43,134 bases of DNA from Candidatus Tanganyikabacteria bacterium. Lineage in GTDB: Bacteria; Cyanobacteriota; Sericytochromatia; S15B-MN24; VGJW01. Position numbers and translations under genes: made by a program. The DNA lies in assembly GCA_016867235.1 (NCBI GenBank), contig VGJY01000012.1, positions 1 through 43,134 of the forward strand, written 5' to 3'. Under the pieces are notes generated by a model. That model had not been told where the DNA came from and made no database searches. It was given only the letters and a program-made list of their open reading frames with translations. This document shows, in pieces, positions 1 through 43,134 of the stretch (positions within the stretch are counted from its first letter, which is position 1; each line of letters opens with the position of its first letter).

Positions 1-102
1 CCGGCATCGCGGCCGGCACGGAGGCCGGCCCCACCCGTTGCATCGGTGGCGCAGGCCTCCGTGCCTGCGTCCGATAGGCGCCAGGTCATTTGAGCGCCGC
101 TA
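1..102 (-). mobile_element. 126-bp MITE-like element, copy 1 (cut by window edge)
   Basis: These 102 bases are the reverse complement of the first 102 bases of the elements at 1472-1597 and 34782-34907, with no mismatch. The visible terminus (plus strand 85-102) is one arm of the inverted repeat, followed by TCA at 103-105 as the likely target duplication. The other end lies outside the window. The interior has two opposed arms (GGCACGGAGGCC and GGCCTCCGTGCC) that would fold into a hairpin. There is no coding capacity for a transposase, so it must be moved in trans. Confidence 0.85.
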
Positions 103-128
103 TCAGATAGTTGAGGAGGGATTGCCCG

Positions 129-184
129 GTGAAGCCGAAAGGCTCCCTGGACGAGCCTCACACATTGAATCTGAAGTGCACGAT
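129..184. repeat. ychF 3'-end direct repeat, left copy (attL-like)
   Basis: This stretch matches 2951-3006 at 51 of 56 positions in the same orientation. Read on the minus strand it encodes the last residues of Ych[10 protein letters not shown], followed by TGA, and then conserved downstream sequence. The mismatches within the coding part are synonymous, so this looks like the true 3' end of a diverged ychF and not a chance match. Together with the right copy it brackets the toxin/antitoxin and methyltransferase block, as expected when an island integrates at the end of a gene. No integrase is visible. Confidence 0.6.
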
Positions 185-464
185 CTCGCAATTCAGTTTT
201 GAGAAACCGGTGGAAGTGGCCCTGGACGGGTCGCTATCCGCCCGGTTCGTGCGGCAGGTCCTAGAGTGCGGCGGCTTCCGCAAGTGGCCCGGGCACGAGC
301 CGCTCCATCCGTTGAGCACCCAGCGGCGATAGCTCCTTGGGATTGGCTCCTTGTTCCTCATGCCTGGAGCCGCCCGCAGATCGGGTGCCCGGCGCGAGGG
401 ACATTCACCCCCGCGGCGGCGGGTCCCGTCAGCAGGTCCGCGGGGTCGTTCCTCGCTCCGCGGA
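185..464. other. Non-coding stretch inside the accessory block
   Basis: This is the region downstream of the antitoxin gene and next to the ychF-like repeat. Short open frames cross it on both strands, but none shows a recognisable protein, a Shine-Dalgarno site or a family resemblance. It may hold remnants of island genes. I see no supported feature in it. Confidence 0.4.
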
Positions 465-788
465 TCAACGCTTGGCAGCCCGCGGAGAAGGGCGCTGGCG
501 ATCAGGCGATCCCGTCGACGTTCGCTGGCGGGCTCGCTTGACCCAGGCTTCCAGGATCGTCCGGGCCAGCGTTGTGTGTCCCATGCTGCGGGCTTGGGCT
601 TCTGCACGCAGAACCGCCAGATCCTCCGGGAACAGGCGAATCGCGATCTGCTCGGCCCTGGTTGGACGGATGTCGACATCGAGTTCCTCCATCTCGTCGG
701 CAAACTCCTCGACGCTGTGGCTCAGCCAGAACTCGCGCTCTTCCTGATCCGAACCAAATTCGGGAATCCGACTCTTCTTGACGGTCAC
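465..788 (-). CDS. CopG/BrnA-like type II antitoxin
   Basis: The predicted protein has 107 residues if started at GTG 788. It opens with KKSRIPEF, a negatively charged stretch and the EEREFWLSHS motif, followed by AIRLFPEDLAVLRAEA and TLARTILEAWV. This is the usual order in CopG-like antitoxins of the BrnA type, which end in a ribbon-helix-helix DNA-binding domain. The GTG start overlaps the upstream toxin stop by four bases (GTGA), and AGGAGG lies 7 nt upstream, so the two genes are translationally coupled. Toxin-before-antitoxin order is typical of BrnT/BrnA pairs. The frame is intact although the toxin gene is broken. The antitoxin presumably binds its own promoter; a palindrome sits just ahead of the toxin gene. 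Confidence 0.75.
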   Translation of the reverse strand: MTVKKSRIPEFGSDQEEREFWLSHSVEEFADEMEELDVDIRPTRAEQIAIRLFPEDLAVLRAEAQARSMGHTTLARTILEAWVKRARQRTSTGSPDRQRPSPRAAKR

Positions 789-1176
789 GATCTGCCTCCT
801 TTCTTGCCTAGCCACCGCCTGTAGCTGCGCGATTCATCGTCATCGGCGATCCGGGAACTGACGCAGAGCCGCATCGAGGCATCGAAGTCGGCCGGCTCCT
901 CTGGAATACCTCCTGGCGGGACCACGAATGCCCCGGGCAGTTCGAGATCGGCAGGCCTGGCCAGTCGGAACACGAATGCACCGAGCCTGGCGTCAGCCAA
1001 GGGCGCGATGATGACCCAGCGCTCGCGCTCACCTGTGCCGACGCGCCGGACGAAGATCGCCCGTGATCGCCGAATACGGACGCCCAGATGCTCTCATCGT
1101 CGAAGCCTCGCTCTGCCAGGTGTTCCAGGCTTGACGGCGTGAAGACGAGTGTCCAGTAGAGAGTTTGCCCTGGCAT
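785..1176 (-). pseudogene. Toxin of the type II pair, frameshifted (DUF4258/BrnT-like)
   Basis: The N-terminal frame from ATG 1176 reads MPGQTLYWTLVFTPSSLEHL and continues AERGFDDESIWASVFGDHG, matching the FTPHALERMAERGI start of DUF4258/BrnT-type toxins. Near 1060 the sense moves to another frame, which continues IFVRRVGTGERERWVIIAPL and runs to the stop at 785. The whole span is 392 nt, one short of a multiple of three, so a single-base deletion would explain the break; restored, the protein would have about 130 residues. The toxin family assignment is by motif and gene order. A sequencing error or programmed frameshift cannot be excluded, but an inactivated toxin beside an intact antitoxin is biologically plausible. 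Confidence 0.6.
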
Positions 1177-2900
1177 GCCTGATGGTATGCAAAATGCATT
1201 GCAGCGTCAAGCGGGAACCGACATCTTGTTCCGGTAGAGCAGGGTGTCCATGTATCTTGCGGGGCTCGCTGCCGAGTCCATGCTACGCGCTTTCCACCAT
1301 CGGGGTCGGCCGTTCGACGAGCGGCACAACGATGCAGGCGCTCGCCCGCTATGGTTTCCTGACGCCCGAGCGAACGGTCCTGGACTACGGGTGCGGCCAG
1401 GGGGACGACGTGGCGATCCTGAAGGAAGCGTCCGTACCGGCGAGCGGCTGGGATCCGCATTATTCGCCTGATAGCGGCGCTCAAATGACCTGGCGCCTAT
1501 CGGACGCAGGCACGGAGGCCTGCGCCACCGATGCAACGGGTGGGGCCGGCCTCCGTGCCGGCCGCGATGCCGGAGCGAAGTCATCAGAGCCGCGCTATGA
1601 CACGCCACTCGAACCCGCCGAGATCGTGAACCTCGGATTCGTGTTGAACGTGATCGAGGAGCCCGCGGAGCGGCGGGAGACGCTCGCCAAGGCGTTCGAC
1701 CTGGCACAGCGGTGTCTGGCCGTAGCGGTCTTGATCGTGGGGAAAGGCGACACGACCGGTCTAGCGCCATACCGCGACGGCTTCATGACTCGCCGCGAAA
1801 CCTTCCAGAAGTACTTCCGGCAGGAGGAAGCCAAGGAGCTCATCGAGGCGACCCTCTCTACCGAGGCCATCCCGGTCGGCCCGGGGGTGTTCTTCGTCTT
1901 CAAGGACCGCCTTTCAGAACAGGAGTTCCTGCTCGAGCGCCAGGCGCGGCGACTGGACGCGTCGCTGCTGGCCGTCCGCCGGCGGAGCGAGCGGCACGTG
2001 GCGCGGCGGCAGGTGGCGCTCGAGCGCCTGCGCCCCCTCTTGGAGCGGCTCTGGGACCAGACTCTACAGTTGGGGAGGGAGCCGGTCCTGGAAGACCTGC
2101 CGGCGGACCTAGCCACGGCGGTGGCGAAGGAAATCGGGTCCATACGCAAGGGACTGAAGCTCTGCGCCTCGCTCTTCGACCTAGCGGAATTCGAGCATGC
2201 GTTCGCCAACCGACGGGAGGATCTGCTCGTCTACTTTGCCCTGAATCTCTTCAACAGGCGCACGCGGTACAGCAGCATGCCCAAAGGGCTCCAACGCGAC
2301 GTCAAGGCGCACTTCGGCGGGCATCGGCAAGCGCAAGACGCGGCTACCGCGCTGCTGTTCGACGTCGGGAAGCCTGAAATGGTGTCACGAGCGTGCGAAG
2401 AGGCGGTTTCGAAGGGACTTGGCCATCTGGAAGAGGGTCACCTGCAGCTTCACGCCGACCTCATCTCTCGCCTTCCACCGGTCCTTCGTTGCTACGTGGG
2501 TTGCGCGGCCCAGTTGTGCGGTGACGTGACTCATGCAGATCTGGTGAAAATCCACACCAGGTCGGGCAAACTCACCCTCCTGTCCTACGACGGGTTCGAA
2601 CGCCCGGTCCCGAAGTTACGCGAACGCATCAAGATCGACATGCATTCCCTCGGTATACGGTTCTTCGATTACCAAGAGCAGGTACCGGCGCAACTCCTCT
2701 ACCTGAAGAGCCGCTATCTGGCGCCTGATCAGAAAGGGTTCGATGCGCAACGCGTTTTCGACGACGCGCTGCGGAAGACGGGTATCTTCGACTTCACGGG
2801 ATTCGGTCCACCTGGAGACCAGTTCGAGCAGGCCCTTGCCGACGCAGGATACGCAATACGTGGAACCAAGCTGATCAAGCGACGCAAGCGACCCATGTAA
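1149..2900 (+). CDS. DNA phosphorothioation-associated putative methyltransferase, with 43-codon MITE insert
   Basis: The class I SAM-binding motif VLDYGCGQGDD lies at residues 77-87, followed by GWDPHYSP, AEIVNLGFVLNVIE, a TRRETFQKYF block, GVFFVFKD, and a C-terminal region with VLRCYVGCAAQL and ADLVKIHTRSGK. This order fits the family annotated as DNA phosphorothioation-associated putative methyltransferase, found near dnd sulfur-modification genes; its exact role is unknown. Residues D108-Y150 come entirely from the 126-bp element plus its 3-bp target duplication; removing them joins WDPHYSP to DTPLEPAEIVNLG as the family expects. The start is uncertain: GTG 1149 overlaps the divergent toxin gene and gives an N-terminus unlike the family, while ATG 1332 begins close to the recognisable region. 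No dnd core gene is in the window. The insert lies next to the SAM pocket, so activity is doubtful. Confidence 0.75.
   Translation: MSSREFALACLMVCKMHCSVKREPTSCSGRAGCPCILRGSLPSPCYALSTIGVGRSTSGTTMQALARYGFLTPERTVLDYGCGQGDDVAILKEASVPASGWDPHYSPDSGAQMTWRLSDAGTEACATDATGGAGLRAGRDAGAKSSEPRYDTPLEPAEIVNLGFVLNVIEEPAERRETLAKAFDLAQRCLAVAVLIVGKGDTTGLAPYRDGFMTRRETFQKYFRQEEAKELIEATLSTEAIPVGPGVFFVFKDRLSEQEFLLERQARRLDASLLAVRRRSERHVARRQVALERLRPLLERLWDQTLQLGREPVLEDLPADLATAVAKEIGSIRKGLKLCASLFDLAEFEHAFANRREDLLVYFALNLFNRRTRYSSMPKGLQRDVKAHFGGHRQAQDAATALLFDVGKPEMVSRACEEAVSKGLGHLEEGHLQLHADLISRLPPVLRCYVGCAAQLCGDVTHADLVKIHTRSGKLTLLSYDGFERPVPKLRERIKIDMHSLGIRFFDYQEQVPAQLLYLKSRYLAPDQKGFDAQRVFDDALRKTGIFDFTGFGPPGDQFEQALADAGYAIRGTKLIKRRKRPM
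1187..1199. promoter_or_regulatory. Palindrome ahead of toxin/antitoxin operon
   Basis: The perfect inverted repeat ATGCA-AAA-TGCAT ends 10 bases upstream of the toxin ATG. Type II antitoxins usually bind such palindromes to repress their own operon. The assignment as operator is inference from position and symmetry. Confidence 0.4.
1472..1597 (+). mobile_element. 126-bp MITE-like element, copy 2, inside methyltransferase gene
   Basis: The element is identical to the copy at 34782-34907 over all 126 bases. Its ends are imperfect inverted repeats, TAGCGGCGCTCAAATGAC and, on the other strand, TAGCGCGGCTCTGATGAC (14 of 18 match). It is flanked by a TGA target duplication at 1469-1471 and 1598-1600. 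With the duplication it adds 129 nt, so the host frame stays open. TNA duplications are known for the IS1031 branch of the IS5 family; that a transposase of this kind moves it is inference. Confidence 0.9.
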
Positions 2901-2950
2901 ACCCGCCGCGGGTTTGATCGAGCCTCAGCCGGGCGGCTTCTGCCCAGATC

Positions 2951-3006
2951 GTGAAGCTGAAAGGCTCCCTGGACGACCTTCATACATTAAATCTGAAGTG
3001 CACGAT
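2951..3006. repeat. ychF 3'-end direct repeat, right copy (attR-like)
   Basis: This is the true 3' end of ychF plus about 29 bases downstream of its stop. It matches 129-184 at 51 of 56 positions, with exact blocks of 18 bases (137-154 against 2959-2976) and 17 bases (168-184 against 2990-3006). The similarity stops abruptly just inside the coding region, as expected at a recombination junction. Confidence 0.6.
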
Positions 3007-4035
3007 TTCCCCGTCCTGGAGCACGTACTCCTTGCCCTCGAGCCGCAGCTTGCCGACCTCGCGGGCCCTGGCGAAAGTCTTTAGCTCGACCAGGTCCGGA
3101 TAGGTGACGACCTCGGCGCGGATGAAGCCGCGGGCGATGTCGCTATGGATGGTGCGGGCGGCCTCGACGGCCGGCGACAGCTTGCGGATGGTCCAGGCGC
3201 GGACCTCGTCCTCGCCCGTCGTGTAGAAGCTCATGAGGCCGAGCATGTCGTACGATGCCTGGATCATCCGCACCAGGCTCGATTCCGCGATGCCGTACTC
3301 GCTCATCAGCGCCGCGGCATCGTCGTCCGAGAGCTGCGCGAGTTCTTCCTCGAGCTTGCCGCACACCGCCAGCACCGGCGCGTCGGCGGCAAGCGCGGGC
3401 GGCGCCGCCAGCTGGTCCTCCCCGATGTTGAGCAGTACCAGCAGCGGCTTCTGCGACAGGAAGGTGAAGCCGCGGACGGCGAGTTCCTCATCGGCGCTGA
3501 AGGCCACCGTGCGCAAGGGTTGCACGTCCTCGAGGGCCCGCAGGCACTTCTCCAGGGCGGCGGGTTCGGCGGCGTTCTCGGGCTTCTTGCCGCGCTTGGC
3601 CTCGGCGGCGAGCTTCTCGATCCGCTTCTCGACGGTCATCTGGTCGGCCAGGATCAGCTCCTCTTCCATGAGGCGCAGGTCGCGAGCCGGATCGAGGCTC
3701 CCCTCGGGATGGGGCACGGCCTCGTCGGCGAAGGCCCGCACGACGTGCACCAGGGCGTCCACCTTGCGCGCGTGCGAGAGGAAGGCGTCGGACTCCTTTC
3801 CCTTGCCGCGTTCGAACCCCGGCAGGTCCACGTACTCGACCGTGGCGTAGGTGGTCTTCTTGGGGTTGAACATCCCCGAGAGCGTGTCCACCCGCGTGTC
3901 GGGCACGCGCACGATTGCCTGGTTGGGTGCGCCGGCGGCGGCGCCGAACGTCCCCGTACGGGCCGAGGAGCGCGTCAGCGCGTTGAAGACCGTCGTCTTG
4001 CCGACCTGTGGCCAGCCGATGATGCCAAGTCGCAT
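2980..4035 (-). CDS. ychF: YchF/OLA1-family ribosome-associated ATPase
   Basis: The protein has 351 residues, close to the usual size of about 360. The P-loop GWPQVGKT is at residues 7-14, the [11 protein letters not shown] switch region follows, and the TGS-like domain fills the C-terminus, which ends in [11 protein letters not shown], the hallmark of the family. YchF proteins bind ATP in preference to GTP and associate with ribosomes, where they affect translation and stress responses. The gene follows the DksA-like gene on the same strand with only 12 bases between stop and start, so the two are probably cotranscribed. Its 3' end is duplicated at 129-184 and appears to have been the target of an island. 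Confidence 0.95.
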
Positions 4036-4047
4036 GCCGCCATGCTA

Positions 4048-4419
4048 TCAGCCCAGCGACTCGTGCTGCCGCGCGCAGCCGATGCAGTACGGGATCTCGG
4101 GGACGGCTTCCAGCCGACGCTCCGGAATCTCGCGCCCGCAGCGCGAGCAGCGCCCGAACTCGCCCACCTCGAGGCGCTTGAGCGCCGCGTCCACCGCCTG
4201 GAGCTTGTCGGTGAAGCGCCTGACCACGGCCGCGTCCAGTTCCTGGTTGAACGTCTCGGTCGCGCTGTCGGCGTACTCGCTGTCGCCCGACTGCGGCATC
4301 GCCTCGGTCACCGAGGGCTTCTCGTGCGACCGGAATTCGCCCTCGGACCAGCCGAGCAGGCGGACGATGCGCAATCGCTCGGACTGGAGGCGCTCCTTGA
4401 ACTTCGCGCTGTCGATCAT
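4048..4419 (-). CDS. DksA/TraR-type C4 zinc-finger protein
   Basis: Starting at ATG 4419, which has GGGAGGT about 8 nt upstream, the product has 123 residues. A charged helical N-terminal half is followed by GEFGRCSRCGREIPERRL and IPYCIGCA, placing four cysteines at 91, 94, 112 and 115 in the C-x2-C...C-x2-C pattern of the DksA/TraR zinc finger. DksA binds in the RNA polymerase secondary channel and works with ppGpp; shorter relatives such as this may act in other ways. An upstream in-frame ATG at 4482 would add 21 residues without family support. The gene lies immediately upstream of ychF, linking it to growth and translation control. Confidence 0.85.
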   Translation of the reverse strand: MIDSAKFKERLQSERLRIVRLLGWSEGEFRSHEKPSVTEAMPQSGDSEYADSATETFNQELDAAVVRRFTDKLQAVDAALKRLEVGEFGRCSRCGREIPERRLEAVPEIPYCIGCARQHESLG

Positions 4420-4498
4420 CGGACGTGACCTCCCTCGCGCGCTGAGCCTATCTCCAGCCGCGAGATCAGGGAATCGGCTCAAATGCCAGGTTTTGGAT

Positions 4499-4504
4499 TA
4501 GAAT
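4499..4504 (+). promoter_or_regulatory. -10-like hexamer TAGAAT, possible leaderless start
   Basis: TAGAAT ends 6 bases before GTG 4511, and there is no Shine-Dalgarno sequence between them. Transcription would start at or next to the start codon. No convincing -35 element is seen. Confidence 0.35.
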
Positions 4505-4510
4505 TGGCGT

Positions 4511-4822
4511 GTGGAGGAACGGGAAGCCCTGATCAAGGCGGCGTTGCGGGATCTGGAACCCGACGAAGACCGCTGGAAGCACTACGGCGTGCTGGTGATC
4601 CCCAACGGATCGTGCGCCGACGCGGCCGTGCGCGAGTATCTGGGCCGGCAGCCGCGTCCCTTCCCGGTGCCGCTCGAATCGGTCTCCTACACGGTACGCT
4701 ACATCGGCGGCGACAAGGTCGTCTTCGTGGACCTGCGCCGCGTGGACGGGTTGCGCGAGGCCATCGACGAGGCCTTCGGCGGCCGCCGCAAGCCGCGCCG
4801 CGACGGCTTCTTCAAGGCCTAG
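4511..4822 (+). CDS. Uncharacterised 103-residue protein
   Basis: The frame starts at GTG 4511, has coding-type codon use, and encodes MEEREALIKAALRDLEPDED, then VLVIPNGS, VSYTVRYIGGDKVVFVDLRR and a basic tail, GGRRKPRRDGFF. The predicted fold is a small soluble alpha/beta protein without signal peptide or membrane segment. I do not recognise the family. It is divergent from the dksA-ychF pair and 13 bases upstream of the methyltransferase-like gene, so the two plus-strand genes probably share an mRNA. Confidence 0.65.
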   Translation: MEEREALIKAALRDLEPDEDRWKHYGVLVIPNGSCADAAVREYLGRQPRPFPVPLESVSYTVRYIGGDKVVFVDLRRVDGLREAIDEAFGGRRKPRRDGFFKA

Positions 4823-4835
4823 CCCCCGGGGCGCC

Positions 4836-5648
4836 GTGCCGCCGCTGCATCACCGGCTGTGGAGCGCGTGCAACAGCCTGACTTTCGGCTTGCGGTCCGC
4901 CATCCGGTGGCGCGTCCCGGTGCGCCGCAACCGACCAGCCCCGGAAGGGCCGTTCTTCGGGCACCTGGCCGATCCGACGCCCGCCGAGGCCTTGCTGGCG
5001 GCCTGGGAGGAACGCTACCGCTTCGCGGCGCGGCACCTGGCCGAGGACCCTGAGACGGTGCGCGACGCCCTGTTCATCCTGTCGCTGGTCGAGGGCGCGC
5101 TCGACGAGGCCGGCGCGGTACTGCCCGACCCGGCCGCCGTGCTCGACATCGGCGCGAAGAACTGGCACTACGTCCGCGCCCTCTGGGCCTTGCTCGCGGG
5201 TCATGGCGGGCGCCGGCGCGACGTGGCGCTGACCGGCATCGAGATCGACCCGTTCGTCGTGTATCGCGACGGCCACTCGCGCTACGACTGGGCTCGCCGT
5301 TACGCCAGCACCTGTCCGGGGGCCCGCTACGTGCCCGGTGACGCCCTGGCGCACCGCGAGGCGTACGATCTCGTGCTCCTCTTGTTTCCCATCATGCTGG
5401 AGGAGGAACACCTGGACTGGGGCTTGCCGCTGGAGCATTTCCGCCCCGCGGACCTCCTGGCCCATGCCTACGACCGGGTGAGGGCGGGGGGCGCCTTGGT
5501 CGTCGCGACCTACGACTACGAGTGCGACGCCTTGCGGGCGACCTGGGAAGGGCTCGGCCTTGTGCCGACGGTCTGGCGGCCCCACGCGAGCCCGGTGGCT
5601 GCCTACGACATCGGGCGGCATGTCGCGGTGTTTGGTCGCTCCCGCTAA
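4836..5648 (+). CDS. Class I SAM-dependent methyltransferase-like protein
   Basis: The product has 270 residues from GTG 4836. The likely SAM-binding glycine motif is AVLDIGAKNWHYV at about 101-113, followed by the acidic end of strand 2 in LTGIEIDPF (132-140), and YDLVLLLFPIMLEEEH and GALVVATYDYE as later strands. This is the general layout of class I methyltransferases; the glycine loop is short (DIGAKN), so activity needs proof. The first 45 residues are basic and do not look like a signal peptide. The substrate cannot be told from the sequence. It follows the 103-residue gene after 13 bases. Confidence 0.65.
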   Translation: MPPLHHRLWSACNSLTFGLRSAIRWRVPVRRNRPAPEGPFFGHLADPTPAEALLAAWEERYRFAARHLAEDPETVRDALFILSLVEGALDEAGAVLPDPAAVLDIGAKNWHYVRALWALLAGHGGRRRDVALTGIEIDPFVVYRDGHSRYDWARRYASTCPGARYVPGDALAHREAYDLVLLLFPIMLEEEHLDWGLPLEHFRPADLLAHAYDRVRAGGALVVATYDYECDALRATWEGLGLVPTVWRPHASPVAAYDIGRHVAVFGRSR

Positions 5649-5761
5649 CTTCAACGTTCCTTGGCTCAACGTTAACCGACCCATAAGAACTATTCGGGCC
5701 TTTCCTGCCGATATTAGAACTAAGTTAAGCCTCGATTGAAGAATCGGAAAGGAGCAGGAGG

Positions 5762-5926
5762 ATGCAGAGCTACTGGGTGTCCGTGAGCTACGACAGCGAG
5801 ATGGTGCTCAGCAACTGCTTCACCGTCAGCTCCCGCGAAGAGGCGGTGAGCAAGATGATGACCTACCTGGAGCTAGAGTTCAACATGCCGCGCAACACCG
5901 CGGTCCGGGTTAACCATCACTACTAA
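5762..5926 (+). CDS. Uncharacterised 54-residue protein
   Basis: A short frame runs from ATG 5762 to TAA 5924-5926. It is preceded by AAGGAGCAGGAGG, a strong purine-rich ribosome-binding stretch ending at the start codon. The product begins MQSYWVSVSYDSEMVLSNCF, continues with SSREEAVSKMMTYLELEF and ends VRVNHHY. It looks like a small beta-alpha-beta unit and is not a signal or membrane peptide. The 113-bp upstream gap is AT-richer than its surroundings and contains CAACGTT twice, so the gene may have its own promoter. A clear terminator-like hairpin follows. I know no family for it. Confidence 0.7.
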   Translation: MQSYWVSVSYDSEMVLSNCFTVSSREEAVSKMMTYLELEFNMPRNTAVRVNHHY

Positions 5927-6013
5927 ATCGCATAACTGGCGATTAGGGCGGGTTAAGCTTCCGCCGCGAAAAGTTTAAGGACCCAGGAACCCCTCGATAA
6001 CCAAGACAGACGA

Positions 6014-6049
6014 CGAATCCCCTCCGTGGTGGCACAGGGAGGGGATTCG
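6014..6049. terminator. Hairpin between convergent genes
   Basis: CGAATCCCCTCC at 6014-6025 pairs perfectly with GGAGGGGATTCG at 6038-6049 around a 12-base loop. TTTT follows at 6055-6058 on the plus strand. It lies between the small gene ending at 5926 and the minus-strand gene ending at 6099, as expected for a terminator. Confidence 0.75.
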
Positions 6050-6098
6050 CTACGTTTTGGCCTGGCCGCCCGACCGGCGGCCGGCCCCGAGACCGGCC

Positions 6099-7688
6099 CT
6101 ACTTCAAGGGCTTGCCGGCGATCAGCTGGGCTTGCCAGTCGTAGGACCAGGACTTCTCTGGCGTGGTCACGAAGGTCTTGCCCGAGAGGCGCCGGCCGTT
6201 TTCGAGCAGCACGATCTCGCTCTCGACCTTGCTGCCTGCCGGCGCCGGCGTCCGCCACTTGTAGAACTTCTTGCCCGCCTCGCCTTTGATGGGGAAGGCG
6301 ACCAGGGTGTTCTTGCGGAGCGGCGCCGTGCCGACCGTGGGGATGGTGACGCCCTGGATGCGGCCGCGCAGGTTGCGGAGGTGGAAGTACCCGCCCAGGT
6401 CCTTGTCGCGGTCCTTGCCGACCCACACGTAGGTGCCGCCGGCCGTTCGCAGCGATCCGAGAGCGATCCAGTCCCAGGTGTCGAAGGAAGCTTCCTTCCC
6501 GCCCAGTTCGCGCTTGCCCAGGCCGCCCTTGACCCAGGCGTTGCCCAGCTTGTCGCGCTGCGCGCGGACGCCCAGCGAGACGATCTGGTGCGCCGAGAGC
6601 GGCTTGACTTCGCCGGCGTCGGCGACCGCATCCGAATCGGCATCCTGCCAGACCCGGAGCTTGGCCAGCTCGCGGCCGGTCAGCCTGCCGTCGCGATTGG
6701 CGTCGAGGGTGGCGAGGGCCTGGTAGCCGTCCTTCCAGCGCTTGCCCCAGGTCACGTTGCCGAAGAGCTGCCGGCCCGAGGTGATGCGCCCCTTGCCGTC
6801 GGGATCCCAGACCAGCAGGCCGGACTTGGGCCCGACCCATTCCCAGGCCATGTCGGGGCCGGTGCCGTCCAGGTCGAACTGGCGCAGCGCGGTCGAAGCC
6901 ATGCGCCGTCCCGGGAAGAACGCCCAGGGCATGCCGGCCAGGAGGTCGGGCTGCCCGCTGCCCGCCAGATCCACCACGATCGGGCTCACCGTGTAGACCA
7001 GGCCCTTGAGGTCCACCGTGACGCTCTCGCCCGACTTGAGCTTGAGGGTCTGCAGGTTTGTAGTGCCCGAGGTATCGCGGGTGCCCAGGTCGGAGCTCTT
7101 CCAGCCCCAGGCGCCCCAGGTGCCCGCTCCCAGTTGCGAGTAGAGTTGCGAGTACTCGGACGTGCCGACCTTGACCGTGCCGAGGATGGCGTCGGTGCCG
7201 GTCTTGTCGAGGTCGATGAGGATCATCCCGTCTGACCAGCCCCAGCTCCAGTCGTACTGGACCGACGTGTCGGCCGCGGTCTTGAGGGCGGAAGTGGACG
7301 AGTACTGCGCCCGCGCGCCGCCGCCGTAGTTGTCGCCGACGTTGGCGTAGACGTAGTCGACCATGTTGTCCCAGCCCACCTTCGCCAGGGCCTGCTCGAC
7401 GAGGGCGGCGTTGTAGCCGCCCGAGCCGCCCTCGAAGCCGATGCGCTGGTCGGCCATGTTGTCGATCCAGCTCCGGAAGGCGCCGCGGTAGATGGCCACG
7501 ACGTTGGGGTTGTCGGCCACCCAGCGGTAGGTGATCGACCGGGTGGTGGTCTGCGTGCCGAACTTGCCGTCCTTGATCAGCCGCTTGGTGGTCTTGGTCT
7601 GGACCACCGCGTCGTCGACCGCGAAGGCGGGGCTCGCGAGGGAAACCAGGAGGGCGCCGGCCAGGGCGGAATGCATGTAGCGTTTCAT
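6099..7688 (-). CDS. Secreted EF-hand (calcium-binding) protein
   Basis: The product has 529 residues. A signal peptide covers residues 1-23, with likely cleavage after SPAFA. The middle holds Asp-rich loops: FDLDGTGPD at 271-279, DPDGKGRITSG at 295-305, and two canonical 12-residue EF-hand loops at 329-340 (D-A-N-R-D-G-R-L-T-G-R-E) and 349-360 (D-A-D-S-D-A-V-A-D-A-G-E), spaced like a dockerin or calmodulin-type pair. The region before them resembles integrin-like or FG-GAP statements (VDLAGSGQPDLLAG). The C-terminus is rich in beta strands. It is likely exported and calcium-stabilised; the ligand is unknown. It follows the small secreted protein gene (7707-8339) after 18 bases and is probably cotranscribed. 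Confidence 0.75.
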   Translation of the reverse strand: MKRYMHSALAGALLVSLASPAFAVDDAVVQTKTTKRLIKDGKFGTQTTTRSITYRWVADNPNVVAIYRGAFRSWIDNMADQRIGFEGGSGGYNAALVEQALAKVGWDNMVDYVYANVGDNYGGGARAQYSSTSALKTAADTSVQYDWSWGWSDGMILIDLDKTGTDAILGTVKVGTSEYSQLYSQLGAGTWGAWGWKSSDLGTRDTSGTTNLQTLKLKSGESVTVDLKGLVYTVSPIVVDLAGSGQPDLLAGMPWAFFPGRRMASTALRQFDLDGTGPDMAWEWVGPKSGLLVWDPDGKGRITSGRQLFGNVTWGKRWKDGYQALATLDANRDGRLTGRELAKLRVWQDADSDAVADAGEVKPLSAHQIVSLGVRAQRDKLGNAWVKGGLGKRELGGKEASFDTWDWIALGSLRTAGGTYVWVGKDRDKDLGGYFHLRNLRGRIQGVTIPTVGTAPLRKNTLVAFPIKGEAGKKFYKWRTPAPAGSKVESEIVLLENGRRLSGKTFVTTPEKSWSYDWQAQLIAGKPLK

Positions 7689-7706
7689 CGTCGTCTGCTC
7701 CTTTCC

Positions 7707-8339
7707 CTACCGGCCCGCCAGTTCGGCGGTCTGGCGCTTGGTCAGCTTGTTGTGGAACGAGCCGGTCAGCTTCCCGGCGGCGTACCCGCCCAGGGCGATG
7801 GTGCCGCCCGGGCCCGCGCCGTGGGCCTTGCCGCCCGCCACCACCACGGCCTTGTCGGCATGCAGGGCGCCGTCCGCGTCGTAGGGCGCGAAGGTGAGGT
7901 CCGCGCCGGACCTGCCGAGCTTCCAGGCCTTCTGGCCTTCCTTGTCCCAGAGATCGGGCGAGCCGGCCGCGTACTCTAGCAAGCCGGGGCTGCTGAACCT
8001 GGATCCGCCGGAACTCTTGGCGGTCGCCGCGCCGGACATCCGCATGGCCTGCCCCGTCGAGGACCGGGCGGCGCTCGCCGCGCCCTTGCCCGCGTCTCCC
8101 GAAAACGCGCCGCCGCCGCCCGCGCTCTTGCCGGCGCCGCCCACCAGGTCCGCATTCCGGGTGCCTGGCTGCACCGCGTCGGCGTCGAAGGTGACGCTGG
8201 TCGTGTCGCTCTTGACCTCCCAGTGCCCCTTGCCGGCTCCGGCCGGGGGCGGCGGCACCTGGGCAAGCGCGCCCTGCCCGCAGACTCCCAGTAGCGCTCC
8301 GCAGATCGTCCCGATCGCAAGGATTCGCCGCACACCCAT
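7707..8339 (-). CDS. Small secreted Gly/Ala/Ser-rich protein
   Basis: Starting at ATG 8339, with GAGGAAG nearby upstream, the product has 210 residues. The signal peptide ends at about residue 26 (CGQGALA). The mature part begins with a short Pro run, then a Gly/Ala/Ser-rich low-complexity stretch (about 70-115), and ends in a more ordered region with WDKEGQKAWKLGR, ADLTFAPYDADG and GGTIALGGYAAGKLTGSFHN. No known domain is recognised. It is the first gene of a likely two-gene operon with the EF-hand protein and might act with it outside the cell or in the envelope, which is inference from linkage only. Confidence 0.65.
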   Translation of the reverse strand: MGVRRILAIGTICGALLGVCGQGALAQVPPPPAGAGKGHWEVKSDTTSVTFDADAVQPGTRNADLVGGAGKSAGGGGAFSGDAGKGAASAARSSTGQAMRMSGAATAKSSGGSRFSSPGLLEYAAGSPDLWDKEGQKAWKLGRSGADLTFAPYDADGALHADKAVVVAGGKAHGAGPGGTIALGGYAAGKLTGSFHNKLTKRQTAELAGR

Positions 8340-8437
8340 GGCAACTTCCTCCCCGTACTGGCAATGGTCGCCGAACTCTCGCGCCCCCTTGGCGCGCTTG
8401 CCCGATCTTACCAATCCGTAGTCAGAACGGATCCGGG

Positions 8438-11125
8438 TCAATACACCATCAGGTGTTCGAAAGTTTCGAGGTGAGCATGTGCGGCCTGCGTCGTCTCGGC
8501 CTCGAGGTCCCGGCGGGCGCTTTTCGCGGCGGCCTCGGTCCCCGCTTCGGCCAGGTCCACGCCGAGGCGATGGATGTTCGCCACGTCGATGTCGGTTTCG
8601 AGAAACTCGCCCAGGGCGCCGATCACGTCCTCGGGCTTGCCGTTTCCGCGGCTGCCGGTCTTGAGCTCCAGCCGGATCGAGACCGCGTCCTCGGGCCGGA
8701 CGGCCAGGATCAGCGGGCGCAGGTCGACGGTCCTGGTACCCGTCTTGGCGGTCTTGACGTAAGGGATTTCCTGCCGGGCGAGGAACGCATCCCAGGCCGC
8801 GGCGGGCACCGGTTCGGCCAGCACGACGCGGTAGCTCGCCGCTTCCACCAGGGCCATCGCGGACGGCCCCTTGACCGGCACCTCCCATGCCGCGGTGAGC
8901 TGGACCTCGGGTGGCAGCGCCGCGTTGAGGCGTGCCGCGTAGTCGGCCGGATCGAGCGCCTCGCCCAGGTACACGTCCACCAGTTCGGCTTCGCTGGTGA
9001 TCCCGAGCGCCAGTGGCGCGGCGAACTCCACGCTCGGCCGCGGATTGAAGCCCCGCGAGAACGTCACCGGCAAGGCGGCCCGGCGCAACGCGCGCTCGAA
9101 GAGGCGCATCACGTCCAGGTGCGAGATCCAGCGCACGTCGCCCAGCTTGGTGAAACGCGCCCGCAACCGCTGCACCTTCTCGCGGGGCGGATGGTTGTCG
9201 GCAATCTCGAAATCGGGCTGGCGGGGCGGGGCCGAGCAGTCGATCTTGTCGAGGGCCTTGCCGGCCAGGTCGTGGTGCACGTCCAGGCGGAAGCACACGC
9301 CGCAGCCCCAGCACTTCTTGGAGCAGTGGTCGTTCTGGTACAGTTCGTCGGCAAGCTTGTCGTCCCGCACCAGGTGGCGCTTGGTGATCCCCGAGTCGAT
9401 CGCGTCCCAGGGCAGCGTCCAGTCGTATTCCCAGCGGGTGTGGGCATAGAATCCGAAATCCACGCCCACCTCCTGGGCCGCCCGCGCCCATAGCTCGGGC
9501 CGGTGATGCTCCGACCACGCGTCATGAGCCGCGCCGAGTTCCCAGGCCCGCTTGACCAGGCGGCACAGCCGCCGGTCGCCTCGCGAGAGGACGGCCTCGA
9601 GTTCCGAAGTGTGCTTGTCGTGGGCGCTGACCTTGACGCCGCGCTTGCGCATCTCGGCGAAGAGATACTGCTGCTTGGCCGTGATCTGGTCGAGATCGTC
9701 CTGCGCCCGCCACTGGAACGGCACGTGCGGCTTGGGGACGAAGGTCGAGACCGTCAGGTTGATGCGAATCGGCGGCCGTGGGCGCGAGTCGGCTCTGCGA
9801 AGCTCGTCGCAATCCCGCTTGATCTTGTCGATGAGGTCCACGATGGCCGTGACGTCCTCGTGTGTCTCGCCCGGCAAGCCGATCATCAGGTAGAGTTTCA
9901 GCGCCTGCCAGCCCGCCCGGTAGGTCTCGCGGATGGCGTAGCGGATCTCCTCCTCGGAGATGTTCTTGTTGATGATGTCCCGCATGCGCTGCGACCCAGC
10001 CTCGGGCGCGAAGGTGAAGGTGCTCTTGCGGATGTGCTGGGCCGCCGTGGCCATTTCCAGCGAGAAGGAGTCCACCCGGAGGCTGGGGAGGCTCATGCTC
10101 GCTCCCAGCGGGCTGTTGGCCATCGTGAGGGGCTGCACGACCTCGCGGGATTGCGTGTAGTCGCCCGACGACAGCGAGAACAGGCTGTACTCCTCGTAGC
10201 CCGTGCAGCGGATGGTCTGGCTGGTGAGGGAGACGACGTCCTCGGCCTTGCGTTCGCGCACCGGCAGGTAGATGAAACCCGCCTGGCAGTACCGGCAGCC
10301 CGCGTCGCAGCCGCGGCGCACCTCGGTCGGCACGCGGTCGTGGACGATCGGCACGTACGGGACCGGCGTCTCGGTGGGGTGGAAGTCGTTCTGCAACTCC
10401 TGGACCGTGCGCTTGCGGACCGGGAGAGAGACGTCCGGATCGGGTACGAAGCGGGCGATCGGCTGGTTGGGCCCCAGGTACTCCACGCCGTAGAACTGCG
10501 GGACGTACACGCCGGAAATCCGCGTGAGGGCCTTCAGGGCCTCCTGCCGCGGCGTGCCGTGGGTCTTGAACGAGTGGAACGCGTCGACGAGGTCGTGCAC
10601 GACGTCTTCGCCGTCGCCCACGACCACGAAGTCGACGAAGTCGGCGAAGGGCTCCGGGTTGAAACTGTTGGGACCGCCGGCGAAAACGAGCGGCCAGTCC
10701 CCGGTCTCGCGGTCCTGGCGTTCGACCGGGATGCCCGCCAGGGCCAGCATGTTGAGGATGTTCGTGTACGTGAGCTCGTACGAGAGCGAGAAGCCGATCC
10801 CGTCGAACTCGGTGAGCGGCCGCAGGGATTCGAGGCCGAACAGGGGGAAGCCCGCCTCGCGCATGGCGCGCTCCATGTCGGGCGCCGGGGCGAAGACGCG
10901 CTCGCACAGGGCGTCGGCCCGGCGATTGAGCAACTGGTAGAGGATCTTGCTGCCAAGGTGGCTCATCCCGACCTCGTAGAGATCGGGAAACGCGAGCGCG
11001 AGCCGCACGGTGACGTCGTCCCAGGCCTTGCGCGTGGCGCCCCACTCGTTGCCCAGATAGCGCGCCGGCTTCTCCACCCGTCGCAAGATGGCTTCGAGAC
11101 GGGCTTTTCGCTCAGCTGCGGTCAT
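8438..11125 (-). CDS. B12-binding radical SAM protein fused to DUF2344 (TIGR03960/TIGR03936 type)
   Basis: Starting at ATG 11125 the product has 895 residues. The N-terminal part resembles the B12-binding-like domain of the TIGR03960 family (LAFPDLYEVGMSHLGSKILY, then FAGGPNSFNPEPFADF). The radical SAM cluster motif C-x3-C-x2-C is in RRGCDAGCRYCQAG (Cys 273, 277, 280). The Cys-rich segment HCSKKCWGCGVCF follows, and the last 240 residues, from about VQRLRARFTKLGDVRWISHL, match the radical SAM-linked DUF2344 domain. In many bacteria these are separate adjacent genes; fusion is also common. The reaction is not established. An upstream in-frame ATG at 11215 would read through the terminator and promoter, so 11125 is preferred. 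Confidence 0.9.
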   Translation of the reverse strand: MTAAERKARLEAILRRVEKPARYLGNEWGATRKAWDDVTVRLALAFPDLYEVGMSHLGSKILYQLLNRRADALCERVFAPAPDMERAMREAGFPLFGLESLRPLTEFDGIGFSLSYELTYTNILNMLALAGIPVERQDRETGDWPLVFAGGPNSFNPEPFADFVDFVVVGDGEDVVHDLVDAFHSFKTHGTPRQEALKALTRISGVYVPQFYGVEYLGPNQPIARFVPDPDVSLPVRKRTVQELQNDFHPTETPVPYVPIVHDRVPTEVRRGCDAGCRYCQAGFIYLPVRERKAEDVVSLTSQTIRCTGYEEYSLFSLSSGDYTQSREVVQPLTMANSPLGASMSLPSLRVDSFSLEMATAAQHIRKSTFTFAPEAGSQRMRDIINKNISEEEIRYAIRETYRAGWQALKLYLMIGLPGETHEDVTAIVDLIDKIKRDCDELRRADSRPRPPIRINLTVSTFVPKPHVPFQWRAQDDLDQITAKQQYLFAEMRKRGVKVSAHDKHTSELEAVLSRGDRRLCRLVKRAWELGAAHDAWSEHHRPELWARAAQEVGVDFGFYAHTRWEYDWTLPWDAIDSGITKRHLVRDDKLADELYQNDHCSKKCWGCGVCFRLDVHHDLAGKALDKIDCSAPPRQPDFEIADNHPPREKVQRLRARFTKLGDVRWISHLDVMRLFERALRRAALPVTFSRGFNPRPSVEFAAPLALGITSEAELVDVYLGEALDPADYAARLNAALPPEVQLTAAWEVPVKGPSAMALVEAASYRVVLAEPVPAAAWDAFLARQEIPYVKTAKTGTRTVDLRPLILAVRPEDAVSIRLELKTGSRGNGKPEDVIGALGEFLETDIDVANIHRLGVDLAEAGTEAAAKSARRDLEAETTQAAHAHLETFEHLMVY

Positions 11126-11132
11126 ACCCCTA

Positions 11133-11138
11133 AGTATA
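11133..11138 (-). promoter_or_regulatory. -10 element TATACT, possible leaderless start
   Basis: On the minus strand TATACT is followed by exactly 7 bases and then ATG 11125. No Shine-Dalgarno sequence fits in that space, so the mRNA would begin at or very near the start codon. The terminator of the upstream gene ends 11 bases before this hexamer. Confidence 0.5.
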
Positions 11139-11148
11139 GCGGCCCCGC

Positions 11149-11180
11149 AAAAAGAAAGAGGAGGCAGGTTGAGTGCCTCC
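11149..11180 (-). terminator. Rho-independent terminator of the transglycosylase gene
   Basis: On the minus strand GGAGGCA pairs with TGCCTCC around a 7-base loop, and TCTTTCTTTTT follows directly. It lies downstream of the minus-strand gene that ends at 11322 and just before the promoter of the radical SAM gene. Confidence 0.8.
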
Positions 11181-11321
11181 GGTCGCCCGGAACCGCGGTC
11201 ATGGGCCGCTGGCAACAGCTCGATCGTTGCCGCCCCGAAGGTTCGGGGTCTTTGTCCTGGCGGAAGACCAGTCTAAGCGAAAGTTCCGAGGCATTACAAG
11301 TGCCGGAGCGCACAAAAAACG

Positions 11322-12002
11322 CTAGTTTAACTGGCCGGCAAGCGGCGCGTAGCGTCTGGATTGCCGGAGCACCGACGTGATGTACCCGCGGTTGCGGTAG
11401 TTGCCCCGGCTGATCATCGTGCGGCGGCCGCCGTTGTAGTAGCTGAGCGCTGCGTTGATGTCCCCGTCGTACTCCCGGAGCCGATCCTTCAGGAAGAACG
11501 TGCCAAGCAGCAGGTTGGTCTCCGGATCGGTCAGGTCGTAGGACTTCAGGCCGAGCTTCCGCGCCAGCGGGCGCGCCGTGCTGGGAAGCAGTTGCATCAG
11601 GCCGATCGCGCCCTTGTGCGACACGGCCTTGGGGTTGAAGCGCGACTCGACGTAGACGATACCGGCAATCAGATCGGCGGGCAGATCGTAGCGCTTGGCG
11701 ACCTTGCCGATGGCGTTTGCGTAGGGATACGGCGGCCGCGCAGCGGCGCGGTTTGGGGTGGCCGGCGGCACGAGCCGCGTGTAGGCCGGATTTACTTTCT
11801 CCCGCCAGTCGGCGACGATCGCCCGGTCGGGCATGCTGGCGGGCGTCCAGAGCGCGTCCTGGCGGAGCGCGCTGAGGAATGCCAGCGCCATGGTGGCGGG
11901 CAACAGTACGGCCAGCCGCGCCGCGATCGCTCGCCAGCCGGCCGGCGGGGCGCCTGCGAGGGCCGTGATCGAGGTAGCCGAAACCATCGCCTGTCCTTCC
12001 AA
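11322..12002 (-). CDS. Lytic transglycosylase (SLT domain)
   Basis: The product has up to 226 residues; ATG 11987 is an alternative start five codons later. A hydrophobic segment at about 28-46 is a signal anchor or signal peptide. The SLT domain spans about 95-215, with the catalytic Glu119 in YVESRFNPKAVS, then GAIGLMQLLPSTA, NLLLGTFFLKD and ALSYYNGG, all standard motifs of family 1 lytic transglycosylases. Such enzymes cleave the MurNAc-GlcNAc bond of peptidoglycan and form 1,6-anhydro ends, acting outside the cytoplasmic membrane. The gene stands alone between the UbiA gene and a clear terminator. Confidence 0.9.
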   Translation of the reverse strand: MEGQAMVSATSITALAGAPPAGWRAIAARLAVLLPATMALAFLSALRQDALWTPASMPDRAIVADWREKVNPAYTRLVPPATPNRAAARPPYPYANAIGKVAKRYDLPADLIAGIVYVESRFNPKAVSHKGAIGLMQLLPSTARPLARKLGLKSYDLTDPETNLLLGTFFLKDRLREYDGDINAALSYYNGGRRTMISRGNYRNRGYITSVLRQSRRYAPLAGQLN

Positions 12003-12084
12003 ATCCGGGTCGGCAGGCGTGGTTGGTGCGACGTCGTTGCTATGGTGAGTGGGTGGAGGACCGACCCTCCCCTGGTGGGGAGGA

Positions 12085-13089
12085 TCAGCCTAACAGGGAA
12101 CTAAGGGTTGGTAAAGCCAAGGTCGCGGCCGACGTGGCCATGGCGGCCCCGAAGACCGCCACGGCGGCCACGTACGCCCACCCGGGCGGCGTCGGCCTGC
12201 GGAAGAAGGCTATCTGCAGACCGATCTGCACGACAGCCAGGCCGCATAGCGCGATCACGGCCGCCAGGTCCTGCGGCGCGGCGAGTATCGCGGCGGTCAG
12301 GATGGCCGTATCGATCAGCATGGCGCCGATCAGCAGCCCCATCTCGCGGCCCAGGAGGGCCGACAGCGACCGGATGCCCACCCGGCGTTCGCCCTCGACC
12401 TTGTTGAGGGCGGCCAGGATCAGCAGGCCGACCGCGCCGAACGAGAAGCTGAGGGCCAGGATCCCGGACAGGAAGGTGACGGGGCCGAACATCAGGTTGC
12501 CCGCAACCCACGGGAAAGCGACCGAGAGGACGCCGAAGAACAGCCCGCTCCACCAGGTGTTGCGCCGCAGCGACAGGGGCGGGGCGTTGACCGCGAAGAT
12601 GATCGCGAGCGAGGCGATGGTCATGTAGAACAGGCCGCCGCCCTCGGCGGACCCCACCCCGAGGGTGGCGCTCAAGCGCGCCCCCAGGCCGTGGTCGAGA
12701 AGCTGCGCGAAGAGCAGGATGACCATCCCCATCAGCCCCATCTGCGCGATGACGGTATCCGTGGACAGGCGGCCGGACGGCAGGGGCCTGCCGGGATGGT
12801 TGATCGCGTCGATGTCGCGGTCGAAGAGCGAGTTGACCACCGCGTTCATGCCGGCCAGCATCGGTCCGGCGAGCACCAGGCCGAGCAGCACCCGGGAGAC
12901 GTGGGAGGCGTCGGGCGCAAGCTGGCCGCTGGCCAGGGCGCCGCAGAAGAAGGCCGCCATCGGCAGCAGCCAACCCGGAGGATGGCTCAGCTCGAGGGAG
13001 AGCCGCCAACCCGGAACCGAACGCTCTGAATGAAAACTGACGCGAAGGCGCTCCGACGCCCGCAATGGGGCGGGAACTGCGTGGTGCAT
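12085..13089 (-). CDS. UbiA-family prenyltransferase, ChlG/BchG-like
   Basis: The product has 334 residues with about eight or nine membrane segments. The first motif, NSLFDRDIDAINHPGRPLPS (86-105), gives N86, D90 and D94 and strongly resembles chlorophyll/bacteriochlorophyll synthases. The second motif region reads AALNKVEGERRVGIRSL (226-242), where ChlG-type enzymes have an NDFKS-(I/V)-EGDR block: the leading Asp is replaced by Ala227 and the later Asp by Glu234. UbiA enzymes use both Asp-rich motifs to hold Mg-diphosphate, so the substrate or activity may differ. No pigment gene is nearby. The start ATG 13089 has AGGAAGG upstream, and a plausible promoter lies about 120 bases further up. 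Confidence 0.8.
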   Translation of the reverse strand: MHHAVPAPLRASERLRVSFHSERSVPGWRLSLELSHPPGWLLPMAAFFCGALASGQLAPDASHVSRVLLGLVLAGPMLAGMNAVVNSLFDRDIDAINHPGRPLPSGRLSTDTVIAQMGLMGMVILLFAQLLDHGLGARLSATLGVGSAEGGGLFYMTIASLAIIFAVNAPPLSLRRNTWWSGLFFGVLSVAFPWVAGNLMFGPVTFLSGILALSFSFGAVGLLILAALNKVEGERRVGIRSLSALLGREMGLLIGAMLIDTAILTAAILAAPQDLAAVIALCGLAVVQIGLQIAFFRRPTPPGWAYVAAVAVFGAAMATSAATLALPTLSSLLG

Positions 13090-13180
13090 CTGGTGACCTT
13101 CCTGAAGCGAGATCGCCGTTGAACTCGAAACCGGAGAACGAACCGGTAGATCTGGTCAGCCGAGATTATGAAAACGAGTA

Positions 13181-13210
13181 ACCAGGGGCGACAGCGCCCC
13201 GGCACCTGGT
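13181..13210 (-). promoter_or_regulatory. Hairpin at the 5' end of the UbiA leader
   Basis: ACCAGG (13181-13186) pairs with CCTGGT (13205-13210) and encloses a second stem, GGCG-ACAG-CGCC. On the minus strand it lies at the very start of a leader of about 120 nt. TTACTCGTTTT follows it, so it could protect the 5' end or act in attenuation. I see no match to a known riboswitch. Confidence 0.4.
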
Positions 13211-13216
13211 AGGACA

Positions 13217-13245
13217 ATGTTAGCGTTTGTTTAAAAGGAAGTAAA
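13217..13245 (-). promoter_or_regulatory. Probable promoter of the UbiA gene
   Basis: On the minus strand TTTACT (13245-13240) and TAACAT (13222-13217) are separated by 17 bases, matching four of six consensus positions each. The stretch just upstream is AT-rich in an otherwise GC-rich region. The predicted start is near 13210. Confidence 0.5.
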
Positions 13246-13307
13246 GAACATTTGAATAAATCTTAACCCAATCTTTCCGTTCCTGCGAAAGACGACACGA
13301 ATGAAGG

Positions 13308-13334
13308 AGACCCCTCCGGGGGGCGGAGGGGTCT
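13308..13334. terminator. Strong hairpin in the 600-bp gap
   Basis: AGACCCCTCC (13308-13317) pairs with GGAGGGGTCT (13325-13334) around a 7-base loop, with AACCGTTT following on the plus strand. It sits in the gap between divergent genes, upstream of both, so what it terminates is unclear; it could end a short unannotated RNA. Confidence 0.5.
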
Positions 13335-13691
13335 AACCGTTTGGGGGGTTGAGTGCGGCCTCCGGGTTGGCGTCGGAGGACGGGTCGGGAAAGGGGTCGG
13401 ATAGAACCGCCGGCGCGGCCGGAGGGCGGGCAATCACGGCAGAAGGGATGAAGGCGGAATCTGGGACGAGTGCCTTCCGGCCGGGCGGTTCCTGGTGTCG
13501 ACTCCCGGGCCAGGCCCGGAGTCGAGAGGGGTTCCGATGGAGCCCACTTTAGAGGAAACCGTTTCTCCGCAGCGGTGAACTTTGTCACCAGTTGGGAGAA
13601 GGTGGGCGGTATTAACTCATCATTAACGCCGGGCGCGAATCTCTCCGGGCCGCGCGGCTCAAGAAGGTAGGGGAACCCCACCGTTCGACGC
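13335..13691. other. Intergenic region upstream of the phospholipase D-like gene
   Basis: No gene is supported here. It holds a long hairpin: TCGACTCCCGGGCC (13498-13511) opposite GGCCCGGAGTCGA (13513-13525) with one bulged base. After 13550 the sequence becomes AT-richer (ATTAACTCATCATTAACG at about 13613), which may hold the promoter of the downstream gene. I see no convincing -35/-10 pair. Confidence 0.4.
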
Positions 13692-14972
13692 GTGAAAGCC
13701 ATGAAAGCCCCAGCAAGACGCCTGATCCTTGTCGCCGCCCTCCTGGCGGCGGGCTGCGGAGTGCAGCCTGGCCGGCTTGCCGGCTCGTCGGGATCGGACG
13801 CGCTCGGTACCCGGTCCATCCAGGCATTGCCGCCGACCGGGTTCTTCGACCAGGACGAGATCTTCCCGCATGCCTTGAAGCTCATCGAGAGCGCCCGCAC
13901 CGACATCTGCCTCGACATGTTCTACATGGGCGGCAAGGTCGGCGAGGACGTCGCCAGGGCGCTGGTGGCCAAGAAGCAGGCCGGTCTCGACGTGAAGGTG
14001 CTCTACGATCCCGGCCAGGGCTACAAGGAGCCCATCCGGAAGACCGTCCGGCCGGTCATGGCGTTGCTCAAGGACGGCGGAGTCGAGACCTTGCCGTTCC
14101 CGGTGAGCAAGTTGCGGGGCATCGCGCCCATCAAGGCCGACCACAACAAGGTGCTGATCGTCGACGGCAAGGCGGCATTCGTCGGCGGCATGAACTTCGC
14201 CGACGTCAACGCCCCCAACCACGACCTCATGGTGCAGGTCGGCGGCCCGAGCGCGGCGTACATGAAGGCGGTGTTCAAGCTCAACTGGGCGCTGGCCGCC
14301 TCCAAGGCCAAGAAATACGAAGTCGCGGACGCCGAGACCGACCTGGCCGGCGAGGAGGCGTACGAGTCCGAGGTGCTGGGCGTCCCGCCGCAGCCGCCGG
14401 GAGCGCCGGGCGGCACGCCGGTCGAGGAAGACGCCGTGTCGGTGACGCACTCGGGCCTGTATGGCTTCCCGACGCGACCGCAGGTCGCCTCGCTGATCGA
14501 TAACGCTCGCAAGCGCATTTGGCTCCAGATGTTCGTCCTGGCCGACGACGACATGTGCGAGCGCCTCAAGAAGGCGGCCGAGCGCGGCGTCGAGGTCAAG
14601 GTCCTCACCGACCCCAACAAGTTCGCATTCGCCATCAACCTGGGCGGCATGCCCAACCTGGGCGCGGTCAAGAAGTTCCGCGGCACGCCGGTCCAGATCC
14701 AGTTCTTCAACACGAAGTCCGACGAGCAGATGCACATCAAGATGTGCCTCTTCGACGACGACCAGGTGGCCGTGGGCTCGACCAACTGGACCAAGGCGGG
14801 CTTCGACAGCAACAGCGAGACCACCCTGATCGCCCGCAGCACGCGGCTGCACCGGCAACTCGGCAAGATCTTCACCCGCGACTGGCTGGCCGCGACGGCC
14901 GCCAACCCGCCCAGTCAGCTCTCGCCGGGCTGGAAGGGCACCGTCGCCGACTTCATCTCCTTCTTGTTCTGA
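13692..14972 (+). CDS. Phospholipase D-like lipoprotein (two HKD motifs)
   Basis: The product has 426 residues from GTG 13692 or 423 from ATG 13701. A lipoprotein signal ends in the lipobox LLAAGC, so it is probably membrane-anchored outside the cytoplasm. Two phospholipase D motifs are complete: DHNKVLIVDG with H151, K153 and D158, followed by GGMNFAD; and QMHIKMCLFDD with H348, K350 and D355, followed by GSTNW. The pair builds one active site by pseudo-dimerisation. This family includes cardiolipin synthases, phospholipases and nucleases; a Pro-rich linker (VPPQPPGAPGG) separates the halves. The substrate is not clear. It is convergent with the PHP lipoprotein gene, with only 6 bases between the stops. 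Confidence 0.88.
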   Translation: MKAMKAPARRLILVAALLAAGCGVQPGRLAGSSGSDALGTRSIQALPPTGFFDQDEIFPHALKLIESARTDICLDMFYMGGKVGEDVARALVAKKQAGLDVKVLYDPGQGYKEPIRKTVRPVMALLKDGGVETLPFPVSKLRGIAPIKADHNKVLIVDGKAAFVGGMNFADVNAPNHDLMVQVGGPSAAYMKAVFKLNWALAASKAKKYEVADAETDLAGEEAYESEVLGVPPQPPGAPGGTPVEEDAVSVTHSGLYGFPTRPQVASLIDNARKRIWLQMFVLADDDMCERLKKAAERGVEVKVLTDPNKFAFAINLGGMPNLGAVKKFRGTPVQIQFFNTKSDEQMHIKMCLFDDDQVAVGSTNWTKAGFDSNSETTLIARSTRLHRQLGKIFTRDWLAATAANPPSQLSPGWKGTVADFISFLF

Positions 14973-14978
14973 CCGCGG

Positions 14979-16067
14979 CTACCGCAGGTAGATCGCGCCG
15001 GTCATGGCCTGCATCCGGCGGATCGCGAAGTCCTCGTCGACGCGGGCGTAGACGAAGCGGTCGGTAGGCGCGGCATCGGCGGGCAACGTGAAGTCGTGCT
15101 GCCAGTCGGCGCTCGGCACCCTCGTCTGGAGGATCGGGCGCAACCCGACCATCAGGCGTAGCACGTTGCCCCTGGCATTCTTCGCGTGGACGCGGAAGGT
15201 GGCTCCCCGCGGCACGGCGTCGCCCACCATCGCACCGAAAGATCCGTCCCGGTCCGGATCGGCGGTCAACATGACGCGCTGCCTGCGCGGGTGCTCGGCC
15301 AGGAGCGTCCGCCCGGCGCGGATGCCCGCCAGGATTGCGGCTTCCGTGCGTTCGGTGGCGTACACGAGCGTGCAGGGTGACGCCAGGTTCTGCGGCTTGC
15401 GGTGGAAGTCCGACGCGGCGATCGGGCTGACCCGGGCGCCGGCGGCCAGCAGGTCGGCCCACCAGCCGACGGCCTCCTCGTTGCTCGATACGCTCTCGGG
15501 ATGGGGCACCGACGCCGCGAGCAAGGGGTTCATCCACCAGCCGTTCCAGACCTCGATGGCGTGGACGCGGGAGTCCCAGGTCAGGGGCTTCCAGGGGACG
15601 AAGCGGTTCCTCGGATGGTTGGCAACGACCGTGCCGCCGCGCCGCGCCGCCTCGTCGAGGCCCTGTTCCCGCGGCAACTTGACCAGCGGTTCGACGCCCG
15701 AAAAGCCGTGAACGCCCATGTGGTTGTCTTCGTGGTTGTCGCGCGCCTCCTCGGAATGGAGCATGACCAGCTCCTTCTCGGCCACGAACGCGGGATCCAG
15801 CCACTGGGTGGTCGTGTCGTGCTCGGAGAGGCCGAGGGCATCGAGGCCCTCCTTCTTCGCCATCCCGATGAGTTCGGGGACCGTGAACACGCCGTCGCTG
15901 TGCTTGCTATGGGCGTGGAGTTGCACGGCCAGCCAGGTCCCGGCGGAGGTGGCGCGCGCGTCGAAGCGCCGGGCCCCGTCCAGGCGCGCCTGCGGGGCGA
16001 CGCCGCAACCGAGCGCCAGGGCAGCCATGGCGGCGCAAAGAATCGTCCGAGCCCACGCAGCACGCAT
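14979..16067 (-). CDS. PHP-domain metallohydrolase lipoprotein (CehA/McbA-like)
   Basis: Starting at ATG 16067 (another ATG is directly upstream at 16070), the product has 362 residues. The signal ends in ALALGC, a lipobox, so it should be a lipoprotein. The PHP metal-binding motifs are present: QLHAHSKHSDG, LSEHDTTT, VVANHPRN and ASDFHRK. This is the pattern of CehA/McbA-type PHP hydrolases, which use metal ions for phosphoester or related hydrolysis. The last 100 residues look like a beta-sandwich (RVHAKNARGNVLRLMVG). No Shine-Dalgarno site is visible; TTAATGTAGGCTTAACA precedes the start. Confidence 0.85.
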   Translation of the reverse strand: MRAAWARTILCAAMAALALGCGVAPQARLDGARRFDARATSAGTWLAVQLHAHSKHSDGVFTVPELIGMAKKEGLDALGLSEHDTTTQWLDPAFVAEKELVMLHSEEARDNHEDNHMGVHGFSGVEPLVKLPREQGLDEAARRGGTVVANHPRNRFVPWKPLTWDSRVHAIEVWNGWWMNPLLAASVPHPESVSSNEEAVGWWADLLAAGARVSPIAASDFHRKPQNLASPCTLVYATERTEAAILAGIRAGRTLLAEHPRRQRVMLTADPDRDGSFGAMVGDAVPRGATFRVHAKNARGNVLRLMVGLRPILQTRVPSADWQHDFTLPADAAPTDRFVYARVDEDFAIRRMQAMTGAIYLR

Positions 16068-16177
16068 CATTGTTAAGCCTACATTAACAAAACCCAATCT
16101 TCATTACAAGACCCGGCGGTGGACCGGGTTGCGAGCCTGGCACTCGCACTCCCGCCCGGGTGAAGCGGGTGGGACCT

Positions 16178-17239
16178 TCAGATGCCGAGGCGCCGCTCCA
16201 GGAGTGAGGCGATCCGCCTCGCGGCTCCGGGTTCGCCGACCCGCGACCGGCCCGCCTCAGCGGCGCGCGCTCGGGCCGCGTCGTCGCTCAGAAGGCGGTG
16301 CACCGTCTCGCCGATGGCCCCGGCGTCGCGGGCCACCAGGTGCAGGGCCTCCCCCAGCAACTGCTGCTGGCGGGCCGCGAAATAGGGCGTGTACTGCGGG
16401 CCCGGGCCGGCGAAGGCGACGATCGGCCGGCCGTGCGCGGCGGCCACCTCGCTTGCCGTCCCGGCGGTGGCCAGCACCAGGCCGGCCGGGGCGAGGGCCT
16501 GGTGCAGGCTCGCGACCGCTGCCCCGTTCGTCTCGGCCAGCGCGCGCAGGTCGGCGCGCCCCGGGGCCAGGGCGACGCGCGTCCTTTCCGGCGCTACTCC
16601 CGCCTGGCGGGCGGCGGCCAGCATCAGCGGCAGGTTCGCGACGGCATCCTCGCGGCTGCCGGGCAGGATCGCCAGGCCGTCGCCGGGCGGCGGCAGCGGT
16701 TCGACCAGATCCGGGATCGCGTTGCCCGGGAACTCGACCCGCAGGCCCAGGCGCCGCAACCGTTCGGCGGTCGGGGCATCCCGGGGCAGGACATGCGTGT
16801 CCCAGCAGCGCAGGGCGGCTACTTCGGCCGCGATGTACGACTCGCCCCAGTCGGCGTAGTAATCGGTCTTGTTGCAGCCCACCAGCACGATCGGCGGCAG
16901 GCCGGCCACGGCCGCGAATGCCGCCGGCAGCACGTCGCCGACGCCCACCACCAGGCGCGGGGCGAGGCCGCGGGCGGCCGCGAGCGCCGACCCGAGGTCG
17001 GCCGCCCACCCGTGGCGCCAGTCGCGCAGGAAGGCCCGGAGGGACCGCTGGCTCCAGCCGCCGCCGGGAAGATCCCGGGCGGGCCCCAGCACCGGGATGC
17101 CGGCCTCCCGGTAGGCGTGGCCGGCGCCCACCAGGGGGAGGCCCGCGCTGGCCGCGGCGGGCAACTCCCGCGCGATGCGGGCGGCGACGGCGTCTTCGCC
17201 GTGGCCGTTGCTGATCAGGAGCAGGGCGACGTCTGACAA
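16178..17239 (-). CDS. Lipid-A-disaccharide synthase-related protein (TIGR03492 type)
   Basis: The product has 353 residues, starting at TTG 17239 as MSDVALLLISNGHGEDAVAA. NGHGED near the N-terminus, VGVGDVLPAAFAA, VGCNKTDYYADWGESY, AILPGSREDAVANLPLML and LVLATAGTASEVAA are shared with the family annotated as lipid-A-disaccharide synthase-related, described mainly from Cyanobacteria and Deinococcota. It has the GT-B fold of LpxB/MurG-like glycosyltransferases; the sugar acceptor is not known. The gene is divergent from glmS, which supplies the precursor of UDP-GlcNAc, so a role in amino-sugar glycolipid synthesis fits the context. Confidence 0.85.
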   Translation of the reverse strand: MSDVALLLISNGHGEDAVAARIARELPAAASAGLPLVGAGHAYREAGIPVLGPARDLPGGGWSQRSLRAFLRDWRHGWAADLGSALAAARGLAPRLVVGVGDVLPAAFAAVAGLPPIVLVGCNKTDYYADWGESYIAAEVAALRCWDTHVLPRDAPTAERLRRLGLRVEFPGNAIPDLVEPLPPPGDGLAILPGSREDAVANLPLMLAAARQAGVAPERTRVALAPGRADLRALAETNGAAVASLHQALAPAGLVLATAGTASEVAAAHGRPIVAFAGPGPQYTPYFAARQQQLLGEALHLVARDAGAIGETVHRLLSDDAARARAAEAGRSRVGEPGAARRIASLLERRLGI

Positions 17240-17269
17240 ACTGATGACGAAATGAGGCGGGAGGCGCTC

Positions 17270-17275
17270 TAATCT
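17270..17275 (+). promoter_or_regulatory. -10 element TAATCT of glmS, possible leaderless start
   Basis: TAATCT is followed by 7 bases (TAGTCTT) and then ATG 17283. There is no room for a Shine-Dalgarno site. The spacing and the TAG after the hexamer are the same as at the radical SAM gene start. Confidence 0.5.
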
Positions 17276-17282
17276 TAGTCTT

Positions 17283-19124
<1,842 letters not shown>

Positions 19125-19160
19125 CGGGCTGGTCCCGAGGGCGGCACCGCGAGCCCGGCC

Positions 19161-19862
19161 CTACTCGGCGGCGGTCGCCGGGCGCGGGGCCGGCCCGACA
19201 ACGAGCGTGATCTCGCCCCTGGCCGCGTGCGTGGCATAGTGGGCGGCCGCGTCTCCCAGCGTGGCGCGGAAGACCTCTTCGTGCACCTTGGTCAGCTCCC
19301 GGCAGACGGCGACCTGGCGATCGGCGCCGAGGATGGCGGCGAGATCCCCGAGGGTGGCCGCCAGGCGGTGGGGCCCCTCGAAGAAAACGATCGCCCGGTG
19401 CTCGCCGGCAAGTTGCCGGAACAGTCGCCGCCGCGCCTTGCCCTCGCGCGGCGGAAAGCCTTCGAAGACGAAGCGCGTGGCCTCCAGGCCCGAGACCGCC
19501 AGGGCGGCGGTCAGTGCGGACGGCCCGGGCACCACCTCGACCGGATGGCCGGCCGCCGCGGCCGCCCGCACCAGGTGGGATCCCGGATCGGAGATGGCCG
19601 GCATGCCGGCGTCGGTCACCAGGGCCACATGCTCGCCTCGTTCCAGGCGCGCGAGGAGCTCAGGCTGCCGGCGGCCGGCGTTGTGCTCGTGGTAGCTCAC
19701 CGTCGGCACCCGGATCCCGAGATGGTTGAGGAGCTTGGCGGCCTGCCGCGTGTCCTCGGCGGCCACCGTGGCGACCGACCGCAGGATCTCGGCAGCGCGC
19801 GGCGTGAGGTCCCCGAGGTTGCCGATCGGGGTTCCCACGACGAAAAGGCGGCCCTTCTCCAT
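19161..19862 (-). CDS. rsmI: 16S rRNA (cytidine-2'-O)-methyltransferase
   Basis: Starting at ATG 19862 the product has 233 residues. It carries GTPIGNLGDLTPRA at the N-terminus, then AAEDTR, SYHEHN, VALVTDAGMPAISDPG, PGPSALTAALAVSG, GFPPREGKARR and LTKVHEEVFRATL, all RsmI hallmarks of the tetrapyrrole-methylase-like fold. RsmI methylates the 2'-hydroxyl of C1402 in 16S rRNA. It ends soon after GEITLVVG, so the extra C-terminal domain of E. coli RsmI is absent, as in several other phyla. On the minus strand TACACT lies 9 bases before the start codon. Confidence 0.93.
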   Translation of the reverse strand: MEKGRLFVVGTPIGNLGDLTPRAAEILRSVATVAAEDTRQAAKLLNHLGIRVPTVSYHEHNAGRRQPELLARLERGEHVALVTDAGMPAISDPGSHLVRAAAAAGHPVEVVPGPSALTAALAVSGLEATRFVFEGFPPREGKARRRLFRQLAGEHRAIVFFEGPHRLAATLGDLAAILGADRQVAVCRELTKVHEEVFRATLGDAAAHYATHAARGEITLVVGPAPRPATAAE

Positions 19863-19930
19863 CCGCCAACCAGTGTAGCGGGCGCAAGATTTCTCCGGGT
19901 GGCGGCGATAACTTAAGCGGAGTTTAAGGA

Positions 19931-20947
19931 TTGAAAAAGGTACGGGTAAGCAAGTCGGCGGGAGTCGGCCTCCTGGCCCTCGCCCTCCTGGCTTGCGGCC
20001 GCACCGAGCAGTTCCCCGACTACAGCCAGACGACGGTGATGACGCCGCCGCCGCTGTGGGCGCCCACGCCGGCGCCGGGCTACTACTCCACCCCCGGGCC
20101 GGTTCCGACCGCCACGCCGTCATTCGCGCCGAGACCGGCGCCGACGCCGCCGGCCACCGGCAGCGTGCTGATCGGGACGGTGGGCGCCGGCGATCTGGCC
20201 GATCCGCGGGGCCTGGCGTTCGGCGGCGACACGCTATTCGTCGCGGATGGCGCCCGCGGCGGCCTCCTCGGGCCCCACGGCGCCGTCGTCAGCTACTCCG
20301 GCACCACCGGCAAGCGCCTCGGCACGTACGCGGCCCGCACGGCCTCCACGTCCCTGCCGGTGGACCTCGCGGGTGTCGCCGTGTCGACCAGATCGGTGCC
20401 GTTCCATACCGCGGCCGAGTTCGTCTACCCGGTGGCGCCAGCGGGCGTGTTCGGCTTCGTCTTCGAGAGTTTGTGGGTGCTGAACCATGGCGCGCCCTAC
20501 GCCCCGGGAGGGGCCGATGCCGTGGTGTCAGGTTCGCGGGCGTGGGTCGCCGAGGCTGGCGCCGTGCGGGCGTATGCGCTCCCCTACTGGTCGCCCGACC
20601 CCACGACGGCCGACGTCATGTTGCCCGGCGGGCGCGGGGTCGGGGCTGACGAGACGGGCGAAGTCTGGATCGCGGCCGCAGGGCGGGTGTTCCAGGGGCA
20701 CGTGCCCTTCAAGCCGGCGTCGGATGCCCCGGCCGATCCGCGCGACGTCGCGATCGATCACCGGGACGGGTCGGTCGTCGTCCTGGATCGGGACCGGATA
20801 CTCCGCTACGGCCGGGACGGCGCGTTCCAGGGCGCGGCCGGCGCGGGCAGGTTGCAGGATGGCCGCAGCCTGACCATCGGGGACGACGGCAGCGTCTACG
20901 TGACCGATCGGGCCGCCAAGGCGCTCTTCCGCTTCGCTCCGCCCTAA
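19931..20947 (+). CDS. Beta-propeller-like lipoprotein with Pro-rich linker
   Basis: The product has 338 residues from TTG 19931. The signal ends in LALLACG, a lipobox. A Pro/Thr/Ala-rich linker at about 38-75 is followed by repeated beta-strand units typical of NHL-like or SMP-30-like propellers: DPRGLAFGGDTLFVADGA, VGADETGEVWIAAAG, DPRDVAIDHRDGSVVVLDRD and LTIGDDGSVYVTDRAAKALF. The role is unknown; such proteins often bind ligands or partners at the cell surface. It resembles the lipoprotein at 21715-22920 in general design. A repeat unit begins at its stop codon. Confidence 0.7.
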   Translation: MKKVRVSKSAGVGLLALALLACGRTEQFPDYSQTTVMTPPPLWAPTPAPGYYSTPGPVPTATPSFAPRPAPTPPATGSVLIGTVGAGDLADPRGLAFGGDTLFVADGARGGLLGPHGAVVSYSGTTGKRLGTYAARTASTSLPVDLAGVAVSTRSVPFHTAAEFVYPVAPAGVFGFVFESLWVLNHGAPYAPGGADAVVSGSRAWVAEAGAVRAYALPYWSPDPTTADVMLPGGRGVGADETGEVWIAAAGRVFQGHVPFKPASDAPADPRDVAIDHRDGSVVVLDRDRILRYGRDGAFQGAAGAGRLQDGRSLTIGDDGSVYVTDRAAKALFRFAPP

Positions 20948-21017
20948 GCCGTTGTCGGCCTGATTGGAGTCGAGTGGGGCCGGCCTCCGTGCCGGCCGGC
21001 AGAGACGCCGGCCCCAC
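20945..21017. repeat. REP-like hairpin unit after a stop codon
   Basis: The first 49 bases, including the stop TAA, resemble 42883-42932. The unit contains GTGGGGCCGGC (20974-20984), which pairs perfectly with GCCGGCCCCAC (21007-21017). Its core GGCCGGCCTCCGTGCC is shared with the 126-bp elements. It may act as a terminator between convergent genes. Confidence 0.65.
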
Positions 21018-21046
21018 CCGAAGTCTCAGGTCTACCTCGCATCGGA

Positions 21047-21580
21047 CTAGCTCTCGGGCGTCGGGGCTTTCGGCGCCTTGAGGCGATCGACGTGCTGGAA
21101 CGAGATGTCGTTGTGGTGCGCCTTGAAACCGGCCATGGCGCCGACCGCGCCCACGCCCACGATCGCGGCGGCGACGCCGAAGATCAGCATCGACAGGAAG
21201 ACCGGCAGTGTGAGGAGGCCGAAGACCGAAGCCAGGTACGCGCCGAACGCGCCGACCGCGAGGCCGCCCAGCAAGCCGGCCGCGCCCCGTTCGCTCTGGG
21301 CGGCGTTGACGAAGCCCTCCGAGAAGTCGTTGACCTCGTTCTCGGCATAGAGTATCCGGGCGGCGTCGGAACCCAGCTCCAGGCGATCCTGCTTGTCGAT
21401 TGACCGCGGGAAGCCCTTGCCCACCAGGAGGACGTGCTGGCCCTTGACCTCGAGCCCGACCGAATCGAGGCCGTCCTTGCGGAACTCGAGATACGCCTTC
21501 GTGGCGTCGCGATCCAGGGCCGGATTGATCGGGATCACCATGCCGTGCAGTGGTTTCCCGTTCAGCCGAACGTCAGCCAT
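21047..21580 (-). CDS. Uncharacterised membrane-hairpin protein
   Basis: The product has 177 residues, with GGAGGAGG just upstream of ATG 21580. The N-terminal 75 residues look like a soluble beta-rich domain (LNGKPLHGMVIPINPALDRD, then FRKDGLDSVGLEVKGQHVLL). Residues about 98-150 form Gly/Ala-rich hydrophobic segments (GLLGGLAVGAFGAYLASVFG and LTLPVFLSMLIFGVAAAIVG), a likely membrane hairpin. The short C-terminus is polar. No family is recognised. It is divergent from the lipoprotein at 21715. Confidence 0.6.
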   Translation of the reverse strand: MADVRLNGKPLHGMVIPINPALDRDATKAYLEFRKDGLDSVGLEVKGQHVLLVGKGFPRSIDKQDRLELGSDAARILYAENEVNDFSEGFVNAAQSERGAAGLLGGLAVGAFGAYLASVFGLLTLPVFLSMLIFGVAAAIVGVGAVGAMAGFKAHHNDISFQHVDRLKAPKAPTPES

Positions 21581-21714
21581 TCCTCCTCCAAGGTGCTCCT
21601 CGACATCTATCCCGCCGCCGGAGAAGAACCTGTCTTATGGACGGGTTAACGTTGGTAAAATTCCAGACAAGATCCGGTAAAGACGGGGCGAAATAGTTCT
21701 CGGAAACTCTATTC

Positions 21715-22920
21715 ATGTTGTTGCGCGTTTTGCTCCTCGCCCTCGGCGCCGCCATGGTGGCGGGCTGCGGCGCGGCGCCCGTCACGGTGCGGACGCCGGC
21801 CGGGCAGACCATCGCCAGCGTCACGGTCCGGGGGAAGGTCGTGGACAAGCTCACCGGCCGCGGCGTGGCGGGCGCGACGGTTCGGCTGGCGACCGGGACG
21901 GTTCGCACCGAGACGGCGGCCGACGGCCTCTTCGCTCTCGGGCCGTTCCCGGCCCAGGGCGGCCAGGTCGTGGTGGCGGCCGAGGGGTTCGCCACCCGCA
22001 CGCTGGTGGTGCCCGCGGGCGCACGCGAGGCTCTGACCATCGAACTCGCCCGCGCCGCCGAGATCCCGGCGTACCGCCTCTCGCTCACGATGCAGGCCGG
22101 CCGCCTGGATGGCACGGGCCGCGTGGCACTCCTGGGCGATCGCCTGCTGGTGACGGGCCGGGAAGGTAAGCTGGGCGCGCTTTTCAACCTGGATCGGGTG
22201 ACCGGCGAGGAGTACGACCGGTTCTCCTGGCTCGCGATGTTCACTCCGCTGCCGATGGAGCTAGCCGACGTGGCCGCCCATCCCCGCGCCGGCTCCTACC
22301 TGCTTACCAACGCCGGCAGGGTCCACGCCTTCGACGCCAGGGGGCGGTTCCTGACGTCCAGTGCCGTCGCCGAGGGGCCTGGCGCGATGGCATGCGACGG
22401 CCGGCGCCTGGTCGTCGCCAGCTCGCGCAAGATCCGCTCGCTGGATCCCGCATCGCTCGCGGTCGTCGACGAGTGGCCCTTCGAGTACGGCGATCCGTCC
22501 GGCCTGGCCGTCGATTCGCTGGGCAACCTGTTCGTCTCGACCTGGGAGGGGCGCGTGGTCCAGCTTGACGCCGACCGGCGCCTGATCGCCGATTGGCGCC
22601 AGATCGTCGGGCCCGCGGCCGCGCCTGGCTCGCAGGGGTACGCGCAATCGGCAGCCGTACCCGTCCAGCGGCTGGCCGGTCTGGCGCTCGACCCGGAGGG
22701 CCGGGCCCTCGTGGTGGATCCCGACGGCAAGCGGGTCGTCATTCTCGGCCCCACCGGGCAGGCGCGGGGGGCCTTCGGCGCGGCCGATCTCCGGGCGCCT
22801 CGCGGGATCGTCGTCGACGAGCGAGGGACGGTTTACGTGGGCGATGTCAGCCTGCGCGCCGCGCTTCGGTTCGACCGGATCCCCGGAACATCTGCCTTTG
22901 CGGCTCTCCCTCTCCCGTAG
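21715..22920 (+). CDS. Lipoprotein with carboxypeptidase-regulatory-like and propeller-like domains
   Basis: The product has 401 residues. The signal ends in AAMVAGCG, a lipobox. Residues about 40-105 form a carboxypeptidase-regulatory-like beta-sandwich (GKVVDKLTGRGVAGATVRLA, then TETAADGLFALG and AAEGFATRTLVV). From about 120 onward come propeller-like repeats: GLAVDSLGNLFVSTWEGRVV, LAGLALDPEGRALVVDPDGK and GIVVDERGTVYVGDVSLRAA. It is probably anchored on the outside of the membrane; the ligand is unknown. The likeness to the protein at 19931-20947 suggests a lineage-specific lipoprotein group. Confidence 0.7.
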   Translation: MLLRVLLLALGAAMVAGCGAAPVTVRTPAGQTIASVTVRGKVVDKLTGRGVAGATVRLATGTVRTETAADGLFALGPFPAQGGQVVVAAEGFATRTLVVPAGAREALTIELARAAEIPAYRLSLTMQAGRLDGTGRVALLGDRLLVTGREGKLGALFNLDRVTGEEYDRFSWLAMFTPLPMELADVAAHPRAGSYLLTNAGRVHAFDARGRFLTSSAVAEGPGAMACDGRRLVVASSRKIRSLDPASLAVVDEWPFEYGDPSGLAVDSLGNLFVSTWEGRVVQLDADRRLIADWRQIVGPAAAPGSQGYAQSAAVPVQRLAGLALDPEGRALVVDPDGKRVVILGPTGQARGAFGAADLRAPRGIVVDERGTVYVGDVSLRAALRFDRIPGTSAFAALPLP

Positions 22921-23004
22921 CGCCCGGTAAAATCAGCGGATCCGCTATTCAGACCCCTTGATTTGGGGTATTAAAGTCTTGTCAAGAAGAGAGGGTCGCA
23001 AGCG

Positions 23005-23478
23005 TTGCAAGTCCTGGTCCTGTCGAGCACGTACCAGCCCCTGTACACGGTCGGCATCGAGAAGGCCATCACGATGCTCTACCTGGGCAAGGCCGTCTCG
23101 GTGCAGGATACCGACAAGGTGATCCGGTCGCCGTCGGTGGTCATGCGCATTCCGCAGGCCATCCGTCTCCTGATGCGCGCGGTCGCGCACCGGGCGCTGG
23201 AAACCATTCGCCCCAGCCGGCAGGCCATCTTCAAGCGGGACAAGCACGCCTGCCAGTACTGCGGCTCGCACGCCGACCTGACCCTCGATCACGTGATGCC
23301 CAAGTCGCGCGGCGGGCAGGACCTCTGGGAGAACCTGGTCACGGCCTGCATCAAATGCAACAACCGCAAGGGCGACCGCACGCCCGACGAGGCTCGCATG
23401 CTGCTAAAGCAGGTTCCTCGAGCCCCCCGGGCGATCGAGATCGCCTCGGAGCTCTGGGGCCGCCTCCTGGGTTGGTAG
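23005..23478 (+). CDS. HNH endonuclease family protein
   Basis: The product has 157 residues from TTG 23005, with AGAGGG upstream. The N-terminal half (VLVLSSTYQPLYTVGIEKAI) is the typical start of a small HNH family widespread in Cyanobacteria and other phyla. The zinc pair is C83/C86 (CQYCG) with C115/C118 (CIKC). The HNH motif follows as LDHVMPKSRGGQDLWENLV with D95, H96 and N110, then NNRKGDRTP. These small chromosomal proteins are probably nickases or nucleases, but the function of this family is not well established. It is convergent with the diguanylate cyclase gene, with a short TAGCC/GGCTA stem across the junction. Confidence 0.85.
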   Translation: MQVLVLSSTYQPLYTVGIEKAITMLYLGKAVSVQDTDKVIRSPSVVMRIPQAIRLLMRAVAHRALETIRPSRQAIFKRDKHACQYCGSHADLTLDHVMPKSRGGQDLWENLVTACIKCNNRKGDRTPDEARMLLKQVPRAPRAIEIASELWGRLLGW

Positions 23479-23492
23479 CCAGGACGGCCAGG

Positions 23493-25808
23493 CTAGGCCA
23501 GGGAGGGCACCACGCCGTCGAGTTCCAGGGTCTGCACCTGGTTGCGGCCCTTGGCCTTGGCGACGTAGAGCGCCTGGTCCGCGCGGGCGATCAGCGTCTC
23601 TAGCGTCTCCTGGCCGTGGTGCAACCAGGCCACGCCTACCGAGACCGTGACGCGGGGAAGCGGCGAACCATCCTCGCGAAACAGGTCGCGGGCGGCCGAC
23701 CGCGCGCATATCCGCTCGCCGACCAGCAGAGCGTCGCGCAGCGTGGTCTCGGGGAGGCATACGATGAACTCCTCGCCCCCCCAGCGCGCCGCGACGTCGG
23801 AGGCGCGCACCGTCTGCCTGAGCAGGTCGGAGACGAAGCGGATGGCCAGGTCTCCCGACGCGTGCCCGTACGTGTCGTTGAAACGCTTGAAATGGTCGAT
23901 GTCGAGCAGGATGACCGAGAGCGGCGCCTTCTTGCGTTCGGCACCGGCCAGGAGCTTGCCGACCTGGTCGTGAAACGCGCGGCGATTGTACAGGCCGGTG
24001 AGCGGATCGGTGAGCGCCTCCAGATGCGCCTGCTCGTAGAGCCGGACCAGGTCCTGCAACTCTTTTGCGCGGTTGGCCAGCTGCTCGAAGAGCCGGCTGT
24101 TCTTGAGCCAGACCGCGAGTTGCTGCCCCAGGTTCCGCACCAGCAGCCAATCCTGCTCCAGGTAATCGGCGCCGGATTTCTTCGGGCCGCATAGCACGCA
24201 GCCGAGCAGATCGTCCTTGAGGACCAGCGGCAGCAGCACCACGTCCCCGAGCCCGGGGAAATCGAAGGTCTCGCGCTTCTCCGACGCCGCGGTCGAAAGG
24301 GCCGCCAGCATCACGAAATTATCCAGCGAGACGACCAGGGGCGTCGCGAACACGTAGCCGAGCGCGCAAGCCTGGATGAGCTCCCGCGAGCCCTCGGGCT
24401 TGAGGAGCACGACCACGAACTCCGGGTGCAGCGACTGATCGACCGTGCGCGCGAACTCCTCGGCCAGGGACACGGGATCGTACATGCCGCGGGCCCGATC
24501 GCCGAAGTCCGTCACGATGCGCTGGAAGTCGTAGCCCGTGCGGTAGAAGAGCCGGTCCACCAGGGCGCGGGCGCGTTCGCGCAGCGGTTCGAACAGCACG
24601 GCGATGATGGCGGTGGCGGCGGCGTTGGGCGCGATGCCGGCGCCGCCGCCGAAGAACCGCTCGAGCGCGCCGCCGACCGTCACGAGCGTGGCGACGTAGA
24701 CGACCGTCAGGGTGGACACGAGCAGCACGTAGACCATCGTGCGCCGCAAGGCCGCGTCGATGTCGAACATGCGGTGCTTGACCACCGAGTAGGAGATGGA
24801 AAGCGGCCAGAGGAGCCACAGGAAGACCGACAAGTTCGTCAGCAGGTACGACATGTCGGATGCTCGACCGAGCAACTGCGGAACGATCGAGACGAGCGCG
24901 CTGGGCAGGAAGCCGGCGGCCAGCCCGATCAGGATGGTCTTGGCCTGCAGGCGCTGTTGCGGCGTGGGCGCCCGCCCTGCGGCCGCACCGATGCTGCCCA
25001 CGAATAGCAGGAGGCTGGCCAGGAGCAGCGCCAGGACCAGCTGTACCATGTCGAGGTAGGCCTGCACCGCGGCGGGATCTGTCGCTTCGCCGACCGGCCG
25101 GTAGGTCAGGTACCAGTAGATGCCGATGGCGGCCGATGGCGCATAGCCCAGGTAGGCCGCCCACGGGTGTCTTGCGAAGAACGGTCGGGGTTCGGGGGCG
25201 ACGGCCGCCAGATGCAGGCAGGCGCCAATCAAGAACGGCGTTGCGAGCAGGTAAATCTCGGGCATCCAGCGCGCTCCGTCGAAGTCCACGCCGAAGAGGC
25301 TGAAAAGCCCCAGCACGAGGCAGGCGATGAAGTTGGCGCGGGCGGCCGCATGCCCGGGTTTGATCCAGAACGTGAGCGTGCCGATCAGCAGACATGCGAG
25401 ACCGACCAGCAAGAACGGCCCCTGGTTGCGCAGGAAGTCCGCCAGCCGGTACTCCTGGGTGGGCACGACGTAGGACAGTTGCTTGCCGTCGCGGAGCAAG
25501 TCGTACCGGATGTCCGTACCCACCGGGACGCCGGCCACCAGGCCCGCGAGATCGTCGGCGTGCAGCAAGGGCTGGCCGTTGGCCGTCAGCAGCCGGTCGT
25601 AGGGCGCCAACCCGCGCTTGATGCCCTCCCAGGCGACGTCGTTCTGCTGCGAGAGGGTGAGGGTGGGTTCGTACCGGAAACCGGCGAACGGCTTGCCGAT
25701 CTGCCCGATAGCCCCCGAGAGGATCACGACGGCCAGGATGGCTCCGGCGATGGCCAACGCCCGCAGTACGCCAGGCCAGACGACGCCCGCCCAAAGTGCC
25801 TGCCGCAT
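23493..25808 (-). CDS. Membrane diguanylate cyclase with PDZ-like sensor module and GAF-like domain
   Basis: Starting at ATG 25808 the product has 771 residues. Order: membrane segment (about 13-36), a PDZ-like extracytoplasmic domain (45-118, with GLAPYDRLLTANGQPLLHAD), several membrane segments (130-400) ending with HRMFDIDAALRRTMVYVLL, the linker DRLFYRTGYDFQRI (near 422), a GAF-like domain (430-575), a short coiled coil and a GGDEF domain (605-765). The active motif is GGEEF near residue 675, preceded by DIDHFKRFNDTYGH, so it should make cyclic di-GMP. No RxxD inhibitory site is obvious. The same sensor module occurs in the phosphatase at 40618. TATAGA lies 6 bases before the start. Confidence 0.88.
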   Translation of the reverse strand: MRQALWAGVVWPGVLRALAIAGAILAVVILSGAIGQIGKPFAGFRYEPTLTLSQQNDVAWEGIKRGLAPYDRLLTANGQPLLHADDLAGLVAGVPVGTDIRYDLLRDGKQLSYVVPTQEYRLADFLRNQGPFLLVGLACLLIGTLTFWIKPGHAAARANFIACLVLGLFSLFGVDFDGARWMPEIYLLATPFLIGACLHLAAVAPEPRPFFARHPWAAYLGYAPSAAIGIYWYLTYRPVGEATDPAAVQAYLDMVQLVLALLLASLLLFVGSIGAAAGRAPTPQQRLQAKTILIGLAAGFLPSALVSIVPQLLGRASDMSYLLTNLSVFLWLLWPLSISYSVVKHRMFDIDAALRRTMVYVLLVSTLTVVYVATLVTVGGALERFFGGGAGIAPNAAATAIIAVLFEPLRERARALVDRLFYRTGYDFQRIVTDFGDRARGMYDPVSLAEEFARTVDQSLHPEFVVVLLKPEGSRELIQACALGYVFATPLVVSLDNFVMLAALSTAASEKRETFDFPGLGDVVLLPLVLKDDLLGCVLCGPKKSGADYLEQDWLLVRNLGQQLAVWLKNSRLFEQLANRAKELQDLVRLYEQAHLEALTDPLTGLYNRRAFHDQVGKLLAGAERKKAPLSVILLDIDHFKRFNDTYGHASGDLAIRFVSDLLRQTVRASDVAARWGGEEFIVCLPETTLRDALLVGERICARSAARDLFREDGSPLPRVTVSVGVAWLHHGQETLETLIARADQALYVAKAKGRNQVQTLELDGVVPSLA

Positions 25809-25814
25809 GATCGG

Positions 25815-25820
25815 TCTATA
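25815..25820 (-). promoter_or_regulatory. -10-like TATAGA, possible leaderless start of the cyclase gene
   Basis: On the minus strand TATAGA is followed by 6 bases and ATG 25808, with no Shine-Dalgarno site between. An alternative ATG at 25865 lies upstream of it and gives a non-conserved N-terminus. Confidence 0.4.
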
Positions 25821-25968
25821 CCCCCGCCGACCGGTCGGACCGTGTACCCTGCCCGCGACAGGCAATCCCTACATCGACGCTCCGGTGGGCCTGGATCGCG
25901 CCCTTGCGGGCGGTTTACGCCCCGGCTCGAGCGGCAGCGCTGCTCGAAACGTCAGCCCAGCTCGAGCG

Positions 25969-26976
25969 TCAGCCCTGCTTCAGCCAGCGGGCGGCTTCCA
26001 GTGCGTGGTAAGTCAGCAGGATGTCGGCGCCGGCCCGCTTCATGCCCGTCAGGGTCTCCAGCGTGACCCGGCGCTCGTCGATCCAGCCGTTGCGGCCGGC
26101 GGCCTTGACCATGGCGTACTCGCCCGAGACGTTGTAGGCGGCGACGGGGCGATCGGTCGCCTCCTTGACCCGCCAGATCACGTCCAGGTAGGCGAGGGCG
26201 GGCTTGACCATGACGATGTCGGCCCCTTCGGCCACGTCGAGAGCCACTTCCTTGAGCGCCTCGCGGGCGTTTGCCGGGTCCATCTGGTAGGAGCGGCGAT
26301 CGCCGAATTGCGGCGCGCTGTCGGCCGCCTCGCGGAACGGCCCGTAGAAGCCCGAGGCGTACTTGGCCGAGTACGCCATGATGGCCAGATCGGCGAAACC
26401 AGCCTCGTCTAGCGCCTTGCGAATGGCGCCCACGCGGCCGTCCATCATGTCCGACGGCGCGATGATGTCGGCGCCGGCCTCGGCGCAGCTCACGGCCATC
26501 CTGGCGAGCAAGGCGAGTGTCGGGTCGTTGCGGACGGCGTCCCCCTCGACGATGCCGCAGTGGCCGTGGTCGGTATACTCGCACAGACAGACGTCGGCGA
26601 CGACGAGGAGGTCGGGGTACTCGCGCTTGAGGGCACGGGCGGCTTCCTGCACGACGCCGTCGGGATCGTAGGCGCCGCTGCCTACGGCATCCTTGGCCGG
26701 CGGGAGCCCGAAGAGGATGGTCCCTCCCACGCCCAGTTCGGCGGCCTGGGCGGCATCGCGCACGACCTCGTCCACCGAGAGCTGGAACACCCCCGGCATG
26801 GACCCGACTTCCTTGCGCACCCCGCGGCCGGGCACCACGAAGTAGGGGTAGATCCAGTCGCCGGGCGAAAGCTCGGTCTCGCGGACCAGATCGCGCATGG
26901 CCGTGCTCTTGCGGAGGCGGCGCGGCCGCTGGGTGGGGAATGCTCCGGTGGATGTAAGGTCTTTCGTGGCTATCAC
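25969..26976 (-). CDS. hemB: Delta-aminolevulinic acid dehydratase (porphobilinogen synthase)
   Basis: The product has 335 residues, the expected length. It has the zinc-binding cysteines C130, C132 and C140 in [15 protein letters not shown], so it is of the zinc-dependent type, and the two active-site lysines K205 (SAKYAS) and K258 (MVKPA). [16 protein letters not shown] and YNVSGEYAM are further hallmarks. The enzyme joins two 5-aminolevulinate molecules into porphobilinogen in heme and cobalamin synthesis. The GTG start at 26976 has a -10-like TACTAT 7 bases upstream and no Shine-Dalgarno site. The gene is divergent from polA with a 25-bp gap. Confidence 0.97.
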
Positions 26977-26983
26977 GTTTTAC

Positions 26984-26993
26984 ATAGTACGAT
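26984..26993. promoter_or_regulatory. Overlapping divergent -10 elements of hemB and polA
   Basis: TACTAT on the minus strand (26989-26984) is 7 bases from the hemB GTG. TACGAT on the plus strand (26988-26993) is 8 bases from the polA ATG. The hexamers share two bases, so RNA polymerase could probably occupy only one direction at a time. Neither side has a Shine-Dalgarno sequence or a clear -35 element. Confidence 0.5.
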
Positions 26994-27001
26994 CAAAAGC
27001 C

Positions 27002-29860
27002 ATGACCGACGCAGCCACCCTTTCGGGCACCCAGGGAGAGCTTTTCGGCGCACCGCAGCCGGAGAAGCGCGGCACGATGGTGTTGGTGGACGGCCACGCC
27101 CTCGCGTACCGCGCCTACTTCGCGCTGATCAAGCAAAATTTCCGTACCAAGTCCGGAGAGCCCACCGGCGCCGTGTACGGCTTCGTCAACATGCTCCTCT
27201 CGGCCCTTGGCCAGCTCAAGCCGCGCTGCCTGGCCGTGTGTTTCGACATGGACGGCGAGACCTTCCGCGACCAGCAATACGCGGGCTACAAGGCGCAGCG
27301 GCGCCCCATGCCCGACGATCTGCGGCCGCAGATAGACACCATCCGCAACGTGGTGCGCGCCTTCGGCCTGCCCATCTACGAGTTGCCAGGGTACGAGGCG
27401 GACGACGTCATCGCCACGGTGGCGTTCAAGGCCGTCGCCGCGGGGTTCGACGTCAAGATCCTTACGGGCGATCGCGACATCTTCCAGATCGTGCAGCCGG
27501 GAATCACGGTCCTGATGCCCAGGACCGGCGTGTCCGACCTGGAGGAGTACGACGCGGCCGGCGTCCTGGCCAAGATGGGCGTTCGGCCCGACCAGATCGT
27601 CGACTACAAGGGCCTGGCGGGCGACACCGCCGACAACATCCCGGGGGTGCCCGGTGTCGGCGAGAAGACCGCGGTGAGCCTGCTTACCGAGTTCGGCTCC
27701 TTCTCCAACCTCTTCGCAAACGTCGAGAAAGTCGCCAAGCCCAAGCTCCGGGAGGCCCTCGAGCAGCATCGGGAGCAGGCCCGCCTGTCCTACGATCTGG
27801 CCCGCATCGACACGGCGGCTCCCGTGGAGGGCCTCGACTGGCTGCATTGCGAGGTGAAGCTCCCCGAGATCTCGCAGTTGAGCGCCGTGCTCGAGAGGCT
27901 TGAGTTCAAGACCCTCTTGCGCGACCTCCCGAGGCGCCTGGGAGTCTTCGTGGCCGATCCGGCCGGCGAGGCGCCGGGTCCCGAGTCGGTCCCCGACCCC
28001 GATCTCCTGGCCGCTCTGCCCGGCGGCGACGACGACTCCCGGCCTCTCCGGGTGCGCACGTGCGTCGTGGACACCCCGGAGGCGCTGGGCGATCTGGTGG
28101 CTCGCCTGCGGAGTGCCGATCTGGTCGCCTTCGACACCGAGACCGACAGCCTGTCCCCGCTTGCCTGCAACATCGTCGGCATCTCGGTGGCCTGCGGCCC
28201 GGCGGACGCCAATGCCTGCGACGCTTACTACGTCCCGGTAGGTCATCGCGAGGGCCGGCAGCTCCCGCGCGCGGAGGTCCTGGCGGCCCTGCGCCCCATC
28301 TTCGAGGATCCCGCCATTCCCAAGGTGGCCCACCATGCCAAGTTCGACGTCCACGCCCTCTCGACGTGCGGCATCGCGGTGGCCGGCCTGCGAGACGATA
28401 CCCTCATCGCCGCGTACGTCCTGGATGCCGGCCGCTCCATCGGCCTGAAGGATCTGGCGCGGGACGTGCTGGGCTACCGGATGACGCCCATTTCCGAGCT
28501 CATCGGCAAGGCCGGCCCCAAGCAGAAGTCCATGGTCGACGTCGACATCGCCGCCGCGGCGCCCTACGCGGCGGCGGACGCCGCGGTCGCGCTGGAGCTC
28601 GACGCCAGGCTGCGGGAGCGGCTTTCCGGCGAGACCAACCTGGAGCTCTACCGGGACCTCGAGATCCCGTTGATTCCCGTGCTCTGGCGCATGGAGCAGC
28701 ACGGCATCCGCCTCGACACCGGCCTGCTCGCCGACCTCTCGGTGAAGCTGGCCGCCCGCATCCGCGAGATAGAGCGCGAGGCCCGGGACATCGTCGGCCA
28801 CGACTTCAACCTGGGCAGCCCGAAGCAACTGGAGACGATACTCTTCGACAAGCTGCAGTTGCCCAGCGTCCGCAAGAACAAGACCGGCCGCTCGACCGAC
28901 GCAGCCGTCCTCGAGGAACTCCAGAATGCCCACCCGGTGGTCGGCAAGATCCTCGAGTTCCGGCAGCTCACCAAGCTGAAAAATACCTACCTCGACGTCT
29001 TGCCCACCTACATCAACGAGCGGACGGGCTGCGTGCACACGTCCTACAACCAGCACGTGGCGGCCACCGGGCGCCTGTCGTCTGACCAGCCCAACTTGCA
29101 GAACATCCCCATCCGCACCGACCTGGGGCGCGAGATCCGGCGGGCCTTCGTGCCGCGCGAGCCGGGCAACCTCATCCTCTCGGCGGACTACTCGCAAATC
29201 GAGTTGCGCATCCTGGCGCATGTGGCCGACGACGAGGCGTTCAAGCGGGCTTTCGCGGCGGACCAGGACATTCACGCGGCCACGGCCGCCGAGATCTTCG
29301 GCGTGCCGCTGGATCAGGTCACGTCCGAGATGCGCCGCAAGGCTAAGGCCGTCAACTTCGGCGTCGCCTACGGCCAGACGGCATTCGGCCTGGCGCGAGC
29401 CCTGGGCATACCCCAGAAGGAGGCCCGCGACTTCATCGACGCCTACCGGCAGAAGTACGCCGGCGTGCATCGGTACACGGTCGAGACCGTGGCGCAGGCG
29501 CACCGCCAGGGCTACGTGAGCACGCTGCTGGGCCGCAAGCGCAAGCTGGCCGGCATTAACGGGCCCGACCGGCAACTGCGCGATTTTGCCGAGCGCGCCG
29601 CGATAAACGCTCCCATCCAGGGCTCGGCGGCCGATCTCATCAAGCTGGCGATGCTCGAGGTCGAGAGGGCGCTGGCCAGGGAAGGCTTGCGCACCGCGAT
29701 GGTCCTGCAGGTCCACGACGAACTGGTCTTCGAGGTCCCGCCGCAAGAAATGGAGGCGGCCAAGGCCCTGGTCAAGCGCGAGATGGAGCTTGCGATGCGG
29801 CTGTCGGTGCCGCTGAAGGTCGACCTCCGCCACGGGCCGACCTGGATGGAAGCGAAGTAG
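27002..29860 (+). CDS. polA: DNA polymerase I
   Basis: Starting at ATG 27002 the product has 952 residues. It contains the 5'-nuclease domain (MVLVDGHALAYRAYFAL, VCFDMDGETFR, ILTGDRDIFQIV, GLAGDTADNIPGVPGVGEKT), a 3'-5' exonuclease domain with apparently intact acidic residues (FDTETDSL near 376, HHAKFDVHAL, YAAADAAVALELD), and the polymerase domain with DYSQIELRILAH (about 726), RRKAKAVNFGVAYG (about 780) and VHDELVFEVP (about 903). All three activities should therefore be present. It fills gaps and removes primers in replication and repair. The gene is followed by an 11-bp perfect hairpin shared with the convergent pilin gene. Confidence 0.98.
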   Translation: MTDAATLSGTQGELFGAPQPEKRGTMVLVDGHALAYRAYFALIKQNFRTKSGEPTGAVYGFVNMLLSALGQLKPRCLAVCFDMDGETFRDQQYAGYKAQRRPMPDDLRPQIDTIRNVVRAFGLPIYELPGYEADDVIATVAFKAVAAGFDVKILTGDRDIFQIVQPGITVLMPRTGVSDLEEYDAAGVLAKMGVRPDQIVDYKGLAGDTADNIPGVPGVGEKTAVSLLTEFGSFSNLFANVEKVAKPKLREALEQHREQARLSYDLARIDTAAPVEGLDWLHCEVKLPEISQLSAVLERLEFKTLLRDLPRRLGVFVADPAGEAPGPESVPDPDLLAALPGGDDDSRPLRVRTCVVDTPEALGDLVARLRSADLVAFDTETDSLSPLACNIVGISVACGPADANACDAYYVPVGHREGRQLPRAEVLAALRPIFEDPAIPKVAHHAKFDVHALSTCGIAVAGLRDDTLIAAYVLDAGRSIGLKDLARDVLGYRMTPISELIGKAGPKQKSMVDVDIAAAAPYAAADAAVALELDARLRERLSGETNLELYRDLEIPLIPVLWRMEQHGIRLDTGLLADLSVKLAARIREIEREARDIVGHDFNLGSPKQLETILFDKLQLPSVRKNKTGRSTDAAVLEELQNAHPVVGKILEFRQLTKLKNTYLDVLPTYINERTGCVHTSYNQHVAATGRLSSDQPNLQNIPIRTDLGREIRRAFVPREPGNLILSADYSQIELRILAHVADDEAFKRAFAADQDIHAATAAEIFGVPLDQVTSEMRRKAKAVNFGVAYGQTAFGLARALGIPQKEARDFIDAYRQKYAGVHRYTVETVAQAHRQGYVSTLLGRKRKLAGINGPDRQLRDFAERAAINAPIQGSAADLIKLAMLEVERALAREGLRTAMVLQVHDELVFEVPPQEMEAAKALVKREMELAMRLSVPLKVDLRHGPTWMEAK

Positions 29861-29883
29861 GTTCGACCCGGACCGGGTCGAAC
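29861..29883. terminator. Bidirectional hairpin between polA and pilin-like gene
   Basis: GTTCGACCCGG pairs perfectly with CCGGGTCGAAC around a single central base, directly after the polA stop and overlapping the spacer before the convergent gene's stop at 29884. No T-run follows, so termination may be Rho-assisted or the stem may only protect 3' ends. Confidence 0.55.
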
Positions 29884-30531
29884 CTACGGCTGGGGAGCAC
29901 CGCCTACGAACAGGATCGGCTGGAAGACCGGATTGCGGATCGAGATGGCGTACGAGCGCACCTCGGTCATCTTGTTGGTCGTCAGCTCGAAGAAGCTGGC
30001 CGTGGCGCCCGCCGTGGTGTTGGAGTAGATCCGCCGGTATTCGATGAGGCCGTCGGTGCCCGGGAGCGGGGAGTACATGGGATGGGGCGACGGATAGGCG
30101 ACCGGCGCGATGTCGTCCTTGTCGTTCGGATAGGCCGGGATCTCGCCGCCGTAACAAGGGCGCGAGAAACACCCGGCCTCTCCGTCGATGCCGTAGTAGA
30201 CCGTGGGGCCGCCCTGGGTGACCGCCGCCGTCATCCGGCCGTTGTTGAAGCCGGTGGTGATGCGGCCGCCGAACGGGCTCCGGTCGACGTCGCTGGGTCG
30301 CTTGTCGCGCCACGCCGACGCGACCTGGTCGAGGTGAGGGTACGTGCCCCCCTGCGTCGTGGCCATCTGCTCGACCAGTTGCTGGAGGGCATAGACCTTG
30401 TCGCGCGCCTTGGAGATACCCGCCGCCGTCTTGGCCTGGGCATAGGTCACCAGGGCGACGTACAGCAGGAAGAAGCCGATGACGATGACCAGGATGATCT
30501 CGGCTAAGGTGAAACCCCTACGCGTCCGCAC
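29884..30531 (-). CDS. Type IV pilin-like protein (prepilin)
   Basis: From GTG 30531 the product has 215 residues and starts with RTRRG|FTLAEIILVIVIGFF, an ideal class III signal: basic leader, Gly before the cut, Phe at +1 and Glu at +5. The hydrophobic helix is followed by KARDKVYALQQLVEQMATTQ and a globular part rich in Gly, Tyr and Pro (YGIDGEAGCFSRPCYGGEIP, with two cysteines that could form a disulfide). It is a pilin or pseudopilin; no assembly genes are in the window. A longer reading from ATG further upstream would add a leader unlike prepilins. TATAAG lies 6 bases before the GTG. Confidence 0.8.
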   Translation of the reverse strand: MRTRRGFTLAEIILVIVIGFFLLYVALVTYAQAKTAAGISKARDKVYALQQLVEQMATTQGGTYPHLDQVASAWRDKRPSDVDRSPFGGRITTGFNNGRMTAAVTQGGPTVYYGIDGEAGCFSRPCYGGEIPAYPNDKDDIAPVAYPSPHPMYSPLPGTDGLIEYRRIYSNTTAGATASFFELTTNKMTEVRSYAISIRNPVFQPILFVGGAPQP

Positions 30532-30585
30532 GTATGCCTTATACCCCGCGGTTATCCGGAGCAGGCCGGGGGGCATGCTGGCATC

Positions 30586-31461
30586 GTGGCAAGCGCGGGA
30601 GTCTCGGCGCTGGCGATCGTCCTGATCGCCGGGATCGCCCTGCCGGCCTTCGCCCAGGAGGATGCCAGGCTCTTCGAACGGGCGCGGGAGCAACTGGAGG
30701 CGATGGTCCGGGTCAATCCGGCCGACTTCAAGGCTCGTTCCCTGCTCGGGCGGGCCTACGCGCTGCAAGGCCACTACGACAAGGCTCTCGAACAGTATCG
30801 GCAGGCCGCGACCCTCGGGGACCAGTCCGTACATCTGCTGGTGGCGGATGTCCTGGCCGATCGGGGGGAGGATGCGGCCGCCCGCGAAGCCTACGAGACG
30901 GCCCGCCTGCACGCGAAGCGAGGCGGCGATGCGCTCCGGGCGGCGGAGGCCGACCTCGGCCTCGCGCAACTGGATCTCCTGCGCGGCGACCTGGACAAGG
31001 TCCTGGCGGCCGTGGAACGGGTCCAAGGAGGTGACAAGCAGGCGGCTTCCCGGCTGAGGGCGCGGCTGCTGGCTCTCCAGAGCGCGGCCCGGGCGGGGCA
31101 GGTGCTCAAGGAAGGCCCGGTCGCGGTCTGGACCGACGGCGCCCGGGCGCGAGAGGCCCTCGAGCGCGCCCTGTCGGTGGACGATAGCGATCCGCGGGTG
31201 CTCTACGCCCTAGGCCGGTTCTACCTCGAGGCGCCGCCCGGTTTCGGGGATCGCGACAGGGCCGAGTTGCTCATGGCGCGGGCCGCCAAGCTGCGCCGGG
31301 CCAACGCCGTCTACCGGGCATGGCACATCCATGCCCTGGCGATCCGGGGGCGCCAGACCGAGGCCCAGACCGAGCTGGAGGCGTTCGAGGCCGCATTTGG
31401 CGGGTCGCCGGCCGCTCGTGCGGTGGCCGACCGCCTGCGCCGCGGGGAGCCGCCTTTCTAG
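30586..31461 (+). CDS. Secreted TPR-repeat protein
   Basis: The product has 291 residues from GTG 30586. A signal peptide of about 23 residues ends at PAFAQE. The rest is helical with TPR-like units: FKARSLLGRAYALQGHYDKA-LEQYRQAATLGD is the clearest, followed by AREAYETARLHAKRGGDALR, REALERALSVDDSDPRVLYA-LGRFYLE and VYRAWHIHALAIRGRQTEAQ. TPR proteins are scaffolds for protein binding; here it would act outside the cytoplasmic membrane. It is divergent from the pilin gene with a 54-bp gap, so the two may be related in function, as TPR lipoproteins often assist pilus assembly, but that is inference. Confidence 0.8.
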   Translation: MASAGVSALAIVLIAGIALPAFAQEDARLFERAREQLEAMVRVNPADFKARSLLGRAYALQGHYDKALEQYRQAATLGDQSVHLLVADVLADRGEDAAAREAYETARLHAKRGGDALRAAEADLGLAQLDLLRGDLDKVLAAVERVQGGDKQAASRLRARLLALQSAARAGQVLKEGPVAVWTDGARAREALERALSVDDSDPRVLYALGRFYLEAPPGFGDRDRAELLMARAAKLRRANAVYRAWHIHALAIRGRQTEAQTELEAFEAAFGGSPAARAVADRLRRGEPPF

Positions 31462-31491
31462 AGCCGGCCCCTGGGTATATAAGATTCGTGC

Positions 31492-31518
31492 GCACCACTC
31501 GCGTAGGTGTGCTACACT
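31492..31518 (+). promoter_or_regulatory. Candidate operator and -10 of the HspR-like gene
   Basis: The imperfect inverted repeat GCACCAC-TCGCGTA-GGTGTGC (31492-31512) ends exactly where the -10-like TACACT (31513-31518) begins. MerR-family regulators typically bind between the -35 and -10. A similar arrangement with GTGTG at the same distance occurs before clpC. Confidence 0.45.
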
Positions 31519-31557
31519 GTCCGTATAAACTGAATTGATAGCGACGGGCGCAGGAGG

Positions 31558-32025
31558 ATGGACTTGTTCGAATCCAAGGATCGCCCGCTCTACATCATCA
31601 GTGTAGCGGCGGAACTGGTTAACATGCACCCGCAGACCCTCCGCCTCTACGAGCGGCGCGGCCTGGTGTGTCCCAAGCGGCAGGGCAAGAACCGGCTTTA
31701 CTCTCAGGCCGACATCGAGCGCCTGATGTACATACAGAGCCTCACGCAGGAACTGGGCATCAATCTGGCAGGCGTCGAACGCATCATCCGCTTGCAGAAC
31801 GAACTCGATCAGCTCAAGGCCCGCAAGGAAGAAGAGCTCCGGCTGATCGCCGAGCGCATGGAGCAACTGGAGCGGATGAAGCGGGTCCGCGAAGGCGAGA
31901 TCGCCGAGATCAAGCAAAAAATCAAGGAATCGCTGGCAGAGGATGAGGAGCCGGCGGACCCGAATGCCCCGAGGCAGACGGAGCCTCGCGATCGAAAGCC
32001 GCAGGGGGCCAGGAGCCTGGAATGA
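31558..32025 (+). CDS. MerR-family regulator, HspR-like
   Basis: The product has 155 residues from ATG 31558. The sequence [26 protein letters not shown], then [40 protein letters not shown] and a long coiled coil (75-130) is the order of HspR, the MerR-type repressor of heat-shock genes. AGGAGG abuts the ATG, which is too close; TTG 31564 would have better spacing and give [12 protein letters not shown], so the true start may be two codons later. Its place directly upstream of clpC supports a role as chaperone/protease repressor. The acidic, Pro-rich tail after residue 130 is less conserved. Confidence 0.82.
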
Positions 32026-32038
32026 CGGGGGGATTACC

Positions 32039-32060
32039 CCACATACCTGTGTGGTAAGAT
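32039..32060 (+). promoter_or_regulatory. Candidate HspR-type operator and -10 of clpC
   Basis: CCACA-N6-TGTGG (32039-32054) is a perfect inverted repeat and directly abuts the -10-like TAAGAT (32055-32060). It occupies the spacer where a MerR-family protein would sit. The GTGTG string is at the same distance from the -10 as in the promoter of the regulator gene. Confidence 0.5.
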
Positions 32061-32105
32061 GCCCCATGAAACTGGCCGCTGAGGCGGCCCACGAAGAGGT
32101 GCAAG

Positions 32106-34646
<2,541 letters not shown>

Positions 34647-34714
34647 CATCCGCCCGGCCAGGGCCACACCGCCCGTTGGTCCAGTTTGGCCATAGACTGC
34701 GCCCCTAGGGTACC

Positions 34715-34738
34715 TATACTCCCCGCGAGATAGCGGGG
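34715..34738 (+). promoter_or_regulatory. -10 and 5' leader hairpin of the lipoprotein gene
   Basis: TATACT (34715-34720) is a good -10, although no -35 at 17 bp stands out. CCCCGC-GAGATA-GCGGGG (34721-34738) forms a 6-bp stem that would lie at the start of the mRNA. AGGAGG (34748-34753) lies 6 bases before the original ATG 34760. Confidence 0.45.
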
Positions 34739-34781
34739 CACTGGGCCAGGAGGCGGTAGATGGCCAATCGCGTCGTCCTCA

Positions 34782-34907
34782 TAGCGGCGCTCAAATGACC
34801 TGGCGCCTATCGGACGCAGGCACGGAGGCCTGCGCCACCGATGCAACGGGTGGGGCCGGCCTCCGTGCCGGCCGCGATGCCGGAGCGAAGTCATCAGAGC
34901 CGCGCTA
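34782..34907 (+). mobile_element. 126-bp MITE-like element, copy 3, inside lipoprotein signal
   Basis: It is identical to the element at 1472-1597 across all 126 bases, with target duplication TCA at 34779-34781 and 34908-34910. It lies between codons 7 and 9 of the host gene. Full identity to the other copies suggests recent movement. Confidence 0.9.
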
Positions 34908-35505
34908 TCAGACGCTTGGGTTATGTCGGGCTCGCGGGCACGTTGTTGGCCTGCACGTACCGCCCCCCGGCGGCGACCGTTCCCGAACGACCGGCGGGCA
35001 CCGCCGCCGGCTACCGGATCAGCCAGCTGGACGTCGACCCGGGAATCTTCCAGAACCTACCCGGCACCATGGCGCCCGCCGAGGCGAACCAGCAGCTCAT
35101 CCCGATCGAGCCGTCCCGGATCAGCGGCCAGTTCACCCCCGACCAGTTCACGGGGGCCGAGGGCTTCTTCAGAGGCTTCGCGCCGGGCTTCACGGCCGAG
35201 ATCCTGTCCCAGTCCCTCTTCCTGCCGGTAGGCAACATCCTGGTGCCCTATGTCGCGAGCGGCGGGCGGTACGCGCCGGTGGTGTTCCGGGACGATCGGG
35301 CGGGTCTCTACATCTACCCCTTCCTGGCGAGCGCCGAGGCCACGTTCAACCCCATGTACTACGTGGTGCGCGTCGTGCTGACGCCCGCGGCCGTCGTGTT
35401 TCCGGTCGAGGTGCCCGTCGCCTACGTGTCGCCCATCGACATCATCGCCGTGCCGCCGCCGCTGATCATCGTGCCGCCGCCCATCATCATCATCACGCGC
35501 CATAC

Positions 35506-35880
35506 GCCGACCACTCCGACGACGCCGACCACACCGACGACGCCGACCACCCCGACGATGCCGACCACGCCGACGACGCCGACGACGCCCACAACGCCGA
35601 CCACGCCGACGACTCCGACCACGCCGACGACGCCGACCACGCCTAATACGCCTCTCACGCCGCGGACACCCGTGACGCCGATCACGCACCTCACTCCGAT
35701 CACGCCACGCACGCCGATCGCGCCGATCACGCCGACGACGCCGACCACTCCGACGACGCCTGTGACTCCGATGACGCCGCGTACGCCGACCACCGTCGTC
35801 ACGCCGGTCACGCCCACGACGCCCACCACGCCGGTGACGCCAACCATGCCCACCCCACCCACGACACCGCTGACTCCACG
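35506..35880 (+). repeat. Degenerate tandem repeat coding Thr-Pro units
   Basis: Short units based on ACGCCGACC and its variants repeat across this coding stretch and encode runs of TPT and TP pairs. The region is purine-poor on the plus strand and likely to vary in copy number by slippage. It is not a CRISPR array because there are no unique spacers. Confidence 0.75.
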
Positions 35881-36382
35881 ACCGCCGACGGCGGCCGTAA
35901 CCCCGCTCATGCCGGCCACTCCCCGCACGCCTGTCGCGGCCGTCACCACGCTGGCGCCCACGGCGGCGCGCACGCCGGTCGGGCCTGGCGGCTTGCCGCC
36001 GGATGCCGACATCGGCCGCACGCGGATCACCGCCCAGTTCCCCGCCGCGGGGAGCCTTCCCGGACGGCTGCCGCCCACGGGTTCCTTCCCCGGGACCCCG
36101 ATCGGCGGAATGCAGGGTAGCCTTCCCACGGGGAGCCTGCCTGGCGGCCCGATCGGCGGGCTGCGCGGCGGCCTTCCCGGCGGCGCGGGCGGATTGCCCA
36201 GCGGCATCGGCGGCATCGGCGGGCTACCCGGGGGCATCGGCGGAATGCGCTCGGCCATCGGTGGCGGCATGCCTGCGGGCATCGGCGGCGGCATGCCGGG
36301 AGGCATCGGGGGGATGCGCGTCGGCCGCAGCATCAAGGATTCGCGGGCAGCAGGCGGCAAAGCCGACTAATCATTTCGGGGG

Positions 36383-36408
36383 CGGGGCCGGTCCATCCGG
36401 CCCCGTTT
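36383..36408 (+). terminator. Terminator after the Thr-Pro lipoprotein gene
   Basis: CGGGGCCGG (36383-36391) pairs with CCGGCCCCG (36397-36405) around TCCAT, followed by TTT. It lies 12 bases after the stop codon. Confidence 0.75.
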
Positions 36409-36442
36409 CCCGCTAGCCTCCCCCGGGAGGGGGAGCGGGTGG

Positions 36443-37039
36443 ATGGAGTGCGTTCCTGACCGCGTGGACGTGCGCTTGCCGCTACCGCTGATCAGCGCGG
36501 CGGTGGTGTTTCACCTGGCGGGCCTGGCGGGCCAGAACCTGCCGGATTCCGCCCTGCGCCATCGCCTGCTCGCGGTGACCGGGCCGTACATGACGTTCTT
36601 CGGGCTCGACCAGACCTGGAACATGTTCAGCCCGCAGCCGGGCGACACGAACCTGGATCTCGTCGCCGAGGTACGCTTGGCCGACGGCAGCACGCGGACG
36701 TACCGCTTTCCCGAGATGGGCAAGCAGGGCTTCCTGGCAACCTACCGTTCCATTCCGCTCCGCAAGCTGTTGCTGGAACTGGGCGATCACCCCTTCCTTC
36801 TGCCCGACGTCGCCCGCTTCGTGGCCGCACGCGTGGGTGCGCCCGCGGCGCCGGTATCGGTTTCGCTGGCCTATCACTGGTGGCGGTATCCGCCACCCGA
36901 AATCGGCCTGCGCACGGCCTACCGGTACAGGAAACTCCACCGCCTGGATCTGGGGACTTATCCGGTCGTGCGCGACGCCGGCACGGAGGCCGGCGCCACT
37001 CGATCATGGGTGGGGCCGGCCCCCGCGCCGGCGCGGTAG
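36443..37039 (+). CDS. Small membrane protein A1 of HTTM operon (SdpA/DUF5819-like)
   Basis: The product has 198 residues. A hydrophobic segment at about 14-32 is followed by NLPDSALRHRL, YMTFFGLDQTWNMFSPQPGD, VRLADGSTRTYRFPEM, FLLPDVARFVAARV and YPPPEIGLRTAY. The protein at 37927-38457 shares all these motifs, so the two are paralogues. The Q-x-W-x-(F/M)-(F/Y)-(S/T)-x-x-P string recalls the small partners of HTTM proteins such as SdpA or DUF5819, but I cannot confirm membership. The last 20 residues (from RDAGTEAGATRSWVGPAPAP) are encoded by a REP-like hairpin unit and replace whatever the original C-terminus was. The HTTM gene follows after 6 bases. Confidence 0.7.
   Translation: MECVPDRVDVRLPLPLISAAVVFHLAGLAGQNLPDSALRHRLLAVTGPYMTFFGLDQTWNMFSPQPGDTNLDLVAEVRLADGSTRTYRFPEMGKQGFLATYRSIPLRKLLLELGDHPFLLPDVARFVAARVGAPAAPVSVSLAYHWWRYPPPEIGLRTAYRYRKLHRLDLGTYPVVRDAGTEAGATRSWVGPAPAPAR
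36968..37036. repeat. REP-like hairpin unit forming the 3' end of gene A1
   Basis: GCCGGCACGGAGGCCGGC and GCCGGCCCCCGCGCCGGC are inverted with two mismatches around a loop of about 20 bases. The first arm shares GGCACGGAGGCC with the 126-bp elements. The unit lies inside the coding frame, whose stop TAG follows immediately. Confidence 0.65.
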
Positions 37040-37045
37040 TTTCCG

Positions 37046-37930
37046 ATGAGCGCGTGGAATCGCTTCTGGTTCGGACCGGCATCGCCGCTGCCGCTCGGGC
37101 TGTTCCGCATCGGTCTGGGGCTGGCGTTTCTGGCCTACCTCTACCAGATCACCGCCCCCTTCGAGGAATTCCTCGGCACCCGCGGCATCGTCGCGCCCGC
37201 CACCATCGAGGCCATCCTGCCGCAACCGCGCCTCAACCTCCTGCCGGCCGGGACGCCCGACGCGATCATGCGCCTGGCGCTCTTCGTCTTCTGGGTGGCG
37301 GCCCTGATGCTCACGATCGGCTATCGCACGCGCCTGGCCACCTTCGCCTGCTTCGCGCTCATGTGCTCGTTCACGCAGCGCAACCCGTTCCTCCTCAACG
37401 GTCCCGAGCAGTTGCTGCGCATCTACTCGTTCTCCTTCCTGCTGGCTCCGGGCAACTTGCCCTTCTCGGTCGATCGCCGCCTGGCCGGGCTGCACTGGCC
37501 TCCCGGGCCCGTGATTCCCCTCGCGCAGCGCCTGATCGCCCTGCAGGTGGCCATCGTGTACCTGGCCGGCGTGCTGTGGAAGACCGGCGGATCGCGCTGG
37601 GTGGACGGCACCGCGGTGTACTACACCGATCAGTTCGAGACCCTCAAGAACCACTGGCTGCCGCTGCCGCTGCCGTCCCTGGAGGTGGTCAATCTCGCGA
37701 CCTATCTCACCATCGCCGTCGAACTGGCGATAGCGCTTTGCGCGTGGTTCCGGCCGACGCGGCCCTGGGTGCTGGCGGGCGGCGTCCTGCTCCATCTGGG
37801 GATCGGCTGGAACATGAACCTCTGGATCTTCAGCTTCGCCATGCTGGCCGGGTACCCGTGCTTCCTGGCGGGTCGCGACGTGATGGCAATGACCCGCTCC
37901 CTCGGCCGCTGGAGGGTTGCTTGGCGGTGA
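37046..37930 (+). CDS. HTTM-domain membrane protein B1 (SdpB-like)
   Basis: The product has 294 residues with about seven or eight membrane segments. It begins FWFGPASPLPLGLFRIGLGL, followed by TIGYRTRLATFACF, CSFTQRNPFLLNGPEQLLRI, PLAQRLIALQVAIVYLAGVL and WVDGTAVYYTDQ, the layout of the HTTM domain shared by vitamin K-dependent gamma-carboxylase and by SdpB of peptide-toxin systems. The protein at 38454 is a paralogue with the same motifs. Catalytic carboxylation cannot be claimed without alignment. Its stop overlaps the start of A2 by four bases (GTGA), so the genes are coupled. Confidence 0.8.
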   Translation: MSAWNRFWFGPASPLPLGLFRIGLGLAFLAYLYQITAPFEEFLGTRGIVAPATIEAILPQPRLNLLPAGTPDAIMRLALFVFWVAALMLTIGYRTRLATFACFALMCSFTQRNPFLLNGPEQLLRIYSFSFLLAPGNLPFSVDRRLAGLHWPPGPVIPLAQRLIALQVAIVYLAGVLWKTGGSRWVDGTAVYYTDQFETLKNHWLPLPLPSLEVVNLATYLTIAVELAIALCAWFRPTRPWVLAGGVLLHLGIGWNMNLWIFSFAMLAGYPCFLAGRDVMAMTRSLGRWRVAWR

Positions 37931-38457
37931 GCGACGGGACCTTCTCCGTCAGGGTGCCGCGTGGCGTCGTAGCCGCCTTCCTGGCCTACCACCTCTTCGG
38001 CGTGGCGGTCCTCTCGCTGCCGGATTCAGCCGTCAAGTACCGCCTGGCGCCATACGCCTGCGCCTACTGCGACTACCTGGGCCTCTGGCAATCGTGGGCG
38101 ATGTACAGCCCGGATCCGCCCCGGGAGAATCTGATCCTGCGTGCCCGCGTCCACCTGGCGGACGGCACCGCGATGCCGTTCGACTTCCCGGAGTGGCGTG
38201 ACGGGCCGTTCCGGTCGTTCTTCTCCCTCGGTTTTCGCAGCCTGCTGACGCTCGCGCCCGCCTATCCCGAGGCCTTGCCCGACATCGCACGCTACGTGGC
38301 CCGGCGGATCCAGGCCGCGAGTCCGGCCGTCAGGGTCGACCTGTTCTGGGAAATCCAGGCCGTGCCGCCACCCGAGATCGGCCTGCGATCCTCGGCCTTG
38401 CCGCCCGCTCGCCATGCGCCCCTCGGGTCGTTCGCTGTGGGCGGGGGCACCCCATGA
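37927..38457 (+). CDS. Small membrane protein A2 of HTTM operon
   Basis: From GTG 37927 the product has 176 residues. A hydrophobic segment at about 12-30 is followed by SLPDSAVKYRL, YLGLWQSWAMYSPDPPRENL, VHLADGTAMPFDFPEW, ALPDIARYVARRI and VPPPEIGLRSS. These match A1 motif for motif. The large part after the membrane segment is probably on the outer face. The start overlaps the B1 stop (GTGA) and its stop overlaps the B2 start (ATGA), giving a tightly coupled operon. No Shine-Dalgarno site is needed if reinitiation occurs. Confidence 0.75.
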   Translation: MSDGTFSVRVPRGVVAAFLAYHLFGVAVLSLPDSAVKYRLAPYACAYCDYLGLWQSWAMYSPDPPRENLILRARVHLADGTAMPFDFPEWRDGPFRSFFSLGFRSLLTLAPAYPEALPDIARYVARRIQAASPAVRVDLFWEIQAVPPPEIGLRSSALPPARHAPLGSFAVGGGTP

Positions 38458-39434
38458 CGCGCTTCTTCTTCGGACCGGCCTCGGGACTGCCGCTGGCACT
38501 GTATCGCATCGCCTTCGGCGTGCTGGGCGTCCTCTACACGCTGCAGCTTGTGCGCTACTTCAAGGACTACTACGGCCACCAGGGCGTCCTGCGGCCCGCG
38601 ACCGTCCTCGCCCTGGGCAGCGCGGGCCATCCGCAGATCTTGCCGGCCTGGCTCCCGGACGGGGCGCTATGGTTGGCCCTCGCGGCGCTCGCCGGGGCCT
38701 CGGCGGCGCTCGCCTGCGGCTATCGCACGCGCATGGCGGCCATCGCGGTCTTCGTGCTGCTTTCGTCCTTCTACTTCCGCAACGTGCTGGTCGCGTGCGG
38801 CGCCGAGCGCATCCTGCGGTTCTGCGCGTTCTGGTTGCTCTTTCTCCCGGCGGATCTTCCGCTGTCGGTCGACCGCTACCTGGCCGTCAGGCGCGGCGAC
38901 CGCGTGCCCACGACGATCGCGCCCTGGCCCCAGCGCATGATCGCCATCCAGATCGCGGTGGTCTACCTGACGACCTTCTTCACCAAGACGCAGGGCGAAA
39001 CCTGGATTTCGGGTACCGCCGTCTACTACGCCCAGCACTACGTGCTGGCCTCCAACAAGGCGACCGCCCTGCCGCTGCTGGATCTCACCATGGTCAACAT
39101 CGCCACGTACGCCACGCTCGCCGCCGAACTGGCGCTGGGGACCCTCGTCTGGTTCCGCGGGACGCGCCTGCCGGTGCTGGCAGGCGGAATCGCGCTGCAC
39201 GCCGGCATCGCCTGGAACCTCGGCCTCTGGTACTTCTCGGCCGTGATGATCGGGTCTTACCTATGCTTCCTGGACCGGGCCGACCTGGCGCGCCTGCGCA
39301 GGCTGGCGCGCCGCGCGCTGCCGCGCTGCCTCGAAAAGCACCACCGCCACGGCGGCGGCGGCGTTGAGGGACTCGGTCCGGCCGGGCATCGGGATGGCGA
39401 TGGCCTCGTCGGCCAGGGCCAGGGCGTCCCGTGA
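38454..39434 (+). CDS. HTTM-domain membrane protein B2 (SdpB-like)
   Basis: The product has 326 residues from ATG 38454. It parallels B1: FFFGPASGLPLALYRIAFGV, ACGYRTRMAAIAVFV, SSFYFRNVLVACGAERILRF, PWPQRMIAIQIAVVYLTTFF and WISGTAVYYAQHY. Residues 1-285 are the HTTM region. The tail (from about 292, HHRHGGGGVEGLGPAGHRDG) has no family resemblance and is antisense to the end of the RNA methyltransferase gene, which it overlaps by 174 bp. The tail may be a read-through into the neighbour after loss of an original stop. It is the last gene of the four-gene operon. Confidence 0.78.
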   Translation: MTRFFFGPASGLPLALYRIAFGVLGVLYTLQLVRYFKDYYGHQGVLRPATVLALGSAGHPQILPAWLPDGALWLALAALAGASAALACGYRTRMAAIAVFVLLSSFYFRNVLVACGAERILRFCAFWLLFLPADLPLSVDRYLAVRRGDRVPTTIAPWPQRMIAIQIAVVYLTTFFTKTQGETWISGTAVYYAQHYVLASNKATALPLLDLTMVNIATYATLAAELALGTLVWFRGTRLPVLAGGIALHAGIAWNLGLWYFSAVMIGSYLCFLDRADLARLRRLARRALPRCLEKHHRHGGGGVEGLGPAGHRDGDGLVGQGQGVP

Positions 39435-40103
39435 CAGGCCGGCCGCCTCGTTCCCCACCAGGATCGCCGTCGCGCTCGTGAGGTCTGTTTCGTAAAGAGA
39501 GCGCGGCGCGCGCGGAACGAGCGCCAGCCAGCGCATCCCGGGTTGCTTGGCCTGTGCCAGGTCCCGCGCGGCGACGATGGGCAGATGCAGCACCGAACCC
39601 ATCGAGGCGCGTACCGCCCTGGGGCCCCAGGGATCGGTCGAGCCAGGGCCCAGCACCACCGCCTCGGCGCCGGCCGCGTCGGCCGTCCTGATCATCGCGC
39701 CGAGGTTGGCGGGATCGGCGATCGCGTCGGCCACCAGCCAGAGCGATCCGGGCGTGACCGAGGGGAGCGGCCGCACCGGCGGGATGCGCCCTACGGCGAC
39801 CACGCCCTCGGGCGTCTTGAGGGTCGAGAGTGCGGAGAGCACGTGATCGGACACGAGCGTTGCTTCGGGGGGCCGGCGCGACGCCGGCGCACCCGGGGCC
39901 GCGAGCGCTTCCGAGCCCTCCGCCAGGCCCGGAAGTGCCACCCCCGCGGTCGCGAAGACCTCATCGAGCGGCCAGCCGGCGGCGAGCGCTTCCGCCAGGA
40001 GGGCCGTGCCCTCGAGCAGGAAGCGTTCTGCGGCCTTGCGCCCCTTGGGCTCGTGCAGCTTCCGCGCGGCCTTGACCCGCGGGTTCTGCACGCTGGTGAT
40101 CAC
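39261..40103 (-). CDS. TrmH/SpoU-family RNA 2'-O-methyltransferase
   Basis: The product has 280 residues starting at GTG 40103. An N-terminal substrate-binding region (ITSVQNPRVKAARKLHEPKG, then ERFLLEGTALLAEAL) precedes the SpoU knot: LVADAIADPANLGAMIRTAD, AVVLGPGSTDPWGPRAVRAS-MGSVLHLPIV, LVGNEAAGLSRDAL and IPMPGRTESLNAAAAVAVVL. These are the three family motifs with the knot residues Asn, Arg, Gly and Ser. It probably methylates a ribose 2'-OH in rRNA or tRNA; the exact site is unknown. It overlaps the STAS gene stop by four bases, so both are translated from one mRNA, and it overlaps the B2 gene tail to tail. Confidence 0.92.
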   Translation of the reverse strand: MITSVQNPRVKAARKLHEPKGRKAAERFLLEGTALLAEALAAGWPLDEVFATAGVALPGLAEGSEALAAPGAPASRRPPEATLVSDHVLSALSTLKTPEGVVAVGRIPPVRPLPSVTPGSLWLVADAIADPANLGAMIRTADAAGAEAVVLGPGSTDPWGPRAVRASMGSVLHLPIVAARDLAQAKQPGMRWLALVPRAPRSLYETDLTSATAILVGNEAAGLSRDALALADEAIAIPMPGRTESLNAAAAVAVVLFEAARQRAARQPAQARQVGPVQEA

Positions 40104-40465
40104 ACCCTGGATGGTACCGTCTGGAAGGCCGCCACCGCCTCCTCCGGGGTGTCGAACAGCTCCAGGAGCCGCGTGAAGCCCAGCAGATCGAGCACCCGGA
40201 AGACCTTGTCGGGGGTGCGCGCCAGCTTGAGGTCGCCGCCCCGGTCGCGGAAGGTGCCGAGGGTCCCCGTCAAGACGCCCAGGCCGGCGCTGCTGATGTA
40301 GGTCAGGTCGGCGAGATCGAGCACGACATGGAAGGCACCCTCGTCGAGCAGCGCGCCGATGGTCTCCTCGAGGCGGGGCGCGGTGTGGGCGTCCACGTGG
40401 CCGGCGATGGTCACGATCTGGACCGAATCGGCGCTGCGGGTCGCAAGGGTGAAGTCGCTATTCAT
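40100..40465 (-). CDS. STAS-domain anti-sigma factor antagonist
   Basis: From ATG 40465 the product has 121 residues, the typical size of RsbV/SpoIIAA-type antagonists. The order is VQIVTIAGHVDAHTAPRLEE, HVVLDLADLTYISSAGLGVL, GTFRDRGGDLKLARTPDKVF and LLGFTRLLELFDTPEEAVAA. Ser59 in YISSAGLG corresponds to the phosphorylated serine of RsbV/SpoIIAA. When dephosphorylated such proteins free a sigma factor or other target from an anti-sigma kinase. The divergent phosphatase gene at 40618 is its likely partner. On the minus strand TACAAT (40481-40476) lies 10 bases before the start. Confidence 0.88.
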   Translation of the reverse strand: MNSDFTLATRSADSVQIVTIAGHVDAHTAPRLEETIGALLDEGAFHVVLDLADLTYISSAGLGVLTGTLGTFRDRGGDLKLARTPDKVFRVLDLLGFTRLLELFDTPEEAVAAFQTVPSRV

Positions 40466-40617
40466 GGCCAGGATGATTGTAGGGCCTGGAACGCAAAAGC
40501 GATCCCGGGCGCAACACAATGTAACAGGCGGTTCTTTGCCGTGCAACAAACCAGAAATCAAGCAGGCAAGCGGGTTTTGGTGCGTTAGTCACAGTCGCCG
40601 CCGGGTAAGTACTGGGT

Positions 40618-42885
40618 ATGGCCCGTCTTGCGCCATGGACCATCGTCGGCGCCGGAACCATCCTGGCGGCGATATGCCTCGCGCTGGCTCTATCATGGCT
40701 CGGGAAGCCGTTTCCGGGCTTCCTGCTCGAGCGCAACCTGACGGTCACGTCGGTCTATAGCCAGCAGTGGAGCGGCTTCCGCGCCGGCATCCAGGTGGGC
40801 GATCAGGTCATGACGGCCAACGGCCAGGAGTTGCGACACCCCGCGGACCTCGATCGCCTGGTCCGCGCGCTGCCGGTCGGCACCGAGGTGTTCTACGACA
40901 TCCGCCACGACGGTGCGACGCGACGCTTGCAGGTGCCCACCGCCGAGTTCACGGCGTTCGACGCGTTCGCGATGTTCGTGATGTGGTGGGTGCTGGGACT
41001 GGTGTTCCTGGTGCTGGGCGGTGTCGTCGCGTTCTTCCGTCCGCAGGACGCGGCTGCCCGGGCGTTCCTGACCTTCTGCGCCGTGTTCGCGCTCTTCTCG
41101 CTCACGAACTTCGAGAGCGTCACGACGCACGTCCTGGCCTGGGTCAACATCCTGTCGCTCGCCTTCGTGGGGCCCGCGGCCGCCCACCTTGCGTTGCGCA
41201 TGCCCCGCACCCCTGCCTGGGCGCGCGGGCGGCCCGCCCTCGCCCTGGTCCCCTTCGGCCTCGGCGCGGCCCTGGCCGGCCTGACGCTCGCCTGCTACGG
41301 CCGGCCCGAACTCTGGAAGCAGGTCTACCTGGCCGATACCGTGCTGGTAGGCATCGGTTTGCTGGCGATCCCGGCGGCGGCCGCGGCGGCCTGCTGGGGC
41401 CGCGACGCCACGGCGGTCGAGCGCGCGCAGGGCGCGATCGTCCTGGCTGCCGCCACTGCCGGTATCGTGCCGACGCTCGTCGTGACGTTCGCGGGCTTCT
41501 TGGGCTTCGCCGTGCCCGGGAGCGAAGGCGCGTACCTGCTGACGCTCGTCTTCCCCGCCGGTCTGGCCTACGCCATCGTGCGCTGGCGCCTCTTCGACGT
41601 CGAGGTCGCGGTCAAGCGCACGCTCGTGTACTCCGTGGTGACGGCGGCCCTGGCCGGCCTTTACTTCTGCCTGACGGCCGGCCTGATGGCGGTCTGGGGA
41701 CAGCAGATGGCGCGCTGGGCCGACGTTCTGGCCGCGGCGACCGTGGCGATCGCGTTCGCTCCCGTGCGCGACCGCGTGAAGGAGGGGGTCGATCGCCTGT
41801 TCTTCCGCCAGGCCTACGATTTCCGGCGCATCCTGGCGGAGTTCGCCGAACGCGCCAGGCGGACCCTCGATCCGCGCGACCTGTTCGAAGCGTTCGCCGG
41901 CACGGTGGACGAGGCCCTGCACCCGCGCGGCCTCGCCTGCTACCTGGGCGATCCCGGGGAGAACGGGTTGAAGTGGGGCGAACCGCCCGAGGAAGTGGCC
42001 CTGGCGGTGCCCGTGGCGCTCAAGGGCAAGGTAGGGCGCGTGCTCCTGGGGCCGCGGCGCAGCGATCTGCCGTACAAAGCAGAGGATCGCGAACTGGTGG
42101 GCCAGCTTGCCGGGCAGCTTGCGCTCTGGCTCGAGAACGCGGACCTCTTCGCCCGGGTGGCGCGCCAGGAGCGCATCCATCGCGAACTCGAGATCGCCCG
42201 GGAGGTCCAGACCGGCATGCTGCCGGCCCGCCTGCCGGAGGTGCCCGACGTCGCCATCGCCGCGTGCACGAGGCCCGCCCTGGAAGTCGGCGGCGACTTC
42301 TACGACGTGCTGGAAGTCGATCCCCAGCGCCTGGCCATCCTGGTGGGCGACGTCTCGGGCAAGGGGGTGCCGGCCGCCCTGCTGATGGCGATGACGGTCA
42401 TGATCTTCCGGTCGCTGGCCAAGGGGAACTCATCGCCGGCCGAGGTGCTGGCCAAGGCCAACGACCTGATCTGGCTCAACCGGCCGTCGAAGAAGATGTT
42501 CGTCACGGCCTTCTACGCCGTGCTCGACCGGCGGGATCGCACGTTGACCTATGCCAACGCCGGCCAACCCTTCCCGCTCACGCCCACGGGGCCCCTGGCC
42601 GCCAAGGGCCTGGCGCTGGGCGTCATACCCGGCGCGGCTTACGACGAGCACCACCGGCGCCTGGTCCCGGGCGAGACCGTGACGTTCTTCTCGGACGGCG
42701 TCGAAGACGCGATCAACCCGGAGCACGAGCACTTCGGCGGGGATCGCCTTCGTGACCTGCTGGAGCGCTGCTGGGCGCTGAGTCCCGAGAAGACCCACGA
42801 CGCGGTGCTCTCGGCCTTGCGGGATTTCGGCGGCGGCGCCGAACCCTTCGACGACCTGACGCTGCTGACCTTGCGGGTGCGCTAA
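40618..42885 (+). CDS. SpoIIE/RsbU-type phosphatase with PDZ-like membrane sensor module
   Basis: The product has 755 residues. Order: membrane segment (8-28), PDZ-like domain (37-110, RAGIQVGDQVMTANGQELRH), several membrane segments (115-390) with RWRLFDVEVAVKRTLVYS (about 321-338), DRLFFRQAYDFRRI (near 391), a GAF-like domain (about 400-505), a coiled coil (EIAREVQTGMLPARLPE) and a PP2C-type phosphatase domain (520-755) with GGDFYDVLEV, VGDVSGKGVPAALLMAMT, YANAGQPFPL, FSDGVEDAINPEHEHFG and DDLTLLTL. The metal-binding Asp residues are present. It probably dephosphorylates the divergently encoded STAS protein. The sensor half closely parallels the diguanylate cyclase at 23493. A repeat unit begins at the stop codon. 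Confidence 0.9.
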   Translation: MARLAPWTIVGAGTILAAICLALALSWLGKPFPGFLLERNLTVTSVYSQQWSGFRAGIQVGDQVMTANGQELRHPADLDRLVRALPVGTEVFYDIRHDGATRRLQVPTAEFTAFDAFAMFVMWWVLGLVFLVLGGVVAFFRPQDAAARAFLTFCAVFALFSLTNFESVTTHVLAWVNILSLAFVGPAAAHLALRMPRTPAWARGRPALALVPFGLGAALAGLTLACYGRPELWKQVYLADTVLVGIGLLAIPAAAAAACWGRDATAVERAQGAIVLAAATAGIVPTLVVTFAGFLGFAVPGSEGAYLLTLVFPAGLAYAIVRWRLFDVEVAVKRTLVYSVVTAALAGLYFCLTAGLMAVWGQQMARWADVLAAATVAIAFAPVRDRVKEGVDRLFFRQAYDFRRILAEFAERARRTLDPRDLFEAFAGTVDEALHPRGLACYLGDPGENGLKWGEPPEEVALAVPVALKGKVGRVLLGPRRSDLPYKAEDRELVGQLAGQLALWLENADLFARVARQERIHRELEIAREVQTGMLPARLPEVPDVAIAACTRPALEVGGDFYDVLEVDPQRLAILVGDVSGKGVPAALLMAMTVMIFRSLAKGNSSPAEVLAKANDLIWLNRPSKKMFVTAFYAVLDRRDRTLTYANAGQPFPLTPTGPLAAKGLALGVIPGAAYDEHHRRLVPGETVTFFSDGVEDAINPEHEHFGGDRLRDLLERCWALSPEKTHDAVLSALRDFGGGAEPFDDLTLLTLRVR

Positions 42886-42932
42886 GCCGTTTTCGGCCGT
42901 GATTTGGGTCGAGTGGGGCCGGCCTCCGTGCC
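42883..42932. repeat. REP-like unit, truncated by the IS4-type element
   Basis: It resembles 20945-20993, starting with the same TAAGCCGTT and ending in GTGGGGCCGGCCTCCGTGCC. In the other copy the sequence continues with GGCCGGCAGAGAC and the second hairpin arm; here it breaks off and CTCAGGATTCATCAC follows, marking a likely insertion boundary. Confidence 0.65.
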
Positions 42933-43134
42933 TCAGGATTCATCACATTTGCTGTGACGGAGGCTCTGGGAGGCTTGCTGGCCTCGCCTTTCGTTTTGAA
43001 TGTGACGGCGGTCACTCCCGGTTTGCTTCCCCAGTGGTGTGCTCTACGCCGTGACGACCGCTGAAGCGCATCCTTCCGAGCTTCCCACCTTGTCCACCGA
43101 GTTCTCGGATGCCGCCCTTGGCGATGCCCGGCTC
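42931..43134 (+). mobile_element. Left end of an IS4-family insertion sequence (partial)
   Basis: The boundary is inferred from the truncated REP-like unit ending near 42932. About 120 bases of non-coding end precede the transposase start at 43051. The right end, terminal inverted repeat partner and target duplication lie outside the window. Confidence 0.55.
43051..43134 (+). CDS. IS4-family transposase, N-terminal fragment (window edge)
   Basis: Twenty-eight codons are visible from GTG 43051: the peptide contains TLSTEFSDAALGDARL. The E-F-x-x-A-x-L-G-D-A-R-L pattern is the start of the Tn5-type transposase DNA-binding domain found in IS4-family elements. The frame is closed by TGA at 43003-43005 upstream; GTG 43039 is an alternative start. 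The catalytic DDE part is outside the window, so whether the element is intact cannot be told. Confidence 0.7.
   Translation, partial: MTTAEAHPSELPTLSTEFSDAALGDARL

What the first reader, a model, noticed from the sequence alone, without database searches (positions are those of the whole stretch)
12085..13089. ChlG-like prenyltransferase with altered second Asp motif and no pigment genes
The first motif and the VEGxR-GxxSL block are strongly ChlG/BchG-like, but the residues equivalent to the two Asp of the second motif are Ala227 and Glu234. The neighbours are cell-wall genes. It may be a relic or a relative with a different tetrapyrrole or polar acceptor, of interest for the history of photosynthesis genes in relatives of Cyanobacteria.
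Basis: partly seen in the sequence, partly recalled or inferred. Interest (0 to 1): 0.52.

Follow-up and report, generated by a model that had tools for sequence, protein, structure and literature searches.

The report
Chlorophyll-synthase relative without its active site
Several non-photosynthetic relatives of Cyanobacteria keep, next to a cell-wall enzyme gene, a membrane protein built like chlorophyll synthase whose catalytic residues are largely gone; selection still preserves it, so it probably has a new, non-chlorophyll job.

Summary
In detail: 12085-13089(-) encodes a 334-aa UbiA-fold protein whose closest relatives are chlorophyll/bacteriochlorophyll synthases, with Ala227 and Glu234 in place of the second-motif Asp pair. 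Syntenic orthologues occur in 7 of 18 genomes of its class (Sericytochromatia), in three families. They form one clade beside ChlG and BchG, apart from UbiA, MenA and heme O synthases. All seven lack ChlG residues K39, Y159, Y181, N218, D219 and K221; other metal ligands erode differently in each lineage. Yet one species pair shows dN/dS of about 0.06-0.10. BchL, BchM/ChlM, BchH and type II reaction-centre families are absent from all 18 genomes at cut-off. Six of seven carriers have a specific lytic transglycosylase gene directly downstream; no non-carrier has that orthologue. Best reading: a ChlG-derived pseudo-prenyltransferase kept for a non-catalytic, probably cell-envelope role; an altered but active prenyltransferase is the main rival. 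It is neither a working chlorophyll synthase nor a decaying relic. Descent from a photosynthetic ancestor versus gene transfer is unresolved. The papers searched do not mention it.

The parts
12085..13089 (-). ChlG/BchG-like UbiA-fold membrane protein, 334 aa
12808..12834 (-). first Asp motif, residues 86-94 (NSLFDRDID), N86/D90/D94 kept; the Asp after N is Ser
   Evidence: alignment with 9sas; coordinates computed from the codons
12388..12414 (-). second motif, residues 226-234 (AALNKVEGE) in place of ChlG NDFKSVEGD: N218>A, D219>A, K221>N, D226>E
12553..12588 (-). clade-conserved loop, residues 168-179 (NAPPLSLRRNTW); Lys of ChlG (K167) is Arg in all seven orthologues and Y159 just before it is lost
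11322..11987 (-). SLT-type lytic transglycosylase, co-directional neighbour; orthologue next to the ChlG-like gene in 6 of 7 carriers and in none of 11 non-carriers
17283..19124 (+). glmS (glucosamine-6-phosphate synthase), divergent; flanks the locus in all 6 carrier loci that reach it
16178..17239 (-). TIGR03492 lipid-A-disaccharide-synthase-related protein; homologue between glmS and the ChlG-like gene in 3 of 6 loci

Best explanation
The gene is a member of a Sericytochromatia-specific branch of the chlorophyll-synthase family that has lost its prenyl-transfer active site and has been kept, under purifying selection, as a non-catalytic membrane protein. Shown: homology and fold; loss of D219, K221, N218, K39, Y159 and Y181 in all seven orthologues; lineage-by-lineage erosion of the other ligands; new clade-specific invariant residues; low dN/dS in one pair; conserved linkage to a lytic transglycosylase gene; absence of the chlorophyll pathway genes tested. 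Inferred: loss of the second-motif Asp happened once, in the stem of the group; the protein still sits in the membrane as a UbiA helix bundle and may hold a prenyl-phosphate-like lipid or a partner protein in the old cavity; its role is in the cell envelope, as a scaffold, lipid-binding partner or regulator of the neighbouring transglycosylase. The last step rests on gene order and co-occurrence only.
For: Catalytic and substrate residues named for ChlG in PMC13297055 (passages) were mapped on 7 orthologues and 34 ChlG/BchG (29+5): K39, Y159, Y181, N218, D219, K221 are each lost in 7 of 7 and kept in 34 of 34; D226 is kept in 3 of 7; N89 and D93 in 6 of 7; D97 in 5 of 7. Of 61 columns invariant in the 34, 13 are kept in all seven and 20 are absent from all seven. 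The nine named sites invariant in ChlG/BchG are kept less often (24%) than the other 52 invariant sites (54%; random draw P 0.028). dN/dS for L006/L007: 0.047/0.473 (NG86), 0.039/0.648 (YN00); the neighbouring transglycosylase 0.081/0.461 and 0.070/0.779. Clade 100/97 in the large tree, 100/100 in the smaller. Synteny. Transglycosylase orthologue at 133 bits or more in 6 of 18 genomes, all carriers. No pathway. UbiA fold: mean pLDDT 75.6, Z 22.4 to 6m31.
Against: Heme O synthases are active enzymes (recalled) yet lack the Asp pair at the D219/D226 columns (Ala and Tyr in L001 and E. coli CyoE, alignment; L054 and L057 lack it too), so loss of this pair alone does not prove inactivity. The window protein and its nearest relatives keep N-x3-D-x3-D of the first motif. 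L006/L007 keep D226. Only one pair was close enough for dN/dS. The co-occurrence with the transglycosylase follows kinship, G006 carries the gene without it, and no carrier shows gene fusion or another direct tie.
Confidence: 0.6

Rival explanations
1. An active UbiA-family prenyltransferase with a re-tooled second motif and a new acceptor (another tetrapyrrole, or a polar or cell-wall lipid acceptor), using the first motif as its main metal site.
For: First motif kept in the window protein, L006, L007, L008; heme O synthases show that the canonical second Asp pair is not universal; hemB and a CyoE homologue suggest that heme is made; low dN/dS.
Against: If function is shared by the syntenic orthologues, L010 (D97>P) and L011 (N89>R, D93>E) have also lost first-motif ligands; K39, K221, Y159 and Y181 are lost in all seven without one fixed replacement at most sites (K221 becomes N, R, R, G, T, H, P).
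Confidence: 0.27
2. A decaying relic of photosynthesis without function.
For: Loss of catalytic residues and of the pathway.
Against: Seven full-length open frames in six genera and three families, conserved synteny, strong third-position bias and low dN/dS, lower than that of its neighbour.
Confidence: 0.05
3. A working chlorophyll or bacteriochlorophyll synthase fed by scavenged chlorophyllide.
For: Profile similarity; a bchG reported as functional in a Bathyarchaeota fosmid suggests that lone synthases can exist (title in the reference list of PMC8262859; that paper itself not read).
Against: Below the curated cut-off of all ChlG/BchG models while a real BchG and a real ChlG pass; D219, K221, K39 and both tyrosines lost; no GG reductase over cut-off in any carrier.
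Confidence: 0.03
4. An ordinary UbiA, MenA or heme O synthase that only looks like ChlG.
For: All share the UbiA fold; AU test does not formally reject SER+MenA (p 0.227).
Against: 98/96 and 97/96 support for the ChlG+BchG+SER group in two trees; profile A1 scores ChlG at 1.5e-49 and the next solved UbiA at 3.6e-7; the genome has separate CyoE-like and MenA-like genes.
Confidence: 0.05

Closest known systems
Chlorophyll synthase ChlG (NF005742, TIGR02056; structures 9sas, 9sau)
   Same: Fold, length, first Asp motif, PSG and APP loops, VEGxR-GxxSL block; best profile and sequence match
   Different: N218, D219, K221, K39, Y159, Y181 and Q305 replaced; scores far below cut-off; organism lacks the pathway genes tested
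Bacteriochlorophyll synthase BchG (TIGR01476)
   Same: As above; sister or near-sister in trees
   Different: Same losses; BchG rows keep all of K39, N89, D93, Y159, Y181, N218, D219, K221, D226
Heme O synthase CyoE/CtaB
   Same: UbiA fold, tetrapyrrole substrate (recalled), and no Asp pair at the second-motif columns
   Different: Weak profile match only (17.9 bits), separate branch; the genome has its own CyoE homologue
UBIAD1 (8djk, HMGCR complex)
   Same: UbiA fold (Z 20.7); a precedent, from general knowledge, for a UbiA protein with a regulatory partner role
   Different: No close sequence kinship; UBIAD1 keeps enzyme activity (recalled)

Membership tests
UbiA superfamily (PF01040) | Pfam model over its gathering score | tested here: met
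   72.9 bits against 34.2
UbiA superfamily (PF01040) | UbiA helical fold | tested here: met
   AF2 model pLDDT 75.6, pTM 0.78; 6m31 Z 22.4 over 274 residues
Chlorophyll/bacteriochlorophyll synthase (ChlG/BchG) | Phylogenetic placement with ChlG and BchG | tested here: met
   Grouped 98/96 and 97/96; no Chlorobi, Chloroflexi, heliobacterial or archaeal BchG could be included
Chlorophyll/bacteriochlorophyll synthase (ChlG/BchG) | Score over the curated equivalog/subfamily cut-offs | tested here: not met
   184 of 313, 177 of 212.3, 140 of 436 bits; the five other orthologues scanned also below, while BchG L087 and ChlG L103 pass
Chlorophyll/bacteriochlorophyll synthase (ChlG/BchG) | First Asp motif N89/D93/D97 | tested here: met
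   Met in the window protein (N86, D90, D94); 6, 6 and 5 of 7 orthologues
Chlorophyll/bacteriochlorophyll synthase (ChlG/BchG) | Second motif D219/D226 with K221 | tested here: not met
   A227, E234, N229; D219 and K221 lost in 7 of 7
Chlorophyll/bacteriochlorophyll synthase (ChlG/BchG) | Chlorophyll pathway in the same organism | tested here: not met
   BchL, BchM/ChlM and BchH 0 of 18 genomes over cut-off; Photo_RC 0 of 18
Chlorophyll/bacteriochlorophyll synthase (ChlG/BchG) | Esterifies (bacterio)chlorophyllide | not testable with these tools
   needs an assay
Heme O synthase, MenA, UbiA proper | Branching within those clades | tested here: not met
   Outside them; AU test for SER+MenA p 0.227, so not a formal rejection

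The most novel reading that the evidence does not exclude
The Sericytochromatia protein is a vertically inherited descendant of a chlorophyll synthase present in the common ancestor of Sericytochromatia and Cyanobacteria, and was converted after loss of phototrophy into a non-catalytic membrane partner of a peptidoglycan lytic transglycosylase. It would be a molecular fossil for an ancestrally chlorophyll-making lineage.
Probability: 0.12. Interest if true: 0.85.

Novelty: new variant of a known kind. Interest (0 to 1): 0.52.

Why it matters
Whether the non-photosynthetic relatives of Cyanobacteria ever had photosynthesis is disputed: PMC8047818 lists among its highlights that Sericytochromatia lost it (passage), while PMC8245535 repeats the view that it was never ancestral (passage). 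A conserved, syntenic ChlG-family gene in three families of this class gives that dispute a specific gene to place. It is also a clear test case for how a prenyltransferase can be turned into something else, and for how automatic transfer of the name 'chlorophyll synthase' to non-phototrophs would mislead.

Tried and rejected
Placement of the clade relative to ChlG and BchG: SER+BchG was the best tree of one run (67/0), SER+ChlG p 0.498, ChlG+BchG p 0.547, and the large tree had SER outside both at 81/51. The data do not decide, so neither vertical origin nor transfer is claimed.

Wider BchG sampling: 10 plasmid records had BchG, all Pseudomonadota; 5 of the 10 were used. The phage collection had none and two viral-contig scans gave none. 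The single genome-contig scan gave 5 loci, all of which are orthologues already found.

Relic hypothesis: rejected on dN/dS and synteny. Active chlorophyll synthase: rejected on residues, cut-offs and pathway. Geranylgeranyl reductase TIGR02032: 3 of 18 genomes over cut-off, none a carrier.

glmS loci of seven non-carriers (G001, G002, G003, G013, G014, G015, G016) were read for an empty site: neither the ChlG-like gene nor the transglycosylase is near glmS there, and a clean deletion could not be defined. The GlmS tree left families f1, f2 and f3 unresolved. No sigma-70-like promoter was found near the gene, which says little. 9sas was not among the fold-search rows, whose copy ends in April 2026.

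Errors of mine: one search read minus-strand loci on the wrong strand; one search printed wrong frames for L002 and L010; one search took a wrong ORF for the cyanobacterial loci L012, L013, L014, L016, L026 and L033. These were corrected. Rows dropped: 29 of the cyanobacterial ChlG hits were used (190 of 386 genomes matched there, seven of them carriers); 9 of 16 further UbiA-type proteins were put in the tree; the tree used 13 of 29 cyanobacterial rows. The random-draw test uses nine residues named in the review and leaves out Q305 and I44 (not invariant across ChlG and BchG) and D97.

Full report
What is there. The minus-strand ORF 12085-13089 encodes 334 residues with one Pfam family, UbiA. 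NCBIfam ranks chlorophyll synthase models first by a wide margin (184, 177 and 140 bits; next non-(B)Chl family 49 bits), but all below their cut-offs. The best solved relative is the chlorophyll a synthase 9sas. The AlphaFold2 model (6 sequences, pLDDT 75.6, pTM 0.78) is a UbiA bundle: Z 22.4 to the archaeal DGGGP synthase 6m31 and 20.7 to UBIAD1, with soluble polyprenyl synthases at about 14.

Organism. The window is contig C12 of a 6.1-Mb genome held at 100% completeness and 2.26% contamination. Its phylum search returns cyanobacterial-type ChlG and its orthologues lie in records named Candidatus Tanganyikabacteria, Candidatus Sericytochromatia S15B-MN24 and Cyanobacteria bacterium UBA8530. 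The class is therefore taken to be Sericytochromatia; the genome itself is unnamed.

Distribution. A protein search finds the gene in 7 of 18 genomes of the class, 5 of 9 among the better ones; a profile search adds no further full-length copy. Carriers are four of five genomes of the window's family (the fifth, G007, is 64% complete), both genomes of a second family and one of a third; two genomes of the same order (G002, G003; 95 and 98% complete) lack it.

Synteny. In all six carrier loci that extend to glmS, glmS lies on one side, divergent; an SLT-type transglycosylase lies directly downstream on the same strand in six of seven carriers (window, L035-L039), not in L040. The orthologue of that transglycosylase (133 bits or more) exists in 6 of 18 genomes, always beside the ChlG-like gene; the best match in any of the 11 non-carriers is 74.7 bits. 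A TIGR03492 gene lies between glmS and the ChlG-like gene in three loci. glmS neighbourhoods of seven non-carriers have neither gene. The locus was therefore probably inherited as a unit at least since the ancestor of the three families; relatedness of the genomes means that the co-occurrence is not a set of independent events.

Phylogeny. With 29 cyanobacterial ChlG, 5 plasmid-borne BchG and 20 other UbiA-type proteins, the seven form one clade (100/97) inside a ChlG+BchG+SER group (98/96). A smaller set agrees (100/100 and 97/96). Whether the clade is nearer to ChlG, to BchG, or outside both is undecided. A grouping with MenA is 12 log units worse but not formally rejected (p 0.227).

Active site. 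The review PMC13297055 (passages) assigns roles in Synechocystis ChlG to K39, N89, D93, Y159, Y181, Q218, D219, K221, D226 and Q305. Aligned with the 9sas chain, nine of the ten letters agree with the numbering; position 218 is Asn in that chain. The window protein has H36, N86, D90, V167, S189, A226, A227, N229, E234 and V310. Over the seven orthologues the state at D226 is E, D, D, H, E, E, D; at D219 A, A, A, T, G, T, A; at K221 N, R, R, G, T, H, P; L010 has lost D97 and L011 has lost N89 and changed D93 to E. Q305 is also V or I in the five BchG, so it is no argument. The pattern is what is expected if the second-motif Asp and the lysines were lost once in the stem and the remaining ligands then drifted (inference).

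Constraint. The closest pair, L006 and L007, differs at 132 of 990 sites, 93 of them at third positions; dN/dS is about 0.10 (NG86) or 0.06 (YN00), against 0.17 and 0.09 for the adjacent transglycosylase. Several residues are invariant in the seven and absent from all 34 ChlG/BchG (R175, V190, F215, L228, A244, G251). So the protein is used.

Pathway. No genome of the class passes the cut-offs for BchL (0 of 18), BchM/ChlM (0 of 18) or BchH (0 of 18), and none matches the type II reaction-centre family (0 of 18); the cyanobacterial control genome rings in each of these four searches. Type I reaction centres, AcsF and BchE were not searched.

Reading. A pseudo-prenyltransferase of ChlG descent with an envelope-linked, non-catalytic role explains loss of catalysis, retained fold, retained selection and gene order. 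The weak point is the role itself: it rests on linkage. The main caution is that heme O synthases work without the Asp pair at these columns (their activity is recalled).

Literature. Searches for Sericytochromatia with 'chlorophyll synthase' (0 papers), 'ChlG' (2), 'chlorophyll biosynthesis' (8) and 'vestigial' (0), for Tanganyikabacteria (2) and for ChlG with 'pseudoenzyme' (0) gave no report of this gene; I read matching passages of PMC10156173, PMC10151467, PMC8245535, PMC7368068, PMC5972617, PMC8262859 and PMC8047818. PMC8262859 notes that single chlorophyll genes turn up in many non-phototrophs and cites a bchG in a Bathyarchaeota fosmid, so a lone ChlG homologue is not new in kind; the eroded, syntenic, selected clade is what is new here. 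The library is open-access only.

Noticed in passing
L115, L116, L117, L118, L119, L124, L125: A second unusual UbiA-type family with a motif of the kind RVFDEFKDxxxD and RKIRxPEEE occurs in genomes of the same order, including the window's genome (contig C66).
   Followed up: partly
L120, L122, L127: In another family of the class (f7) a divergent UbiA-type gene lies about 2-3 kb from a geranylgeranyl-reductase-like gene in three genomes (G013, G014, G015), which hints at a prenyl-lipid pathway.
   Followed up: no
window 37046-37930 and 38454-39434: Two HTTM-domain genes lie close together.
   Followed up: no
window 6099-7688: A well-coded 529-aa protein with no Pfam match.
   Followed up: no
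G008:C4:28023-28667, G003:C32:49955-50464, G003:C40:3941-4414: Transglycosylase-like matches with one in-frame TGA each; possibly pseudogenes or sequencing errors.
   Followed up: no
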